DNA of 64,000 bases from the NCBI RefSeq assembly GCF_013620825.1, contig NZ_NJIC01000009.1:179866-243865 (forward strand). The letters are read 5' to 3'. Position numbers and translations under genes: made by a program. Source of the DNA: Rhodanobacter sp. PCA2. GTDB lineage: Bacteria; Pseudomonadota; Gammaproteobacteria; Xanthomonadales; Rhodanobacteraceae. The notes below the pieces were generated by a model. That model did no database searches and was not told the origin of the DNA. It was given only the letters and a program-made list of their open reading frames with translations. The first letter of the stretch is position 1. Each line of letters begins with the position of its first letter. Positions 1-64,000 of the stretch are shown one piece after another.

Positions 1-266
1 GTCTTGCTCAGCAGCCAGAACTCGTCCTCGCCGGCCGGCACGCAGACGGGCGGCGGATGGTCGCGCCAGCCGGGCAGCAGGGCGTCCAGCGGGCCGGGCT
101 CGATCACCGCGCCGGAAAGGATCTGCGCGCCGATGGTGGAAGCCTTCTCGATCACGCACACCGTGGTGTCGGGCTTCAGCTGCTTCAGGCGGATCGCGAA
201 CGACAGTCCGGCCGGCCCGGCGCCGACCACGACGACGTCGTATTCCATGGTTTCGCGTTCGCTCAT
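1..266 (-). CDS. Electron transfer flavoprotein-ubiquinone oxidoreductase, N-terminal fragment
   Basis: This is the first 88 residues of a gene that runs off the left edge of the window. The protein starts MSERETMEYDVVVVGAGPAG, a Rossmann FAD-binding GxGxxG site, and continues with IEKASTIGAQILSGAVIEP, which is characteristic of ETF-QO. The family is a membrane-associated FAD/4Fe-4S enzyme that passes electrons from acyl-CoA dehydrogenases, via ETF, to ubiquinone. The start at 266 is preferred over the in-frame ATG at 248 because homologues begin with MSERE. It is divergent from the amidase gene. Two acyl-CoA dehydrogenases elsewhere in the window (fadE, AidB-like) are possible users of this electron route, which is inference. 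Confidence 0.85.
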   Translation of the reverse strand, partial: MSERETMEYDVVVVGAGPAGLSFAIRLKQLKPDTTVCVIEKASTIGAQILSGAVIEPGPLDALLPGWRDHPPPVCVPAGEDEFWLLSK

Positions 267-399
267 CGCGGACTCCGGCAGGTTGTGCGGGCGATCGCGG
301 CCGTGGCCGGCGCGACGCATCGAATGCGCTATTGTCCGTTTTCGGGCCTTGCGCGGCAAACCGCTTGCCCGAACTTGCGCAAACCGCGCCGGTGATGGC

Positions 400-405
400 G
401 ATAAT
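400..405 (+). promoter_or_regulatory. Probable -10 element of the amidase gene
   Basis: GATAAT lies 20 bases before the amidase start and is followed by a GC-rich discriminator (CCGCC). A weak TTGCGC at 375-380 would give a 19-base spacer. It resembles the -10 elements before gcvT and prfC in this window. Confidence 0.4.
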
Positions 406-425
406 CCGCCAACCGCACCAAGGGA

Positions 426-1829
426 ATGCCGATGAGTTCGCTGCCGCCGATCACCGACCTGGACCTGCGCCGAGCCACCGTATGCCAGTTGCTGCACTGG
501 ATGGCCGCCGGGCGCACCCATCCGCAGGCGCTGGCGGAGGCCTACGTGGAGGCGATCGAGCGCATCAACCCGCAGCTCAACGCCTACGTGGGCCTGAGCC
601 CCGGGCTGCTGCAGGAGCAGGCGCGCACGGCCGAGCACCGGCGCCGCGATGGCGTGATCGGCCGGCTCGACGGCATCCCGGTGGCGATCAAGGACAACCT
701 CGACATCGCCGGTTGGCTCACCCGCGCCGGCCTGCCGGGGCGCGAACAGCCGGCAGTGGACGACGCCCACGTGGTGGCCCGCCTGCGTGCCTCGGGGGCG
801 GTGCTGGTGGGCAAGACCAACATGGACGAAGGCGCGCTGGGCGCAGTCACCGACAACCCGCACTTCGGCCCCACCCACAACCCGTGGAAGCCGGGCTACA
901 CCGCCGGCGGTTCCTCCGGCGGTTCCGCGGCGGCCATCGCCGCGGGCCTTGCGGCGGCGGCGGTGGGCTCGGACAGCCTGGGCTCCATCCGCATCCCCGC
1001 CAGCTATTGCGGCGTGTATGCGCTCAAGCCCACCCACGGCGAGATTTCCGCGCGCGGCCTGGTGCCGGCGGCGCGCCGGCTGGATGCGGTGGGCCTGATC
1101 GCGCGCAGCGTGGCCGACCTCACCGTGCTGTTGCAGGTGCTGGCCGGCTACGACGCCGACGATGCGCGCTCGCGCCGCCGCCGGGTGGCGTTTGCGCCGC
1201 CCGACTGGGAGCCGGGCAAGCTGCGCACCGGCCTGTTGGGGGACCTGGCCGCCCTGGGCGTGGAGCCCGAGGTGGCGGCGCTGTTCGAATCGGCGGTGGC
1301 CCAGCTGGCGCATGCGCTGGGCGAACAACGCACGGTGGATTTCGCCGACTGGGACTTCGCGCGCACCCGCCGCGCCGGCCTGCTGCTGATGGAAGCGGAA
1401 ATGCTCGGCACCTTCGCCGACGACCTAGCCGACGAGGCGCGCCCGGTCTCCCCGCGTTTCCGCGAATTGCTGGGCTATGCCGGGCGCAAGAGCGCGGCCG
1501 ACTACGCGAAGGCCGACCGCGTGCTCGACGCGGCCACGCTGAAGATGCGCCGGCTGTTCTCGCAGATCGACGTGCTGGTGCTGCCCACCACGCCACAGGG
1601 CGCGTTCCCGCTGGGCGGCCCGGTGCCGGACAACCAGGCCGACCTCACCAGTTTCGCCAGCCTCGCCGGTTGTCCCGCGGTGAGCATCCCGATGGGCACC
1701 TTGTCGAACGGGCTGCCGGTGGGCCTGCAACTGGTGGGCGCACGCGGCTCGGATCTGCGCCTGCTGGAGCTGGCCGCAGTGTGCGCGGCAACGCTGGATG
1801 CCGATCCGGTCTATCCGGCGATGGTCTGA
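426..1829 (+). CDS. Amidase signature family hydrolase
   Basis: A 467-residue member of the amidase signature family, which hydrolyses amide bonds with a Ser-cisSer-Lys triad. All three residues are visible: Lys89 in AIKDN, cis-Ser163 in the GGSSGGS motif, and the nucleophile Ser187 in GSIRIPAS. Spacings of 74 and 24 residues fit the family. The usual TDTGGS segment before the nucleophile is SDSLGS here. It resembles GatA and allophanate-hydrolase/AtzE-type amidases, but no gatB or gatC is adjacent, so a tRNA amidotransferase role is not supported. The in-frame ATG at 432 is an equally possible start. Substrate unknown. Confidence 0.85.
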   Translation: MPMSSLPPITDLDLRRATVCQLLHWMAAGRTHPQALAEAYVEAIERINPQLNAYVGLSPGLLQEQARTAEHRRRDGVIGRLDGIPVAIKDNLDIAGWLTRAGLPGREQPAVDDAHVVARLRASGAVLVGKTNMDEGALGAVTDNPHFGPTHNPWKPGYTAGGSSGGSAAAIAAGLAAAAVGSDSLGSIRIPASYCGVYALKPTHGEISARGLVPAARRLDAVGLIARSVADLTVLLQVLAGYDADDARSRRRRVAFAPPDWEPGKLRTGLLGDLAALGVEPEVAALFESAVAQLAHALGEQRTVDFADWDFARTRRAGLLLMEAEMLGTFADDLADEARPVSPRFRELLGYAGRKSAADYAKADRVLDAATLKMRRLFSQIDVLVLPTTPQGAFPLGGPVPDNQADLTSFASLAGCPAVSIPMGTLSNGLPVGLQLVGARGSDLRLLELAAVCAATLDADPVYPAMV

Positions 1830-1876
1830 GGAGGGGCGAACAACGAGTTTTTGGCCGTCGTTCCAGGACCGGCACG

Positions 1877-2017
1877 AGGCGCTTCACGGCGGCGCAGCCG
1901 GTTATCCAGAGCCTTCCATGCCTTTGCGCGTCATCCCGGCGAATGCCTGGATCCAGCGTCTTCACGCTATCGAACATCAAGGCACCGGATAACCGGCTGC
2001 GCCGCCGTGAAGCGCCT
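1877..2017. repeat. 31-bp perfect inverted repeat in the amidase-cysD gap
   Basis: Bases 1877-1907 and 1987-2017 are exact reverse complements over 31 bp, separated by 79 bp. Nested inside and overlapping is a second inverted pair, GTCATCCCGGC near 1930 and its complement at 2026-2037. The 1830-2188 interval (359 bp) contains no credible gene. The structure looks like a REP/MITE-type intergenic element, and in RNA it could form a long stem between the amidase and cysD. Confidence 0.75.
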
Positions 2018-2044
2018 TCGGCTTTGCCGGGATGACGGGCAAAA
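1929..2044. repeat. REP-like dispersed repeat, copy 1
   Basis: CGTCATCCCGGC at 1929-1940 pairs with GCCGGGATGACG at 2026-2037, and the block ends GGGATGACGGGCAAAA. The same GCCGGGATGACGGGCAAAA string occurs at 53281-53299, after a histidine kinase gene, and a diverged form lies near 62755. This is a small dispersed extragenic repeat family of the kind common in Xanthomonadales. Confidence 0.6.
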
Positions 2045-2188
2045 GCGGGGGCGTCGCCAAGACATATATGCCGCGTCCGGGCGAGACGGGCCGGCCTGGT
2101 TATTTCGGCCGTGGGCAGGGGACGCGTAACATCCCGGGTTCAGCGCCGCGCGCTTGCGCGGGCACGGCTAGTCGGTCACGGTCCAAGC

Positions 2189-3106
2189 ATGAGCAAAAAC
2201 ATGGCGCAGGCGCCTTCCCACCTCGACGAACTCGAGGCGGAGAGCATCCACATCTTCCGCGAAGTGGCGGCCAGCTTCCGCCGGCCGGTGATGCTGTATT
2301 CCATCGGCAAGGATTCCTCGGTGCTGCTGCACCTGCTGCGCAAGGCGTTCTTCCCCGCACAGCCGCCGTTCCCGCTGCTGCACGTGGACACCACCTGGAA
2401 GTTCCGCGAGATGATCGCCCTGCGCGACCAGGTCGCCGCGCAGGGCGACGTCGAGGTGCTGGTGCACGTCAACGAGGACGGCGTGCGCCAGGGCATTTCC
2501 CCGCTCACCCACGGCGCCACCGTGCACACCGACGTCATGAAGACGCAAGGGCTGAAGCAGGCGCTGGACAAGTACCAGTTCGACGTGGCGATCGGCGGCG
2601 CCCGCCGCGACGAGGAGAAGTCGCGTGCCAAGGAGCGCGTGTTCTCGTTCCGCAACGCGCAGCACCGCTGGGACCCCAAGCACCAGCGCCCCGAGTTCTG
2701 GCACACCTACAACACCAACATCCGCAAGGGCGAGAGCGTGCGCGTGTTCCCGCTCTCCAACTGGACCGAGATGGACGTGTGGCAGTACATCCGCCGCGAG
2801 GACATCCCGGTGGTGCCGCTGTACTTCGCCAAACCGCGCCCGGTGGTGGCGCGCGACGGCGCGCTGATCATGGTGGACGACCAGCGCTTCATCCTGCGCG
2901 AAGGCGAAACGGTGGAGACGCGCATGGTGCGCTTCCGCACCCTGGGCTGCTACCCGCTCACCGGCGCGGTGGAGTCCACCGCCGCCACGCTGGACGAGAT
3001 CATCCGGGAGATGGCCGAGTCGCGCAGTTCCGAACGCCAGGGCCGGGTGATCGACCACGACCCCACCGCCTCGATGGAGCGCAAGAAGCAGGAGGGCTAT
3101 TTCTGA
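2189..3106 (+). CDS. cysD: Sulfate adenylyltransferase subunit 2 (CysD)
   Basis: A 305-residue small subunit of ATP sulfurylase, which forms adenosine 5'-phosphosulfate from ATP and sulfate. It carries the PP-loop motif [13 protein letters not shown] near residues 37-49, the HVDTTWKF segment, the [15 protein letters not shown] motif and the C-terminal [10 protein letters not shown] typical of the family. Start 2189 matches the family N-terminus, although the ribosome site is weak. The frame is open upstream to 2111, but that extension has no family similarity. Its TGA overlaps the cysNC ATG by one base, so the two subunits are translationally coupled. Cytoplasmic assimilatory sulfate reduction. 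Confidence 0.97.
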
Positions 3107-4989
3107 TGGCCGCCAACGCCAACAGCACCGGCCAGGGTCTCCTGCGCTTCATCACCTGCGGCAGCGTGGACGACGGCAAGAGCACCTTGCTCGGCCGCCT
3201 ACTCTATGACGCCGGCATGGTGCCGGAGGACCAGCTCGCCGCGCTCAAGCGCGACAGCCAGCGCCTGCACGCGGATGCGGGCGAGGCGCTGGACTTCGCC
3301 CTGCTCACCGACGGCCTTGACGCCGAGCGCGAGCAGGGCATCACCATCGACGTGGCCTACCGCTATTTCCATACCGCGCGCTGCCACTTCATCGTGGCCG
3401 ACTGCCCGGGGCACGAGCAGTACACCCGCAACATGGCCACCGGCGCCTCCAACGCCGAGCTGGCGGTGGTGCTGGTGGATGCGCGCAAGGGCCTGCTGCC
3501 GCAGACGCGCCGGCACTCCTACATATGCAGCCTGCTCGGCATCCGCCAGGTGGTGCTGGCGGTCAACAAGATGGACCTGGTGGGCTGCGACGAGCGCGTC
3601 TACCGGGAGATCGCCGACGCCTATCGTACGCTGGCGCAGGCGCTGGGCATCGCGAAGGTCGATTGCCTGCCGGTGATCGCGCCGGGCGGCGACAACGTGG
3701 GCGCGCGCTCCGCGCGCCTGCCGTGGTACCAGGGGCCGACCCTGCTGGAACTGCTGGAAGCGGCCGACGCCACGCCCGCGCGCGCGGCCGATTTCCGCAT
3801 GCCGGTGCAATGGGTGAACCGGCCCGACCAGAACTTCCGCGGCTACGCCGGCACGATCTGCGGCGGCCGCGTGGCCACCGGCGACGAGGTGGTGGTGCAG
3901 CCCGGCGTGCAGCGCGCACGCATCGAGCGCATCGTCACTGCCGATGGCGATCTGCAGAGCGCCGGCGAAGGCCAGGCGGTGACGCTGTGCCTGGACCGCG
4001 AGCTCGACGCCAGCCGCGGCGACGTGATCGCCGACGCGCTGCGCCCGGCGCCGGTGGCCGACCAGTTCGCCTGCCATGTGGTGTGGCTGGGCGATAACGC
4101 GCTGCTGCCCAACCGCACCTACTGGCTGAAGATCGGCGCGCGCACGGTGAATGCGCGGGTGATGGCGATCAAGCACAAGGTGGACGTCAACACGCAGGCG
4201 AAGCTGGCCGCGCGCCATCTCTCGCTCAACGAGGTGGGCTACTGCACCGTGGGCCTGGACGAGGCGATCGCGTTCGAGTCCTATGCCGCCAACCGCACGC
4301 TCGGCGGCTTCATCCTGATCGACCGCCAGACCAACGCCACCGTGGCCTGCGGCATGCTGGACTTCGCGCTGAAGCGCTCCGCCAACGTGCACTGGCAGCA
4401 CGTGGACGTGGACAAGGCGGTGCGCGGCGCCGTGTTGGGGCAGCGGCCGCTGTGCCTGTGGTTCACCGGCCTGTCGGGCGCCGGCAAGTCCACCATCGCC
4501 AACCTGGTGGAGAAGCGCCTGCACGCGCTCGGCCACCACACCTACCTGCTGGACGGCGACAACATCCGCCACGGCATCAACAAGGACCTGGGCTTCACGC
4601 CCGAGGACCGCGTCGAGAACATCCGCCGCATCGGCGAGGTGGCGCACCTGATGGTGGACGCGGGCCTGATCGTGCTGGTCAGCGCGATCTCGCCCTACCG
4701 CAGCGAGCGCGACTCGGTGCGCGAACTGTTCGACGCGGGCGAATTCATCGAGGTGTTCGTCGACACGCCGCTGGCCGAATGCGAGCAGCGCGACCCCAAG
4801 GGCCTGTACCGCAAGGCGCGCGCCGGCGAGATCCGCAACTTCACCGGCATCGACGCGCCCTACGAGGCGCCCGAGGCGCCCGAGGTGCACCTGCACACGG
4901 CTGGCGAACGCGCCGAGCGGCTGGCCGAGCAGATGACCGAACAACTGCTGGGGCGCATCGCCACGCCGGGCGGCGACGGCGCAGCCTGA
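3106..4989 (+). CDS. cysNC: Bifunctional sulfate adenylyltransferase subunit 1 / APS kinase (CysNC)
   Basis: A 627-residue fusion. The N-terminal part (about 1-440) is the CysN GTPase: G1 [10 protein letters not shown]3 DCPGHEQ and G4 NKMD, followed by EF-Tu-like beta-barrel domains. It uses GTP hydrolysis to drive APS formation by CysD. The C-terminal part (about 445-627) is APS kinase CysC with P-loop GLSGAGKST and the [15 protein letters not shown] segment, which phosphorylates APS to PAPS. Fused CysNC is common in Xanthomonadales and pseudomonads. It overlaps cysD by one base and is followed after 3 bases by an AlkB-like gene, suggesting one transcript. Confidence 0.97.
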
Positions 4990-4992
4990 GCG

Positions 4993-5619
4993 ATGGACGC
5001 GACGGCAGGCTGGCAACGCGTCGCCTTGCCGGGTGCCGACGTGGCGCTGTGGCCGCACTGGCTGGAGCCGGGCGAGGCGGATGCGCTGTTCGCCGAGCTG
5101 CGGCAGGCGGTCGCCTGGGAAACCCACCGCATCCGCCTGTTCGGCCGCGAGATCGATTCGCCGCGGCTGAGCTGCTGGATCGGCGATCCCGGTGCCGGCT
5201 ACACCTATTCGGGTACCCGCTTCGAGCCGCGGCCATGGCCGGCCGCGCTGGCCGCGTTGCGCGCGCGGCTGGAACAGGCCTGCGCCGCGCGCTTCAACAG
5301 CGTGCTGGCCAACCTGTATCGCGACGGCGACGATGCGATGGGCTGGCACAGCGACGACGAGCCGGAGCTGGGCGCCCGGCCGGTGATCGCCTCGCTGAGC
5401 CTGGGCGCGGAGCGGCGTTTCCGTTTCCGCCGCCGCCGGGCACGCGGCGAGCCGGCGCAGCCCGGCGACACCGTCGAGCTGGTGCTGCCGCACGGCAGCC
5501 TGCTGCGCATGGCCGGCGCCACCCAGCACCTGTACCGGCACGCGTTGCCCCGCGTGCGCGGCCTGGCCGCGCCCCGCGTCAACCTCACGTTTCGCCGCAC
5601 CGATCCGTCGGCGCGCTGA
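4993..5619 (+). CDS. AlkB-like 2-oxoglutarate/Fe(II) dioxygenase
   Basis: A 208-residue AlkB-family dioxygenase, a group that oxidatively removes alkyl lesions from nucleic acid bases. The iron ligands are visible: His119 and Asp121 in WHSDDE, and a distal His near 177-181 in TQHLYRH. The 2-oxoglutarate-binding Arg is in RVNLTFRR at the C-terminus. NLYRDGDDAMGWHSDDE is typical of the AlkB2/ALKBH2-like subgroup rather than E. coli AlkB. It starts only 3 bases after cysNC, so it is probably cotranscribed with the sulfate-activation genes. No ada or other alkylation-response gene is adjacent. Confidence 0.88.
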   Translation: MDATAGWQRVALPGADVALWPHWLEPGEADALFAELRQAVAWETHRIRLFGREIDSPRLSCWIGDPGAGYTYSGTRFEPRPWPAALAALRARLEQACAARFNSVLANLYRDGDDAMGWHSDDEPELGARPVIASLSLGAERRFRFRRRRARGEPAQPGDTVELVLPHGSLLRMAGATQHLYRHALPRVRGLAAPRVNLTFRRTDPSAR

Positions 5620-5652
5620 GCGCCTTGCTTGGAAAGGGGGGCGAGGGCAGGG

Positions 5653-5658
5653 GATAAT
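5653..5658 (+). promoter_or_regulatory. Probable -10 element of gcvT
   Basis: GATAAT, 33 bases before the gcvT ATG and followed directly by GCCCG. No convincing -35 is visible at 16-18 bases. Confidence 0.4.
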
Positions 5659-5690
5659 GCCCGTCTCACTTACCCGCAAGGCGCCCCGCG

Positions 5691-6791
5691 ATGACCGAGA
5701 AGACCGTACTCAACGCCACCCATCGCGCGCTCGGCGCACGCATGGTCGACTTCGGCGGCTGGGACATGCCGATCAACTACGGCTCGCAGATCGAGGAACA
5801 CCACGCGGTGCGCCGCGACGCCGGCATGTTCGACGTCTCGCACATGACCGTGGTCGACCTGCACGGCGCGCGCACCCGGGACTTCCTGCGCCACCTGCTG
5901 GCGAACAGCGTGGACAAGCTCAAGGCGCACGGCAAGGCGCTGTATTCCTGCATGCTCAACGAGCAGGGCGGGGTGATCGACGACCTGATCGTGTATTTCC
6001 TCGGCGACGAGTTCTATCGCCTGGTGGTGAACGCGGCCACCCGCGCCAAGGACCTGGCCTGGATCGAAAAGCAGGCCGCCGCGTTCGGCGTGGAAGTGAA
6101 GGAGCGTCCCGAGTTCGCGATGATCGCGGTGCAGGGCCCGAATGCCCGCGCCAAGGTGCTCGGCCTGCTGCACGAGGTGGATCGCGCGCGCATCGAGAAG
6201 CTGGGCAAGTTCGCCGCCGCCGCCGCTCAGGGCCCGCACGGCATGCCGCTGTTCGTGGCACGCACCGGCTACACCGGCGAGGACGGTTTCGAGATCGTCG
6301 TGCCGGGCGAGCACGCCGTGGCCTTGTGGGAGGCGCTGGCCGCCGCCGGCGTGCACCCGGCCGGCCTGGGCGCGCGCGACACGCTGCGCCTCGAGGCCGG
6401 CATGAACCTCTACGGCCAGGACATGGACGAGGCCGTCTCGCCGTGGGAGGCCAACCTCGGCTGGACCATCGCGCTGGACGCGGGCCGCGACTTCATCGGC
6501 CGCGCCGCGCTGGAAAAGCAGAAGGCCGCAGGCGTGAAGCGCGTGATGGTGGGCCTGGTGCTGGACGACAAGGGCGTGCTGCGCCACGGCCAGAAGGTGC
6601 TCACCGCGAACGGCGAGGGCGAAATCCTCTCCGGCAGCTTCGCGCCCACGCTGGAAAAGGCGGTGGCGTTCGCGCGCATCCCGGCCGGCGAACCCGGCGC
6701 GGTGCGGGTGGACATCCGCGGCCGCGAATTGCCGGTGCGCCTGGTGAAGTACCCGTTCGTGCGCGACGGCAAGGCCTGCGAAGGCATCTGA
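5691..6791 (+). CDS. gcvT: Glycine cleavage system aminomethyltransferase (T protein)
   Basis: A 366-residue T protein, close to the 364 residues of E. coli GcvT. It releases ammonia from the aminomethyl group on lipoyl-GcvH and transfers the one-carbon unit to tetrahydrofolate. Recognisable segments are [13 protein letters not shown], the GMFDVSHM motif near the N-terminus, [16 protein letters not shown], and the folate-binding region [13 protein letters not shown]. The C-terminal barrel ends [15 protein letters not shown]. gcvH follows after 76 bases; gcvP and lpd are not in the window. Confidence 0.96.
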
Positions 6792-6826
6792 GGCCGCACC
6801 CCGGACATCCCCCGGCGGCTATGGAT

Positions 6827-6832
6827 AGAATG
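6827..6832 (+). promoter_or_regulatory. Possible -10 element of gcvH
   Basis: TAGAAT, followed by GGCCGCC, lies in the 76-bp gcvT-gcvH gap, 35 bases before the gcvH start. It may give gcvH its own promoter in addition to read-through from gcvT. Confidence 0.35.
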
Positions 6833-6867
6833 GCCGCCTGTTTCCCGACCCAAACTGGAACCCGACC

Positions 6868-7263
6868 ATGAGCGAGATTCCCGGCGATCTGAAGTTCAAC
6901 AAATCCCACGAATGGGCCCGCGTCGAGGACGGCGGCCTGGTGCGCGTGGGCATCTCCGACCACGCCCAGGCCCAGCTCGGCGACCTGGTCTACGTCGAGC
7001 TGCCGGAAATCGGCTCCAGCGTGCAGGCCGGCAACGCCGCTGCCGTGGTGGAGTCGGTGAAGGCCGCCTCGGACATCTACTCGCCGGTGTCCGGCGAGGT
7101 GGTCGAGGTCAACGAGACGCTCGCCGACAAGCCCGAGACGATCAACGAAGACGCCTACGGCGACGGCTGGATCTTCACCGTGCGCATCAGCGACCGTGCC
7201 GAGCTGGACCAGCTTCTGGACGCCAGCGCCTACGAGGAACTGGTCGAGAACGAAGACCACTGA
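6868..7263 (+). CDS. gcvH: Glycine cleavage system H protein
   Basis: A 131-residue lipoyl carrier protein that shuttles the aminomethyl intermediate between GcvP, GcvT and Lpd. The lipoylated lysine is in [19 protein letters not shown] near residue 70. The start [10 protein letters not shown] and the end [12 protein letters not shown] match the family. Length is normal. It lies downstream of gcvT and is closed by a strong terminator at 7286-7318. Confidence 0.97.
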
Positions 7264-7285
7264 GCATCCCCGCTGCAGTGCGATA

Positions 7286-7318
7286 GACGACGGCCGCCGC
7301 GTGCGGCCGTCGTCGTTT
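7286..7318 (+). terminator. Rho-independent terminator after gcvH
   Basis: An 11-bp stem (7286-7296 with 7304-7314) with a 7-base loop, followed by GTTTCC. It lies 22 bases after the gcvH stop. Confidence 0.75.
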
Positions 7319-7660
7319 CCGTTCCCCGCTGCCGCGCGGCGACATGGCAAATGGACGGCTATTTGAATCGCGTTCCGGGCCGGATGGCGCGTCGCGGACG
7401 GGTGATTCCGCTCCCCGCCGCCGCCGCGCGCGAGGCGCCGACGGGGTGCGTTCGCCGCCCTTGCCGGTGCCGAAACGCCCCGGCGGCGACCCGCGCGCGA
7501 AAAATTCGGTCGCGTCCCGTTCATCTGCCGGGAACGCCGCAGGGACGGTCGTCGGGCGCATGCGCGTGCATGGCGATCGCGCGTCGGAGATTCCTCGCGA
7601 TGGCACGCGCGCATAGCACGAAACCCCTTGTTTCATGCGCTTTCCATGAATGGATGTGTC
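7319..7660. other. Gene-poor stretch upstream of the MetJ-like gene
   Basis: After the gcvH terminator there are over 300 bases with no credible coding frame on either strand. The frames that are open here have compositions unlike real proteins and no ribosome sites. No known riboswitch core was recognised. The base composition becomes noticeably less GC-rich from about 7620 onward, where the MetJ-like promoter region begins. Confidence 0.5.
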
Positions 7661-7672
7661 ATTTCGTGCAAT

Positions 7673-7704
7673 TTTCGTTTGGATGTCCATACGTCCAAAC
7701 GAGA
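7673..7704. promoter_or_regulatory. Putative MetJ operator (Met-box-like) upstream of the MetJ-like gene
   Basis: An 8-bp inverted repeat (CGTTTGGA 7676-7683, TCCAAACG 7694-7701) encloses tandem 8-mers. Read on the minus strand these include GGACGTAT and GGACATCC, which match the MetJ box AGACGTCT at 6 and 5 of 8 positions. The site lies about 90 bases upstream of the promoter, so it is not a classic overlapping operator. MetJ autoregulation is known in E. coli; here it is inference. Confidence 0.4.
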
Positions 7705-7791
7705 AAAACGGAAGCGTCCGGCTTCCGCCGCCATTCGCGCGGTCGGCGCTTGCCTGTTGTCGAAACGGATTGATTCTTCGGCCAAAATCCA

Positions 7792-7820
7792 TTGACAGCC
7801 GAAATCTTACGGAATAGCTT
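7792..7820 (+). promoter_or_regulatory. Promoter of the MetJ-like gene
   Basis: A consensus TTGACA at 7792-7797, a 17-base spacer and TAGCTT at 7815-7820. The predicted transcript start near 7827 leaves a 20-base leader to the ATG at 7848. This argues against the upstream ATG at 7833. Confidence 0.6.
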
Positions 7821-7847
7821 TCGCCCAAGTTCATGGGGAACTGCAAC

Positions 7848-8381
7848 ATGGTGACACCGAAATACATCAAGCCTTACGTTGAGCACGGTGAGAAGGCGAA
7901 TGCGGTACGCAAGATCACCGTTTCGATTCCGCTCCACGTTTTGCGAACGCTGTCCGACCTGCGCACCGAGCGTCAGGTGAAAAATTTGAGGCACGCCACC
8001 AACAGCGATTTGCTGGTCGAGGCGTTCCTCCACGCTTTTACTGGGCAACCACTGCCAACCGATGAGGAGCTAAGACGAACCATGGCCACTGCCAAGAAAT
8101 CCGCTGCAAAGAAACCGGCTGCCAAGAAGGCCGCCAAGAAGACCACCGCGAAGAAGACCGCCGCCAAGAAGCCGGCCGTCAAGAAGGCTGCCGCGAAGAA
8201 GGCCGTCCGCAAGCCGGCGGCGAAGAAGGCTGCCGCCAAGAAGCCGGCGGCTGCGAAGAAGACCACGGCCAAGAAGGTCGCCAAGAAGCCGGCGAAGAAG
8301 GCTGCCGCCAAGAAGCCCGCCGCCGCCAAGGTGGTGAAGGCCGTCAAGACCAGCAAGACCAGCAAGACCTCCAAGAAGTAA
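7848..8381 (+). CDS. metJ: MetJ-like repressor fused to a histone-H1-like Lys/Ala tail
   Basis: A 177-residue protein in two parts. Residues 1-78 closely match the N-terminal three quarters of the SAM-dependent methionine repressor Met[10 protein letters not shown] (the beta-ribbon that reads the Met box, with Lys22 and Thr24), the [19 protein letters not shown] helix and FTGQPLP. The last ~25 residues of E. coli MetJ are missing. Residues 80-177 are instead a low-complexity AAKKPAAKK-type tail with 38 lysines and no acidic residue, like histone H1 or AlgP tails. Start 7848 is chosen because GGGGAA sits 7 bases upstream and the promoter fits. An internal ATG (8082) preceded by GAGGAG could make the tail alone. 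Target operon candidate: metX-metB-hom at 36 kb. Confidence 0.85.
8082..8381 (+). CDS. Possible internally initiated histone-like tail protein
   Basis: Within the MetJ-like gene, in frame, an ATG at 8082 begins [16 protein letters not shown], the way free-standing bacterial H1-like proteins begin. GAGGAG at 8064-8069 could serve as a ribosome site, though the 12-base gap is longer than ideal. The product would be a 99-residue, extremely basic protein without the MetJ domain. It may simply be the C-terminal half of the fusion, so the entry records a possibility rather than a demonstrated gene. Confidence 0.35.
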
Positions 8382-8410
8382 GCACCACAACAACACGCGT
8401 CATCGACTTG

Positions 8411-8438
8411 CCTCCCCGCGGTGCCCAGCGCGGGGAGG
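8411..8438 (+). terminator. GC-rich hairpin after the MetJ-like gene
   Basis: A 10-bp stem, CCTCCCCGCG (8411-8420) with its complement at 8429-8438, and an 8-base loop. No T-run follows, so it may assist the terminator just downstream. Confidence 0.45.
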
Positions 8439-8454
8439 TCGATTCGGAAACTTC

Positions 8455-8482
8455 GTCCCGGCCTTGCCGGGACGTTTCGTTT
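8455..8482 (+). terminator. Rho-independent terminator after the MetJ-like gene
   Basis: A 9-bp stem (CGTCCCGGC 8455-8463 with 8466-8474) with a very short loop, followed by TTTCGTTT. It is the second of two hairpins in tandem behind the gene. Confidence 0.6.
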
Positions 8483-8720
8483 GCGGAACCGGAAACCGGC
8501 GCCGCCGGGCGACTCCCGTGCCAGCCTCCAGTCGTGAAGGATTTGTCTTTGCCGTGCCGCGGCGCAGGACGCCGCGGGCGGAAATCCATGCGATTTGCCC
8601 GTGCGTTGCAATGCGGTTACCTTTCACACATCCGCGCCGCGATGCAGTCAGGGGACTCGTCGCTCCTGGATAGACAGGGGGAAAAAGCGCGGGTATCTGT
8701 CGACACTCGGTGAGAGACCA
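8483..8720. other. Upstream region of the TonB-family gene
   Basis: With the terminators before it, the gap from 8382 to 8720 is 339 bases. No gene was found. It should hold the promoter of the TonB-family gene, but no -35/-10 pair stands out. GGTGAG at 8709-8714 is a plausible ribosome site. Confidence 0.4.
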
Positions 8721-9743
8721 ATGGATACCCGATACACATCTATCGCGCGCCATCGCGTGCGCGGGGCCGTCCGGCCCGTTGCCATCGCCATCGTTGCCAT
8801 CATCGCCGCGCTTGCCGCCGCGGCGTGGCTGCTGATCGTCCGGCCGTACCAGCAGCAGATGCGGCTGGATGCCGGCGGCGCGCCCGCGGTGTCCGCCGCG
8901 GCGAAGGCGCCGACCCAGGCCGCGCCCGCCAACGTGCAGGCGATGGACGTCAACCAGTTGCTCGCCGAGGCCAGCAAGGCCCTCAAGGAGCAGCGCCTGC
9001 TGGCGCCGGCCGGCAACAACGCGTTCGAGTTCTATCTGCGCGTGCTGGCCAAGCAGCCGGACAATCCGGTGGCGACCAGCGCCTTGCGCGAGACCTTCCC
9101 GTACGCGGCCTCGGATGCCGAGCAGGTGGTCAATTCACGCGACCTCAACGAGGCGCAGCGCGAGATCGAACTGCTGGCCAAGGCCGATCCGACGAACTAC
9201 ACCTTGACCATCCTGCGTTCCAAGCTCGATGCCCAGCGCAAGCTGGCCAGCCAGCAGCAACAGCAGGCGCAGGACCAGGAGAAGGCCGCGCAGTTGGCTG
9301 CGCAGAGGGCCGCCACCGAGAAGCAGGAGGCCGCGAAGCAGGCCGAACAGCAGCAGGCGCAGCTGGCGGCCGAGCAGGCCAAGGCGAAGCAGCAGCGGCT
9401 GGAGCAGCAGCAACAGGCGGCCGCCCAGGAGAAGGCGCAGCCTGTCGCCGCTCCGGTCGCCAGCGCCGAGACCGCCGATGCGGTGCTGCTGAAGGCGGCG
9501 AATCCGAGCTATCCCACCGCGGCCCTGCGCGCCGGCCAGGCCGGCTGGGTGGTGGTCGGTTTCACGGTCACGGCGGAAGGCCGCACCTCGGACGTGCATG
9601 TGGTCGACGCCCAGCCGCGCCACGTGTTCGATCGTTCCGCCATCGAGGCGGTGAGCCGCTACCGCTTCAAGCCGGCGATGCGCGACGGCGTCGCGGTGGA
9701 AAGCACCAAGCAGCAGAAGATCGAGTTCAGCACCGGGCGCTGA
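8721..9743 (+). CDS. TonB-family energy-transducer-like protein
   Basis: A 340-residue protein with one N-terminal membrane helix at about residues 18-40, so mostly periplasmic. Residues about 165-250 are a long Gln/Ala/Lys/Glu-rich coiled coil (QQQQQAQDQEKAAQLAAQ and similar). The C-terminal ~85 residues form a TonB-like domain: NPSYPTAALRAGQAGWVVVG, VVDAQPRHVFDRSAIEAV, RYRFKPAM. TonB proteins pass proton-motive force from ExbB/ExbD to outer-membrane receptors. The proline-rich spacer of classical TonB is absent; the coiled coil may take its place. There are no exbB or exbD genes nearby, so the partner is unknown. ATG 8721 is the start that gives a short basic leader before the membrane helix. 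Confidence 0.8.
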   Translation: MDTRYTSIARHRVRGAVRPVAIAIVAIIAALAAAAWLLIVRPYQQQMRLDAGGAPAVSAAAKAPTQAAPANVQAMDVNQLLAEASKALKEQRLLAPAGNNAFEFYLRVLAKQPDNPVATSALRETFPYAASDAEQVVNSRDLNEAQREIELLAKADPTNYTLTILRSKLDAQRKLASQQQQQAQDQEKAAQLAAQRAATEKQEAAKQAEQQQAQLAAEQAKAKQQRLEQQQQAAAQEKAQPVAAPVASAETADAVLLKAANPSYPTAALRAGQAGWVVVGFTVTAEGRTSDVHVVDAQPRHVFDRSAIEAVSRYRFKPAMRDGVAVESTKQQKIEFSTGR

Positions 9744-9765
9744 CGCGCCCGGGGCCCGCACCAGC

Positions 9766-9798
9766 GAAGACGGCGCATGCATGGCATGCGCCGTCTTC
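9766..9798. terminator. Bidirectional terminator hairpin
   Basis: A perfect 15-bp stem, 9766-9780 with 9784-9798, and a 3-base ATG loop. It sits between the convergent TonB-family and serine hydrolase genes. There is no T-run on either side. Confidence 0.7.
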
Positions 9799-9824
9799 GT
9801 CTGGCGGATCTGCGGTGCGAACGA

Positions 9825-11129
9825 TCAGCGGCGATGGTGGCGCGCGCGCGCCTTGCGCGCCGGCTTCTTCCTGACCGGCGCCGCCTCGACGGGCGCCGGG
9901 CTTTCCACGCCCGCCCAGTCCACGTGCGGCAGGCCGAGCAGGCCGTCGAACACCATCGGCATCAGGCCGCTGGGCATCGGCCCGGTGGAGTTCCACAGGG
10001 TGACCACGCCGGCGTGGTACTTCGGGAAGAAGCCGATCATGGTGCGGTAACCGGCCACGGCGCCCGCGTGGTAGATCAGCGTTTCGCCGCCGTAGGTGTA
10101 GACGCGCCAGCCCATCGCGTACTGGGCCGCGCTCAGCCGCGCGCGGCGCCACGGCGTGGCGCGCAGTTCGGTCGGGGTCGCCACGGCCGGTGCGTGCAGC
10201 ACGTCGAGCAGCGAGGTAGGCAGCACGTCCTGGCGACCGCCCATCTGCGCGATCAGCCATTTCTCCATGTCGCGGATGCTGGCGTTGACGCCGGCCGCCG
10301 GCGCCAGGCGGTAATAGGTCTCGGTGGGCTCGAACGGAATCCAGCTGTGGCCGCTGCCGGGGCGGTGCGGGCGCGCCCAGCTCTTGCTGGATTCCAGCCC
10401 GGAGCGCCCGTAGTTTGCGGTCTCCATGTCCAGCGGATGGAAGATACGCTGGTCCACGAGGCGGTCGAAGAAGTTGCCGGTGCGCGCGAACAGCACGTCG
10501 CCGATCATGCTGAAGGCCACGTTCTGGTAGCCGTAGCACTGACCGGCGGGGCAGGTGTTGTCCACCTCGTCCAGCTTGCGCACCAGCTCCTGGTAGGAGA
10601 TGTCGCCTTCGAGCAGGTTGTCGTAGGTGTTGTGCGGCAGGCCCAGGCGCTGGCCGAGGATGTCGGCCACGGTGGCCTGGTCGGCGGACTGCATGTCCTT
10701 GAGCTTGAAGTAGGGCAGCACGTCGACCAGCTTCATGTCCCAGCGCAGCTTGCCGCTGTCCACCATCACCCCGGTGACGGCGGTGGCGAACGCCTTGGAG
10801 AGCGAGGCCAGCCGGAAGACGGTGTCGGGCGTGATCGGCGTCTGCTTGCTCGCATCCGCAAAGCCCAGGGTGTGCTCGAACACCACCTTGTCGTCGATCA
10901 CCACCGCCGTGGCCATGCCGGCGACGCCGTGGCGCGCGTCGAGTTCGTCTAGCCAGCGCCGGTAATCCGCGAGCGTGGCCTTCACGCGCGCCTGCGGAAG
11001 TTCCTCCGCCACCACGTGCGCGCTGGCCGGCGGCAACGTTCCGGTCTGGCTGGCCGGCGCGGCGTGGAGGCCGGTGCAGTTCAGGCCGAGGGTGCAGGCA
11101 AGGGCGAGGGGGAGGTATCGGAGTTGCAT
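9825..11129 (-). CDS. Serine hydrolase of the beta-lactamase / class C family
   Basis: A 434-residue secreted or periplasmic protein with signal peptide MQLRYLPLALACTLGL ending near LHAAP. The serine beta-lactamase-like fold is shown by SLSK (SxxK, nucleophile Ser), the YxN-type segment GYQNVAFSM, and HAG in IYHAGAVAGYRT where class C enzymes have KTG. Relatives include esterases, D-aminopeptidases and penicillin-binding-like proteins, so true beta-lactamase activity cannot be claimed. The C-terminus ends in a basic tail (KKPARKARARHHRR) beyond the domain. Start 11129 places the signal peptide at the N-terminus; the open frame upstream lacks similarity. Confidence 0.85.
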   Translation of the reverse strand: MQLRYLPLALACTLGLNCTGLHAAPASQTGTLPPASAHVVAEELPQARVKATLADYRRWLDELDARHGVAGMATAVVIDDKVVFEHTLGFADASKQTPITPDTVFRLASLSKAFATAVTGVMVDSGKLRWDMKLVDVLPYFKLKDMQSADQATVADILGQRLGLPHNTYDNLLEGDISYQELVRKLDEVDNTCPAGQCYGYQNVAFSMIGDVLFARTGNFFDRLVDQRIFHPLDMETANYGRSGLESSKSWARPHRPGSGHSWIPFEPTETYYRLAPAAGVNASIRDMEKWLIAQMGGRQDVLPTSLLDVLHAPAVATPTELRATPWRRARLSAAQYAMGWRVYTYGGETLIYHAGAVAGYRTMIGFFPKYHAGVVTLWNSTGPMPSGLMPMVFDGLLGLPHVDWAGVESPAPVEAAPVRKKPARKARARHHRR

Positions 11130-11352
11130 GTTCTTCGCAAGGCCCTCGGGAGGCGCGATATGCCGATGGACGGGCCGCAGGCGGTGCGGCTGGCCGCGTG
11201 AAGGCACCGATTCTCCGGCACTTTGCGCGGAGGAACAACGCGACCGCATGCGGGCGGATTCGTTCGATGCCGTCGCGGTCCACCGGGGGCGCGGCATGTG
11301 GCCGCATGTTAGCCTTGCAGCCCCCCGGGCCTTGCCCGAGCTGGATGTCCGC

Positions 11353-12666
11353 GTGAGCCCGATCCGTGCCGCAGCGACCCGTGAGGGCGCCCAACCCGCG
11401 TTGTCCGCGCTGGCGTTCTTCTTCGTGCTCACCGCGTACTACATCGTGCGGCCGGTGCGCGACCAGTTGAGCGGCGCGGTGGGTTCGTCGCAGCTGCCGC
11501 TGTTCTACGGCGCCACGTTCGTGGCGATGCTGCTGTTGACGCCGGTGTTCGGCGCGATGGTGGCGCGTTTCCCGCGCCGGCGCCTGCTGGGCTGGAGCTA
11601 CTGTTTCTTCATCGCCTGCCTGTTCGCGTTCGTGCCGGCCTTCATGGCGCAGGCGCAGATCGGCGCCCGCGTGCTGGGCGCGGTGTTCTTCGTCTGGGTC
11701 AGCGTGTTCAACCTGTTCGTGGTGTCGCTGTTCTGGAGCTTCATGGCCGACATCTTCGACAGCGGGCAGGCGCGGCGCACGTTTCCGCTGATCGCGCTGG
11801 GCGGCATGGCCGGCGCGGTATTCGGCCCCGTGGTGACCAGCCTGCTCGTGGGCCTGCTCGGCGTGGCGCCGCTGCTGGTGGTCTCGGCGCTGATGCTGAG
11901 CATGGCGCTGCTGCTGTTGCTGCGCCTGTCCGAATACCGCGGCAGCGGACACGCACACCGCGAGGAGGCGATCGGCGGCTCGCTGTGGGCCGGCGTGCGC
12001 GAGCTGTGGTCGCAGCCGTTCCTGCGCTACATGGCGATACTGATGGTGCTGGGCGACGGCATCGGCACGCTGGCCTACGCGCTGGTGGCGGACTACGCCA
12101 AGGCCCATTTCGCCGCCAGCGCGGAACGCACCGCGTTCTACGCCCACCTGGACCTGGCGGTGAACACTCTGGGCGCCGTGCTGCAGCTCACCCTGACGCG
12201 CTGGCTGCTGGTCCGTCGCGGCGCCGGCTGGGGACTGGTGCTGCCCGCGATGGTCAACGTGGCGCTGCTGTTGATGGTGACGGTGGGCGGGCACGCCACG
12301 CTGTCGGTGCTGGGCGCCGCGGTCACGCCGCTGGTGGCGGTGATGATGGTGATGACGCGCGGCTTCGCCTACGGCATGACCAAGCCGGCGGTGGATGCGC
12401 TGTACACCCGGGTGTCGCGCGAGACGCGCTACAAGGGCAAGAACTTCGTCGAGACCGCGGTGTGGCGCTTCGGCGACCTGCTGGTCACCAGCGGCGTCAG
12501 CGGCCTGGGCAAGCTGGGCGTGGGCGTGGCTGGCATGGCGCTGCTCGGCGCCGTGATCTCCAGCGCATCGGTATGGGTGGCGCATCGGGCCGGGCATTCG
12601 CCCGACCTGCTGCCGGAGGAGCCCGACGCTACGCCCGAGCAGGCCGGGGCGAAGCGCCCAGGCTGA
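11353..12666 (+). CDS. MFS-type transporter related to ATP/ADP translocases
   Basis: A 437-residue integral inner-membrane protein with about 11-12 hydrophobic helices. The opening segment LTAYYIVRPVRDQLSGAVG, the SVFNLFVVSLFWSFMADIF stretch and TRGFAYGMTKPAVDALYTRV are typical of bacterial proteins related to the nucleotide translocases of Rickettsia and chloroplasts. Free-living bacteria use this family for unknown substrates. The GTG at 11353 (VSPIRAAATREGAQ) is preferred because it leaves a ~20-residue leader before helix 1, as in homologues. An ATG at 11296 with GGGGGCG upstream is the alternative. The gene is divergent from the serine hydrolase. Confidence 0.75.
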   Translation: MSPIRAAATREGAQPALSALAFFFVLTAYYIVRPVRDQLSGAVGSSQLPLFYGATFVAMLLLTPVFGAMVARFPRRRLLGWSYCFFIACLFAFVPAFMAQAQIGARVLGAVFFVWVSVFNLFVVSLFWSFMADIFDSGQARRTFPLIALGGMAGAVFGPVVTSLLVGLLGVAPLLVVSALMLSMALLLLLRLSEYRGSGHAHREEAIGGSLWAGVRELWSQPFLRYMAILMVLGDGIGTLAYALVADYAKAHFAASAERTAFYAHLDLAVNTLGAVLQLTLTRWLLVRRGAGWGLVLPAMVNVALLLMVTVGGHATLSVLGAAVTPLVAVMMVMTRGFAYGMTKPAVDALYTRVSRETRYKGKNFVETAVWRFGDLLVTSGVSGLGKLGVGVAGMALLGAVISSASVWVAHRAGHSPDLLPEEPDATPEQAGAKRPG

Positions 12667-12669
12667 GCC

Positions 12670-13098
12670 TCAGCCCGTGATGTAGCGCTCCAGGTGCTCG
12701 ATCTGCTCGGCCTGAGCGTCGATCACCGCCTTCACGAGATCGCCCGTCGAGATGATGCCCACCACCTTGCCGCCTTCGAGCACCGGCAGATGGCGCACGC
12801 GGCTGTCGGTGCACAGGCGCATGCAGTCCAGCACGTCGGTCTGCAGCCCCACGGTGAGCGGGTCGCCGCGCATGATCTCGGCCACCGGGGTCTGCGCCGA
12901 GGAGCGCCCCTGCAGGATCACGTTGCGCGCGTAGTCGCGTTCGGACACCACGCCCAGCAGTTGCTCGCCGCGCATCACCAGCAGCGCGCCGATGCGGTGC
13001 TCGGCCATCAGCTTGATCGCTTCCAGCACCGGCGCATCCGGCGCGATGCTGTAGATCCTGCCACCCTTGCCTTCCAGCAGATGCCTGACCTGACGCAT
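12670..13098 (-). CDS. CBS-domain protein
   Basis: A 142-residue cytoplasmic protein made of two CBS motifs only. The first is around residues 12-65 (IAPDAPVLEAIKLMAEHRIG, LLGVVSERDYAR), the second around 75-130 (VGLQTDVLDCMRLCTDSRV, VVGIISTGDLVKAVI). Stand-alone CBS pairs bind adenosyl ligands such as AMP, ATP or SAM and act as energy or redox sensors. Length and architecture fit the common proteobacterial inosine-monophosphate-dehydrogenase-like CBS proteins. It converges on the transporter gene with 3 bases between. Confidence 0.9.
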   Translation of the reverse strand: MRQVRHLLEGKGGRIYSIAPDAPVLEAIKLMAEHRIGALLVMRGEQLLGVVSERDYARNVILQGRSSAQTPVAEIMRGDPLTVGLQTDVLDCMRLCTDSRVRHLPVLEGGKVVGIISTGDLVKAVIDAQAEQIEHLERYITG

Positions 13099-13257
13099 GC
13101 CTGGACCTCCGGTTGAACCCGTGGATGAGGGCCATGCCAGTCTAGCGCCGCTGCTCGCGCCGGGTACAGCGGGGGCGTGCGGCGCGTGGAAAAACGGGAG
13201 GCTGCAGCGTTGGCGCGCCAGGTATTCGCGATCGGGGCGATTGCAAAAAGCCCGCGC

Positions 13258-13971
13258 TCAGCGGCGGTCGCCGAGATAGGACGGGCCGCCGAGCTGGCGC
13301 ATCTGCCGCTCGATCCAGTCCGCGCGGCGCTGCACGTAGGCGCTGGGGCGATCCGCATGCAGGCGGCGCGGGCTGGGCAGCACCGCGGCCAGCCGGGCCG
13401 CCTGCGCGGGCGAGAGGCGGGACGGCGGCTGGCGGAAATACATCTCGCTGGCCGCGCCCACGCCGTAGATGCCGTCGCCCAGCTCGGCGATGTTCATGTA
13501 CACCTCGAGGATGCGCCGCTTCGGCCAGGTGAGTTCGAGCAGTACCGTGAAATACGCCTCCAGCCCCTTGCGCACGAAGCTGCGTCCGTTCCACAGGAAC
13601 AGATTCTTCGCGGTCTGCTGGCTGATCGTGCTGGCGCCGCGCAGGCGCGCGCCGTCGTCGGCTGCGTCGATCGCCTCGTGGATGGAGTCGAAGTCGAAGC
13701 CGTGGTGGTAGGGAAACTTCTGGTCCTCGCCCGCGACCATCGCCAGCGGCACCCAGGGCGACACCTGCGACCACGGTACCCAGTGCTGGCGCAGGCGGAA
13801 GTCGCGCTCGCCATGCACCCACGCGCCGACGCGGCGCTCCAGCATCACCGCCGAGGTGACGGGCGGCACGAAGCGCAACAGCAGCACCGCCAGCCAGGTG
13901 AGCAGCAGCCACGCGAGTGCGGCGAGCGCGAGCCAGCGCAGCAGGCGGCGGGGCAGGGAACGACGCGGCAT
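13258..13971 (-). CDS. mtgA: Monofunctional biosynthetic peptidoglycan transglycosylase
   Basis: A 237-residue inner-membrane glycosyltransferase of family GT51 that polymerises lipid II into glycan strands. One N-terminal membrane helix (LLRWLALAALAWLLLTWLAV) is followed by the catalytic domain. The catalytic glutamate is in VAGEDQKFPYHHGFD and the second in GASTISQQTAKNLFLW; KRRILEVYMNIAELGDGIYG completes the family signature. No transpeptidase domain. Start 13971 gives the usual MtgA length; an upstream in-frame ATG would extend it by about 15-23 residues. It is divergent from hslO. Confidence 0.95.
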   Translation of the reverse strand: MPRRSLPRRLLRWLALAALAWLLLTWLAVLLLRFVPPVTSAVMLERRVGAWVHGERDFRLRQHWVPWSQVSPWVPLAMVAGEDQKFPYHHGFDFDSIHEAIDAADDGARLRGASTISQQTAKNLFLWNGRSFVRKGLEAYFTVLLELTWPKRRILEVYMNIAELGDGIYGVGAASEMYFRQPPSRLSPAQAARLAAVLPSPRRLHADRPSAYVQRRADWIERQMRQLGGPSYLGDRR

Positions 13972-14000
13972 GGCGGGGCGGAGAAGGGGCACGGCGGCAG

Positions 14001-14006
14001 TATAGA
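14001..14006 (+). promoter_or_regulatory. Probable -10 element of hslO
   Basis: TATAGA followed by GTGGGGCC, 63 bases before the hslO GTG, in the divergent mtgA-hslO region. Confidence 0.35.
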
Positions 14007-14069
14007 GTGGGGCCATTGAGGCGAGGCCAGGCGCCCCCATCTGGCTGGATTGGCTTGCGAGGTGATGGC

Positions 14070-14969
14070 GTGGAAACCGTACTGGTCGAAGATGTGCTGC
14101 ACCGCTTCCTGCTCGAACGCGCCGGCGTGCGCGGCGCGCTGGTGCGGCTGGGTCCGGCGTGGCGCGAGGTGGCCGGCCGCGCGGACTATCCGCCTGCCGT
14201 GCGCGAGCTGCTGGGCGAGGCGCTGGCGGCGAGCGCGCTGCTGACCGCCAACATCAAGCTGGACGGCGAGCTTTCGGTACAACTGAAGAGTTCCGGGGCC
14301 CTGCGCCTGCTGTTCGCCGAATGCACCGACCAGGGCCGCCTGCGCGGACTTGCGCGCTGGGAGTCGCCGTTGCCGCAGCCGCTGTCGCTCGCGGAACTGC
14401 CGCAGGCAGTGATGGCGATCACCATCGGCAACGTGGAGCGCGGCCAGCGTTACCAGGGACTGGTGGAACTGCGCGAAACGCACCTGGCCGGCGTGCTGGA
14501 AAACTACTTCGCACAGTCCGAGCAGCTGCCTGCACGCCTCGTGCTGGCCGCCGACGGCGAGCACGCCGTTGGCCTGATGCTGCAGAAGCTGCCGGGCGAA
14601 GGCGGCCACAGCGCGGTGGAGGACGAGGATGCGTGGACGCGCGTCATGCACCTCACCGCCACGCTGGGCGCGGCGGAAATGCTGGCCACCACACCGGAGC
14701 AGTTGCTGTACCGCCTGTACCACGAGGAGTCCGTGCGCCTGTTCGAGCCGCGCCCGCTGGCGTTCGGCTGCAGCTGCAGCCGCGAGCGCGTGGCGGCGAT
14801 GCTGCGTTCGCTGGGGCGCGACGAGGTGGAGGCGACGCTGGACGAGCAGGACGGCCGCATCGAGGTGCATTGCGAGTTCTGCGCGCAGCGTTACGAGTTC
14901 GACCGGGTCGACGCGGAGCACCTGCTGCGCGATGCGGCGGCGACGGGCGCCCCGGGCACGTCTCAGTAG
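14070..14969 (+). CDS. hslO: Redox-regulated chaperone Hsp33
   Basis: A 299-residue cytoplasmic holdase activated by oxidative stress. The zinc-binding redox switch is intact: Cys234 and Cys236 in CSCSRERV, and Cys268 and Cys271 in CEFCAQRY. Upstream, the chaperone core shows LGEALAASALLTANIKLDG and GLVELRETHLAGVLENYFAQSEQLP. Start is a GTG at 14070, chosen because AGGTGA sits 4 bases upstream; a TTG at 14055 is in frame but less likely. Its last 7 bases overlap the end of the converging GGDEF/EAL gene. Confidence 0.95.
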   Translation: METVLVEDVLHRFLLERAGVRGALVRLGPAWREVAGRADYPPAVRELLGEALAASALLTANIKLDGELSVQLKSSGALRLLFAECTDQGRLRGLARWESPLPQPLSLAELPQAVMAITIGNVERGQRYQGLVELRETHLAGVLENYFAQSEQLPARLVLAADGEHAVGLMLQKLPGEGGHSAVEDEDAWTRVMHLTATLGAAEMLATTPEQLLYRLYHEESVRLFEPRPLAFGCSCSRERVAAMLRSLGRDEVEATLDEQDGRIEVHCEFCAQRYEFDRVDAEHLLRDAAATGAPGTSQ

Positions 14970-17881
14970 CCCGCTTCCTCGCCCGCCAGCGCGTGCTCGG
15001 GGCGCAGCCAGTGGCCGCCGGTCTGCGGGTGCGCGAACAGGAAGCCCTGGCCGTAGCGGCAACCCACGTCCAGCAACGCCTGCCGTTGCGCGTCGTGCTC
15101 GATGCCCTCGGCGATCACCTGCATGCCCAGCGAATCGGCCAGCACCTGGATCGCGCGTATCACCGCCGTGCCGTGCCCCTTCTGTTCGTCCCCCAGCCCG
15201 GTGACGAAGGAACGGTCGACCTTCAGCGTGTCGAACGGGTACTGGTGCAGGTAGCTCAGCGAGGAGTAGCCGGTGCCGAAGTCGTCGAGCACGATGCCCA
15301 CGCCCTGGTTGCGCAGGTTCAGCAGCATCTGCTTCACCTGGGTGGGATTGTCGAGCAGGGTGCGCTCGGTGACCTCGATGCGGATGCTGGACGGCGGCAC
15401 GCGGTGCTTCTCCAGCAGCACCAGCAGGCGGGCGTCGAAATCGGCGTAGCGGAAATGCAGGCCGGAGACGTTGATGCTCACGGTGCCCTTGTCGCCGACC
15501 AGCTGCGGGATCTGGGCGCAGACCTGTTCGAAGATCAGCCAGTCGATCGCCTCGGCGCAGCCGGTTTCCTCCGCGATCAGCAGGAAGTCCTGCGGCAGCA
15601 GCAGGCCGCGCTCGGGGTGGTTCCAGCGCAGCAGCGCCTCGTAGCCCGCCACGCGGCCGTCGACCAGCGAGACGATGGGCTGGTAGAACGGCACGAACTC
15701 GCGGCGGGTCAGCGCGTGGCGCAGGTCGCTTTCCATGCGCAGCAGCGACAGCGCCTCGCGGCGCAGGCGGTCGTCGAACAGCGAGGCGCGATGGCGGCCG
15801 CCGTCCTTGGCGTGGTACATCGCCGAGTCCGCGTCGCGCAGCAGTTCTTCCGGCTGCTGGTAGTGCGGCCCGGACATCGCGATGCCGATGGAGGCGGAGG
15901 TGAAGATCTCGCGCGCGCCCAGCCGGAACGGCGTCTGCAATTCGTTCAGGACGTGCTCGGCGCTGCGCTGCGCGGCGCCGACGTCGGGCACGTGCTCCAG
16001 CAGCACGGCGAATTCGTCGCCGCCGAGCCGCGCCACCACGTCGCGGGTCTTCACGCAGGCGCGGATGCGGCCGCCGACCTGGAACAGCAGGTCGTCGCCG
16101 ACCAGGTGGCCCACCGAGTCGTTGATCACCTTGAAGCGGTCGAGGTCGATGAACAGCACCGCGAACTGTTCCTCCGGGTTCGCGCGGTAGCGCTGCATGG
16201 CCTGCTCCAGCCGCTGCAGCAGCAGGGTGCGGTTGGGCAGCCCGGTGAGCGAGTCGTGCAAGGTCTCGTACTTCAGCCGGCGCTCGATGCGCTCGCGCTC
16301 GGCGATCTGCTCGCGCAGGTCGCGGTTCGCCAGGCCCAGCGCGCGGGTGCGTTCCACCACGCGGCGTTCCAGGCCGGCGTAGGCCTGCTTGAGCGTGGCG
16401 TCGGCATGCTTGCGCTGCAGCGCGTTCGCGACGTGGTAGCTGACGAAGGTGAGCAGTTCCTGGTCGCGCTCGGTATAGGTGTGCTCGGGAGAATAGCTCT
16501 GCACCGCCAGTACCCCGCGCACCTTCTCGCCCCAGATCAGCGGCACGCCCAGCCAGCACACCGAGCGCGAGCCGAAGCGGGTGATCTCGCCGCTGGCGAA
16601 CAGGCGGTCTATCGTCGCCGCGTCGGCCAGCAGCGGCCGGCCGCTGCGCTGCACGTATTCGGTGGCGCCGTTGCCGTGGCTGCGGGGCGGGCGATCGCTG
16701 TCCACCTCGTCCACCGAGTAGGGGAAGCTGATCTGCTGGTTCTCCTCGTCGCTGAGCGCGATGTAGAGGTTGCGCGCGTACAGCAGGCCGCCGATCACGC
16801 GGTGCACGGCGGGGTAGAAATCCTCCAGGCTGTCGGTGGTGCTGGCCAGTTCGGCGATGCGGAACAGCGACGCCTGCAGCCGCTCGCCGCGCTGGCGCTG
16901 CAGTACCTGCTGGCGCAGCACGCGGTTCGCCTCGCGCAGCGCGGTGGTGCGGTCGGCGACCCGGCGCTCCAGTTCCACGTGGGCGTTGTGCCGCTCGATC
17001 GCGGTCTGCACGTGCTGCGCCACGTAACTCAGCAGGTCGAGATCGTGCCGGGTATAGCGCACGTTGGCGCGGTAGCTCTGCACCACGATGCAGCCGACCA
17101 CCTGCCCGGTGCGGAACAGCGGCACGCCGATGCAGTGCTCGCAACGCGGGCCGTGCAGCTGGAATTGCCCGTCGAGCTGCTGGGTGATCTCGTCGGTGGC
17201 GCCGAACAGCGGGCGCCCGTGGCGGAGCAGGTTCCAGGTGATGCCGTGCAGCAGCTCGTGCAGCGGCACGTTGCGCTCGGGGGAGGGCGGGTCGGTGTCG
17301 AGCGTGTCGACGTAATACGGGAAGCGCACGCTGTCGCTGGCGGGGTCGTACAGCGCGATGTAGAAGTTCTCCGCATACATCAGGCTGCTGACGATGGTGT
17401 GCAGCGAACGCATCAGCGCGGACATGTCGTGCTCGGCGCTGGCGTGTTCGGCGATCGCATAGAGCGCGCGCTGCAGCCGTTCGGCCAGCGCCAGTCGCGA
17501 GATCGCCTCGTACAGGCGGCTGGATTCGGCAAGTTGGCGCAGGCGGGTGTCGACGAGCCGGCCCAGCCAGGCAAGCTGCCCGCGGGCGGTCTCGCCGATC
17601 GGTTCGGCGCGGCTGAGGGTGAGTACGTGCTGGTGCTGGGTATCTTCCGCCAGGTCGAACCGCCGGCCCGCGTCCTCCGCCGGGTCGTGGTCCAGGGGAC
17701 GCCAGTGCAGGTGGCCGCTGATCCCGAGGTCCCGCAACACGTGTTCGCAGATCTCCAGCACGCTCGCGCTGTCGTGCACCTTCAGCAGCCGTTCGATCGC
17801 CGCGGGCACGACGGGTACGCCTGGCGGGGTGTCCGCCGGCGAGGGCGCGAGTGCGGGGTGCGGGGTGGGAGCTGCGTTCAT
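14963..17881 (-). CDS. GAF-GAF-GGDEF-EAL cyclic-di-GMP protein
   Basis: A 972-residue soluble protein without membrane helices. Two GAF-like sensor domains occupy about 125-270 and 310-455, each followed by a coiled-coil linker (ELERRVADRTTALREANRVL and a similar helix near 465-500). The diguanylate cyclase domain has an intact GGDEF at 620-624. The usual RxxD inhibitory site reads KTRD, so feedback inhibition may be absent. The phosphodiesterase domain has an intact EAL at 748-750 (GYEALLRWNHPERG) and DDFGTGYSSLSYL. Both enzyme activities look possible; which dominates cannot be read from sequence. It is divergent from the outer-membrane protein gene and overlaps hslO at its 3' end by 7 bases. 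Confidence 0.93.
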   Translation of the reverse strand: MNAAPTPHPALAPSPADTPPGVPVVPAAIERLLKVHDSASVLEICEHVLRDLGISGHLHWRPLDHDPAEDAGRRFDLAEDTQHQHVLTLSRAEPIGETARGQLAWLGRLVDTRLRQLAESSRLYEAISRLALAERLQRALYAIAEHASAEHDMSALMRSLHTIVSSLMYAENFYIALYDPASDSVRFPYYVDTLDTDPPSPERNVPLHELLHGITWNLLRHGRPLFGATDEITQQLDGQFQLHGPRCEHCIGVPLFRTGQVVGCIVVQSYRANVRYTRHDLDLLSYVAQHVQTAIERHNAHVELERRVADRTTALREANRVLRQQVLQRQRGERLQASLFRIAELASTTDSLEDFYPAVHRVIGGLLYARNLYIALSDEENQQISFPYSVDEVDSDRPPRSHGNGATEYVQRSGRPLLADAATIDRLFASGEITRFGSRSVCWLGVPLIWGEKVRGVLAVQSYSPEHTYTERDQELLTFVSYHVANALQRKHADATLKQAYAGLERRVVERTRALGLANRDLREQIAERERIERRLKYETLHDSLTGLPNRTLLLQRLEQAMQRYRANPEEQFAVLFIDLDRFKVINDSVGHLVGDDLLFQVGGRIRACVKTRDVVARLGGDEFAVLLEHVPDVGAAQRSAEHVLNELQTPFRLGAREIFTSASIGIAMSGPHYQQPEELLRDADSAMYHAKDGGRHRASLFDDRLRREALSLLRMESDLRHALTRREFVPFYQPIVSLVDGRVAGYEALLRWNHPERGLLLPQDFLLIAEETGCAEAIDWLIFEQVCAQIPQLVGDKGTVSINVSGLHFRYADFDARLLVLLEKHRVPPSSIRIEVTERTLLDNPTQVKQMLLNLRNQGVGIVLDDFGTGYSSLSYLHQYPFDTLKVDRSFVTGLGDEQKGHGTAVIRAIQVLADSLGMQVIAEGIEHDAQRQALLDVGCRYGQGFLFAHPQTGGHWLRPEHALAGEEAGY

Positions 17882-18059
17882 GAAAAGCGGAACCCGGGTA
17901 TCGGGACGGAGTGTGACGCCTCTTATATCCTGCGGGTCGGTACCGCCGCCAGCAGGAACCTGCCCGGGCCGCGGCTGGTCTATCGAGACGACGGTCACGA
18001 TACGCCATTCATTACTGTACCGAGGGCTTGTATTGGTGTTAGTTAAATGTAAAATGCGG

Positions 18060-18065
18060 TATACT
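18060..18065 (+). promoter_or_regulatory. -10 element of the outer-membrane protein gene
   Basis: TATACT 48 bases before the start, in an AT-rich pocket (18030-18065) that contrasts with the surrounding GC-rich sequence. The -35 is weak. Confidence 0.45.
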
Positions 18066-18112
18066 TCTGCCGCCCAATCCGGCTGATACCCACGGGAACG
18101 GAACTGCCTGCC

Positions 18113-19024
18113 ATGCGTCGCCTGCTTGCTCCACTGCTGCTGTGCCTGCTGCCGTTCGCGGCGGCCGGTCAGACCGTGGACGATGCGAACGGCAAGCTGG
18201 CCGCGCAGTTGCTGAAGCAGCCGCCGGCGCAGGTCGCCGAGGTGAAGCCGGGGCTGGTGGTGCCGCTGTGGCGCGGCACGGACGGCCGCCTGTTCGCGCT
18301 CAAGGCCGATAGCCGCAACGGCGCCGCGGCCCAGCGCGACACGCCGCTGTCCTTCCATGCCGTCGATGCGTCCACCGTGACGAGTGCGGGACTGCAGTAC
18401 GGCCTCGCGCCGAACTGGCAGGCGCATGCCGACGTCAACCAGCACTCCTGGGTCAACAGCCCGCTGCGGGTGGTCGGCAGCGAGGTGGGCGCCACGTACA
18501 ACGACGGCCGCTACAGCCTGGGCCTGAGCGTGGGCACCAGCAGCACGCCGAACACTCCCAGCCTGCCGCGGGTGTTGCCCGGCGTCGCTCCGGGCGTGGA
18601 TGGCCTGTCCGGTTTCGACAGCAGTTCCGAACTCAACGCGCGCGGCCGCCTGGCGCTGGGCAGCAAGAGCGGCATCGACGTGGGCGCCAGCGTGGGACGC
18701 ATCCATCTGCTGCCGGGCAACCTGCTGGGCATCAGCACGCTGGACCAGAAGGCGGTCAGCTTCGGCGTCGACCATGGCCCCGTCAGCGGCACCATCGTGG
18801 GCCGCACCATGGCGCCGCTGGCCGGCGTGCCGGGCAACGGCTACGCCCCGGATCGCCGCTGGAACAGCATCGACCTGGGCGTGACCTGGCGCCTGCCGTG
18901 GCAGGGCTCGCTGAGCGTGGGTGCGCAGAACCTGTGGTCGTCGGGTACGCCCGCCAGCACCCCGATGGGGCCCGAGCCGGACCAGTCGCGCACGCCTTAC
19001 GTGCAATACCACCAGGACCTCTGA
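18113..19024 (+). CDS. Putative outer-membrane beta-barrel protein, family unknown
   Basis: A 303-residue protein not assigned to a known family. It has a clear signal peptide (MRRLLAPLLLCLLPFAAAGQ). The mature part is rich in alternating hydrophobic/polar strands with Gly, Ser, Asn and Thr, such as SLGLSVGTSSTPNTP, GIDVGASVGRIHLLPG, SIDLGVTWRLPWQGSLSVG. This suggests an outer-membrane barrel of about 10-14 strands. The last strand does not end in the canonical aromatic residue (it ends QYHQDL). It is monocistronic, with its own -10 and a strong terminator behind it. Confidence 0.65.
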   Translation: MRRLLAPLLLCLLPFAAAGQTVDDANGKLAAQLLKQPPAQVAEVKPGLVVPLWRGTDGRLFALKADSRNGAAAQRDTPLSFHAVDASTVTSAGLQYGLAPNWQAHADVNQHSWVNSPLRVVGSEVGATYNDGRYSLGLSVGTSSTPNTPSLPRVLPGVAPGVDGLSGFDSSSELNARGRLALGSKSGIDVGASVGRIHLLPGNLLGISTLDQKAVSFGVDHGPVSGTIVGRTMAPLAGVPGNGYAPDRRWNSIDLGVTWRLPWQGSLSVGAQNLWSSGTPASTPMGPEPDQSRTPYVQYHQDL

Positions 19025-19040
19025 GTCCGCTCGCATCCGT

Positions 19041-19071
19041 GAAAACGCCGTCGCACAGCGACGGCGTTTTC
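19041..19071. terminator. Bidirectional Rho-independent terminator
   Basis: A perfect 14-bp stem, 19041-19054 with 19058-19071, loop ACA. The stem starts GAAAAC and ends GTTTTC, so a T-rich arm is present on both strands. It serves the convergent outer-membrane protein and DUF4097 genes. Confidence 0.85.
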
Positions 19072-19100
19072 GTTTGCGGCGACGGAAGCGGGGGCGCGGC

Positions 19101-20003
19101 TCAGTGCGTGGTGCGGATGCGCAGGTCGCCGCTGAAGGTCTCGACGTTGATCGAGCCGTTGCCGTTGCCGAGGCGCCCGTCGAACTTGCTGCCCGGGCCG
19201 TGCTCGGATTTCTGCGTGGTGCCGAAGTCGCTGCGCAGGTCGCCGCTGAAGCTGCTGGCGTGCACGGTGGCGGAGCTGCCGGCGGGCAGTTGCAGCTGCA
19301 CGTTGCCGCTCATGCTGTCGACGCCGATCCGGCCGTTCGACGCGAGGCCGCCGGCGAGCTGCACGTCGCCAGATACCGTGCTCAGCGTGAGCTGGCGCCA
19401 GGGGCCGCCGCTGGCCTGGATGCGGCCGGAGATGGTCTGCAGTTTCGCCTGCTCGCCCAGCACCGGCGCCAGGATGTCGCCGCTCACCGTCTGCAGGTCC
19501 GCCTGGGCGGCATGCCCGGCCAGTTCGATGTTGCCGCTGACGCTCTCGACGTCCAGCACGGGCGTGCGCGTGTTGATGCGGGCGCGGCCGCTCACCGTGC
19601 CGACCTTGATGCGGCCGCCGTCCATGCCGTCGATCACCAGCGGCGCGCTGATCACCTGCACGTCCAGCGTGGCGGCACGCGGCACGTGCAGGTCCAGCTG
19701 GGTGGCGCCCATGCGGTTGTTGCTGCCCCAGCTGAACATGCCGCCGCCGCCCTGCGGTTGCACCTTGATCGAGAGGTCGTCGTCGCTGCCGGTGATCGCC
19801 AGCGGCTTGGCGCCGTCGCCGAGCTGGCCGCCCACCTGCACCATCGGCCTGTCCCAGGCGGTGATGCGGACTTCGCCGGAGATGTTGCTGACGGTGATGC
19901 GCGCGGTGGGCGTGGCCGCGTGCTGCAGGTCGATCGGCGTGTCGGCAAGCGCCTGGCCCATGTACAGGCACAGCAGCAGCGGGGCGTAGCGGGAGATCTT
20001 CAT
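19101..20003 (-). CDS. DUF4097-family beta-helix protein, exported
   Basis: A 300-residue protein with a signal peptide (MKISRYAPLLLCLYMGQALA). The body is a series of short repeats of the form TVSGDI/SVSGNIEL (for example VSNISGEVRITAW, VGTVSGRARI, VESVSGNIEL, QTVSGDILAP, STVSGDVQLA), which form the right-handed beta-helix of the DUF4097/YvlB-type adhesin-like family. The last gene of a three-gene operon after an ECF sigma factor and a membrane protein, so possibly the effector or sensor of an envelope response. Start 20003 has AGGA 6 bases upstream; an alternative ATG is at 20018. Confidence 0.82.
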   Translation of the reverse strand: MKISRYAPLLLCLYMGQALADTPIDLQHAATPTARITVSNISGEVRITAWDRPMVQVGGQLGDGAKPLAITGSDDDLSIKVQPQGGGGMFSWGSNNRMGATQLDLHVPRAATLDVQVISAPLVIDGMDGGRIKVGTVSGRARINTRTPVLDVESVSGNIELAGHAAQADLQTVSGDILAPVLGEQAKLQTISGRIQASGGPWRQLTLSTVSGDVQLAGGLASNGRIGVDSMSGNVQLQLPAGSSATVHASSFSGDLRSDFGTTQKSEHGPGSKFDGRLGNGNGSINVETFSGDLRIRTTH

Positions 20004-20021
20004 GGTCGTTCCTGGCATGGT

Positions 20022-20465
20022 TCAGCCGGCCTCGTGGCCGAGATGGCGCAGTTGCGCCTGTTGCTGTTCGGTGCGCGCCAGCAGGCGCTGCAGCGAGGGC
20101 GAGTGGGGAGCTTGCTGCATGGCCTGCTCCAGTTCCAGGCGCGCCGCGCCCAGCTCGATCGCCGCGCCGCTGAGGCGCGGGTCGGACGGGTTCCAGGCCG
20201 CGTTCGCCAGCGTGGGCGTATCGCCTGCCGCGGCAGGCGCCTGATGCTGCAGGTGCAGGCCGATGCCGCCGGCCAGCGCGAATGCGGCGGTCAGCGCGGC
20301 GGCCACCAGCCAGCGGCGGCGCGTCGCGTGGCGCAGCGGTTGCGGCGATGCCGTGCCGGCGTCGCGCTGCTCCAGGGCCAGCTCGATGGCGCCCCAGAGA
20401 TCGCGCTGCGGGGCGATCGGCTGACGCAGCCTGCGCATCTGCTGTCGCCATTCGAATTCGTTCAT
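20022..20465 (-). CDS. Putative anti-sigma factor / single-pass membrane protein
   Basis: A 147-residue protein with a cytoplasmic N-terminus of about 50 residues, one membrane helix (RRWLVAAALTAAFALAGGIG) and a periplasmic C-terminus ending in a helix. Its ATG overlaps the stop of the ECF sigma gene by 4 bases, the usual arrangement for a cognate anti-sigma factor. No zinc-binding HxxxCxxC motif is present, so it would not be a ZAS-type anti-sigma. Function is inferred mainly from position. Confidence 0.7.
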   Translation of the reverse strand: MNEFEWRQQMRRLRQPIAPQRDLWGAIELALEQRDAGTASPQPLRHATRRRWLVAAALTAAFALAGGIGLHLQHQAPAAAGDTPTLANAAWNPSDPRLSGAAIELGAARLELEQAMQQAPHSPSLQRLLARTEQQQAQLRHLGHEAG

Positions 20466-21043
20466 GGTGTATCTCCCAACGCGCGGCGCAACAGTTGCCG
20501 CGCTCGATGCAATTGCGCCTTCGATGTGCCTACCGCCATTTCCAGTTCGTTGCCGATTTCCTCATGGCGCCAGCCCTCGACGTCGTGCAGCACCAGCACG
20601 GCGCGGGCGCGCGGCGGCAGCTTGCCGATCGCCCGTTCCAGCTCTTCGCGCTCGGCGGCGCAGAACGGCGTCTCGCCGTGGTCGGGCAAGTGGTCTTCGT
20701 CCATGAAGCCGACCGGGTCCGCGCGGCGGGCGCGGATTTCCATCAGCGCCACGTTGATCGCCAGCCGGTACAGCCAGGTGCCGAACGCGCTTTCGTGGCG
20801 GAAGCCGGGCAGCTTTTGCCAGGCGCGCACGAACGCTTCCTGGGTGAGGTCCTCGGCGCGGGCGTGGTCGTAGCCGGCCAGGCGGCATACCGCGCCGTGG
20901 ATGCGGTCGGCGTGCCGGCGGTACAGCCGCTGGAACGCCAGGCGGTCGCCGCCGGCCGCCGCGCGCGCGTCGTCGGTGTCGTTGTCGGCGGCAGCGGAAG
21001 CTGGCGGCATCGAGGGGTCGGTGGCTGGACAGGCAGCGATCAT
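20462..21043 (-). CDS. RNA polymerase ECF sigma factor
   Basis: A 193-residue sigma-70 family protein. Region 2 runs through FQRLYRRHADRIHGAVCRL and DLTQEAFVRAWQKLPGFR; region 4 shows LPPRARAVLVLHDVEGWRHE and a helix-turn-helix in EIGNELEMAVGTSKAQLHRA. It lacks regions 1 and 3, as ECF factors do. Operon order is sigma, membrane anti-sigma candidate, DUF4097 protein. About 20 residues at the N-terminus precede the sigma domain and the true start could be internal. Confidence 0.92.
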   Translation of the reverse strand: MIAACPATDPSMPPASAAADNDTDDARAAAGGDRLAFQRLYRRHADRIHGAVCRLAGYDHARAEDLTQEAFVRAWQKLPGFRHESAFGTWLYRLAINVALMEIRARRADPVGFMDEDHLPDHGETPFCAAEREELERAIGKLPPRARAVLVLHDVEGWRHEEIGNELEMAVGTSKAQLHRARQLLRRALGDTP

Positions 21044-21078
21044 CTTGCCAGCTTGGATGCCGCCGGGAGCGTCAGGGT

Positions 21079-21112
21079 TTGCATCGCCGCGGCCGGAATG
21101 GTCCGCGGCGAT
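21079..21112 (-). terminator. Possible terminator hairpin after pckG
   Basis: A 12-bp perfect stem (21079-21090 with 21101-21112) with a 10-base loop in the 79-bp gap between pckG and the sigma factor gene. No T-run follows on the minus strand, so Rho-independent action is uncertain. Confidence 0.4.
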
Positions 21113-21122
21113 GCCGGGGCGC

Positions 21123-22895
21123 TCAGCCCGCGGCCGCCTGGAGCGGCGGGGGATTCAGCGCGGCCGCCACGCGCTGCTGCTCGGCGTGCAGGGCCGGCGG
21201 CAGGCGCGGCGCGTAGCCTTCGAGGTACTCGCCGATCGCGGCGATCTCGGCCTGCCAGCCGGCCGGGTCCACCGCGAGCAGTTCGTCCAGCGCGGCGCGG
21301 CCCAGGTCCAGGCCGTCGAGTCGCAGTTCGCCGGCGCCGGGCAGGATGCCTACCGGCGTTTCCCGGCCGGGGACCGTGCCCTGCGCTCGGGCGATCATCC
21401 ACTCCAGCACGCGCAGGTTTTCGCCGTAGCCAGGCCACAGGAACCGGCCGTTCCCGTCCTTGCGGAACCAGTTGACGTGGAAGACCTTGGGCAGCTTCGC
21501 GCCGGGGCGGTCGAAGGACAGCCAGTGCCGGAAGTAGTCGCCGTAGTGGTAGCCGCAGAAGGGCTTCATCGCCATCGGGTCGCGGCGCAGCACGCCCACC
21601 GCGCCGGTGGCCGCGGCGGTGGTTTCCGAGCCCATCGCGGCGCCCATCAGCACGCCGTGCGTCCAGTTGCGGGCTTCCATCACCAGCGGCAGCAGTGAGG
21701 GACGGCGGCCGCCGAACACGATCGCGGTGATCGGCACGCCTTGCGCGTCCTCGGCCTTCTCCGACCACGTGGGGCATTGCCGGGCGCTCACGGTGAAGCG
21801 CGAGTTGGGATGCGCGGCCGGGCCGTTGGCCGGGTCGCAGGGGCGCCCCTGCCAGTCGGTGACCGGCGTGCCGGGCAGGCCTTCCCACCACGGCTGGTTG
21901 TCGGCGGTGACGGCGACGTTGGTGAAGATGGTGTCGTGCGAGATGCTCGCGAGCGCGTTCGGGTTGGTGTCGCCGCTGGTGCCCGGGGCCACGCCGAAGA
22001 AGCCGGCCTCCGGGTTGATCGCGTAGAGGCGGCCGTCCGCGCCCGGGCGCATCCAGCAGATGTCGTCGCCCACCGTCCACACCTTCCAGCCGTCCTGGCG
22101 GTAGCCCTCGGGCGGGATCAGCATGGCGAGGTTGGTCTTGCCGCAGGCGGAGGGGAACGCAGCGGCGATGTAGTGCGTCTCGCCCTGCGGGTTCTCGATG
22201 CCCACGATCAGCATGTGCTCGGCCAGCCAGCCCTCGTCGCGGGCCTGGTTGCTGGCGATGCGCAGGGCGTGGCATTTCTTGCCCAGCAGCGCGTTGCCGC
22301 CGTAGCCGGAGCCGTAGGACTTGATCGTGCGTTCGGCCGGGAAGTGCATGATGAAGCGGCGTTCCGGGTCGAGCTCGCCGGTGGAGTGCAGGCCGCGCAC
22401 GAAATCGCCTTCGCGCTCGATGCGCTCGCGCGCCGCGTCGCCCATGCGGGTCATGATCTTCATGTTCGCGACCACGTAGGGGTTGTCGGTGATCTCCACG
22501 CCGCAGCGCGACAGCGGCGAGGCGATCGGGCCCATGCAGTACGGGATCACGTACATGGTGCGGCCTTCCATGCAGCCGTCGAACAGCGCGTCCATCTTCG
22601 CGTGCGCCGCGGCCGGGTCCATCCAGTGGTTGTTCGGGCCGGCGTCGATCTCGTCCGGGTGGCAGACCAGGGTGAGGTGTTCCACGCGCGCCACGTCGGA
22701 CGGGTGGGAGCGGTGCAGATAGCAGCCGGGGTGCGTCTGCTGGTTCAGTTCGACCAGGGTGCCGTCGGCCAGCATGTCCCCCAGCAGCGCCTGGTATTCG
22801 GCCTCCGAGCCGTCGCACCAGTGGATCTTCGCGGGGCGGACCAGCGCCGCCACCTCGTCGACCCAGCGTTCGAGCGCTTCCAACGTGCTTGCCAT
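21123..22895 (-). CDS. pckG: Phosphoenolpyruvate carboxykinase (GTP)
   Basis: A 590-residue GTP-dependent PEPCK, which decarboxylates and phosphorylates oxaloacetate to PEP in gluconeogenesis. Family segments present: GPNNHWMDP, the substrate loop [14 protein letters not shown], and the P-loop [12 protein letters not shown] with the reactive cysteine. [14 protein letters not shown] and the guanine-binding [20 protein letters not shown] complete the set. Length is normal for the GTP form (about 600) rather than the ATP form (about 540). Start 22895 matches [14 protein letters not shown]; an in-frame extension upstream is unlikely. A TetR gene lies behind it on the same strand, separated by a terminator. 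Confidence 0.96.
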
Positions 22896-22986
22896 CGTGT
22901 CCTCACTGGTCTTGGCGAAAAGAAGTGCGGGGACCGTAGTTTGCGCATACTGGCATTGCAAGGTTGCCTGCAGCAGGCAGGCATGG

Positions 22987-23010
22987 AAAACGGCGCCGCG
23001 GCGCCGTTTC
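22987..23010 (-). terminator. Rho-independent terminator after the TetR gene
   Basis: A near-perfect palindrome of 22 bases (AAACGGCGCC with GGCGCCGTTT) followed on the minus strand by TTTTCC. It separates the TetR gene from pckG. Confidence 0.75.
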
Positions 23011-23031
23011 GAAGCTGGTGCGGGGGAAGGG

Positions 23032-23610
23032 TCAGGCCGGAATCAGGGTGGCGATCATGTGTTCCACGTAGGCGTCGAATTCCTCGTGGTTGATGCGCGG
23101 CAGGCCCAGGGTGAAGTTCAGCTGCAGGAAGCCGACGTAGGCGGCGTAGGTGAGGCGGGCCCGGTTCAGCGCCTCGCCCGGCGGCAGGCCGGCCTCGCGG
23201 TAGGCGGTGTTCAGGAACTCGGTGCGCCGCTGCGACACGCGCGCCATCACCGGCACCACCAGCGGGTGGTCCAGCGCCTTCAGTAGGGCGGCGTAGACGC
23301 GGTGCGGCTGCACTTCGTGCGCGGCGCGGCGGAACAGCTCGGGCAGGCGTTGATGCGGATCGGCGATCTGCTCGATCTGGCCCAGCACCTCGCGTTCGCC
23401 GTATTGCTCCCAGCGTTCCAGCGCCGCCTGCAACAGCGCTTCGCGGGTACGGAAATGCCAGTAGAAGCTGCCCTTGGTGACGCCCAACTGGCGGGCCAGG
23501 GCTTCGACGGCCAAGGCTCCCACCCCTTGCTCTGCGATCATCTGCAGCGCGGCGACTTCCCAATCTTCCGCGGTGAGGCGGGTGCGTTCCGGTTTCTGGC
23601 TTGGATCCAT
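23032..23610 (-). CDS. TetR-family transcriptional regulator
   Basis: A 192-residue repressor-type protein. The N-terminal helix-turn-helix is AVEALARQLGVTKGSFYWHF followed by RTREALLQAALERWEQYG. The C-terminal ligand-binding half is all-helical. The start MDPSQKPERTRLTAEDW at 23610 is chosen because the frame upstream has no similarity. It is divergent from the alpha/beta hydrolase-fadE operon with 98 bases between starts, so it probably controls that operon and itself. A fatty acyl-CoA type ligand is a reasonable guess from context only. Confidence 0.9.
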   Translation of the reverse strand: MDPSQKPERTRLTAEDWEVAALQMIAEQGVGALAVEALARQLGVTKGSFYWHFRTREALLQAALERWEQYGEREVLGQIEQIADPHQRLPELFRRAAHEVQPHRVYAALLKALDHPLVVPVMARVSQRRTEFLNTAYREAGLPPGEALNRARLTYAAYVGFLQLNFTLGLPRINHEEFDAYVEHMIATLIPA

Positions 23611-23671
23611 GGCCGTATGGTAGCCCCAGCGCCCGGCTTTGCAATCCACGGCAGCAAGGCGCCGGGGCGGG

Positions 23672-23701
23672 TTGACGGGGCTGGATCGGGCGACCCATAC
23701 T
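23672..23701 (+). promoter_or_regulatory. Promoter of the hydrolase-fadE operon, likely leaderless
   Basis: TTGACG at 23672-23677, an 18-base spacer and CATACT at 23696-23701. The predicted transcription start, 7-8 bases downstream, falls on or next to the ATG at 23709, and no ribosome site precedes that ATG. Confidence 0.5.
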
Positions 23702-23708
23702 CGACCGT

Positions 23709-24626
23709 ATGGACATCTGCCCGCCATCGCCGCCTTCCGGCCGGACCGAGTTCGTCGCCACCGGCGACGGCCTGCGTCTGGCCGTGGAGACGGGTGGCGC
23801 CCCGGGCGTGCCGGCCCTGCTGTTCGCCCACGGCTTCGGCCAGACCCGCGGTGCCTGGAACGGGGCCGCGGCCACGCTGGCGGCGCAGGGTTGCCGTTGC
23901 ATCAGCTTCGATGCCCGCGGCCATGGCGAAAGCGGACATCTGGCCGGCGGCGGCTACCACATGCAGCAGTTCATCGACGACCTGCTGGGACTGGCGCAGC
24001 GGCAGCCCGCGCCGCCGGTGCTGGTGGGCGCCTCGATGGGCGGCCTGCTGGGCCTGGTGACGGCGGGCGAGGCGCGGCCGGCGCCGTTCCGCGCGCTGGT
24101 GCTGGTGGACATCACGCCGCGCTGGGAAACCCGCGGCGTGGAACGCATCCTCGCCTTCATGCAGGCCCATCCGGACGGTTTCGCCGGCTACGCCGAGGCC
24201 GCGGAACGGATCGCCGCCTACCTGCCGCACCGCGCCGGCCGCAAGAGCGAGGAGCAACTGCGCCCGCTGCTGCGCGAAGGCGTCGACGGCCGCCTGCGCT
24301 GGCACTGGGACCCGGCGCTGCTGACCGGCGACCTGATTGCCGAAAGCGAGCGCTACCAGCCGCGCCTGTTCGCCGCCGCCAGGCAGGTGGACGTGCCGGT
24401 GCTGCTGCTCTCCGGCGAGCGCAGCGACGTGGTCTCGCACGCCACCGTCGCCGAGTTCCTGCAACTGGTGCCGCATGCGCGGCATGTCGAGGTACCCGGC
24501 GCCACCCACATGCTGGCGGGCGACGCCAACGACGCGTTCACCCGCGAGATCGCAAGTTTCATCCAGTCGCTGGACGCTGCGCCGACCCGTGCCGGCCGGC
24601 GCACCACCCCATCGCAACACGCATGA
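23709..24626 (+). CDS. Alpha/beta hydrolase
   Basis: A 305-residue alpha/beta hydrolase. The oxyanion-hole segment LLFAHGFGQTRGAWNG, the DARGHGESG loop, and the nucleophile elbow GASMGG (Ser) are clear. The acid is probably the Asp of LLLSGERSDVVS and the base the His in VPGATHMLAGD. Similar enzymes hydrolyse esters, lactones or acyl thioesters. It starts the operon with fadE and is divergent from TetR, suggesting a lipid-related substrate, which is inference. The message appears to begin at the start codon (see the promoter entry). Confidence 0.88.
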   Translation: MDICPPSPPSGRTEFVATGDGLRLAVETGGAPGVPALLFAHGFGQTRGAWNGAAATLAAQGCRCISFDARGHGESGHLAGGGYHMQQFIDDLLGLAQRQPAPPVLVGASMGGLLGLVTAGEARPAPFRALVLVDITPRWETRGVERILAFMQAHPDGFAGYAEAAERIAAYLPHRAGRKSEEQLRPLLREGVDGRLRWHWDPALLTGDLIAESERYQPRLFAAARQVDVPVLLLSGERSDVVSHATVAEFLQLVPHARHVEVPGATHMLAGDANDAFTREIASFIQSLDAAPTRAGRRTTPSQHA

Positions 24627-24645
24627 CCGCAACGAGGATGTCGAG

Positions 24646-27117
24646 ATGGCCGTGATACTGACCCTGCTGGCGGCGCTCATCGCGAGCGGCGCCTGTGCCT
24701 ACCACCGCACCAGCCTGCGCACGTTCGCGATCGTGGCGCCGCTGGTCACGCTGGTCGTGGGCCTGCTCACCGGTGCGTACTGGACGATGGTCGTCCTGCT
24801 GATCGTCGAACTGGGCATCGCGGTACCGTTGCTGATGGACGGCTTCCGCCGCCAGCGCATCACCGCGCCGGTGCTGAAGATATTCGCCCGGGTCACGCCC
24901 AAGCTGTCGGAAACCGAGCAGACCGCGCTGGAAGCGGGCACCGTGGGTTTCGAGGGCGAGCTGTTCTCCGGCAAGCCGGACTGGCACGAGCTGCTGCGGC
25001 AGCCCCGGCCCGAGCTGAGCGTGGAGGAACAGGCCTTCCTCGACGGCCCGGTGGAGGAACTCTGCGGGATGATCGACGACTGGCAGATCACCCACGAGCT
25101 GGCCGACCTGCCGCCGGAGATCTGGGACTTCATCAAGAAGAACCGCTTCTTCGGCATGATCATCCCCAAGCAGTACGGCGGCCTGCAGTTCTCCGCGCTG
25201 GCGCATTCGGCGGTGCTGCAGAAGCTCTCCACGATGTCGGCCACGGTGTCCTCCACGGTGGCGGTGCCGAACTCGCTGGGCCCGGCGGAACTGCTGCTGC
25301 ACTACGGCTCGGAGGAGCAGAAGAACCACTACCTGCCGCGCCTGGCGGTGGGCGAGGAGATTCCCTGCTTCGCGCTCACCGGCCCGTACGCGGGCTCCGA
25401 CGCCACCTCCATCCCCGACTTCGGCATCGTCTGCAAGCAGGTGGTGGACGGCGTCGAGACGCTGGGCGTGAGGCTCAGCTTCGACAAGCGCTACATCACG
25501 CTGGCGCCGATCGCCACCGTGGTGGGCCTGGCGTTCCGCATGTACGACCCGGAACACCTGCTGGGCGACAAGGACGACCTCGGCATCACGCTGGCGCTGC
25601 TGCCGCGCTCCACCCCGGGGCTGGAGATCGGTCGTCGCCACCTTCCGCTCAACATCCCGTTCCAGAACGGCCCGGTGCGCGGCAAGGACGTGTTCGCGCC
25701 GCTCAGCACCCTGATCGGCGGCCCGCACATGGCCGGCCACGGCTGGCGCATGCTGGTGGAATGCCTGTCGGTGGGCCGCGCGATCTCGCTGCCCTCGAAC
25801 GCCACCGGCGCGATGCGCGGCTCGGCCGCGGCCACCGGCGCGTATGCGCGCATGCGCAAGCAGTTCGGCCTCGCCATCGCCCGTTTCGAGGGCGTGGAGG
25901 AGGCACTGGCCCGCATCGGCGGCCTCACCTACGCCACCGCCGCGCTGTCGCGCGCCACCGCGGCTGCGGTGGACCGCGGCGAGAAGCCGGCGGTGCCCTC
26001 GGCCATCGCGAAGTACCACGCCACCGAGTGGGCGCGCATCGTGGCCGGCGCCACCATGGACGTGCACGGCGGCAAGGCGGTGCAGCTGGGGCCGAAGAAC
26101 TACGCCGGGCGCGGCTGGACCAGCGTGCCGATCGCGATCACGGTGGAAGGCGCGAACATCATGACGCGCAGCCTGATGATCTTCGGCCAGGGCGCGATCC
26201 GCTGCCATCCCTACGTGCTGAAGGAGATGGGGGCGCTGTCCATCGAAGACTACGGACACCGCCTGCGCAGCTTCGACAAGGCGCTGTTCGGCCACATCGG
26301 CTTCGGTCTTTCCAATGCCGTGCGCAGCTTCGCGATGGGCCTTTCCGGCGGCCGCATGGGCGATGCCGCGGGCGACGCCTATACGCGCCGCTACTACCGC
26401 AAGCTCAACCGCTACTCCGCGGCGCTGGCGCTGTGCGCCGACGTCTTCATGGGCGTGCTGGGCGGCAAGCTGAAGTTCAAGGAGAAGCTCTCCGCGCGCC
26501 TGGGCGACGTGCTGAGCTACCTCTACATCGCCAGCTCGATGCTCAAGCGCTACGAGGACACCGGCCGGCCGGAGGCGGACCGTCCGTTCCTCGCCTGGGG
26601 CTTCCACGAATGCATGTGGCTGATCCAGAACGCGCTGGATGGTGCGATCCGCAACTTCCCGGTGCGTCCGGTGGCATGGCTGCTGCGCGCGCTGGTGTTC
26701 CCGCTGGGCCGCCGCGAGGTGCCGCCGTCCGACCGCCTGGGCCGCCGCGTCGCCGCGCTGCTCACCGCGCCGAACGAGGCGCGCGCACGCCTCACCGAGT
26801 GGGTGTATCTCACCCCCACGGCGAACAACACGGTGGGTCGCATGAACGCGCTGCTTCCCGACGTGATCGCCGCCGAGCCGGTGGAGCGCAAATTCCTGAA
26901 GGGCCTGAAGGCCGGTCAGTTCAGCGCGCACGACTACGACGGCCAGCTGGACCAGGCGCTGGCCGCCAACGTCATCAGCCAGGCCGAGCGCGACCTGCTG
27001 AAGCGCGTGCACGACGCGGCGTTCGAGTTCATCTCGGTGGACGACTTCGAGCCCTCCGAACTGCGGGCGGCGGTGACGCGCGCCGACGCGCGGAAGAAGT
27101 TGCCGGACGTGGCCTGA
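24646..27117 (+). CDS. fadE: Acyl-CoA dehydrogenase FadE
   Basis: An 823-residue acyl-CoA dehydrogenase of the large FadE type (E. coli FadE 814). It catalyses the first step of beta-oxidation, giving trans-2-enoyl-CoA and reduced FAD, which is reoxidised via ETF. The N-terminus carries two hydrophobic helices (ILTLLAALIASGACAY and FAIVAPLVTLVVGLLTGAY). The dehydrogenase core contains FFGMIIPKQYGGLQFS, CFALTGPYAGSDATSIPDFG, and the C-terminal DVHGGKAVQLGPKNY and VEGANIMTRSLMIFGQGA. A further ~230-residue C-terminal domain is typical of FadE. GAGG lies 8 bases before the ATG. It follows the hydrolase by 19 bases. Confidence 0.95.
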   Translation: MAVILTLLAALIASGACAYHRTSLRTFAIVAPLVTLVVGLLTGAYWTMVVLLIVELGIAVPLLMDGFRRQRITAPVLKIFARVTPKLSETEQTALEAGTVGFEGELFSGKPDWHELLRQPRPELSVEEQAFLDGPVEELCGMIDDWQITHELADLPPEIWDFIKKNRFFGMIIPKQYGGLQFSALAHSAVLQKLSTMSATVSSTVAVPNSLGPAELLLHYGSEEQKNHYLPRLAVGEEIPCFALTGPYAGSDATSIPDFGIVCKQVVDGVETLGVRLSFDKRYITLAPIATVVGLAFRMYDPEHLLGDKDDLGITLALLPRSTPGLEIGRRHLPLNIPFQNGPVRGKDVFAPLSTLIGGPHMAGHGWRMLVECLSVGRAISLPSNATGAMRGSAAATGAYARMRKQFGLAIARFEGVEEALARIGGLTYATAALSRATAAAVDRGEKPAVPSAIAKYHATEWARIVAGATMDVHGGKAVQLGPKNYAGRGWTSVPIAITVEGANIMTRSLMIFGQGAIRCHPYVLKEMGALSIEDYGHRLRSFDKALFGHIGFGLSNAVRSFAMGLSGGRMGDAAGDAYTRRYYRKLNRYSAALALCADVFMGVLGGKLKFKEKLSARLGDVLSYLYIASSMLKRYEDTGRPEADRPFLAWGFHECMWLIQNALDGAIRNFPVRPVAWLLRALVFPLGRREVPPSDRLGRRVAALLTAPNEARARLTEWVYLTPTANNTVGRMNALLPDVIAAEPVERKFLKGLKAGQFSAHDYDGQLDQALAANVISQAERDLLKRVHDAAFEFISVDDFEPSELRAAVTRADARKKLPDVA

Positions 27118-27121
27118 CGCC

Positions 27122-27514
27122 GTGAGCGTCAGCGGCGAAACCCTGGTGTACCTGTGCGGTGCGCACAGCCTGGGTTTCGCCGCGTTCCATCTCGCATTCT
27201 GGAAACTGTTCGACTGGCCGGCCGCGCTGCGGCAGACGAACGTGGCGACCCGGGCGGTGACGCAGATACTCAACCTGCGCTTGATCCACGTATTTCTCGG
27301 AGTGGCCGCGCTGTGCTTCGCCCTGCCCGGCGATCTGCTGCACACGCGACTGGGCCATGCGCTGCTGGCTGGCATGGCGCTGTTCTGGCTCGGCCGCCTG
27401 ATCGAGCAGTTCGTTTTCCTGCGTTACGACAAGCCGTTGATCCACGTGCTGACGGCGTTGTTCGCGCTGGGCGCGCTGCTGTTTGGGCTGCCGCTCACGC
27501 CCTGGGCGACATGA
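27122..27514 (+). CDS. Small integral membrane protein, unknown function
   Basis: A 130-residue protein with four predicted membrane helices: about 8-28 (VYLCGAHSLGFAAFHLAFW), 52-72 (LIHVFLGVAALCFALPG), 80-98 (LLAGMALFWLGRLIEQF) and 108-128. It starts with GTG 4 bases after the fadE stop, so it is the third gene of the operon. I do not recognise a family. A role in membrane lipid or acyl metabolism is possible by position alone. Confidence 0.7.
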   Translation: MSVSGETLVYLCGAHSLGFAAFHLAFWKLFDWPAALRQTNVATRAVTQILNLRLIHVFLGVAALCFALPGDLLHTRLGHALLAGMALFWLGRLIEQFVFLRYDKPLIHVLTALFALGALLFGLPLTPWAT

Positions 27515-27557
27515 GCGGCGCAACGCGCGCGCCCCGTCGCCGGCCGTGTCCGGCGAT

Positions 27558-28469
27558 TCAGCGTCTGCGCCGCCAGGACGGCCGAACGAAGCTGCCGCGA
27601 CGCAGCGCGACCGCCAGCAATGCCGCCGAACACAACAGGCACAGCGCCAGCGCCACCACCGAGGCCTCGGCGCCGAACACGCCGCCGCTGAGCCAGTCCG
27701 GTCCGGTCCGGGTGGACACCAGCCAGCCACTCGCCGCGCTGCCCGATACCGGGATGCCGTAGATCGTGCCCTGCGCGAAGTTCCATGCCGCGTGCAGGCC
27801 GATGCATGGCCACAGCGAACGGGTGACGTGATACAGCAGCGCAAGCAAAATGCCGGCCTCAATGGCGATGGCGGCTGAACTCCATGCCGTCGCCCCCGGG
27901 TTGTGCGAGTGTGCGAAGCCGAAGAACAGCGCGGAGATCAGCAACGCCCACCAGGTACCAAGGCCTTCCTCCGCGATCCGGTACAGCACGCCGCGAAACA
28001 ACACCTCCTCGCCGATGCCGGCGCCCACGCCCACCGACAGCAGGGCGAGCAGCCAGTGCACATCGGAACTGGTGCCGGTGACGTGGTAGCTGCCCAGCAA
28101 CCACAGGATGCCGACGACGGCGCTGAACAACGCGAGGCCGCCCAGGATTCCGGAGATCACCCCGCGCAGCAAGCGATGTGCGGCCAGCTCGCCCAGTCGC
28201 CGCTGTTCCACCACGCGGACCAGAAACAGGTAGGCCAGCACCGCCGGCAGGACCATCGTGGTGAGATACACGGCCACGCCGGATGGCGTTCCGAACGTCA
28301 TGTGCCTGCTGCCGCCGAAGGCGAAGTGGTCGACGGTGCCGGAGATCGTGCTCAGCACGGCCATCGCGACCACGAAAATCATGATGCGCGCCACGGGCGA
28401 GAACACCAGCCAGCGCTTCCACCCGGATGCGGTCGCGGGCGTGGAGAAGGCAACGGTCGGATTGGACAT
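27558..28469 (-). CDS. CPBP-family intramembrane metalloprotease
   Basis: A 303-residue polytopic membrane protein of the CPBP (CAAX protease and bacteriocin-processing, Abi) family. The conserved motifs are all present: EEVLFRG (motif 1, catalytic glutamates), FGFAHSHN (motif 2) and GLHAAWNFAQG (motif 3). About eight membrane helices. Bacterial members act in bacteriocin self-immunity or peptide processing, but most, like this one, have no known substrate. It converges with the small membrane protein of the fadE operon. Confidence 0.9.
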   Translation of the reverse strand: MSNPTVAFSTPATASGWKRWLVFSPVARIMIFVVAMAVLSTISGTVDHFAFGGSRHMTFGTPSGVAVYLTTMVLPAVLAYLFLVRVVEQRRLGELAAHRLLRGVISGILGGLALFSAVVGILWLLGSYHVTGTSSDVHWLLALLSVGVGAGIGEEVLFRGVLYRIAEEGLGTWWALLISALFFGFAHSHNPGATAWSSAAIAIEAGILLALLYHVTRSLWPCIGLHAAWNFAQGTIYGIPVSGSAASGWLVSTRTGPDWLSGGVFGAEASVVALALCLLCSAALLAVALRRGSFVRPSWRRRR

Positions 28470-28553
28470 GGCGCAAGGCTCTGCGGGTGGACGTGCGCCA
28501 GTCTGGCAGGCGATTACCGCTAGACGGTAGTGACGGCCGTCATGCCGCGCGGT

Positions 28554-30155
<1,602 letters not shown>

Positions 30156-30184
30156 GGCGGCGTGTGCGGGCGCGGGAACCGCCC

Positions 30185-30190
30185 ATTATA
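30185..30190 (-). promoter_or_regulatory. -10 element of prfC
   Basis: A perfect TATAAT on the minus strand, 30 bases before the prfC ATG and followed by GGGCGG. No -35 consensus is visible. Confidence 0.5.
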
Positions 30191-30240
30191 GCCTCGTTGG
30201 CCGCCCCGGCCGGGGCGACCCCCACCCTCCGCATGCGCAG

Positions 30241-30269
30241 CGCCGGCCCGGGAAGTCCCCGGGCCGGCG
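30241..30269 (-). terminator. Terminator hairpin after the TonB-dependent receptor gene
   Basis: A 12-bp all-GC stem (30241-30252 with 30258-30269) and a 5-base loop, 8 bases after the receptor stop codon. No T-run follows. Confidence 0.6.
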
Positions 30270-30277
30270 TCGATGCG

Positions 30278-33214
30278 TTACAGCTTGTAGCTCGCTCCGA
30301 ACATCACGGTGCGGCCCCAGGTGTCGAGTTCCAGCGGGCGGGTCAGCTGCACGTTGTTCGGCAGGCCGGAGATCTGCACGGTCTTGTCGGCCGAATTCGT
30401 GAGGTTCACCACCTGGAACAGCAGGCTCAGGCCCTTCCACTTGCCCTGGTCGAAAGCGTAGCCAAGCTGGAAGTCGTACTGCTTGCTGGCCTGGATCCGG
30501 GTGTAGCCGAGCTGGTCGAACAGCGCCACCGCCTCGCCGGTGTAGGAGGAGCGGTAGCGTTCGGCGAGGCGCGCCGACCAACCGTACTTTTCGTAGTACA
30601 GCGTGAGGTTGGCCACCTTGCGCGACAGCCCCGGCAGGGTGGACGGCGCGCCCGGTATCGAGTCGACCGCGCTCTGCGGGATGGTGCTGTTGGTCAGCGA
30701 GAAGTTCGCCTGCGCGCCGAAGCCGTCCAGCGCCTCCGCCAGCAGGCCGCCTTCCAGCGCACCGGAGAGTTCCAGGCCCTGCATCTTGCCGCCGGTGCCG
30801 TTGCGCGGCTGGGTGAACGAGCCGATGTTGCGGGTGGGCGTCAGCGTGGGGTCGTTGTTGGTGTAGCCGGAGAAGTCGTAGTCCAGCACGGTCCGGTTGT
30901 AGATGTAGTTCAGCAGGTTCTTGTTGAACACCGCCGCGGCGAAGTAGCTGGACTTGCCGAAGTAGTACTCGTAGGACAGGTCGGTGCCCACCGCCACGTA
31001 GGGCTTCAGTTTGGGGTTGCCGCCGCTGCCCGACCACAGCACCTGGCCGGTCGCCGGGCCTTGCTGCACCACCGCCACGCTGGCGGAGCTGGAGACCTTC
31101 TCGTCGTCGATGCGGCCGCGCGCCAGCGTCTTGGCGAAGCCGAAGCGCAGGTCCTGGTTGTCGGTGAGGTGGAACACCAGGTTCAGGCTGGGCAGCACGT
31201 TAGTATAGCTGACGCCGCCGGTGAGCGTGCCGACGCGGGTGTCGCCGTTGGTCTGCACGGCCTCCGAAGACTGCTTGGTGCGCACCACCTGCACGCCCAC
31301 GTTGCCGCCCACGGGGATGCTGCCCAGCGTGGTGTCGATGTCGAACTTCAGGTAGCCGACCGGCACCTTTTCCTTCACCGAGTAATTGCGGCTCCAGTCG
31401 CCCTGGCGGTTCTCCTCGGTGAGGTAGAACTGGTTGGCCAGAGCTTCCGCCACGTTGTAGTAGACGATGCCGGGAATGCCGCCGTAGCGGAGCCGGGTAG
31501 GCTGGCCGAGGTTGCCGATGGGCGCGCTGAACAATGGATCGTAGGTGTCGGAGGTGGAGCCGTTGCCGTTCAGCCACGCGAAGAACACATCGGCCTGCTT
31601 GGTCTTGGTGCGTTCGGAGTAGTCCACGCCCAGCACGAAGTCGCTGAAGATCCAGCCCGCGGGGTGGCTGACTTCCATCCGGAATGCCTTGATCGTGTCC
31701 TTCTGGCGGTCGAATTCCTCGCGGCCGTTGTAGCCGTAGCCCCGTGGGGTGCCCGTGGGGTTGCCCGGGTCGATGAACACGACGTTCGACGGGTCGCCCA
31801 GGTTCGCCGAGGGTGAGAAGTCCGGGTAGCCGATACCCACCGGCGTGTTGAACGTGGCATTCATCAACGCGCCGCCGGCGAGGCCGCTGAACAGGTAGGC
31901 GTCGCGCAGTCTCACGTTTGCGCGGGAGTAGGACAGGTCGGCCATCGCCGTCCAGCCGTTGCCGAAGTCGTACTGGTTGTTCCAGCCCACCGAGAACAGC
32001 TTGTCGTGCTCGCGGGTGTATTCGTTCTGCAGGATCGGCGACAAGCCCATGACCGTGCCCGAGGTGACCAGCGGGTAGGGCAGCGAAGGCGCAGTGCCCA
32101 CGTTGGCGTAGCTGACGTTGTCGTACGGGCTGCTCGACCACTGCGCGCCGTTGGTGAACTTCTTGTTGTCGAAGTTGGAGTAGTACATGTCCAGCGTGGA
32201 GTGGTAGTGCTCGCCCGGCGCCCACTCCAGCACCGCCATCAGGCCGTTGCGCACCTGGCGCTGCGACTGCGCGCGCAACTGCATGCCTTCCTGCGAGACC
32301 ACGTTGTCGGGCATGCCCGGCGTGTGCGGACCGCCCCAGTTCTGGTCGATGCCGGCGGTGCCGTTGTCCACGCTCCACCACCAGGCCTGGTACTGCTTCT
32401 CCTGGATCGGCGAGTCGAGCTGGGCAAAGCCGATCGCCACGCCCAGCGTGTGGTCCAGGAACTGGTCGATGTAGGAGATGCTGGCGCGGTGCCCCAGCGT
32501 GCCCACGTCGGTGCCGGGGCTGAGGTCGCCGTTCGAGGTGTACTCGCCGCGCAGGTTCGCGGTGATCACCCGGCCGGGCTGGTCCAGCGGCCTGATCGTG
32601 TGCAGGTCCACCGTGCCCGACAAGCCCTGGCCGATCAGGTTGGCCTCGGGCGTCTTGTACACCGTCACGCCGCTGATCAGTTCGGAGGGGTACTGGTCGA
32701 AATCCACGCCGCGGTTTTCGCCCACCGTGGCCTGCTCGCGACCGTTCAGCGTGGTGCCGGAGAAGTCGGGCGAGAAGCCGCGGATGGAGATCACGTTGGC
32801 GCGGCCGTTCATGCGTTGCGTGGCCAGGCCCGGCAGGCGCGACAGGCTCTCGGCGATGCTGGCGTCGGGCAGCTTGCCGATGTCCTCGGCCGAGATCGCC
32901 TCGATGATCTGGTTGGAGTTGCGCTTGGCCTTGATCGAGTTCTCGATGCTGCCGGTGATGCCGGTGACCACCACCGCGTCGAGGGTGCTCACCTTGTCCC
33001 CGTTGGCGGCGGGCTTCCTGGTGTTCTTGTCGGTGGCCGTACTGGTCTGGTTGGCTGGTTTGCTGGCCGGCGCGGGCGTGGTTTCCTGTGCCGTGGCAGT
33101 GGTGGACAGCACTAGGCCGAACAGGCCCATGGCGCAGGCACTGGCAAGAGCATGTGGACGGAAGCCGTTCGGCCGCAACGCCGACGCCGGCCGCAAGTGG
33201 CGACATACAGTCAT
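30278..33214 (-). CDS. TonB-dependent outer-membrane receptor
   Basis: A 978-residue receptor that imports a ligand across the outer membrane using TonB energy. A signal peptide ends at TATAQE. A low-complexity linker of about 40 residues (Pro/Ala/Thr/Lys) precedes the TonB-box-like STLDAVVVTG and the plug domain (about 90-220, IISIRGF-type segment VISIRGFSPDFSGTTLNGR). The 22-strand barrel follows and ends in Leu (MFGASYKL). The NSNQIIEAISAEDIGKLPD plug start is typical of the Xanthomonad carbohydrate/peptide receptors also seen in Caulobacter. The ligand is not identifiable. Start 33214 is supported by GGGAGGTG 5 bases upstream. Confidence 0.94.
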   Translation of the reverse strand: MTVCRHLRPASALRPNGFRPHALASACAMGLFGLVLSTTATAQETTPAPASKPANQTSTATDKNTRKPAANGDKVSTLDAVVVTGITGSIENSIKAKRNSNQIIEAISAEDIGKLPDASIAESLSRLPGLATQRMNGRANVISIRGFSPDFSGTTLNGREQATVGENRGVDFDQYPSELISGVTVYKTPEANLIGQGLSGTVDLHTIRPLDQPGRVITANLRGEYTSNGDLSPGTDVGTLGHRASISYIDQFLDHTLGVAIGFAQLDSPIQEKQYQAWWWSVDNGTAGIDQNWGGPHTPGMPDNVVSQEGMQLRAQSQRQVRNGLMAVLEWAPGEHYHSTLDMYYSNFDNKKFTNGAQWSSSPYDNVSYANVGTAPSLPYPLVTSGTVMGLSPILQNEYTREHDKLFSVGWNNQYDFGNGWTAMADLSYSRANVRLRDAYLFSGLAGGALMNATFNTPVGIGYPDFSPSANLGDPSNVVFIDPGNPTGTPRGYGYNGREEFDRQKDTIKAFRMEVSHPAGWIFSDFVLGVDYSERTKTKQADVFFAWLNGNGSTSDTYDPLFSAPIGNLGQPTRLRYGGIPGIVYYNVAEALANQFYLTEENRQGDWSRNYSVKEKVPVGYLKFDIDTTLGSIPVGGNVGVQVVRTKQSSEAVQTNGDTRVGTLTGGVSYTNVLPSLNLVFHLTDNQDLRFGFAKTLARGRIDDEKVSSSASVAVVQQGPATGQVLWSGSGGNPKLKPYVAVGTDLSYEYYFGKSSYFAAAVFNKNLLNYIYNRTVLDYDFSGYTNNDPTLTPTRNIGSFTQPRNGTGGKMQGLELSGALEGGLLAEALDGFGAQANFSLTNSTIPQSAVDSIPGAPSTLPGLSRKVANLTLYYEKYGWSARLAERYRSSYTGEAVALFDQLGYTRIQASKQYDFQLGYAFDQGKWKGLSLLFQVVNLTNSADKTVQISGLPNNVQLTRPLELDTWGRTVMFGASYKL

Positions 33215-33237
33215 GTGACACCTCCCTGACGCAGACC

Positions 33238-33283
33238 GCTGTCCCCCAAGACAGCATGAAATGCAGCGGAGCGATGCCGCTGC
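33238..33283 (-). promoter_or_regulatory. Two small hairpins in the receptor leader
   Basis: Immediately upstream of the TonB-dependent receptor start are two short stems: GCTGT/ACAGC (33238-33242 with 33251-33255) and a 7-bp GCAGCGG/CCGCTGC stem (33263-33269 with 33277-33283). They fall in the probable 5' untranslated leader. No known riboswitch core was recognised; the function is unknown. Confidence 0.3.
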
Positions 33284-33382
33284 GCTTGATGTTGCGTTCA
33301 CGAAGATACTCGCGTTAAGTCCGCATTGCAGGCACAAGTCCGTGCGTGACGGAATTCGCTAATTCTTGCGGTTCAGGTTCCG

Positions 33383-34102
33383 TCAGGCCGCCTTGAACGT
33401 CACCACCAGCACGTCGCGATGCGCGGGCAGTGCGGGGTCCCTGGGGGCCACCGGGGTGACGCCGTGGGCGACGCGGTGGTCGTCGACCAGCGCGGCGTCG
33501 AACGCGTTGACCAGGGTGAACTGGCCAAGTTCGTGGCCGTCGGGGGCGTGGATGGTGGTGGTGCCGCGCTCGATGTTCTCGCGGTCCACCAGCAGCACCA
33601 GCACGTAGTCCACCCCGTCGCGATGCACGCCTTCGGGCGTGGGTTCGCCGGCTTCGTCGGCACGCGCCTCGATGCGGAACTGGTGCACCTCGATGCGCCA
33701 CTGCCGCACGTCCGGCGCCAGTGCGCCGAAGCCGTCGCGGCAGAACCCGAGGATGCGGCGCAGGCTGGCACTCTCCGCGATGGCCGGCTGCACCGGCTCG
33801 AACCAGCGCTCGATGCCGCCCTGCAGGGGGTTGTAGGCCACGCTCTGGTAATGCGGCTGGTGCGGTTCGCGGCGGATCGCGCCGCCGGCGTCCGCGGCGA
33901 ACACGGCATGGCGGCGCCGGCGCCGGCGGCCGCGCGCGGCGAGGTAGGCGTCGTCGCCGAGGTCGTTCCAACTGGCGGCGAACGCGGGCCAGTCGGTCAG
34001 CGTGCCGGCGTCCAGCAGTCCGCGCATGGCGTCGGCGGTGACAAAGGCGTAGCCGTCGCGGCGCAGGGCGACGCGCGGATCGGCAGGGGTGGGGGCATTC
34101 AT
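33383..34102 (-). CDS. 2-oxoglutarate/Fe dioxygenase family protein (IDO-like)
   Basis: A 239-residue protein resembling the 2OG-Fe dioxygenase family that includes L-isoleucine 4-hydroxylase. A family-type metal motif is seen in PEGVHRDGVDYV (His and Asp), with a distal His probably in DDHRVAHGVTPV and the 2OG-binding region at the C-terminus (ALPAHRDVLVVTF). It carries an unusual run of arginines (RGRRRRRR) near residue 57. Family members hydroxylate free amino acids, but the substrate here cannot be deduced. The gene precedes the receptor on the same strand with a 168-bp gap. Confidence 0.78.
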   Translation of the reverse strand: MNAPTPADPRVALRRDGYAFVTADAMRGLLDAGTLTDWPAFAASWNDLGDDAYLAARGRRRRRRHAVFAADAGGAIRREPHQPHYQSVAYNPLQGGIERWFEPVQPAIAESASLRRILGFCRDGFGALAPDVRQWRIEVHQFRIEARADEAGEPTPEGVHRDGVDYVLVLLVDRENIERGTTTIHAPDGHELGQFTLVNAFDAALVDDHRVAHGVTPVAPRDPALPAHRDVLVVTFKAA

Positions 34103-34177
34103 GCGTGCACGCTAGCAGGAAGCGCCCGTGGCGGCATCCGGCTGCCGCCACGGGCGGCCGGGCGCCTGGCGCCAGCT

Positions 34178-35257
34178 TCAGAGCGCCTTGGCGAAGGCGA
34201 GCGGCGCGACTTCCGCTCGCGACTGCGGCTTGGCCGGGGCTGCGTCCGGAAACGCCTGTTCCAGCCACGCCGGCACCGGGATGCCCTTGTCGCGCAGGAA
34301 CGTGGGGTTGAACAGCTTGGCCTGGTAGCGCGTGCCGGCGTCGGCCAGCACGGTGACGATGGTGTGGCCCGGTCCGAGTGCGCGGGCGAGCCGGATCGCG
34401 CCGGCCACGTTCACGCCGCTGGAACCGCCCACGCACCAGCCTTCCTCGTGCAGCAGGCGGTGCGCCAGCGGCACCGACTCGTCGTCGGGGATCGACCAGG
34501 CGAGGTCGATGGCCGCGCCCTCGAAGTTCGCGGTGATGCGGCTGGAACCGATGCCTTCGCTGATCGAGTTGCCGCTGGCGGCAAGCTCGCCGGTGCGCAC
34601 GTAGCTGGCCAGCGCGGAACCGGCCGGGTCGGCCAGCGCGATGCGCACCAGGGGCTTTCGCGCCTTCAGCGCATGGCCGACGCCCGCCAGCGTGCCGCCG
34701 GTGCCGGCGGCGCAGACGAAGCCGTCCACGCGGCCTTCGGTCTGCTCCCAGATCTCCACGCCGGTGGTGGCGGCGTGCCAGTCGCGGTTGGCGGTGTTGT
34801 CGAACTGGTTCGCGAACCATGCGCTGCCCGGCCGCGCGGCGTTCAGCGCCTCGGCGTGGCGCCGCGCGTGGTGGGCGTAGTGGTTGGGGTCCCTGTACGG
34901 CACCGCGGGCACCAGCCGCACCTCGGCGCCGGTGACGCGCAGCGCGGCGATCTTCTCCGCGCTCTGCGTGTCCGGCATGAAGATCACCGTGCGGTAGCCG
35001 CGGCTGGCGCCGATCAGCGCCAGGCCGATGCCGGTGTTGCCCGCGGTGCCTTCCACGATGACGCCGCCGGGCCGCAGCTCGCCGCGCCGCTCCGCGTCCA
35101 GCACCAGGCCCAGCGCGGTGCGGTCCTTGATCGAGCCGCCGGGGTTCAGCAGCTCTGCCTTGGCCAGCACCTCGCAGCCGGTGAGTTCGCTGGCGTGGCG
35201 CAGGCGGATCAGCGGGGTGTGGCCCACGCTGGCGGAAAGGTCGGCTTGGATGCTCAT
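34178..35257 (-). CDS. Cysteine synthase-family PLP enzyme
   Basis: A 359-residue fold-type II PLP enzyme related to cysteine synthase (O-acetylserine sulfhydrylase). The PLP lysine is in NPGGSIKDRTAL, the substrate loop is EGTAGNTGIGLAL, and the phosphate-binding loop is AAGTGGTLAGVG. Segment WFANQFDNTANRDWH fits the family. It is some 40 residues longer than E. coli CysK at the C-terminus, where FNPTFLRDKGIPVPAWLE resembles the CysK-like/Cys-synthase A group of Xanthomonas. It could also act as a cystathionine beta-synthase-like or S-sulfocysteine enzyme. A 62-bp gap separates it from the upstream peroxiredoxin gene on the same strand, so the two are probably cotranscribed. Confidence 0.85.
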   Translation of the reverse strand: MSIQADLSASVGHTPLIRLRHASELTGCEVLAKAELLNPGGSIKDRTALGLVLDAERRGELRPGGVIVEGTAGNTGIGLALIGASRGYRTVIFMPDTQSAEKIAALRVTGAEVRLVPAVPYRDPNHYAHHARRHAEALNAARPGSAWFANQFDNTANRDWHAATTGVEIWEQTEGRVDGFVCAAGTGGTLAGVGHALKARKPLVRIALADPAGSALASYVRTGELAASGNSISEGIGSSRITANFEGAAIDLAWSIPDDESVPLAHRLLHEEGWCVGGSSGVNVAGAIRLARALGPGHTIVTVLADAGTRYQAKLFNPTFLRDKGIPVPAWLEQAFPDAAPAKPQSRAEVAPLAFAKAL

Positions 35258-35319
35258 GGTCGATGCGGCGATTCGGGCGGGACGGCGCGTGGCCTTCCCG
35301 CGTGGCGGGGGGCGGGGGA

Positions 35320-35955
35320 TCAGGCTTCCAGCGCAGGCACCAGGCGCAGGTAGGGCTTCAGCGTCTTCCAGCCGGCAGGATACAGCTTGCGCGCATCCTC
35401 GTCGGACACCGAAGGCGCGATGATCACGTCGTCGCCCGGCTGCCAGTCCACCGGCGTGGTGAGCTTGCGGCCGTCGGTGAGCTGCAGCGAGTCCAGCACG
35501 CGCAACACCTCGTCCACGTTGCGGCCCGCGCTGGGCGGATAGGTGAGGATCAGCCGCACCTTCTTCTGCGGATCGATCACGAACACCGAGCGCACGGTGA
35601 CCTTGGGGTCGGCCTTGGGGTGGAACATGCCGTAGAGCTTCGCCACCTCCAGCTCGGGGTCGGCCAGCAGCGGGTAGTTGAGCGCGGTGCCGCCCACGTC
35701 GGCCACGTCCTGCGCCCAGCCCTTGTGGTCGGCCACCGAATCCACCGACAGGCCGATCAGCTTCGTGTCGCGCGCGTCGAACTCCGCCTTGCGGCTGGCG
35801 AACGCGCCCAGCTCGGTGGTGCACACCGGCGTGAAATCCTTGGGATGCGAGAAGAACACCACCCAGTGCGAGCCGGCGTAGTCGTGGAAGCGCACCGTGC
35901 CGGCGGTGGAATCGAGGGTGAAGTCGGGGGCGGTGTCGCCCAGTTGCAGACTCAT
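35320..35955 (-). CDS. 1-Cys (Prx6-type) peroxiredoxin
   Basis: A 211-residue peroxiredoxin that reduces hydrogen peroxide and alkyl hydroperoxides. The peroxidatic cysteine lies in FTPVCTTELGAF near residue 45, after VVFFSHPKDFTP. The long C-terminal extension with VDWQPGDDVIIAPSVSDEDA marks the Prx6/1-Cys subfamily rather than AhpC or bacterioferritin-comigratory protein. AGGAG precedes the ATG at a good distance. Divergent from the metX operon across the 333-bp regulatory region, so Met-box-like sites may influence it too, which is inference. Confidence 0.93.
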   Translation of the reverse strand: MSLQLGDTAPDFTLDSTAGTVRFHDYAGSHWVVFFSHPKDFTPVCTTELGAFASRKAEFDARDTKLIGLSVDSVADHKGWAQDVADVGGTALNYPLLADPELEVAKLYGMFHPKADPKVTVRSVFVIDPQKKVRLILTYPPSAGRNVDEVLRVLDSLQLTDGRKLTTPVDWQPGDDVIIAPSVSDEDARKLYPAGWKTLKPYLRLVPALEA

Positions 35956-36037
35956 GCGGGTTCTCCTTCGCGAACGGTGCATCCAGCCTGCGCCGGCCGC
36001 GCCGCGACCGGCAAATACATATCACGAATATGCATAT

Positions 36038-36061
36038 GAACGTCCAGACGTTTAGACGTCT
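36038..36061 (+). promoter_or_regulatory. Met-box array (putative MetJ operator) of the methionine operon
   Basis: Three contiguous 8-mers: GAACGTCC (5/8), AGACGTTT (7/8) and AGACGTCT (8/8 to the MetJ consensus). The array ends one base before the -35 TTGACA. Tandem 8-bp Met boxes are the known binding pattern of MetJ dimers, and a MetJ-like protein is encoded at 7848. Confidence 0.72.
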
Positions 36062-36062
36062 A

Positions 36063-36091
36063 TTGACAGTGTTGCGTGGCACGGGCACTAT
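36063..36091 (+). promoter_or_regulatory. Promoter of the metX-metB-hom operon
   Basis: Consensus TTGACA at 36063-36068, a 17-base spacer and CACTAT at 36086-36091. The predicted transcription start near 36098 coincides with the 5' end of the SAM riboswitch. Confidence 0.65.
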
Positions 36092-36097
36092 TTCCGC

Positions 36098-36208
36098 CAC
36101 TCATCGAGACCGGCTGAGGGACAGGCCCTTTGAAGCCGGGGCAACCTGCGGAATGTTCCGCGACGGTGCCAACTCCTGCGGTGGCGCAAGGCGCCCCGGC
36201 AGATGGGC
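36098..36208 (+). promoter_or_regulatory. SAM-I riboswitch
   Basis: The S-box core is recognisable in order: CTCATCGAGAC with P1 pairing CTCAT (36100-36104) to ATGGG (36203-36207); CTGAGGGACAGGCCCTTTGA of P2 with the kink-turn; GCAACC at 36141-36146; P3 stem GCGGAA/TTCCGC; the conserved GGTGCCAACTCC at 36165-36176; and a P4 stem GGCGC/GCGCC. It binds S-adenosylmethionine. In front of metX it would lower expression when SAM is plentiful. Confidence 0.9.
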
Positions 36209-36249
36209 AGCTTGCGCAGGCGGCGTCGTATGCCGTACGCGCGGGGCTC

Positions 36250-36284
36250 CTCTCCGGCATCCGCAGGCGATGCCGAACGGAGAG
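36250..36284 (+). promoter_or_regulatory. Ribosome-site-sequestering hairpin upstream of metX
   Basis: CTCTCCG (36250-36256) can pair with CGGAGAG (36278-36284), which contains the metX Shine-Dalgarno GGAGA. An inner GCAT/ATGC stem (36257-36260 with 36270-36273) adds support. This gives a translational output for the riboswitch. Confidence 0.6.
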
Positions 36285-36288
36285 ACGC

Positions 36289-37311
36289 ATGAGCCAGCTG
36301 CCCGAAACCCGCAACGCACGCACCGCCGACGTGGTCGACTTCCCGGTCGCGCCGCGGGTGCGCGTCGCGTTCGGCGACCAGCAGAGCGCGCGGCGGATCT
36401 CCCTCAGTCCGAAGTACGGCAACGGCCCGCGCGAGGTCGATGTGCGCTACCTGTGGAGCGGCGTGGCCGACGCGCCCACCGTGATCGTGCAGGGCGGCAT
36501 CTCCGCGGATCGCTATGTCACGGCGCCGGCCGATGCCGCGCCGGGCTGGTGGCAGGCGCTGGTGGGCGACGGCGCGGCGATCGACCTCGCCCGCTTCCGC
36601 GTGCTGGCGATCGACTGGCTCATCCCGGCCGAACTCGGCACCAGCACCGTCTCCAGCGAAGACCAGGCCGACGCGCTGGCTGCGCTGCTGGATGCGCTGG
36701 GCATCGCCCGGGCGCATGCGTTCGTGGGTTCGTCCTATGGCGCGATGGTGGCGCTGGCGTTTGCCGCGCGGCATCCGCAGCAGACCGAGCGGCTGGTGCT
36801 GCTGGCCGGCGCGCACCGCACGCATCCGCTTTCCACCGCGCAGCGCAGCGTGCAGCGCGGCATCGTGCGGCTGGGCCAGCAGAGCGGTCAGCTGGACGAG
36901 GCGCTGGCGCTGGCGCGCCAGCTCGCGATGACCACCTACCGCGGCAGCGCCGAATTCGGCCGCCGCTTCGCCGGCGACCCGGAATGGCGCGGCGACCGCT
37001 TCCACTTCCCGGTCGAGGACTACCTGGAGCACCAGGGCCGCCGCTTCGTGGAGCGCTTCGACGCCGAGCGCTTCCTCGCGTTGTCCGAGTCCATCGACCT
37101 GCACGACGTGGCGCCCGAGCAGGTGCCGGTGCCGTCCACCCTGATCGGCTTTCCCTCCGACCGCCTGGTGCCGCTGGCCGACCTCTGCGAGCTGCAGCGC
37201 CGCCTGCGCGGCCCGGCCACGCTGGAGGTGGTGGAGTCGCCCTACGGCCACGACGCCTTCCTCAAGGAACCGGAGCAGCTCGCGCCGCTGCTGCGCGAAG
37301 CCCTGCGCTGA
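36289..37311 (+). CDS. metX: Homoserine O-acyltransferase, MetX family
   Basis: A 340-residue alpha/beta-hydrolase-fold acyltransferase that activates homoserine for methionine synthesis. The nucleophile is Ser in FVGSSYGAMVAL; the acid and base are in IGFPSDRLVPLADL and VESPYGHDAFLKE. MetX-family enzymes of Xanthomonadaceae are reported to use succinyl-CoA rather than acetyl-CoA; which applies here is not proven by sequence. ATG 36289 is chosen because GGAGA lies 6 bases upstream, and an earlier in-frame ATG would start inside the riboswitch. It is followed by metB (52-bp gap) and hom. Confidence 0.9.
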   Translation: MSQLPETRNARTADVVDFPVAPRVRVAFGDQQSARRISLSPKYGNGPREVDVRYLWSGVADAPTVIVQGGISADRYVTAPADAAPGWWQALVGDGAAIDLARFRVLAIDWLIPAELGTSTVSSEDQADALAALLDALGIARAHAFVGSSYGAMVALAFAARHPQQTERLVLLAGAHRTHPLSTAQRSVQRGIVRLGQQSGQLDEALALARQLAMTTYRGSAEFGRRFAGDPEWRGDRFHFPVEDYLEHQGRRFVERFDAERFLALSESIDLHDVAPEQVPVPSTLIGFPSDRLVPLADLCELQRRLRGPATLEVVESPYGHDAFLKEPEQLAPLLREALR

Positions 37312-37363
37312 ACATAACCATCACGACATCCCCGCGACACATCGAAATTTCCGGAGCATCACC

Positions 37364-38554
37364 ATGAGCGAGACCACGTCCCCCTGTACCCGCGCCGTCC
37401 GCGCCGGCATCGAGAGCGACACCCAGCACGGCGCGGTGGTGCCGCCGCTGCACCTGTCCACCAACTACAGTTTCGAGGGCTTCGGCAAGAAGCGGCCCTA
37501 CGACTACTCGCGCAGCGGCAACCCCACGCGCGACCTGCTCGCCGGCGCGCTCGCCGAGCTTGAGCAGGGCGCCGGGGCGGTGATCACCGCCAGCGGCATG
37601 GCCGCGGTGGCGCTGGCGCTTGAACTGGTGCCGGCCGGCGCCACGGTGCTCGCCGCGCACGATTGCTACGGCGGCACCTGGCGCCTGCTCGACGCGTGGG
37701 CGAAGAAGGGCCGCTTCGCGCTGCAGTTCGCCGACCTCACCGATCCGGCCGCGCTGGCCGCCGGCCTCGCCGCGAAGCCCGCGCTGGTGTGGGTGGAGAC
37801 GCCGTCCAACCCGTTGCTGCGCATCACCGACATCCGCCACGTGGCGCAGGCCGCGCATGCCGTCGGCGCGCTGGTGGTGGTGGACAACACCTTCCTCTCG
37901 CCTGCGCTGCAGCAGCCGCTGGCGCTGGGCGCCGACGTGGTGGTGCATTCCACCACCAAGTACATCAACGGCCACAGCGACGTGGTCGGCGGCGCCGTGG
38001 TGGCGCGCGACCCGGCGGTGGCCGATCAGCTGAAATGGTGGGGCAACTGCAACGGCCTCACCGGCGCGCCGTTCGACAGCTACCTCACCCTGCGCGGCCT
38101 GCGCACCCTGGGCGTGCGCCTGCGCCAGCACCAGGAAAACGCCACGCGCATCGCCGACCACCTGAACGGCCACGCCGCCGTGCGCAAGGTCTACTACCCC
38201 GGCCTCGCCGCCAACCCCTACCACGCACTGGCCGCGCGCCAGCAGCAGGGTTTCGGCGCGATGCTCAGCTTCGAGCTGGAAGGCGACGAGACGCAGATCG
38301 CCGCCTTCGTCGACGGCCTCGAATACTTCTCGCTGGCCGAGTCGCTCGGCGGCGTGGAAAGCCTGGTGGCGCACCCGGCCAGCATGACCCATGCGGCAAT
38401 GGCGCCGGAGGCGCGCCACAAGGCGGGCATTGCCGACACCCTGCTGCGGCTGTCGGTGGGCATCGAGGAGGGCGACGACCTGCTGCGCGACCTCGACGCT
38501 GGCCTGGCCCGCGCCGTTGCCGCGGACAAATCCAAACGCCGGGTGAGCGCATGA
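37364..38554 (+). CDS. metB: Cystathionine gamma-synthase family enzyme
   Basis: A 396-residue PLP enzyme of the Cys/Met metabolism family. The PLP lysine is in VVHSTTKYINGHSDVVGG, and DYSRSGNPTRDLL, ETPSNPLLRITDI and the SLGGVESLVAHPASMTH segment match MetB. It joins the activated homoserine made by MetX with cysteine to give cystathionine. Sequence alone does not exclude O-succinyl/acetylhomoserine sulfhydrylase (MetZ) activity. The ribosome site GGAG precedes the ATG by 8 bases. Its stop overlaps the start of hom by 4 bases, so translation of the two is coupled. Confidence 0.88.
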   Translation: MSETTSPCTRAVRAGIESDTQHGAVVPPLHLSTNYSFEGFGKKRPYDYSRSGNPTRDLLAGALAELEQGAGAVITASGMAAVALALELVPAGATVLAAHDCYGGTWRLLDAWAKKGRFALQFADLTDPAALAAGLAAKPALVWVETPSNPLLRITDIRHVAQAAHAVGALVVVDNTFLSPALQQPLALGADVVVHSTTKYINGHSDVVGGAVVARDPAVADQLKWWGNCNGLTGAPFDSYLTLRGLRTLGVRLRQHQENATRIADHLNGHAAVRKVYYPGLAANPYHALAARQQQGFGAMLSFELEGDETQIAAFVDGLEYFSLAESLGGVESLVAHPASMTHAAMAPEARHKAGIADTLLRLSVGIEEGDDLLRDLDAGLARAVAADKSKRRVSA

Positions 38555-39636
38555 GCGCGGTGTTGGCGGAGGAGGCCAAGCCGTCGGCCAGGCGCGAAGC
38601 GGCGTCCGCGATCGCGGTGGTGCTGCTCGGCACCGGCGTCGTCGGCGGCGCCTTCCTCAAGCTGCTGAACACGCCGGCCGCCGCCGCGCTGCGGCTGGTG
38701 GGCGCGGCCAACTCGCGCCGCCAGCAGACGGAGCCCGCGAAGCTGGCCGAGCGCAACCTGCGCGAGCAGCTCAAGGCCAGCGGCGCGCCGCGCGACGATG
38801 CGGCCCTGCTCGCCGCGCTCGATGCCAGCGACATCGCGGTCAAGGTGATCGTGGACGCCACGGCCAGTGCCGAACTTGCCGCGCGCCACGCCGAATGGCT
38901 GGCGCGTGGCTACCACGTGGTCACCGCGAACAAGTCGCTGGGCGGCGGCGAGCTGTCGGGCTGGCGCACGCTGCAGGCCGCGCTGGCCAACGGCGCGCGC
39001 TATGGCGATGCGGCCACCGTGGGCGCCGGCCTGCCGGTGCTCTCCACCTTGCGTCGCCTGCGCCAGTGCGGCGACGCGCTGCTCACGCTGGAAGGCGTGT
39101 TCTCCGGCTCGCTTTCGTACCTGTTCAACAGCTACGACGGCAGCCGGCCGTTTTCCGTGCTGCTGCGCGAGGCGCGCGAGCGCGGCTACACCGAGCCCGA
39201 TCCGCGCGCCGACCTCTCCGGCGAGGACGTGGCGCGCAAGCTGCTGATCCTGGCCCGCAACGCCGGCTTCGCGCTGGGCGCCGACGAGGTGCAGGTGGAA
39301 GGCCTGGTGCCGGAGCCGCTGCGCGCGGTGGATACCGGGCAGTTCCTCGCCCGCCTCGAGGAACTCGACGAACCGCTGGCCGCCCGCCACGCCGAGGCCA
39401 GGGCGCGCGGCAACGTGCTGCGCTTCCTCGCCCGCCTCAACCAGCGCGGTCACGCCCGCGTGGGCCTGTCCGAGGTGCCCGGGAACCATCCGGCCGCACG
39501 CCTCTACGGCACCGACAACCAGTTCGCGCTCACCACCACCCGCTATCACACCCAGCCGCTGGTGATCCAGGGACCGGGCGCGGGGCCGGAAGTCACCGCG
39601 CAGGCCTTGCTGGGCGACGTACTGGCCCTGGTCTGA
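38551..39636 (+). CDS. hom: Homoserine dehydrogenase without ACT domain
   Basis: A 361-residue enzyme that reduces aspartate semialdehyde to homoserine. The Rossmann site is AVVLLGTGVVGGAFLKLL, and VVTANKSLGGG, GDAATVGAGLPVLSTL and the FSGSLSYLFNSYDG segment carry the substrate- and metal-binding residues. RGYTEPDPRADLSGEDVARKLL is the family signature. Monofunctional Hom proteins usually have a C-terminal ACT domain that confers threonine inhibition; it is missing. The arrangement resembles the Hom half of ThrA/MetL. Being last in a SAM-controlled operon suggests a methionine-dedicated isoenzyme. Confidence 0.92.
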   Translation: MSAVLAEEAKPSARREAASAIAVVLLGTGVVGGAFLKLLNTPAAAALRLVGAANSRRQQTEPAKLAERNLREQLKASGAPRDDAALLAALDASDIAVKVIVDATASAELAARHAEWLARGYHVVTANKSLGGGELSGWRTLQAALANGARYGDAATVGAGLPVLSTLRRLRQCGDALLTLEGVFSGSLSYLFNSYDGSRPFSVLLREARERGYTEPDPRADLSGEDVARKLLILARNAGFALGADEVQVEGLVPEPLRAVDTGQFLARLEELDEPLAARHAEARARGNVLRFLARLNQRGHARVGLSEVPGNHPAARLYGTDNQFALTTTRYHTQPLVIQGPGAGPEVTAQALLGDVLALV

Positions 39637-39639
39637 GCC

Positions 39640-40293
39640 TCACGCCGGCGCCTTCGGCACGAGGTGGAGATACGGCTCCGCCTCGCGCAGTGCGCGGGCG
39701 AAGGAAGGGCGTTCCATCAGCCGCTGCCGGTAGGCGGCGACGTGCGGGAAATCGTCCAGCGGCTCGGCCCAGGCGGAGTAGAACAGCGGCGGCGCCGCCG
39801 CGCAGTCGGCCATGGTGAAATCGTCGCCCGTTGCCCAGGTGCGCCCGCCCATCTCCCGTTCGAGCAGCGCATAGGCCGTGCGCAACTGCGCGCGCGCCTG
39901 CGCCACGCCGATCTCGTCGTGGCCGTCCGCGGGGCGCATCCGGTCGGTGATGACCTTCTGCGTGGGCACGTGCAGGTACAGGTCGAAGAAGCGGTCGCGC
40001 TCGCGCACCTCCAGCGCGGCCTGCGGATCGGCCGGCAGCAGCGCCGTGCGCCCGGGGTAATGCAGCGCCAGGTATTCGATGATGATGCTGGACTCCGGCA
40101 CGATGCGCCCGCGCGCCTCGTCGCGCAGCACCGGGAAGCGCAGGATCGGCCACACCTTGCGGAATGCCTCGCGCGAGGCTTCGTCGTCCAGCCGCACCAT
40201 GCGCGGCTCGAACGGCGTGTCGTTCTCGTACAGGGCGATCAGCGCCTTGTGGCAGAACGAGGACAGCGGGTGCATGTAGAGCTGCAGGTTCAT
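39640..40293 (-). CDS. Glutathione S-transferase family protein
   Basis: A 217-residue protein with the N-terminal thioredoxin-like domain (LYMHPLSSFCHKALIALYEN, then FPVLRD and PESSIIIEYLA, where the Ser before IIEY binds glutathione). The C-terminal half is all-helical (GGRTWATGDDFTMADCAAAP). The family conjugates or reduces electrophiles with glutathione; the substrate is unknown. Start 40293 matches the family. It converges on hom with a 3-bp gap. Confidence 0.88.
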   Translation of the reverse strand: MNLQLYMHPLSSFCHKALIALYENDTPFEPRMVRLDDEASREAFRKVWPILRFPVLRDEARGRIVPESSIIIEYLALHYPGRTALLPADPQAALEVRERDRFFDLYLHVPTQKVITDRMRPADGHDEIGVAQARAQLRTAYALLEREMGGRTWATGDDFTMADCAAAPPLFYSAWAEPLDDFPHVAAYRQRLMERPSFARALREAEPYLHLVPKAPA

Positions 40294-40434
40294 GGGGTTT
40301 CCCGGCTGGCCGCGACGGCGGCCCTTCATGGCAGCGACGAACAGGCTCGCAGGTTTTCGACAGGCCGGCCGATTGTCGCCGGAGTCGGGCGAGTGCTAGC
40401 GTTGGCGCCACCCCATCCCCACCAAGGAACGTGC

Positions 40435-41010
40435 ATGAATTCCGTGACTTCGGAAGCCCTTGAAGTGCGTCTGGTCCGGCTGGAGCGTTCCTTGCGACGC
40501 GCGCGCTGGGGCCTGTTCGGCTTGTTGCTGCTGGTGGTGGCGATGTTCCTCGCCTGGTACGGCGTAGGCGGCATCGTGCAGCGCGAGATACGGGTGCATC
40601 GCATCTATGCGGTGGATGACAGCGGCACGGTGCGTGTGCGCATCGGCCAGGATCCCGCCGGCGCCGACCATCGGATGAGTCCTGTGTCCGGTGTCGTGCT
40701 CTACGACGGCACGGGCCTGGAGCGCGGCGGCATGGCAACCATGGCGAATGGCCGCGTGGCGCTGGGACTGGATGCGCCGACCACGCCCAAGGGCACGGCG
40801 CGCGATCGCGTCGGCCTGATGGTCGACGGCAAGGGCAACACGATGTTCATGCTGCTGGATGCCCGGGCCATGCCGGTGGTGATGGCGCAGGGCGGCGACA
40901 AGGGCGGCAACCTGCAGGTCTCCGAACTGAGCCCGGACGGCAAGCAACTGCAGGTGCGCACGTTGGCCGTGGGTGGCGACAAGCAGTCCACGGAGGACAC
41001 GGGAAACTGA
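40435..41010 (+). CDS. Hypothetical membrane-anchored protein
   Basis: A 191-residue protein with one N-terminal membrane helix (GLFGLLLLVVAMFLAWYGVG, about 25-45), leaving roughly 145 residues probably in the periplasm. The mature part contains short repeats with beta-strand character (IYAVDDSGTVRVRIGQDP, GVVLYDGTGLERGG, RVGLMVDGKGNTMFML). I do not recognise a family. AAGGAA lies 5 bases before the ATG. It is monocistronic and divergent from the GST gene. Confidence 0.7.
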   Translation: MNSVTSEALEVRLVRLERSLRRARWGLFGLLLLVVAMFLAWYGVGGIVQREIRVHRIYAVDDSGTVRVRIGQDPAGADHRMSPVSGVVLYDGTGLERGGMATMANGRVALGLDAPTTPKGTARDRVGLMVDGKGNTMFMLLDARAMPVVMAQGGDKGGNLQVSELSPDGKQLQVRTLAVGGDKQSTEDTGN

Positions 41011-41048
41011 CCGGCGGCTTCGCGCGCCAGGCTGGCGCGCAACCGCGC

Positions 41049-42023
41049 TCAGCCGGCCACGCGGCCGCTGTCCGTCGCCGGCAGCGGCACCGGTTTCACG
41101 CGCACGGCCAGCACCACGCCGGCCACCAGCAGGGCGATGCCCAGCATCGCCGACGGCGCGGGCAGTTGGTGGCGCAGCACGAAGGCGTAGGTCAGCGCGG
41201 CGAGCGTCTCGAACACGATCAGTTGCCCCACCAGCGCCGTGGGCAGGCGCTGGCTGGCCTCGTTCCAGCACAGCGTGCCCAGCCACGAGGCGAACAGGCC
41301 GATCGCCGCCATCAGGCACGCGAACAGCACGGGGTGCGGTCCCAGCGGCATCGGGAACGTGCTGCCGCCCGCCTTCATCGTGCCCCACACCGCGGCGTAG
41401 CCGAGCGCGGCCAGCGGCAGCATGGCCACGCCCTGTGCGGTGGCCCAGGCGCGCGGGTTGCGGTCGGGATGATGGCGCAGCCAGTCGGCGTTGCGCAGGG
41501 GATACCAGGTCCAGCAGGCCACGGCGGCGCAGGCGAACAGGGCGCCGGAGGCGTAGCGCGCGAGGCCGCCCGGCGCGTGTTGCAGCGCGACCAGCTCGGC
41601 GCGGTTCACGCTGGCGATGCCGGCGACGATCAGCAGCAGCGGCGGCGCCAGCCGCAGCCACGGCAGCCGGCCATCGCGCCGGCCGTTGCGCAGGTTCGCG
41701 GCGATGGCGATGACCACCGGCAGGGTGCCGACGATCATCGTGGGCAGCGGCGCGCCGGCACGCTGGACCGCGCTGGCCAGGCACAGGTAGTACAGCAGGT
41801 TGCCGACCGCGACCAGCTTCAGCGCCTCGATCCAGTCGGCGCGGGTCAGCTGGCGCAAGGCGTCGCGGTGCAGCCACGCCAGCGGCATCGCGATCAGGCC
41901 GAAGGCGAGGTAGCGCGCCACCGATTGCAGGGCCGGCGGGTACTCCGGCAGCAGCAAGGGGGCGACGAAGACCATGCCCCACATCAGGCCGGCCACCAGT
42001 GCGTAGAGGGTTCCTTTCAACAT
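41049..42023 (-). CDS. EamA/DMT-family transporter
   Basis: A 324-residue inner-membrane protein with ten hydrophobic helices in two EamA repeats. It opens with GTLYALVAGLMWGMVFVAPL, the usual first helix of drug/metabolite exporters. The substrate may be an amino acid or metabolite. It lies 46 bases downstream of an AraC-family gene in the same direction, which is a common regulator-exporter arrangement. Confidence 0.85.
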   Translation of the reverse strand: MLKGTLYALVAGLMWGMVFVAPLLLPEYPPALQSVARYLAFGLIAMPLAWLHRDALRQLTRADWIEALKLVAVGNLLYYLCLASAVQRAGAPLPTMIVGTLPVVIAIAANLRNGRRDGRLPWLRLAPPLLLIVAGIASVNRAELVALQHAPGGLARYASGALFACAAVACWTWYPLRNADWLRHHPDRNPRAWATAQGVAMLPLAALGYAAVWGTMKAGGSTFPMPLGPHPVLFACLMAAIGLFASWLGTLCWNEASQRLPTALVGQLIVFETLAALTYAFVLRHQLPAPSAMLGIALLVAGVVLAVRVKPVPLPATDSGRVAG

Positions 42024-42069
42024 GCGCGCAGCATGGCAGCTGCCGGCGCGGCCGTCTTGCAGCAGATTG

Positions 42070-42906
42070 CTATGGGCGCAGCGGCGCCGCCACTTGGCGC
42101 TGGTAACGCGCCGGCGTGACGCCGTAGCGCCGCAGGAACGCGCGGGTGAGATGCGCCTGGTCGCTGAGCCCGGTGTCTGCCGCCACCCGGGCGGGCGGCT
42201 CGCCCGCATCGAGCAGGCGCTTGGCGCGGGCCAGCCGCAGCGCCATCAGCATCTGCTGCGGGGTGGCGTGATGCTGCGTGCGGAACTGGCGCAGGAAATG
42301 GAACGGGCTGAGCCCGGCCACGGCGGCCAGTTCATCCAGGCTCAGGCGTTCGGCCAGGTGCGAATGCAGGTAGTCGATTACTGGTGCGAAGCGGGACGGC
42401 GCCCGCACGGGTACCGCGCGCGGCACCCGTGCGTGCCGGCGGAAGCGGTCCAGCAGCACGGCGAGCAGGCTGTCGAACGCCAGCGGTTCGTCCGCCTGCC
42501 ACAGCGCATCCAGCAACGCGGTGATCTCGCGCGTGCCGGCCGGGTCCGCGCGTACCGCCTGGTCGAACCACCAGCCTGGCTCGCCGGTGATTCGCGCGGC
42601 CAGCGCGGGCTCGATGTACAGCATGCGGTAGCGCCAGCCGGCGGCGGTGACGGCGCTGCCGGTATGCAGCTCGTCGGCGTGCATTGTCACCAGCGAGTCG
42701 GGTGGCGCCAGATGCTCGGCACCGCGGTAGCGGAACCGCTCCACGCCGGATTCGATCGCCCCCAGCCCGAAGCCGTCGTGGCAGTGCAGCTCGAACGCGT
42801 GCTGCACGATGTGCGCGCGGTAGAGCTCCACGCCGGCACGGTGCGGTGGATGCCGGAACTGCGCGATGTCGGTGGGATGGTCGAACTGGCCCGGTACGCC
42901 TTGCAT
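42070..42906 (-). CDS. AraC-family transcriptional regulator
   Basis: A 278-residue regulator. The N-terminal half is the cupin-like AraC ligand-binding domain (FELHCHDGFGLGAIESGVER). The C-terminal half has two helix-turn-helix motifs (LSLDELAAVAGLSPFHFLRQ and ARVAADTGLSDQAHLTRAF), ending RRYGVTPARYQRQV. It resembles regulators placed next to amino-acid exporters. The start at 42906 is the first ATG giving the cupin domain. Probably cotranscribed with the EamA exporter. Confidence 0.9.
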   Translation of the reverse strand: MQGVPGQFDHPTDIAQFRHPPHRAGVELYRAHIVQHAFELHCHDGFGLGAIESGVERFRYRGAEHLAPPDSLVTMHADELHTGSAVTAAGWRYRMLYIEPALAARITGEPGWWFDQAVRADPAGTREITALLDALWQADEPLAFDSLLAVLLDRFRRHARVPRAVPVRAPSRFAPVIDYLHSHLAERLSLDELAAVAGLSPFHFLRQFRTQHHATPQQMLMALRLARAKRLLDAGEPPARVAADTGLSDQAHLTRAFLRRYGVTPARYQRQVAAPLRP

Positions 42907-42932
42907 GCGGCGATGATGCCACGCTGCCGGCG

Positions 42933-43844
42933 TCAGCCGCCCGTGCCGCCGTCGACCAGCGCGTTGAGCCGGGCGCGCGTGAGCGGGCCGAAGCGCAGGC
43001 GTTCGCACAGGGCCTGCAGCGCGGTGCCGTCGCCGCGCCCGCGGCGCAGGGCGTCGGCGCCTTCCGGCACCGGCGCATCCAGCGCGATGCGGGTGAGCCG
43101 GCGGTAGAGCATGGCCTGGTCGCCGTGCTCGCGCAGTTTCGCGGCGCAGCTGGCGGCGCCGCGCAGGCGCAGGAAGGCCACTTCGTCGACGCGTTCCAGC
43201 AGCGCTTCGAGATTGCCGAAGTGCGTGAGCAGGGCGGCGGCGGTCTTGGCGCCGATGCCGGGCACGCCGGGGATGTTGTCCACGGCGTCGCCGCACAGCG
43301 CGAGGTAGTCGGCCACCTGGTGCGGGTGCACGCCGAGCTTTTCGTGCACGCCCGCGGGACCCCAGCGCAGGTTGCGTGCGTAGTCCCATTGTTCGTCGTG
43401 TTCGCCCAGCAACTGGCCGAAGTCCTTGTCGGCGGAGACGATCACGGCGGGCACAGCGTGCGCGCGCAGGTTCCACAGCGCGCTGCCGATCAGGTCGTCG
43501 GCCTCGTAGCTGTGGTCGATCATCACCGGGATGCCGAGCGCCGCGGTCACTTCGCGGCACAGCACGAACTGCCGTTCGAGGTCGGGCGGCGGCAGCTCGC
43601 GGTTGGCCTTGTACGGCGGGTAGATCGCGTTGCGGAAGGAGCTGGTGAGCGAGGCGTCGAAGGCCACCGCGAGCCGCTCCGGCCGCACCTTCTCCAGCAG
43701 TTCGCACAGGAAGCGGGTGTAGCCGTGCACGGCGTTGGCGGGATGGCCGTCGGCATCGCGGAACTCGTCCGGCATCGAGTGCCAGGCACGGAACACGTAC
43801 AGGCTGCCGTCCACCAGATGGGCGGCGGCGCGCTTCGCGCTCAT
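42933..43844 (-). CDS. 5'-3' exonuclease / flap endonuclease-like protein
   Basis: A 303-residue protein of the FEN family, resembling the small-fragment exonuclease domain of DNA polymerase I and Xni. Metal-binding acidic residues are in HLVDGSLYVFRAW, VAFDASLTSSFR, YEADDLIGSAL and VSADKDFGQLL. The helix-hairpin-helix DNA-binding region is NIPGVPGIGAKTAAALL. As a stand-alone protein it may process flaps or RNA primers. Its ATG overlaps the stop of the nitroreductase gene by 4 bases. Confidence 0.88.
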   Translation of the reverse strand: MSAKRAAAHLVDGSLYVFRAWHSMPDEFRDADGHPANAVHGYTRFLCELLEKVRPERLAVAFDASLTSSFRNAIYPPYKANRELPPPDLERQFVLCREVTAALGIPVMIDHSYEADDLIGSALWNLRAHAVPAVIVSADKDFGQLLGEHDEQWDYARNLRWGPAGVHEKLGVHPHQVADYLALCGDAVDNIPGVPGIGAKTAAALLTHFGNLEALLERVDEVAFLRLRGAASCAAKLREHGDQAMLYRRLTRIALDAPVPEGADALRRGRGDGTALQALCERLRFGPLTRARLNALVDGGTGG

Positions 43845-44410
43845 GGCGCCCACGTGCTCAGCACGTCGTCCAGCGCGGGGCGCTCGCGGTCGGGCACCTC
43901 GACCTGCGGCGTGCCCAGGTGCACGAAGGCGACCACGTGTTCGTTCGGGGCCAGCCCCAGCAGGGACGCGGCGTCGGGATCGTAGGCGGCCCAGCCGGTG
44001 AGCCACTGCGCGCCGTAGCCCAGCGCGTACGCGCCCAGCACGAGGTTGTAGGCCACGTTGCCGGCGCACAGGCGCTGCTCGATCTCGGGCACCGAACTGG
44101 CGGCGTCCAGGCGCGCGACCACCGCGATCACCAGCGGCGCGAAGGTGTAGCGCAGGCGTTCCTTCTCGCGCTTGGCGTCGGAGAGTTCCGGCTGCTTGCG
44201 GATCGCGAGTTCGGCCAGCCGCTCGCCGAAGCGCAGCTTGGCGTCGCCTTCGAGGCGGATCAGCCGGAACGGCACCAGCTTGCCGTGGTCGGGCACGCGG
44301 ATCGCGGCGGCGAGCAGCTCGCGCAGGGTGGCCTCGTCGGGCGCGGGCGCGCCGAGCTGGCGCGAGGGGACGGAGTGGCGCTGCTGCAGCAGTTCGAGCG
44401 GGGCGGCCAT
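43841..44410 (-). CDS. Nitroreductase-family FMN oxidoreductase (YdjA-like)
   Basis: A 189-residue FMN-dependent NAD(P)H oxidoreductase. LLQQRHSVPSRQLGAP is the N-terminal FMN-binding segment (usually RRSxR), RVPDHGKLVPFRL matches the PDH site of YdjA, and NVAYNLVLGAYALGYGAQWLTG is typical. Small YdjA-like nitroreductases reduce nitro compounds or quinones; the natural substrate is unknown. It is the first gene of a two-gene unit with the exonuclease. Confidence 0.87.
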   Translation of the reverse strand: MAAPLELLQQRHSVPSRQLGAPAPDEATLRELLAAAIRVPDHGKLVPFRLIRLEGDAKLRFGERLAELAIRKQPELSDAKREKERLRYTFAPLVIAVVARLDAASSVPEIEQRLCAGNVAYNLVLGAYALGYGAQWLTGWAAYDPDAASLLGLAPNEHVVAFVHLGTPQVEVPDRERPALDDVLSTWAP

Positions 44411-44461
44411 GGCGGGATCGCGATGCGGAAAGCCGCATGGTAACCCGCAGGCCGCGGGGCT

Positions 44462-44872
44462 TCAGCGTGGCGGCAGCGTGAACGCGCCGGGCAGCAGTGC
44501 CGCCACGCTGGTCTGCGCGGTGTCGCCGCGCAGGTTGGCGAGCAGCACCGGCATGTCGCCGTCGCACAGCTCGCTCAGCACCTGGCGACAGGCGCCGCAG
44601 GGGCTCACCGGTTCCGGGGTGTCGGCGATCACCGCGATGGCCGCGAAGTCGCCCGGCTTGCAGCCGGCCGCGATCGCGGCGAACAGCGCGGTGCGCTCGG
44701 CGCAGTTGCACAGGCCGTAGGAGGCGTTCTCCACGTTGCAGCCGGCGAAGCGGCGGCCGTCGCGGGCCAGCAGGGCGGCGCCCACGGCGAAGCCGGAGTA
44801 GGGGGCGTGGGCCTGCTCGCGCGCGGCACGGGCCAGCGCCAGCAAGTCGTGGTTCGGGGTGGTTACGGGCAT
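44462..44872 (-). CDS. cdd: Cytidine deaminase
   Basis: A 136-residue homotetrameric-type cytidine deaminase that converts cytidine and deoxycytidine to uridine forms in pyrimidine salvage. Zinc ligands are in NCAERTALFAAI (Cys, with the catalytic Glu) and SPCGACRQVLSEL (two Cys). The N-terminal AHAPYSGFAVGAALLA and GCNVENASYGLC are family hallmarks. It is divergent from pntAA across 134 bases. Confidence 0.95.
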   Translation of the reverse strand: MPVTTPNHDLLALARAAREQAHAPYSGFAVGAALLARDGRRFAGCNVENASYGLCNCAERTALFAAIAAGCKPGDFAAIAVIADTPEPVSPCGACRQVLSELCDGDMPVLLANLRGDTAQTSVAALLPGAFTLPPR

Positions 44873-44972
44873 CGAGTTCTCCGCGAACCCCCGGCGGCGG
44901 GCCAGATTAGCGCGCGTCGCCGGTGCGTCCAAGCGTTCCCGCGCAGGCGGTGCGCAGAGGCCGCACAGGCTC

Positions 44973-44978
44973 TAAGAT
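44973..44978 (+). promoter_or_regulatory. Probable -10 element of pntAA
   Basis: TAAGAT 29 bases before the pntAA ATG and followed by GCGGG. The -35 is weak. Confidence 0.4.
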
Positions 44979-45006
44979 GCGGGAATCGTCCACGAGGGGA
45001 TGCACC

Positions 45007-46107
45007 ATGCCAGTCACCGTAGCCGCGTTGCGCGAAACCGCCCCGGGCGAACGCCGCGTGGCGATCACGCCCGAGATGGCGAAGAAGCTCGGCGGCAAGG
45101 GCCTGCGCGTATTGCTGGAGCACGGCGCGGGCACGGCGGCGGGTTTTCCCGACCAGGCCTATGCGAACGTGGACTTCGCCGACGCCGCGGGCGTGCTGGC
45201 CCAGGCCGACCTGCTGGCCTGCGTGCAGCCGCCGGACGACGCGGTGTTCGCCAGCCTGCGCGAAGGCGCCGTGGTGGTGGGCCAGTTGCGTCCCTATGGC
45301 GCGGACTCGCGCATCGCGGCACTGGCCGCGCGCAAGCTCACCGCGTTCGCGCTGGAGCTGCTGCCGCGCACCACCCGTGCCCAGGCGATGGACGTGCTGA
45401 GCTCGCAGGCCGCCGTGGCCGGCTACCGCGCGATGCTGATCGCCGCCGAGTCGGCGCCGAAATTCTTCCCGATGCTGACCACCGCGGCCGGCACCATCCG
45501 CCCGTCCCGGGTGCTGGTGATCGGCGCCGGCGTGGCCGGCCTGCAGGCAATCGCCACCGCGCGCCGGCTGGGCGCGCAGACCGAGGGCTACGACGTGCGC
45601 CCCGAAACGCGCGAACAGGTCGAATCGCTGGGCGCGAAGTTCCTCGACCTCGGCGTCAGCGCCGCCGGCAGCGGCGGCTACGCGCGCGAGCTGTCGGCGG
45701 AGGAGCGCGCCGCCCAGCAGCAGGCGCTGGCCGACCACCTCAAGGTCTTCGACGTGGTGGTCTCCACCGCCGCGGTGCCGGGGCGTGCGGCGCCGAAGAT
45801 CCTCACGGCCGCGATGGTCGCGGGCATGAAGCCCGGTGCGCTGATCGTGGACCTTGCCGCCGAGGGCGGCGGCAACTGCGAGTTGACCAAGCCGGGCGAG
45901 CGGGTGGAGCAGGGCGGCGTCACCATCCTGGGGCCGCTCAACCTGCCGGCCGGTACGCCGCTGCATGCCTCGGAAATGTATGCGCGCAACGTGGTGAATT
46001 TCGCCGAGCTGCTGCTGAAGGACGGCGCGCTGCAGCCGGACTTCGACGACGAGCTGGTGGCGAAGAGCTGCCTGGTGCGCGGCGGCGAGGTGCTGTTCGG
46101 GAACTGA
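45007..46107 (+). CDS. pntAA: NAD(P) transhydrogenase subunit alpha part 1
   Basis: A 366-residue soluble NAD(H)-binding domain of the proton-pumping transhydrogenase. The Rossmann motif is VLVIGAGVAGLQAIATARRLGA; VAALRETAPGERRVAITPEM, the AQAMDVLSSQAAVAGYRA segment, and GTPLHASEMYARNVVNF are diagnostic. Lacks membrane helices, so this is the split alpha form known from Rhodospirillum. GAGGGG sits 6 bases before the ATG. Its partners pntAB and pntB begin at 47796, 1.7 kb away, with an oppositely oriented ECF operon between. Confidence 0.95.
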   Translation: MPVTVAALRETAPGERRVAITPEMAKKLGGKGLRVLLEHGAGTAAGFPDQAYANVDFADAAGVLAQADLLACVQPPDDAVFASLREGAVVVGQLRPYGADSRIAALAARKLTAFALELLPRTTRAQAMDVLSSQAAVAGYRAMLIAAESAPKFFPMLTTAAGTIRPSRVLVIGAGVAGLQAIATARRLGAQTEGYDVRPETREQVESLGAKFLDLGVSAAGSGGYARELSAEERAAQQQALADHLKVFDVVVSTAAVPGRAAPKILTAAMVAGMKPGALIVDLAAEGGGNCELTKPGERVEQGGVTILGPLNLPAGTPLHASEMYARNVVNFAELLLKDGALQPDFDDELVAKSCLVRGGEVLFGN

Positions 46108-46122
46108 TCCGCCGCCGCCGTA

Positions 46123-46641
46123 TCAGCGGCGCGGCGGCATTGCCGGCCGCGGACCCGGCGGCATGCCGTTGCCCTGGTGCAGCCAGTGCAGCCGCTGCGT
46201 GGGCGGCATCGCATGCCATTGCTTCATCAGCTGGGCACGGCGGTCCGGGGGCAGTTGCTGGAAGCGTTCGTAGGCCGAATGCAATTGCGCACGCTGGGCC
46301 GGCGGCAGTTCGCGGAACAGCCGCATGTTCTCGCGCGCCTGGTCGCGCTCGGCCGGCGTCATCTGCTGCCAGCGCGCGATGCGCTGGCGGATCTCCTCGC
46401 GCTTGGCCGGTGGCAACGTCACCCATTGCTGGCTCTTCTCCAGCAGGTGTTGCTGCCGGCCGGGCGGCATGCCGTTCCATTCCTGCTGCAGCGGCGCCAG
46501 CACGTCGCGCTGGGCCGGCGTGAGGCTGTTCCAGGCGATCGGCGCGGGCGGCGCGTCCTGGGCATGCAGGGCCGGCACGGCGAGGCTCCCGAGCAGGGCG
46601 ACGAAGGCGAGCGGTTGCAGCAGGCGTGCGGGCAGGATCAT
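46123..46641 (-). CDS. DUF3106 protein, exported
   Basis: A 172-residue protein with a signal peptide (MILPARLLQPLAFVALLGSLAVPALHAQ). The body is a tandem of short helical repeats built on LTPAQRDVL, LPPAKREEIRQ, MTPAERDQAREN, LPPAQRAQL and MPPTQRLHWL. Each unit is about 18-20 residues, which is the DUF3106 pattern. Function unknown. It is the last gene of an ECF sigma / membrane protein / DUF3106 operon with only 3-4 bases between genes. Confidence 0.85.
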   Translation of the reverse strand: MILPARLLQPLAFVALLGSLAVPALHAQDAPPAPIAWNSLTPAQRDVLAPLQQEWNGMPPGRQQHLLEKSQQWVTLPPAKREEIRQRIARWQQMTPAERDQARENMRLFRELPPAQRAQLHSAYERFQQLPPDRRAQLMKQWHAMPPTQRLHWLHQGNGMPPGPRPAMPPRR

Positions 46642-46644
46642 GGC

Positions 46645-47058
46645 TCAGCGGGTGGGGGGCTGGTCGTCGTGGGCGGCCAGCCAGCCGTAGAAGTCCAGGT
46701 TCTGGTAGAGGTTGGGATCGGCCTGCTCGGGGTCGGGCGGCAGCATGTTGTCGGTTTCGCCGCCGTTGCCGGCGATGGCGGTCACCGCGGTGGGCGTCGC
46801 GGTGATCGAGCGCGGCGCGGTGGGCCAGGCCAGCACGGCCGCCAGCGCGATCACCGCGCAGGCGCCGGACGGCACCAGCCAGCGCGCGAACGGGTGCTGC
46901 AGGGGCGCGTGCCGCGTCCCGGCCAGCGCCTCGCGGCGCGCGGCGCGCAGGCGGCCGGCGGTGACGGGGTCGATGCGCCGGGCAGCCTCGTGGTACAGCT
47001 CGCGGGCGCGTTGTTGCAGCCGTTTGTCGGTCGTGCCGTCCGGCGTGTTCGTCTTCAT
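46645..47058 (-). CDS. Putative membrane anti-sigma factor
   Basis: A 137-residue protein with an Arg-rich cytoplasmic N-terminus of about 65 residues, one membrane helix (WLVPSGACAVIALAAVLAW) and a periplasmic C-terminus. The ATG overlaps the stop of the preceding ECF sigma gene by 4 bases. I do not see a conserved anti-sigma zinc motif; the role is inferred from position and topology. It mirrors the gene at 20022, although the two share little sequence. Confidence 0.7.
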   Translation of the reverse strand: MKTNTPDGTTDKRLQQRARELYHEAARRIDPVTAGRLRAARREALAGTRHAPLQHPFARWLVPSGACAVIALAAVLAWPTAPRSITATPTAVTAIAGNGGETDNMLPPDPEQADPNLYQNLDFYGWLAAHDDQPPTR

Positions 47059-47687
47059 CGCCAGTCCTCCAGTTGCTCGCGCAGCCGTTGCATGGCGCGC
47101 GAAAGATGCGTTTTCACGCTGCCCTCGGAGCAGCCCATGGCCTCTGCGGTCTCGGCCACGTCCAGACCCTCCAGCATGCGCAGCATGAAGGCCTCGCGCT
47201 GGCGCCGCGGCAATTTGCCAAGCGCGGCGCTGAGATCGGTCCAGGACTGCGCATCCTGCAGGCGGTCCTCCGGGCCCGGGCCGTGGTCGGCCGGGTCCCA
47301 GCTGGGCAGCTCGTCGCCATCGTCGTCGCGGCCGCCGCCCAGCCAGCCCACCACGATGGAGCGCACCTTGCGGCGGCGCTGCAAGTCGACGATGCGCCGC
47401 CGCAGGATGCCCCAGAACAGCGGCGCCCACTCGGCGGCCGGCTTGTCCCGGTAGTGCTTGACCAGGCGCAGCATCGCGTCCTGCACCGCGTCCATGGCGT
47501 CTTCCCGGTGGCGCAGGTTGAGTTCGGCTACGCGGAAGGCGCGCCGCTCCACCTGTGCCAGGAAGCCGTCGAAGGTGGCCGGGGCCTCCCGTGCGGTCGT
47601 TTCCAGCAGGTCGGCATCGAGTGCGCCGGCGAGGCCGTTCACGGCCGCCTCGTCCGCATCGTCGGCTGCTGCATGCCTGGGCTCCAT
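47055..47687 (-). CDS. RNA polymerase ECF sigma factor
   Basis: A 210-residue sigma factor. Region 2: FLAQVERRAFRVAELNLRH and EDAMDAVQDAMLRLVKHYRD. Region 4: LPRRQREAFMLRMLEGLDVA and a helix-turn-helix in ETAEAMGCSEGSVKTHLSRA. A Gly/Asp-rich linker (GGGRDDDGDELPSWDPAD) joins them. The start 47687 (MEPRHAAADDADEAAV) is the one that leaves a plausible leader; upstream in-frame ATGs reach into the divergent pntAB promoter. It probably controls its own operon. Confidence 0.92.
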   Translation of the reverse strand: MEPRHAAADDADEAAVNGLAGALDADLLETTAREAPATFDGFLAQVERRAFRVAELNLRHREDAMDAVQDAMLRLVKHYRDKPAAEWAPLFWGILRRRIVDLQRRRKVRSIVVGWLGGGRDDDGDELPSWDPADHGPGPEDRLQDAQSWTDLSAALGKLPRRQREAFMLRMLEGLDVAETAEAMGCSEGSVKTHLSRAMQRLREQLEDWR

Positions 47688-47741
47688 CGGTTCGACACCC
47701 GTGCTCAACGTTGCAGACTCGCGCGGGTTGACCGGCGCCCG

Positions 47742-47747
47742 TATGAT
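47742..47747 (+). promoter_or_regulatory. Possible -10 element of pntAB-pntB
   Basis: TATGAT, followed by GCGGG, 48 bases before the pntAB ATG. It lies in the divergent gap to the ECF sigma gene, which would give pntAB and pntB a promoter separate from pntAA. Confidence 0.4.
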
Positions 47748-47795
47748 GCGGGAGCGGGACTGTCCAGGCTGGCTGCACTCATGGGAGCGGGGTTC

Positions 47796-48098
47796 ATGAT
47801 CGACGGGTTCTTGGCGCTTTACATATTCATGCTGGCCGCTTTCACCGGCCACGAGATCATCGCGCGGGTGCCGGTGATCCTGCACACCCCGCTGATGTCC
47901 GGGTCCAACTTCGTTCATGGCATCGTGCTGGTGGGCGCCATGATAGCGCTGGGCCATGCCACCACGCCGTTCGAGACGGCGCTGGGCTTCGTTGCGGTGC
48001 TGCTGGGCGCGGGCAACGCGGCCGGCGGCTACGTGGTCACCGAGCGCATGCTGGAGATGTTCAAGCCCAGCGCCGGCAAGCCGGGAGACAAGGCATGA
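47796..48098 (+). CDS. pntAB: NAD(P) transhydrogenase subunit alpha part 2
   Basis: A 100-residue membrane subunit with three hydrophobic helices (DGFLALYIFMLAAFTGHEII, FVHGIVLVGAMIALGHA, ALGFVAVLLGAGNAAGGYVV). Together with PntB it forms the proton channel. ATG 47796 is chosen because GGAGCGG sits 5 bases upstream; ATG 47781 is also in frame. The stop overlaps pntB by 4 bases. Confidence 0.92.
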   Translation: MIDGFLALYIFMLAAFTGHEIIARVPVILHTPLMSGSNFVHGIVLVGAMIALGHATTPFETALGFVAVLLGAGNAAGGYVVTERMLEMFKPSAGKPGDKA

Positions 48099-49570
48099 AC
48101 TGGCTGCCCACCCTGGTCAAGGCCTGCTATTTCCTGGCCGCGCTGCTGTTCATCCTGGGTCTCAAGCGCATGAGTTCGCCGCGCACCGCGCGCGGCGGCA
48201 TCGTGTGGGCGGGCGTGGGCATGCTGCTGGCGGTGCTGGCCACGTTCGCGCTGCCGGACATGCACAACCGCGGGCTGATCCTCGCCGCCGTGCTGATCGG
48301 CGTGGCGGCGGCATGGTGGAGCGGACGCCGCGTGGCGATGACCGCGATGCCGCAGATGGTGGCGCTGTACAACGGCATGGGCGGCGGCGCGGCGGCCGGC
48401 ATCGGCGCCGTGGAGCTGGTGGCCCACGTGCGCCGCGCGCTGCCGGGGATTCCGGACACCTCGCCGCTGCGCCCGGAAGCCTGGGCGATCGACGCCGTGC
48501 ACCAGGCCCAGGCGGGCGCGCCGGAGCCGCTGTCGGCGGTGGCCCTGGCGCTGGGCGTGCTGGGCGCGCTGATCGGCGCGGTGAGCTTCTCCGGTTCGCT
48601 GGTCGCCTTCGCCAAGCTGCAGGGCTGGATGGACAAGCGCTTCGTGTTCCCGGGCCAGCGCGTGGTGAACCTGCTGGTGCTGCTGGCGGCGCTGGTGCTG
48701 GGGGTGATCCTGGCCACCGGGCACCTCACGCTGCCGGTGATCGTGGCGTTCTTCGCGCTGTCGCTGCTGTTCGGCCTGCTGATGACGCTGCCGATCGGCG
48801 GCGCCGACATGCCGGTGGTGATCTCGCTGTACAACGCATTCACCGGCCTTGCGGTGGCGTTCGAGGGCTACGTGCTGGGCAACGAGGCGATGATCATCGC
48901 CGGCATGGTGGTGGGCGCGGCCGGCACCCTGCTGACCCAGCTGATGGCGAAGGCGATGAACCGCTCGCTGGGCAACGTGCTGTTCGGCAGCTTCGGCGCG
49001 GCGGCGGGCGGCGTGGCGCAGGAGATCGCCGGCGCGCAGAAGCCGATCGACGCTGCGGACGCGGCGGTGATGATGGCCTACGCCGAGCGCGTGGCGATCG
49101 TGCCCGGCTACGGCATGGCGGTGGCGCAGGCGCAGCACAAGGTGTGGGAGTTCGCCAAGCTGCTGATCGAGCGCGGCGTGAAGGTGAAGTTCGCGATCCA
49201 CCCGGTGGCCGGCCGCATGCCGGGCCACATGAACGTGCTGCTGGCCGAGGCGGGCGTGCCCTACGACCTGATCGAGGACATGGACGACATCAACCCCGAG
49301 TTCCCGAACACCGACGTGGTGCTGGTGATCGGCGCGAACGACGTGGTGAACCCGATGGCGAAGACCGACCCGACCTCGCCGATCTACGGCATGCCCATCC
49401 TGGACGTGGCCGCGGCGAAGCACGTGATCGTCGTGAAGCGCGGCAAGGGCACCGGCTTCGCCGGCATCGAGAACGCGCTGTTCTACGCCGACAACACCCG
49501 CATGCTCTACGGCGACGGCCAGGCCGCCGCCGGCCAGCTGGTAAGCGAGCTGAAGACGCTGGACGGCTGA
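48095..49570 (+). CDS. pntB: NAD(P) transhydrogenase subunit beta
   Basis: A 491-residue inner-membrane protein with about nine helices and a C-terminal soluble NADP(H) domain. The cytosolic domain shows IVPGYGMAVAQAQHKVWE, VKVKFAIHPVAGRMPGHMNV, and LVIGANDVVNPMAKTDPTSP, all typical of PntB. It couples proton entry to NADPH production from NADH. The 64-bp tandem repeat array begins 18 bases after its stop. Confidence 0.95.
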   Translation: MNWLPTLVKACYFLAALLFILGLKRMSSPRTARGGIVWAGVGMLLAVLATFALPDMHNRGLILAAVLIGVAAAWWSGRRVAMTAMPQMVALYNGMGGGAAAGIGAVELVAHVRRALPGIPDTSPLRPEAWAIDAVHQAQAGAPEPLSAVALALGVLGALIGAVSFSGSLVAFAKLQGWMDKRFVFPGQRVVNLLVLLAALVLGVILATGHLTLPVIVAFFALSLLFGLLMTLPIGGADMPVVISLYNAFTGLAVAFEGYVLGNEAMIIAGMVVGAAGTLLTQLMAKAMNRSLGNVLFGSFGAAAGGVAQEIAGAQKPIDAADAAVMMAYAERVAIVPGYGMAVAQAQHKVWEFAKLLIERGVKVKFAIHPVAGRMPGHMNVLLAEAGVPYDLIEDMDDINPEFPNTDVVLVIGANDVVNPMAKTDPTSPIYGMPILDVAAAKHVIVVKRGKGTGFAGIENALFYADNTRMLYGDGQAAAGQLVSELKTLDG

Positions 49571-49587
49571 AGCCCCTCCATTGAAGA

Positions 49588-49832
49588 GTGCGGCCATGGA
49601 TGGCCGCCCGTTTGATTCTCGCGATCAGGGACGATCGCAAAAGCAAACGTGGTGCGGCCATGGATAGCCGCCCGTTCGATCCTCGCGATCAGGGACGATC
49701 GCAAAAGCAAACGTGGTGCGGCCATGGATGGCCGTCCGTTTGATTTCCGCGATCAGGGACGATCGCAAAAGCAAACGTGGTGCGGCCGTGGATGGCCGCC
49801 CGTTTGATCCTCGCGACCAGGGACGATCGCAA
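49588..49832. repeat. 64-bp tandem repeat array, four copies
   Basis: Units start at 49588, 49652, 49716 and 49780 with an exact 64-bp period; the fourth is cut at about 53 bp. Each unit contains two near-perfect palindromes, CGGCCAT-GG-ATGGCCG and GCGATC-AGGGAC-GATCGC, separated by an AT-richer arm (CCCGTTTGATTCTC). Copies differ at only a few positions, some in loops. The array fills most of the 286-bp gap between pntB and the next gene. Confidence 0.9.
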
Positions 49833-49856
49833 GGGTGCCGGCAGGCCGCCGCCTTC

Positions 49857-50279
49857 CTACCTCTTCCGCCGCCACGCCACCCACGCCGCCAGCAGCGCGC
49901 CTGCCGCGTACCAGGCCGCATCGGCCGGGCGCAGGCCCAGCCGCACCAGCGCCAGCAGCATGCCGGCACCGGCCGTGCGCAAGGCCTCGGTGAGTCCCAT
50001 GCCGAAGTCGCCGGCGAGCCTCACCGCGCTCATCAGCACGTTGAAGTAGAGCGCCGCCAGCAAGGTGGCGATGGCTGCCAGCACGGCGGCGCCGGGGCCG
50101 GGGCGGCGTACCCAGTGGCGGATCGCCCACGCCAGCAGCACGCCGGCCGGCAGCGCCAGCCAGGGCGCCGGCTGGCGCAGGTACATGGCCGCCACCATCC
50201 ACGTCGCGCCCACGGCCAGGCCCATCATGGCGGCGCAGAACAGGGCGAAGAGGTACAGCGGCACGTCGCGCGGCTTCAT
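49857..50279 (-). CDS. Small hydrophobic membrane protein, unknown function
   Basis: A 140-residue protein with about five predicted helices (LYLFALFCAAMMGLAVGATW, LALPAGVLLAWAIRHWV, AAVLAAIATLLAALYFNVLM and others). No family recognised. The start at 50279 (MKPRDVPLYLFALF) is a plausible short leader before helix 1; a longer in-frame start reaching to about 50337 is possible. It lies between the tandem repeat array and sufT, on the opposite strand to both neighbours. Confidence 0.65.
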   Translation of the reverse strand: MKPRDVPLYLFALFCAAMMGLAVGATWMVAAMYLRQPAPWLALPAGVLLAWAIRHWVRRPGPGAAVLAAIATLLAALYFNVLMSAVRLAGDFGMGLTEALRTAGAGMLLALVRLGLRPADAAWYAAGALLAAWVAWRRKR

Positions 50280-50446
50280 TGCGGATGGCCGTGCAAGGGG
50301 AAACGGGGCATGCGGGGGTCCGTCAGGCAAAGCGCCGATCATAGCCGGTCGCCGCCGGTCGCCGCCTGGCGCTGCGCCGGCGTGCCGCGATTGCGTTCCG
50401 CCCGCGGTGCCCTGATCTGGAACAGGTGGACGGTGCCGCGCCGCGG

Positions 50447-50452
50447 CATAAT
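50447..50452 (+). promoter_or_regulatory. Probable -10 element of sufT
   Basis: CATAAT followed by GGGCAG, 56 bases before the sufT ATG. Confidence 0.35.
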
Positions 50453-50507
50453 GGGCAGCCTGGGCGCCGTGTCGCGCGCCCCCCTGGACGACGGATTGGC
50501 GAGTGGC

Positions 50508-51065
50508 ATGAGCGGTTTCAGTCTGAGCAGCGAACCCTTCACCCTGATGCGCGACTGCGATGCGGTGATGGTGCCGCAAGGCGAGACGGTGCGCCTGCCC
50601 GCCGGCCAGATCGGCTACATCACCCAGGCGCTGGGCGGCAGCTTCACCGTGTACGTGGACGGCAACCTGTTCCGTGTCGCCGGCAGCGACGCCGACGCAC
50701 TGGGCAAGGAGCCGCCGCCGCCGATCGAGGTGCCGGCGGACGCCACCGACGCCGACGTGGAAAAGCTGGCCTGGGACCAGTTGCGCACCGTGTTCGACCC
50801 GGAGATCCCGGTGAACGTGGTCGAGCTGGGCCTGGTCTACGACCTCAGCCTGGAGCAGCGCGAGGACGGCCAGCGCAAGGTCTACGTCAAACTTACGCTC
50901 ACCGCGCCCGGCTGCGGCATGGGCGACATCCTGGTGGACGACGCCCGCACCAAGCTGGAGATGATTCCCACCATCGCCGAGGCCGACGTCGACCTGGTGT
51001 TCGATCCGCCGTGGAGCTACTCCATGATGTCCGACGCGGCCAAGCTCGAGACCGGGATGATGTGA
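50508..51065 (+). CDS. sufT: Fe-S assembly protein SufT (DUF59/MIP18 family)
   Basis: A 185-residue protein with an N-terminal ~75-residue segment (LMRDCDAVMVPQGETVRLP) and a C-terminal DUF59 domain. The DUF59 core reads QLRTVFDPEIPVNVVELGLVYDL, then VKLTLTAPGCGMGDILVDDA with the conserved Cys. SufT assists maturation of iron-sulfur proteins. No suf operon is adjacent. Start 50508 gives the usual length. Confidence 0.88.
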   Translation: MSGFSLSSEPFTLMRDCDAVMVPQGETVRLPAGQIGYITQALGGSFTVYVDGNLFRVAGSDADALGKEPPPPIEVPADATDADVEKLAWDQLRTVFDPEIPVNVVELGLVYDLSLEQREDGQRKVYVKLTLTAPGCGMGDILVDDARTKLEMIPTIAEADVDLVFDPPWSYSMMSDAAKLETGMM

Positions 51066-51137
51066 ACCGTTGCTTCCCCCGGGATGCGCCACCGGACGAT
51101 TCGGGCGGCGCCGGCAGGCGGGATTCCTTGCATGTCC

Positions 51138-51143
51138 TATGAT
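51138..51143 (+). promoter_or_regulatory. Possible -10 element of the two-component operon
   Basis: TATGAT followed by CGCCGC, 89 bases upstream of the response regulator ATG. Confidence 0.3.
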
Positions 51144-51232
51144 CGCCGCATGATTTTGCGACTCCTGCAGCAGCAAGGTGCCGGGCGGAGCGCCGCCCGT
51201 CCCGGCGAGGCGCCGTTTCGGCGGCGGTCCCC

Positions 51233-51895
51233 ATGCGGCTGCTGATCGCCGAGGATTCGCCCACGCTGGGGCCGGACCTGCGCGCGGCGCTCGCCCGCGA
51301 CGGGCACGCGGCGGACCTCGCCGTCGATGGCGCGCAGGCGCTGGCGTTCGCCGCCGCCTATGCCTACGACGTGGTGATCCTCGACCTGATGCTGCCGAAG
51401 GTGGACGGCTGGGAGGTGCTGCAGCGTATCCGCCAGGGCGAGGGGCGTCCCGCCGTGCTGGTGCTGTCCGCGCGCGACCAGGTGGCTGACCGGGTGCAGG
51501 CGCTCAACCTCGGCGCGGACGACTACCTGGTGAAACCGTTCGCCTACGACGAACTGCTGGCGCGCATCCTTGCGATTTCCCGGCGCGGGCACACGCAGTC
51601 GCCGCTGCTGCGCGCTGGCCCGCTGGAAGTGGACCCGCGCGCCCGGCTGGCGCGCCTCGACGGCCAAGTGCTGGCGCTGACGCCCAAGGAGTACGCGCTG
51701 CTGGAAGCCCTGCTGGTCCAGCGCGGCACGGTGCTGGCGCGCGGCGAGCTGTTCGAGCGCCTGTACGACGCGCGCAGCGAGGCTTCCGACAAGGTGATCG
51801 AGGTGCTGGTGAGCACGCTGCGCGCCAAGCTCGCGCGCGCCGGCGTGCCGGAGCTGATCGAAACGCGTCGCGGGTACGGTTATGTCGTTGCGTGA
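51233..51895 (+). CDS. OmpR/PhoB-type response regulator
   Basis: A 220-residue two-component regulator. The receiver domain (1-115) has the phospho-acceptor Asp51 in VVILDLMLPK, acidic residues at 7-8 (EDS), and the conserved Lys in DYLVKPF. The C-terminal winged helix-turn-helix spans about 125-220 and ends GVPELIETRRGYGYVV. It overlaps the histidine kinase gene by 14 bases. Its targets are unknown; the cytochrome b561 and metal-efflux operon downstream are candidates by position. Confidence 0.93.
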   Translation: MRLLIAEDSPTLGPDLRAALARDGHAADLAVDGAQALAFAAAYAYDVVILDLMLPKVDGWEVLQRIRQGEGRPAVLVLSARDQVADRVQALNLGADDYLVKPFAYDELLARILAISRRGHTQSPLLRAGPLEVDPRARLARLDGQVLALTPKEYALLEALLVQRGTVLARGELFERLYDARSEASDKVIEVLVSTLRAKLARAGVPELIETRRGYGYVVA

Positions 51896-53252
51896 CTGGC
51901 TGTCCGGTTCCATCCATGGGCGGTTGCTGCTCACGCTGTGCGTGGGGCTGAGCCTGCTGATGGCCGCCATGTTCGTCTCGCTCGACTACAACATCGACCG
52001 CAAGATCTACCAGCGGCTCGACGACGACCTGCTGCAGCGTGCGCGTGGCGTCGCGGCATTGCTGGAAACCCCGCCCATCGACGTGGCGATGGCGCGCCTG
52101 CAGACCCTGCATCCCGCCTATGCCGGCGGCGGCCACACCGAATTCCTGCAGGTGTGGGACGCCGAGGGCCGTACCCTGGCGGTGTCCGGCAGCAATGTGG
52201 GCGGGCGGCTCGAACTGCCGACGGGCGTGAAGGCCAACCAGCCGCTCTTCTACGACCTCGCCTTGCCCGACAACCATCGCGGTCGCGCCGTGGCCTTGCG
52301 ACTGCTGTTCCCGGGCACCAGCGAGCCGGCCACGCTGGCGGTGGCGGAGGAGCGCGAGCATGTCGACCGCTTCGAGCAGAGCGTGCACGTTGCGCTGCTG
52401 ATGGGCGTAATCGGCACGGCCCTGTCGGCGGCGCTGCTGGCCATCGTCACGGTACGGCGCGGCCTGCGGCCCTTGCTGGCGTTCGGAAAGGCGGCGCGCG
52501 CGCCGGACGCCGCGCCGCACTTGCCGCAACAGCAGTTGCCGCGGGAACTGGCGCCGTTCGCGGAAACCCTCAACGCGGCCTTCGACCGCCTGCATGCGGG
52601 CATGGAGCGCGAGCGTCGCTTCTCGCGCGACGTTGCCCACGAACTGCGTACGCCGCTGGCCGAGATGCGCACCACGCTGGAACTGGCGCGGCGCGATCCG
52701 GAGGGCGGCTCGCTGGACAACGCCGTCGCCGCCATCGACCGCATGCAGCGCTGCATCGACAGCCTGCTGGCGGTATCCAGCTACGAATCCGGCCTCGCGC
52801 AACCGGAACTGGAGCCGATGGACGTGGTGCCCCTGCTGCGCCGGGCCATGGGCGCCGGTGCGCGGATCGATGCGACGCTGCCGGCGGAGGCCTGGGTGCA
52901 GTCCGACCCCGCCTTGCTGGAGCGCATCTTCGACAACTTGCTGCTGAATGCGCACGAATACGCGCCGCCCGGCAGTCGCATCGCGGTCGTGCTGGGCAAG
53001 GACCAGGGGCAATGGCTGCTGCGCATCGGCAATGCGGCGCCCGACTTGACCGAGGCGGACCTGCCGCACCTCGGGCAGCGCTTCTGGCGCAAGTCGCCGG
53101 CGCGCGAGGCGACGCGGCACGGCGGGCTGGGCCTGGCGCTGGCGAGCACGCTGGCCGCCGTGCTTGCCACGGTGTTGCGCTTCGAGCTGCGCGAAGGCGT
53201 GCTGTGGGCCATCCTGGGGCCAATGCCGGACATCGATTCCATCAATACCTAG
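51882..53252 (+). CDS. Sensor histidine kinase
   Basis: A 456-residue membrane histidine kinase. Two helices (about 13-33 and 169-190, LLMGVIGTALSAALLAIV) flank a periplasmic sensor of about 135 residues. The dimerisation/phosphoacceptor motif is DVAHELRTPLAEMR with His253. The ATP-binding domain has the N box NLLLNAHEYAP and a G2 motif GGLGLALAS; the G1 region is diverged (NAAPDLTEADLPHL). The C-terminus ends soon after ELREGVLWAIL. Partner of the regulator at 51233; a REP-like hairpin lies directly after the stop. Confidence 0.93.
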   Translation: MSLRDWLSGSIHGRLLLTLCVGLSLLMAAMFVSLDYNIDRKIYQRLDDDLLQRARGVAALLETPPIDVAMARLQTLHPAYAGGGHTEFLQVWDAEGRTLAVSGSNVGGRLELPTGVKANQPLFYDLALPDNHRGRAVALRLLFPGTSEPATLAVAEEREHVDRFEQSVHVALLMGVIGTALSAALLAIVTVRRGLRPLLAFGKAARAPDAAPHLPQQQLPRELAPFAETLNAAFDRLHAGMERERRFSRDVAHELRTPLAEMRTTLELARRDPEGGSLDNAVAAIDRMQRCIDSLLAVSSYESGLAQPELEPMDVVPLLRRAMGAGARIDATLPAEAWVQSDPALLERIFDNLLLNAHEYAPPGSRIAVVLGKDQGQWLLRIGNAAPDLTEADLPHLGQRFWRKSPAREATRHGGLGLALASTLAAVLATVLRFELREGVLWAILGPMPDIDSINT

Positions 53253-53258
53253 GACGGC

Positions 53259-53303
53259 CTGATTTTGCTCGTCAGCCTTCGCCGGGATGACGGGCAAAAT
53301 CAG
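53259..53303. repeat. REP-like dispersed repeat, copy 2, with hairpin
   Basis: A 16-bp stem with one mismatch (53259-53274 with 53288-53303) closes over GCCTTCGCCGGGA. The right half contains GCCGGGATGACGGGCAAAA, identical to the repeat at 2026-2044. It lies 6 bases after the histidine kinase stop and may also act as a terminator. Confidence 0.7.
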
Positions 53304-53454
53304 ACCCTCCGTATCCTGTCCATGGGGTCGCAGGCGCTTGATCCGGACCCGCGCTTAAGCAAAGCCAAAGCTCGAGCATCCAAAGCTTGCCAAGGCGGGT
53401 CCCGACGCATGCCGCGAAGACCTGGCCCTGTCGCCACTACAGAGAGAGGTCATC

Positions 53455-54003
53455 ATGTCTGCCAACCGTTACGCGCCATGGGTGCGGCGCCTGCACTGGG
53501 CGGTCGCCTGGTTCATCGTGTTTGCCCTGGTGCTCATCGAGATCAAGGGATGGTTCCCGCGGGGTTCGGCCACGCGCACGGCCGTGAAGTGGGGGCACAT
53601 GCAGTTCGGTATCGCCGTGCTGCTGCTGATGCTGCCCCGCCTGCTGGTTCGCCTGCGCCATGCGGCGCCCCCGATCACGCCGCCGCTACCGCGTTGGCAG
53701 GATGTGCTGAGCAAGCTCGTCCACCTGAGCCTGTACCTGCTTGCGTTCGCCGTGCCCTTGCTCGGCGTGTCGATGATGTTCATCGCCGGCAAGCCGTGGA
53801 ACCTGCTCGGGCTGCCGCTGCCCGTGATGGCGACGCCCGATCCCGATCTCGCGCACGCGCTGGAAGGCATACACGAGACCATCGGCAACGTGCTGATGTG
53901 GCTTGCCATCGCCCACGCCGCCGCCGCCGTGTTCCATCACTTCGTGCAACGCGACGACACGCTGGTCCGCATGCTGCCCGAAGGACGCAAGCGCATCCGC
54001 TGA
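53455..54003 (+). CDS. cybB: Cytochrome b561 family protein
   Basis: A 182-residue inner-membrane di-heme protein with four helices. Heme-ligand histidines are expected in VRRLHWAVAWFIVF, WGHMQFGIAVLLL, HLSLYLLAFAVPL and IHETIGNVLMWLAIAHAAAA. It transfers electrons to or from quinone. GAGAGAGG precedes the ATG. It lies between the two-component system and the RND operon, but is probably transcribed separately from the latter (125-bp gap). Confidence 0.85.
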   Translation: MSANRYAPWVRRLHWAVAWFIVFALVLIEIKGWFPRGSATRTAVKWGHMQFGIAVLLLMLPRLLVRLRHAAPPITPPLPRWQDVLSKLVHLSLYLLAFAVPLLGVSMMFIAGKPWNLLGLPLPVMATPDPDLAHALEGIHETIGNVLMWLAIAHAAAAVFHHFVQRDDTLVRMLPEGRKRIR

Positions 54004-54128
54004 TGCATGCCGCGCACGCCGCACTTTGCTGCGGCGTGCTGTCGCAGGCAGCGATCTGTCCGCAGCTTTAAGCGCCTTCAAAGCTGGCCATTCCGATACT
54101 CCCCAGCAGTCGATTCGGGAGATCAAGC

Positions 54129-55157
54129 ATGCGCCGTTGGTTTGCAGGCCTCGGACTCGCGTCCCTGGTGGCTCAAGCTGCGTTGGCAGCTGGGCCGGTG
54201 GTCGCCGTGCCGACGGCGCGGGTCGAACGCACCGAACGCGTTCCGCTGGAACAGTTGCCGGTCACCGTGAAACTCCCGCTGGAAGGGACGTCGGTGGTGG
54301 TGGTGCCGTTGAGCGGCATCGTGCTCGACGTGCTGGTGCGCGAAGGCGATGCGGTGAAGCGCGGGCAGGCGCTCGCCAGGCTGCAGAGCCGCGAGGCGAT
54401 GACGCTGGGCGCGGACCTGTCGGCTGCACAGGGCGCCTATGGCGTCGCTGCGGCGCAGGCGAAGCGCGACGAACAACTGCTGAAGGAAGGCATCGTGCCG
54501 CAGGCGCGGGTGCAGGCCAGCATCGCTTCGCGCGACGCCGCGGCGGCGCGCGTCCGCGAACTCCAGGCCGCCCGTGCCTGGGCGCCCGCGGTGACTGGGT
54601 CGGGCATGGGCGTCTACGAACTGCGGGCGCCGATGGCGGGCCGCGTGATCGAGCGCGCCGTGCAGCCCGGCGGCACCTACGATGCTCTCGCGAAGGCCTT
54701 CGTGCTGACTGCCGGACAGCGCGTGATGCTCGAGCTGCGGGTGCCCGCCTCGCTGGCCGGCCAGGTGCGCCGTGGCCAGGAGGTGCGCACCAGCGAAGGC
54801 GCCGTGGCGCACGTCAGCGAAACCGCCGGCGTGCTCGATGCGGCCAGCCAGACGGTGCTTGTCCGCGCGGAAGGAGATGCCGGCGCCTTGCTGCCCGGCA
54901 TGCAGACCAGCGCCACGCTGTGGCTGCCCGCGCCGCCGGATGCCGTCTCGGTGCCCGGCAATGCGCTGCTGGGCGAAGGCGACGCCATGCGCGTCTTCGT
55001 GCGCACGGCCGCCGGGTTCCGCGCCGTGAAGGTGAGCCTGCTGGCCCGCGACGGCGAATCGCGGCGCATCGTGCGCGGCGAGCTGAAGCACGGCGACGAA
55101 GTCGCCACGGGCGCGCTCGACACGCTGCAGGCGCGCACGGCCACGGAGGGGCGGTGA
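54129..55157 (+). CDS. RND efflux periplasmic adaptor subunit
   Basis: A 342-residue membrane fusion protein with a signal peptide (MRRWFAGLGLASLVAQAALAAG). The lipoyl/barrel-sandwich half shows VVVVPLSGIVLDVLVREGDAVKRGQALARL, followed by a helical hairpin of moderate length (QGAYGVAAAQAKRDEQLLKE) and a second lipoyl half with APMAGRVIERAVQPGGTY. It links the RND pump to the outer-membrane channel. No histidine-rich metal-binding tail is visible. The next gene starts 1 base after its stop. Confidence 0.9.
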   Translation: MRRWFAGLGLASLVAQAALAAGPVVAVPTARVERTERVPLEQLPVTVKLPLEGTSVVVVPLSGIVLDVLVREGDAVKRGQALARLQSREAMTLGADLSAAQGAYGVAAAQAKRDEQLLKEGIVPQARVQASIASRDAAAARVRELQAARAWAPAVTGSGMGVYELRAPMAGRVIERAVQPGGTYDALAKAFVLTAGQRVMLELRVPASLAGQVRRGQEVRTSEGAVAHVSETAGVLDAASQTVLVRAEGDAGALLPGMQTSATLWLPAPPDAVSVPGNALLGEGDAMRVFVRTAAGFRAVKVSLLARDGESRRIVRGELKHGDEVATGALDTLQARTATEGR

Positions 55158-55158
55158 G

Positions 55159-58100
55159 ATGTTGCAGCGACTCATCGCATTCTCGCTGGCGCAACGCCTG
55201 CTCGTGCTGGTCGTGGCGCTCGGCCTGGTCGCGGCTGGCGCGTGGGCGTTCCTGCGCCTGCCGATCGACGCCTACCCGAACATCGCGCCCACCCAGGTCA
55301 AGCTGATCCTCAAGGCGCCCGGCATGACGCCCGAAGAGGTGGAGAGCCGCGTGGTCGTGCCGCTGGAAATGGAACTGCTGGGCGTGCCCAAGGCCGTGAT
55401 GCTGCGCTCGACCGCCAAGTACGCCATCGCGGACATCACCCTCGATTTCCAGGAGGGCACGGACATCTACTGGGCGCGCCAGCAGGTGGCCGAGCGTTAC
55501 GCCGGCGCATCGGCCGTCTTGCCCTCCGACGTGAGCGGCGGGCTGGCGCCGATGTCCACGCCGCTGTCGGACATGTTCATGTTCACCATCGAGGGCGGGC
55601 ATCTTTCGCTGGCGGAGCGCCGCAATCTGCTGGACTGGACCATCCGGCCCGCCCTGCGCACGATTCCCGGCGTGGCGGATCTCAACGCGCTGGGCGGCGA
55701 GGTCCGCAGTTTTCTGGTGACGCCGGACCGTGCGCGGCTGTCCGCGGCCGGCCTGCATTTTCGCGACGTCGTCGATGCCGTCGAGCGCAACAACCGCAAC
55801 GACGGCTCGGGCCGCCTGCGCGATGGCGGCGATGCGCTGATCGTGCGCACGGCCGGCGCCATCGTCACGCTCGACGACTTGCGCCAGGTGGTGGTCGCCA
55901 TGCGCGGCGACGTGCCGATCCGCGTGGGCGACGTCGCCAAGGTCGGCTACGGCGCGGTGACGCGCTACGGCGCCGTCACGCGCGATGGCGAAGGCGAGGC
56001 CGTCGAAGGCCTGGTGGTGGGATTGCGCGGCGCCGATGCATCGCAGACCGTCGCCGCGGTGCGCGAGCGGCTGGCCGAGCTGCAGCGCAGCCTGCCGGCC
56101 GGGGTGCGCATCGAGACGTTCTACGACCGCGGCGGCCTGGTCGAGCGCGCGGTCGGCACGGTGCAGGAGGCCCTGATCGAAGCCAGCATCCTGGTGGTGA
56201 TCCTGCTGCTGCTGTTCCTCGGCGACGTGCGCGCGGCGCTGGTGGTTTCGGTGACCTTGCCGCTGGCCGTGCTCGGCACCTTCCTGCTGATGCACTTCGT
56301 CGGCATGAGCGCCAACCTGATGAGCCTCGGCGGCCTGGCCATCGCCATCGGCATGCTGGTCGATGCGGCCGTCGTGGTGGTGGAGAACACGGTCAGCCGC
56401 CTTGCTCCCGCGGCGCATGGCGAGGCGGCGGCGCTTCCGCGCCTGCACCTCGTCTACCGCGCCGCGCGCGAGGTGGCGGCGCCGGTCGCCGCCGGCATCG
56501 TCATCATCATGCTGGTGTTCGCGCCCTTGCTGAGCCTGCAGGGACTGGAAGGCAAGCTGTTCGCGCCGGTTGCGCTGACCATCGTGTTCGCGCTGGCGAC
56601 GTCGCTGCTGCTGTCGCTCACCGTGATACCGGTGTTGTGCTCGATGTTCCTGCGCGAAGGCGCGCATCGCGAACCCTGGCTGATGCGCCAGCTCGAACGC
56701 GGCTATCGCCCGCTGCTCGACTGGTCGCTCGCCCATGGCCGCGCGGTGGCGGCGATCGCGGTCGTCAGCCTCGGCGTCGGCGCCGTGGCCTACATGGGCA
56801 CCGGCAAGACATTCATGCCCACCATGGACGAGGGCGACATGCTGGTGCAGCTGGTGAAGCCGGCCTCGGTCTCGCTGGAGGCCTCGCGCGACCTCGACCT
56901 GGAGATCGAGCGTGCCATCAAGGCGAAGCTGCCCGAAGTGGAGCACGTGATCGCGCGCCTGGGCTCGGACGAACTCGGCCTCGATCCGATGGGGCTCAAC
57001 GAGACCGACATGTTCCTGCAGCTGAAACCGCGCAAGCAGTGGCGCGGCCCGGATGCCGCGTGGCTGGAACAGCAGCTGCGCGAAGTGATGGGCGGTTTCC
57101 CCGGCGTGGAATACGGCTTCACCCAACCCATCCAGATGCGCGTGTCCGAAATGCTCACCGGCAGCCGCGGCGACGTGGCGGTCAAGGTGTTCGGCACCGA
57201 CCTGCAGATGCTCAACGAACTGGCCAACCGCGTCGCCGCCATCCTGGAGCGCACCAAGGGCAGCCAGGACGTGCTTGCGCAGACCCAGGAGGGCATGCGC
57301 TACCTCGGCGTGCGGATCGATCGCCAGGCGGCGGGTCGCTACGGGCTGGACGTCGCCGCCGTGCAGGACGAACTGCGCGCCCAGCTCGAAGGGCGCCGCG
57401 CCGGGGTGGTGATCGAACAGCAGCGCCGCACGCCGATCCTGGTGCGCGGCGACGAGCAGATCGCCCACGCGCCCGGACGCTTCGGGCAGATCAGCGTGGC
57501 TCGTGGCGATGGCGGCGAAGTGCCGCTGGAACAGCTCGCCAAACTCGAAGCCACCAGCGGCCCGGTGCAGGTGCGGCGCGAGAACGCCGCGCGCTATGCG
57601 CTGGTGCAGGCCAACGTCAGCGGGCGCGACCTGGTCGGCTTCGTCGCCGAGGCGCGCGCCGCCGTGGATCGCGAAGTGCACCTGCCATCGGGCTACCGCG
57701 TGAGCTGGGGCGGACAGTTCGAGAACCAGCAGCGCGCGGCGGCGCGCCTGGGGCTGGTGGTTCCGGCGGCGCTGGGCATGATCTTCCTGGTGCTGTTCTT
57801 CACCTTCGGCGCGGTGCGCGAGGCGCTGCTGATCCTCTGCAACGTTCCCTTCGCCATGGTGGGCGGCGTGGTCGCGCTGTGGCTGTCGGGCCAGTACCTC
57901 TCGGTGCCGGCGTCGGTGGGCTTCATCGCCTTGCTCGGCATCGCCGTGCTCAACGGCCTGGTGCTGGTGTCGTTCTTCAACCAGTTGCGCGAGTCCGGCA
58001 TGCCCCTGGCGGACGTGGTGCGCGAGGGCGCGCTGCGCCGCCTCCGTCCGGTGTTGATGACGGCCTCCATCACCGCGCTCGGGCTGGTGCCGCTGCTGTT

Positions 58101-58230
58101 CGCCAGCGGCCCGGGTTCCGAAGTGCAGCGGCCGCTCGCGGTCGTGGTGATCGGCGGCCTGGTGACCTCCACCGCGCTGACGCTGTTGCTGATGCCGGTG
58201 TTGTTCCGTCGCTTTTGCGCCACGAGATAA
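55159..58230 (+). CDS. HME-type RND efflux transporter (CusA/CzcA family)
   Basis: A 1023-residue proton-driven inner-membrane pump with twelve helices and two large periplasmic loops. The helix 4 motif is AIGMLVDAAVVVVENT with the proton-relay Asp402. This AIG-x3-DAA-x4-EN form is closer to the monovalent-cation group (CusA/SilA) than to the DFG-x3-DGA form of CzcA. RLPIDAYPNIAPTQV at the N-terminus and the C-terminal AIVLNGLVLVSF-type segment support the HME family. The ion remains unproven. Operon: adaptor, pump, DUF3240, outer-membrane channel. Confidence 0.92.
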   Translation: MLQRLIAFSLAQRLLVLVVALGLVAAGAWAFLRLPIDAYPNIAPTQVKLILKAPGMTPEEVESRVVVPLEMELLGVPKAVMLRSTAKYAIADITLDFQEGTDIYWARQQVAERYAGASAVLPSDVSGGLAPMSTPLSDMFMFTIEGGHLSLAERRNLLDWTIRPALRTIPGVADLNALGGEVRSFLVTPDRARLSAAGLHFRDVVDAVERNNRNDGSGRLRDGGDALIVRTAGAIVTLDDLRQVVVAMRGDVPIRVGDVAKVGYGAVTRYGAVTRDGEGEAVEGLVVGLRGADASQTVAAVRERLAELQRSLPAGVRIETFYDRGGLVERAVGTVQEALIEASILVVILLLLFLGDVRAALVVSVTLPLAVLGTFLLMHFVGMSANLMSLGGLAIAIGMLVDAAVVVVENTVSRLAPAAHGEAAALPRLHLVYRAAREVAAPVAAGIVIIMLVFAPLLSLQGLEGKLFAPVALTIVFALATSLLLSLTVIPVLCSMFLREGAHREPWLMRQLERGYRPLLDWSLAHGRAVAAIAVVSLGVGAVAYMGTGKTFMPTMDEGDMLVQLVKPASVSLEASRDLDLEIERAIKAKLPEVEHVIARLGSDELGLDPMGLNETDMFLQLKPRKQWRGPDAAWLEQQLREVMGGFPGVEYGFTQPIQMRVSEMLTGSRGDVAVKVFGTDLQMLNELANRVAAILERTKGSQDVLAQTQEGMRYLGVRIDRQAAGRYGLDVAAVQDELRAQLEGRRAGVVIEQQRRTPILVRGDEQIAHAPGRFGQISVARGDGGEVPLEQLAKLEATSGPVQVRRENAARYALVQANVSGRDLVGFVAEARAAVDREVHLPSGYRVSWGGQFENQQRAAARLGLVVPAALGMIFLVLFFTFGAVREALLILCNVPFAMVGGVVALWLSGQYLSVPASVGFIALLGIAVLNGLVLVSFFNQLRESGMPLADVVREGALRRLRPVLMTASITALGLVPLLFASGPGSEVQRPLAVVVIGGLVTSTALTLLLMPVLFRRFCATR

Positions 58231-58233
58231 GCC

Positions 58234-58545
58234 ATGCCGTACGTACTGAAAAGATTGACCCTGGTGGCGCCGCGCGCGCTGGAAGAGGACCTCGTCGCGG
58301 CCCTGCTGGAAATGCATCCGGCGTTGCCCGGCTTCACCACCGCGCAAGTCGCCGGCCACGGCGAGGGCTTCGAGCAGGCGCGGGTGGCGGAACGGGTGCA
58401 GGGGCGCATCGACCGCGTGTTGCTGTGGCTGGTGCTGCCGGCGGAAACGGTGGACCGGGTGCTGTCCCGGCTGCGCGCGGCGCTGCCGCAGAGCGAGGTG
58501 GTGTGGTGGGTCGAACCGGTGGAGACCATGGGGCGGCTGGCATGA
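58234..58545 (+). CDS. DUF3240 family protein
   Basis: A 103-residue small cytoplasmic protein. The pattern MPYVLKRLTLVAPRALEEDL, the middle FTTAQVAGHGEGFEQA and RVLLWLVLPAETVDRVLS recall DUF3240, which is often next to heavy-metal RND pumps and looks like a PII/CutA-type ferredoxin-like fold. It sits 3 bases after the pump gene and overlaps the channel gene by 4. Role unknown; a regulatory or metal-sensing role is inferred from position. Confidence 0.8.
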   Translation: MPYVLKRLTLVAPRALEEDLVAALLEMHPALPGFTTAQVAGHGEGFEQARVAERVQGRIDRVLLWLVLPAETVDRVLSRLRAALPQSEVVWWVEPVETMGRLA

Positions 58546-59837
58546 AGCGCTGGATCGGACTGCTGCTGGTCATGGCCTGTGCGGCGGCGCATGCGGCCGA
58601 TGGCGATGATCCCATGCTGCCGCCGGCCAGCCTGGTGCTGCAGGCGGTCAGCGCCACGCCGGAGGTGCATCGCGCCGAAGCCTGGGTGGCGGCGGCCGAT
58701 GCGCAGGCGCGCATGCGTGCCGTGGGCAGCCACGAGGCGCAGGTGACGGTGATCCCCCAGCGCCGCCGCGTGCAGGGCGACCGCGACTACAACGAATGGG
58801 AGCTGGATGTGGCGCGGCCGGTGCGCCTGCCCGGCAAGGCGCGGCTGGATCGCGAGATCGGCGCCGCCGGGCAGCAAGCCGCCCGGCTGTTGCTGGAAGA
58901 CGCCCACCATGCCGCCGCGCGGCGGCTGCTCGCCGCGTGGTCGCAGTGGCAACGGGCGCGGGCGGAACACGAGCAATTGCGGCAACTGGTCGAGATCGCC
59001 CGGCGCGACCGCGACACGGTGGCGCGGCGGGTGCAACTGGGCGATGCCGCCGAGCGCGAGCGCCTCGCCACCGAGTCGGCGCTGGCGCAGGCGCAGGCGG
59101 CGCTGCTGCGCGCGCAGTCGACCCTGACCGGGGCGGAGCTGGCGTGGCGCAGCGAGTTTCCCTCCGTGCCGCTGCCGGAGCGCACCGCTGACGGCACGTA
59201 CGCGCCGCCCGCGCTGGACGGCGACGACGGTGCCTGGGTGCAGCTGATCGTGACGCGCAGCCACGAAATCGGCGCGAGCGAAGCCTTGGCGCGGCAGAAG
59301 GACGCCGAAGCGCGCCGTGCGCGCGCCGACCGCGTGGCCGACCCCACGCTGGGCATACGCATGCTCAACGACCTGGGCGGCCGCGAGCGCGCCTACGGCG
59401 TGGTGCTGGGCATTCCGCTGGGCGGCAGCTATCGGCGCGCGGCTGCGCTCAAGGCCGACGCCGACACGCTGGCGGCCGAAGCGGATCTTGCGACCGTGCG
59501 GCGCGACATCGGGCGCGACGCGCGCATGGTGGTGGCGGCCGCGCGGGCGGGTCACGCCATCTGGGAAAGCCGGCGCGAGGCGCTGCAGGTCACCAGCGCC
59601 AGCGCCGCCAAGGCGGCCCGCGCCTATGCGCTGGGCGAGGCCGGCATCGCCGAGCTGCTGGCCGCGCGGCGCGCCGAGCAGGAGGCGATGCTGGCCGAGC
59701 GCCAGTCGGCCATCGACGCGCTGGAAGCGGTGACGCGGGTGCAGGTGGATGCCCATACGATCTGGCACCGCCACGACGACCATGACGAGCCGTCCGACGC
59801 TGCCGGTCCGCCCGCGCTTCCCGATTCCGGTGGGTAA
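58542..59837 (+). CDS. TolC-family outer-membrane efflux protein
   Basis: A 431-residue outer-membrane factor with signal peptide MKRWIGLLLVMACAAAHA. The body is mostly long amphipathic helices rich in Ala, Arg and Gln (ARRDRDTVARRVQLGDAAER and ARAYALGEAGIAELLAARRA), matching the TolC/CusC repeats, and GVVLGIPLGGSYRRAAAL is the typical beta segment. No N-terminal lipobox cysteine is at the cleavage site. A His/Asp-rich end (IWHRHDDHDEP) could bind metal. Last gene of the operon. Confidence 0.88.
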   Translation: MKRWIGLLLVMACAAAHAADGDDPMLPPASLVLQAVSATPEVHRAEAWVAAADAQARMRAVGSHEAQVTVIPQRRRVQGDRDYNEWELDVARPVRLPGKARLDREIGAAGQQAARLLLEDAHHAAARRLLAAWSQWQRARAEHEQLRQLVEIARRDRDTVARRVQLGDAAERERLATESALAQAQAALLRAQSTLTGAELAWRSEFPSVPLPERTADGTYAPPALDGDDGAWVQLIVTRSHEIGASEALARQKDAEARRARADRVADPTLGIRMLNDLGGRERAYGVVLGIPLGGSYRRAAALKADADTLAAEADLATVRRDIGRDARMVVAAARAGHAIWESRREALQVTSASAAKAARAYALGEAGIAELLAARRAEQEAMLAERQSAIDALEAVTRVQVDAHTIWHRHDDHDEPSDAAGPPALPDSGG

Positions 59838-59943
59838 GTGGCGCTGCGGATTTCGCCGCGGCCCATGCCGGGCATGGGCGTCGTGACGAGCCCGTGCCGC
59901 CGCAGGGACCACCCTGCCGCTGCCTCCGCAACGAAGACGCCGC

Positions 59944-60435
59944 TCAGCCCTTCACTTCCTCGAAGCGGTTTTCCGCACGGTTCTTGCGCACCTTGGCCGG
60001 GTCCCACACGCGTCCGTTCATGGCGATGTAGACGCCGTCGGGCAGGGTCTGCACCGCGGCCACCGCGCAGCCGATGTTGAACACCGCGTCCGAGCCCTGG
60101 AAGCGCGCGGGGTTCAGCGCGCCGGTGAGCACGATCACCTTGCCGGGGATGCCGGCCAGCACCTTCGCGGTTTCCACCATGGTGTCGGTGCCGTGCGTCA
60201 CCAGCACGTGGCGGTGCGGCTGCGCCTCGATGGTGGAACGCATCAGCGCGCGGTCCTCGTCGGTGACGTGCAGGCTGTCCTTGCGCAGGATGGGGATCAC
60301 GTCGAACTGGAACGCCACGCCCAGCTGGCCCAGGATCTCGCCGATCTGCGGCGCGCCGATCTTGTAGTCCGACTTGTCGTCGAAGTAGATCTTGTCGATG
60401 GTGCCGCCGGTGGTGACGATGGTGAGATGCTGCAT
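59944..60435 (-). CDS. Single-domain asparaginase-like protein
   Basis: A 163-residue protein that covers only the N-terminal domain of asparaginases. The nucleophile threonine is in IVTTGGTIDKIY and the second catalytic motif in LVTHGTDTMVETA. Full-length asparaginases have about 330 residues with a C-terminal domain. This short form ends soon after VAAVQTLPDGVYIAMNG. The gene is not interrupted and stops cleanly, so it looks like a natural single-domain family rather than a truncation. Whether it hydrolyses asparagine is unknown. Confidence 0.82.
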   Translation of the reverse strand: MQHLTIVTTGGTIDKIYFDDKSDYKIGAPQIGEILGQLGVAFQFDVIPILRKDSLHVTDEDRALMRSTIEAQPHRHVLVTHGTDTMVETAKVLAGIPGKVIVLTGALNPARFQGSDAVFNIGCAVAAVQTLPDGVYIAMNGRVWDPAKVRKNRAENRFEEVKG

Positions 60436-60518
60436 GGTCGAAGCCGAGTGGATGGAAAGGCCGCCAGTCTAACGCTCCGCCGTTCGCGGCCGTAACCGGC
60501 AGTTGCGCCCCGGTCGGC

Positions 60519-61076
60519 TTACGCTCGTTCCAGCCCCCATTGCCGGCAGCACGCGTCCATGGCGCGCGCCGAGGCGAGCCGGAGCTTGGGCAGGGCGAGC
60601 TGGCGATGGATTTCCGCGTAGCGCCGGCGGTTCCCCGGCGTGACGATCGCGATGTGGTGGAGCATCGCCCACGTGATGCGGTCGCGACCGCCTGCCAGCC
60701 CGCCAGCGCGCGTGCGCCCGGACAGGCACCGGTTCACGTAACGGAACAGGCTGAGCGGGGTGGGGATGTCCAGCAGGATCACGCCCGTCGCCCGGCGGAA
60801 CCGCTGCGGCATGCATCCGGAATAATTTCCGTCCATCACCCAGGCGTCGCCCCGGATCGCCTCGTCGTGCAGGGCCAGGAATTCGCCCGGAGGCCGCGGC
60901 TGCCAGTCCGTGTGCGGAAGATGGTGCAACTGGTCGAGATGGACCACCGCCAGCCCGCACTTGCGCGCGATCGCCTCCGCCAGCGTGGACTTGCCGCTGT
61001 TGGAGGGGCCGAGGATGCAGATGCGCCGCCCCAGTTCCGGCAGCGGCAGCCACGCGGCTTCGCCGGAGGGCGCCAT
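60519..61076 (-). CDS. P-loop NTPase, adenylate kinase-like
   Basis: A 185-residue nucleotide-binding protein. The Walker A motif is GPSNSGKSTLAEAI near residues 23-31, followed by VHLDQLHHLPH and DGNYSGCMPQR, as in the adenylate kinase-like proteins annotated as DNA topology modulation factors (FlaR type). The substrate is unknown. Its start overlaps the stop of the upstream acyl-CoA dehydrogenase gene by one base (TGATG), so they are translated together. Confidence 0.8.
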   Translation of the reverse strand: MAPSGEAAWLPLPELGRRICILGPSNSGKSTLAEAIARKCGLAVVHLDQLHHLPHTDWQPRPPGEFLALHDEAIRGDAWVMDGNYSGCMPQRFRRATGVILLDIPTPLSLFRYVNRCLSGRTRAGGLAGGRDRITWAMLHHIAIVTPGNRRRYAEIHRQLALPKLRLASARAMDACCRQWGLERA

Positions 61077-62716
61077 CACTCGCCCAGCAGCAGATGGGTG
61101 TCGTCCGCACCGGTATCGGCCAGCCGCAGCAGGCCGTGGCCGAGGAAGCGGCGCAGGGCGGCGGCAGGGCGGTTGTCGCCGCGCGCCTGGGCCCATGCCG
61201 CCTGCCGGGCCAGCAGCGCCGCCGCCGCGCTGCGCGCGAGCGTAAGCGCGAGGCCACGCGCGCCGGCTTCCAGCGTGGCGCGGTCGGTGGATGGCGTGTC
61301 GAGGTGGCCGGCGGCGGCGTCCAGCGCGGCGTCGATGGCGAACGCGGCGTGCGGGTCCGCGCCCTGCAGCCAGCCGGCCACCGCGCTGCGCAGGCCGCCC
61401 AGCCCGTCGCCCGCCAGTGCGCGCAGCGCATCCAGCGACAGCACGTTCGTGGTGCCTTCCCAGATCGCGTACACCTGCGCGTCGCGCAGCAGTTGCGGCA
61501 GGCCGGTGTCCTCGATGTAGCCGGCGCCGCCGAAGCATTCCATGGCCTCGGAGCAGATGCGCACGGCGAGCTTGCCGGTCCACAGCTTGGCCAGCGGGGT
61601 GAGCAGGCGCAGCAGCTGCGCCTCATGCGGCGCAGCTGCGCCGTGTTCCACGCGGCCCAGCAGCTGCGCCACCTCGAAGGCCAGCGCGAACGCGCCCTCG
61701 AATTCGGCCTGCATGTCGGCCAGCGTCTGCGCGTGCAGCGGCTGCTCGATCAGCGGGCGACCGAACGCCTGGCGCCGCGCGGCGTAGTCGCGCGCCAGCG
61801 CGATCGCCCGCGCCATGCTGGCGATGGCGCACACCGCGTTCCAGGTGCGCGTGACGTTGAGCATCGGCGCCACCTGGCGCACGCCGTTCGCCAGTTCGCC
61901 CAGCGGCCATGCGGGCAGGCCGTCGAGATGGATCTCGGCGGTGGGCAGTTCCTGCGTGCCCAGCTTGTCCTTGAGGCGGTCGATCAGCAGCCCGGGTTTG
62001 CGCTGCGCGCCGTCCATGGTTTCCACGTAGAACAGCGCCAGCGCGCCGGAGCCGGCACCGGCGCCTTCGGGGCGCGCCAGCGCCAGGGCGGCCTCGCCGA
62101 CCACGGCGGAGCTGAACCACTTGCGGCCATGCAGGCGCCACTGGCCATCGGCGCCCTGCCGCGCCACGGTTTCGGTGTGCCCCACATCCGAACCGCCGTG
62201 CGTCTCGGTCATCCACTGGCCGCTGAGCCAGAACGTCGCGGCGTCGCGGCTGAGGAAATGCGGCAGCGCGCGCTCGATCAGTGCCCGGTTGCCGGAAGCC
62301 TTCAGCGCGGTCGTCGCACCGTCGGTCATTGCCAGCGGGCAGGTGTAGAACTCGCTGGCCACGTGGTAGAGGTAGACGCGGGCGAATTCCTCCAGCCGCG
62401 CGTGCTCGTGGTTCTCGTGGCCGCTGGCGAGCACCGCGTGGCGCGTGGTGAGCTGCGGCCCTTCCTGCCACGCGGCGGTCAGCTCGATGCGGTCGACGCG
62501 CCGACCCCAGGCATCCCACTGCGTGAGCACCGGCTTGCGCCGCGTGGTCACGCCGGCCCGCTGCCACGCCATCAGCGCGTAGTCGCCCAGCGCATCGAGA
62601 TCGGCATCCAGCGCGGCACGGCGCGAGGCGGGCAGGGCGCGGTCGAGCAGCGCATGCAGCAGGCGGTCGCTGCGCCACGGATGCGGCAGTTGCGGTGCGT
62701 CTTGCAGGAATCCCAT
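61076..62716 (-). CDS. AidB-like acyl-CoA dehydrogenase
   Basis: A 546-residue flavoprotein of the acyl-CoA dehydrogenase superfamily. [33 protein letters not shown] and the C-terminal [20 protein letters not shown] and [17 protein letters not shown] match the AidB subgroup, named from the E. coli alkylation-response flavoprotein. Length (E. coli AidB 541) also fits. The start at 62716 is supported by GGAG 5 bases upstream; a GTG six bases earlier is in frame. Operon with the P-loop NTPase. The AlkB-like gene lies 56 kb away and no regulatory link is visible. Confidence 0.9.
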
Positions 62717-62751
62717 GGGCACTCCAGGCGTGGCCTGCCGAGGAAGATCTG

Positions 62752-62800
62752 ATCTTGCCCGTCGTTCCTGCCTTCGCAGGAATGAGGAGCAATCAGTCGA
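62752..62800. repeat. REP-like dispersed repeat, copy 3 (diverged)
   Basis: A TTGCCCGTCGTTCCTGCC string resembles the complement of the REP-like repeat at 53281, and a 7-bp hairpin (TTCCTGC 62765-62771 with GCAGGAA 62776-62782) is present. It fills the 146-bp gap between the AidB-like and cupin genes. Confidence 0.5.
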
Positions 62801-62862
62801 TCAATCAGACCTTCCCGAGGAGTATAGGCAAATGGCGGTGGCGTGCCGTGAAGCGTCCGGCC

Positions 62863-63330
62863 TCAGTCCGCCACGATCGCATCGAAATCCACCAGGTCAC
62901 CCGCTTCGCCGCGCACGTACAGGCGCTTGCGGCGGTGCGGGTAGTCGCAGATGTCCTGTTCGAGGCGCTGGCCGGCCACCAGCAGCACGAGCGGGGCGTC
63001 GCTGGTGTTGGTGATGACGTGGGCGGGACCGTTGCGCGGGAAGCCGAGGAAATCGCCGGGGCCGATGGCGTGGCTCTGCTCGTCGATCAGCGCGTGCCCG
63101 TGTCCGGCCAGCACGTAGACGCACTCTTCCTCGTAGTGATGGACGTGGTATTCGCTGGAGTCGCGGCCCGGCGCCAGCTCGATGCGATGGAAGCCGAACC
63201 GGGTGAGGCCGGTGGCGTCGCCCAGCGACTTGCGCAGGCGCAGCGCGTTCGGGTTCAGCGGGTGGGGACTGGGCACCGCCTGCATGGCCTCGATGTCGGC
63301 GGCTTTCAGCAACGCGCGGGGCTGGTTCAT
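62863..63330 (-). CDS. Cupin-domain protein
   Basis: A 155-residue single-cupin protein. Metal-ligand residues lie in EYHVHHYEEECVYVLAGHG (the first cupin motif) and the second motif is PGDFLGFPRNGPAHVITN. The family includes small enzymes and sugar- or metal-binding proteins; no substrate can be named. Stand-alone gene before DUF2069 on the same strand. Confidence 0.85.
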   Translation of the reverse strand: MNQPRALLKAADIEAMQAVPSPHPLNPNALRLRKSLGDATGLTRFGFHRIELAPGRDSSEYHVHHYEEECVYVLAGHGHALIDEQSHAIGPGDFLGFPRNGPAHVITNTSDAPLVLLVAGQRLEQDICDYPHRRKRLYVRGEAGDLVDFDAIVAD

Positions 63331-63361
63331 GCGGGTCTCCCGGTCGGTGGATGAAGCGGCG

Positions 63362-64000
<639 letters not shown>

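Follow-up and report, generated by a model that had tools for sequence, protein, structure and literature searches.

In the Rhodanobacter family, the methionine repressor MetJ is a fusion protein in which the ribbon-helix-helix domain, lacking the usual C-terminal region, continues in frame into a histone H1-like lysine/alanine tail. Computational analysis established that this fusion is real, conserved and no artefact, that it is accompanied by conserved operators and a SAM riboswitch, and that synonymous sites at the junction of its two parts are nearly frozen. Three of the features described below go beyond the initial annotation: tail-less relatives share a C-terminal truncation, the window protein no longer has Glu39 and Arg42, and the conserved nucleotides at the junction lead to an internal ATG. 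The gene under study lies in a stretch of 64,000 nucleotides from Rhodanobacter sp. PCA2, referred to here as the window.

A MetJ domain continued by an H1-like tail

The fusion gene and its two parts are located as follows:

7848 to 8381, + strand: metJ-H1 fusion gene, 177 aa, a single open frame without stop, with profile matches
7848 to 8081, + strand: MetJ ribbon-helix-helix domain, residues 1-78, without the MetJ C-terminal region
8082 to 8381, + strand: in-frame Lys/Ala tail of H1-like type, 99 aa; the internal ATG at 8082 might also yield it as a free protein

The window protein is a MetJ variant with an H1-like tail, and standard models recognise it as MetJ. The Pfam MetJ profile (PF01340) aligned to residues 5-89 with an E value of 1.2e-35 and 121.9 bits (cut-off 25), reaching residue 89 weakly, past the point of departure at residue 78. 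The NCBIfam MetJ equivalog NF003622 scored 127.6, above its cut-off of 110, and identity to the E. coli repressor chain 1cma is 52 of 73 aligned residues. These matches are in good agreement with the initial annotation, which had assigned the first 78 residues to MetJ and had described the expected C-terminal region as replaced: the E. coli alignment stops at residue 77, the window sequence diverges beyond residue 78, so that the region containing helix C is absent, and the tail follows. K22 and T24 (window numbering) are invariant in 15 aligned members and in 143/143 genomes. They correspond to Lys23 and Thr25 of E. coli MetJ, which we take to be DNA-contacting strand residues.

Counted from Met79, the tail contains 38 K, 34 A, 1 R and no D or E; the 38 lysines originally reported are correct, and its length is 99 residues, not 98. 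Its computed charge at pH 7 is +38.5, and it has the acid-free, Lys/Ala-rich composition of H1-like proteins. Base composition does not account for this richness in lysine by chance, because the maximum per 80-residue stop-free stretch is 32 K in the tail frame and only 6 to 8 in the window's five other frames. Model position 1 of the NCBIfam family hist_H1_lk_Burk aligns exactly at residue 79, with a score below its cut-off (25.2 bits against 80), and the HC2 model likewise falls below threshold (24 bits against 40). A structure prediction gave a mean pLDDT of 49.9 and was set aside.

The sequence GGGGA at 7835-7839 lies 8 nt ahead of the ATG at 7848 and is also the family consensus there, with moderate conservation. 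This favours the start at 7848 over that at 7833.

The tail is found throughout the family and is absent from related families

MetJ was found in 146 of the 147 family genomes searched, a sample from a larger group, and in 26/26 genera. From these 146 genomes 149 loci were fetched, of which 145 (one per genome) show a complete C-terminal end; G111 (contig end) and G138 (no MetJ match) could not be assessed. An in-frame tail immediately follows the PTD[E/D]EL region in 145/145 assessable genomes. Tail length ranges from 37 to 312 residues (median 102), the K+R fraction has a minimum of 0.297 and a median of 0.41, acidic residues number at most 2, and the pooled tails consist of 35.7% K and 33.7% A.

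The window's genome has one MetJ copy, and all 11 genomes searched from the same, Rhodanobacter-like genus carry the tail. Homologues of the genus without a tail, or a frameshift joining two separate genes, had been named initially as observations that would speak against a real fusion; neither was encountered, the frame being continuous in every assessable genome. Among named relatives (the best 80 of 189 found), mostly Rhodanobacter and Dyella but also Luteibacter, Fulvimonas and some unclassified assemblies, the junction Met is present in 80/80, and the tail is complete in 76/76 loci with a complete end. In the complete Dyella jiangningensis record CP007444.1, two metJ loci (L088 and L092) encode identical proteins; on a circular record they would be separated by about 345 kb that span its start. 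This pair may be a real duplication or an assembly overlap.

In a sample of 121 genomes from the order, MetJ was found in 34, belonging to three families only: the window's family (19), f189 (9) and f192 (6). The proteins of the latter two families are tail-less in 15/15 genomes, ending a few residues past the junction in f192 and continuing with a short run of other sequence in f189. The survey of Xanthomonadales that the initial annotation had proposed returned tails in 145/145 assessable family genomes and in 0/15 from the two other families. In a class-wide sample of 369 genomes, MetJ occurred outside the family in 3, all of ordinary length and tail-less.

Because a truncated MetJ is also present in the tail-less relatives, loss of the C-terminal region probably preceded the gain of the tail. 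A bicistronic ancestor was considered and rejected for these relatives: downstream of the 15 tail-less loci, no K/A-rich ORF of at least 40 aa was found in up to 900 nt (325 nt for L117 and 113 nt for L242). K/A-rich sequence of the H1-like kind is in itself common across the order, with some HC2 match in 41 of 61 genomes scanned. These matches are mostly weak and partly interrupted by internal stops, so no donor gene is named.

Conserved operators at metJ and metXB

Two regions of the window contain methionine-related regulatory features:

7681 to 7696, + strand: tandem met boxes upstream of metJ, GGATGTCC ATACGTCC; family consensus GGACGTCTAGACGTCC
7792 to 7820, + strand: likely metJ promoter, TTGACA-N17-TAGCTT, a conserved block in aligned upstream regions
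8454 to 8474, + strand: terminator-like hairpin 3' of the gene, weak
36046 to 36061, + strand: tandem met boxes AGACGTTT AGACGTCT, one base ahead of TTGACA (36063-36068), likely metXB promoter
36098 to 36209, + strand: SAM riboswitch of the metXB leader; RF00162 scores 79.1 bits (gathering score 44.4)
36289 to 37311, + strand: metX, homoserine O-succinyltransferase, scanned over 36280-37308; the start ATG at 36289 was picked by eye
37364 to 38554, + strand: metB-type cystathionine gamma-synthase

The met box consensus is given as AGACGTCT in the excerpted text of PMC4239095. Alignment of metJ upstream regions revealed a shared block, GGACGTCTAGACGTCC, that amounts to two tandem met boxes. Tandem boxes scoring at least 12/16 occur in the expected stretch in 105/142 genomes, against 0.35% of shuffles; the remaining 37/142 score below 12/16. 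The promoter pattern TTGACA-N17-TA[G/A][C/A][T/A]T is present upstream of metJ in 89/142 genomes, and a simple sigma-70 scan did not list it.

The window as a whole contains 2 met-box-like tandem sites, against 0.22 expected, and 1/100 shuffles had as many. The second of them, at 36046-36061, had been quoted in the initial annotation and is indeed present, preceding the likely -35 element of metXB. RF00162 was detected in 59/59 family genomes searched, and in 28 of the 30 best-scoring loci from these 59 genomes tandem boxes of at least 14/16 lie just upstream of it, against 0.13% of shuffles. This degenerate score accepted, within each box, either purine (A/G) at the first base and either pyrimidine (C/T) at the seventh and eighth. 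By eye, TTGAC follows the boxes within the inspected stretch in 29/30 of these best-scoring loci, and the metXB operator of the window's genome scores 16/16. At metXB, two SAM-linked layers of control, operator and riboswitch, are stacked.

The conserved tandem operators at metJ and metXB make it very likely that the MetJ half acts as the met repressor in this family. No wider regulon is claimed, because the count of met-box-like sites in the window's own genome (38 with up to 3 mismatches) shows no excess over a reversed control (48). One tandem met-box-like site of the genome (L252, 1501-1516) is followed after about 70 nt by an ORF whose product looks, by eye, like a BtuB-type TonB-dependent receptor. 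Another match falls inside a long CRISPR-like array (L253, 1-2833), recognised by eye from its repeating translations, and is probably due to chance.

The metJ gene lies directly downstream of gcvH (6868-7263), which is preceded by a gcvT-like ORF identified by eye at 5691-6791. The terminator-like hairpin listed above is considered weak because 3 hairpins were found in the region against 2.3 expected. Two hairpins at 8413-8482, which also gave a weak Rfam match to anti-hemB (25.6 bits, gathering score 49.5), are probably terminators.

Replacement of SAM-contact residues

Glu39 and Arg42 are described as crucial SAM partners in E. coli MetJ (PMC2775130, in part). The window protein has Leu at 39 and Glu at 42 instead. 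Both original residues are kept in 102/142 family genomes, Leu39 is combined with E, H, Y or S at position 42 in 38/142, one genome has E39/H42 and one is unclassed. A Luteibacter member (L107) is of the E39/R42 type. Genomes with L39/Y42 lack a box of 12/16 upstream of metJ in 11/14 cases. To judge from these substitutions, SAM control may be weakened or altered in the genomes where Glu39/Arg42 are replaced.

The junction codons are nearly frozen

Three elements were distinguished at the junction:

8034 to 8075, + strand: junction element, 14 codons A63-R76, synonymous sites nearly frozen except at Leu75 and, to a lesser degree, Thr71
8064 to 8069, + strand: GAGGAG, Shine-Dalgarno-like, codons E73-E74, 12 nt ahead of the internal ATG
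8082 to 8084, + strand: internal start codon candidate, Met79, ATG in 144/145 genomes and GTG in one

Across 143 genomes, the 14 junction codons underwent on average 3.6 synonymous changes each, whereas 46 control codons averaged 19.7 (p 8e-8); the changes were counted on a tree derived from the remaining codons. Together the junction codons account for 50 changes, and no other 14-codon stretch of the 50 control positions has fewer than 216. The least constrained are Leu75, which with 16 changes behaves like the control codons, and Thr71 with 8. Each position is mostly occupied by one fixed codon, and for 9 of the 14 that codon makes up less than 1/4 of its synonyms in the rest of the domain. 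The GAG GAG pair, for instance, occurs at 145 of the 146 junctions that could be read, while GAA and GAG are used almost equally elsewhere in the domain (219 to 243). The internal ATG is kept also in 11 genomes that are missing the residue before it. Among tail-less sequences (n = 18), ordinary codon variation was seen by eye at the same place. The combination of frozen synonymous sites, a near-invariant GAGGAG and a kept Met codon suggests that the junction holds an element acting at the nucleotide level.

A single locus, L187 (G006), departs from this pattern: it has GTG at the internal position and has lost the fixed junction codons, and its tail is kept. The same locus also has His at position 42 and a weak upstream met box (10/16). 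L187 is a natural exception that offers a comparison strain.

Folding predictions were made for 114 sequences. In 99% of them, the surroundings of the internal ATG are predicted to fold less stably than in synonymous versions, with means of -17.4 against -23.6 kcal/mol, which favours an internal start. The GAGGAG itself is unpaired at 0.28 against 0.35 in synonymous controls, is more open than these in 26% of the sequences and is predicted to be almost fully paired in the window; the internal AUG is unpaired at 0.45 against 0.43. The spacing between GAGGAG and ATG, 12 nt in most genomes, is longer than usual, and the frozen stretch of 42 nt exceeds the needs of an ordinary ribosome-binding site. 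Both points speak against an internal start, as do the GAGGAG, which is no more open than its controls, the AUG, which is hardly so, and the failure to find a conserved structure (below).

Several other explanations for the constraint were examined. RNAalifold on 106 sequences found no conserved RNA structure at the junction (-2.6 kcal/mol), and no known RNA family with E of 5 or less overlapped 8034-8084. A pairing resembling a FourU element (GCUUUU/AGGAGC) and a core of hammerhead-like type, both considered by eye, were rejected, as each is broken in some natural variants. Slowing of translation by rare codons is disfavoured because it is one particular codon that is kept, not any rare one. 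No sigma-70 promoter was found inside the gene in a scan that also missed the likely metJ promoter.

The 20-nt core of the junction occurs once in the window's genome with up to 3 mismatches. A pattern with most third bases left free gave one match each in 31/41 family genomes and never matched a reversed control; since the 10 genomes without a match include ones with other residues, this pattern adds little to the comparison of codons by eye. The words GGGCAACC and TGCCAAC occur in the same order in the junction element (8043-8059) and in the SAM riboswitch (36139-36173), a sharing that is probably due to chance.

Proposed mechanism and alternatives

The initial annotation had suggested that the tail could raise DNA affinity, bridge distant sites or compact DNA, all of which would be possible effects. 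Lysine-rich tails of H1-like proteins make non-specific contacts with DNA. In the model proposed here, a MetJ lacking its C-terminal region would have gained an in-frame Lys/Ala tail in or before the ancestor of the Rhodanobacter family. The dimeric MetJ part would locate the tandem met boxes that lie upstream of metJ and immediately ahead of the metXB -35 element, and the two tails per dimer would add non-specific contacts with the flanking DNA. A tail of about +38 charges most likely provides affinity that is independent of sequence, and would thereby make occupancy less dependent on SAM and on the missing MetJ parts. Behind the operator, the SAM riboswitch would supply further SAM control. 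The junction element may serve as an internal start, in which case a free H1-like protein would be made from the same gene as the fusion repressor. Taken as a whole, this reading of a rebuilt MetJ with tail-aided operator binding, a riboswitch and a possible internal start is in our view fairly probable.

An internal start is the single most likely use that can be named for the frozen stretch, although we give it somewhat less than an even chance; a small-RNA or protein binding site is the main alternative use. It is also possible, if short of probable, that only the fusion protein is made, that Met79 merely marks where an H1-like gene once began before it was fused, and that the frozen codons serve as a small-RNA target, a DNA site or a site for an RNA-binding protein. 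The long spacing and the not unusually open site fit this explanation, as does the position of the 42-nt constraint, much of which lies upstream of any ribosome site. L187 fits as well, since its MetJ and tail are retained without the ATG or the fixed codons, and there the fusion stands alone. The constraint nevertheless extends to the internal ATG, itself almost invariant, and in L187, a single case, ATG and fixed codons were lost together. In addition, the solitary occurrence of the 20-nt core in the window's genome argues against a widely used regulatory site.

Two further explanations concern the tail itself. It might serve mainly in nucleoid compaction or in binding a polyanion such as polyphosphate or RNA, with MetJ as its anchor. 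Its composition resembles that of bacterial H1-like proteins, and AlgP is reported to affect the spacing of polyphosphate granules (PMC9239181, in excerpt), but the domain that bears the tail is a repressor whose operators are conserved, and the tail's matches to the HC2 and Burkholderia H1-like models stay below their cut-offs; we consider such a primary role unlikely. That a frameshift or assembly error joins two genes could be imagined because the tail begins with a Met and is similar to H1-like proteins that stand alone. This explanation is already refuted, with a residual probability close to nil, by the one continuous frame in the window and by its preservation in all assessable genomes, the genomes with MetJ spanning every genus searched. 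The reading preferred here remains that of a tail-aided repressor with a possible internal start.

Relation to known systems and significance

The actinobacterial HU proteins HupB and HupS carry an H1-like lysine-rich tail on an HU domain. The fusion described here resembles them in placing a folded DNA-binding domain before a Lys/Ala tail in one protein (PMC11229371, in excerpt), although the domain there is the nucleoid protein HU and here a sequence-specific metabolic repressor. AlgP, Hc2 and the Burkholderia H1-like proteins share AAKK-type repeats with the tail; unlike it, they are stand-alone proteins, to whose available models (HC2 and hist_H1_lk_Burk) the window tail scores below cut-off. 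With E. coli MetJ (PF01340; 1cma, 1mj2) the window protein shares the ribbon-helix-helix DNA-binding part and the tandem met boxes in front of metJ itself and of met genes; it differs in the 99-aa K/A tail that replaces the C-terminal region and in the change of Glu39/Arg42 to Leu/Glu. The tail-less proteins of the two other families of the order (L115-L118, L237-L247) likewise end their domain at or shortly after PTD-E-L, yet they have no tail in any of the 15 genomes and their junction codons vary (by eye).

A SAM riboswitch also leads the metX-metB operon of Xanthomonas, as described in extracts of PMC6230763 and PMC7270179. In contrast to the arrangement found here, with MetJ operators before the promoter and ahead of the riboswitch, metJ is stated to be missing in X. 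campestris 8004 (PMC6230763, same extract). The extract of PMC7270179 remarks in passing that control of the MetR/MetJ type appears conserved in many Gram-negative bacteria including Xanthomonas, which contrasts with PMC6230763. In the excerpted text of Leyn 2014 (PMC4239095), MetJ is reported in six gammaproteobacterial groups and none is given for its four Xanthomonadales genomes; a survey of the MetJ regulon (PMC3228920) contains neither "Xanthomon-" nor "Rhodanobacter" in its main text. No description of a tail-bearing MetJ was found in the literature searched, which covered few subscription journals and, among the matches listed, titles and the openings of abstracts. The present results extend MetJ to a family for which the surveys cited, in the parts quoted, do not describe it.

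A metabolic repressor has here become a hybrid of a specific regulator and an H1-like polycation, and has been kept as such over 26 genera. The most surprising part is the frozen junction codons, a clear sign of overlapping information. If the internal start is used, production of the free tail would scale with the expression of metJ. From the sequence pattern, it is possible, though we would not call it probable, that a frozen initiation element yields a free H1-like protein besides the fusion throughout the family. If so, the methionine- and SAM-dependent autoregulation of metJ would also set the amount of a free H1-like nucleoid protein.
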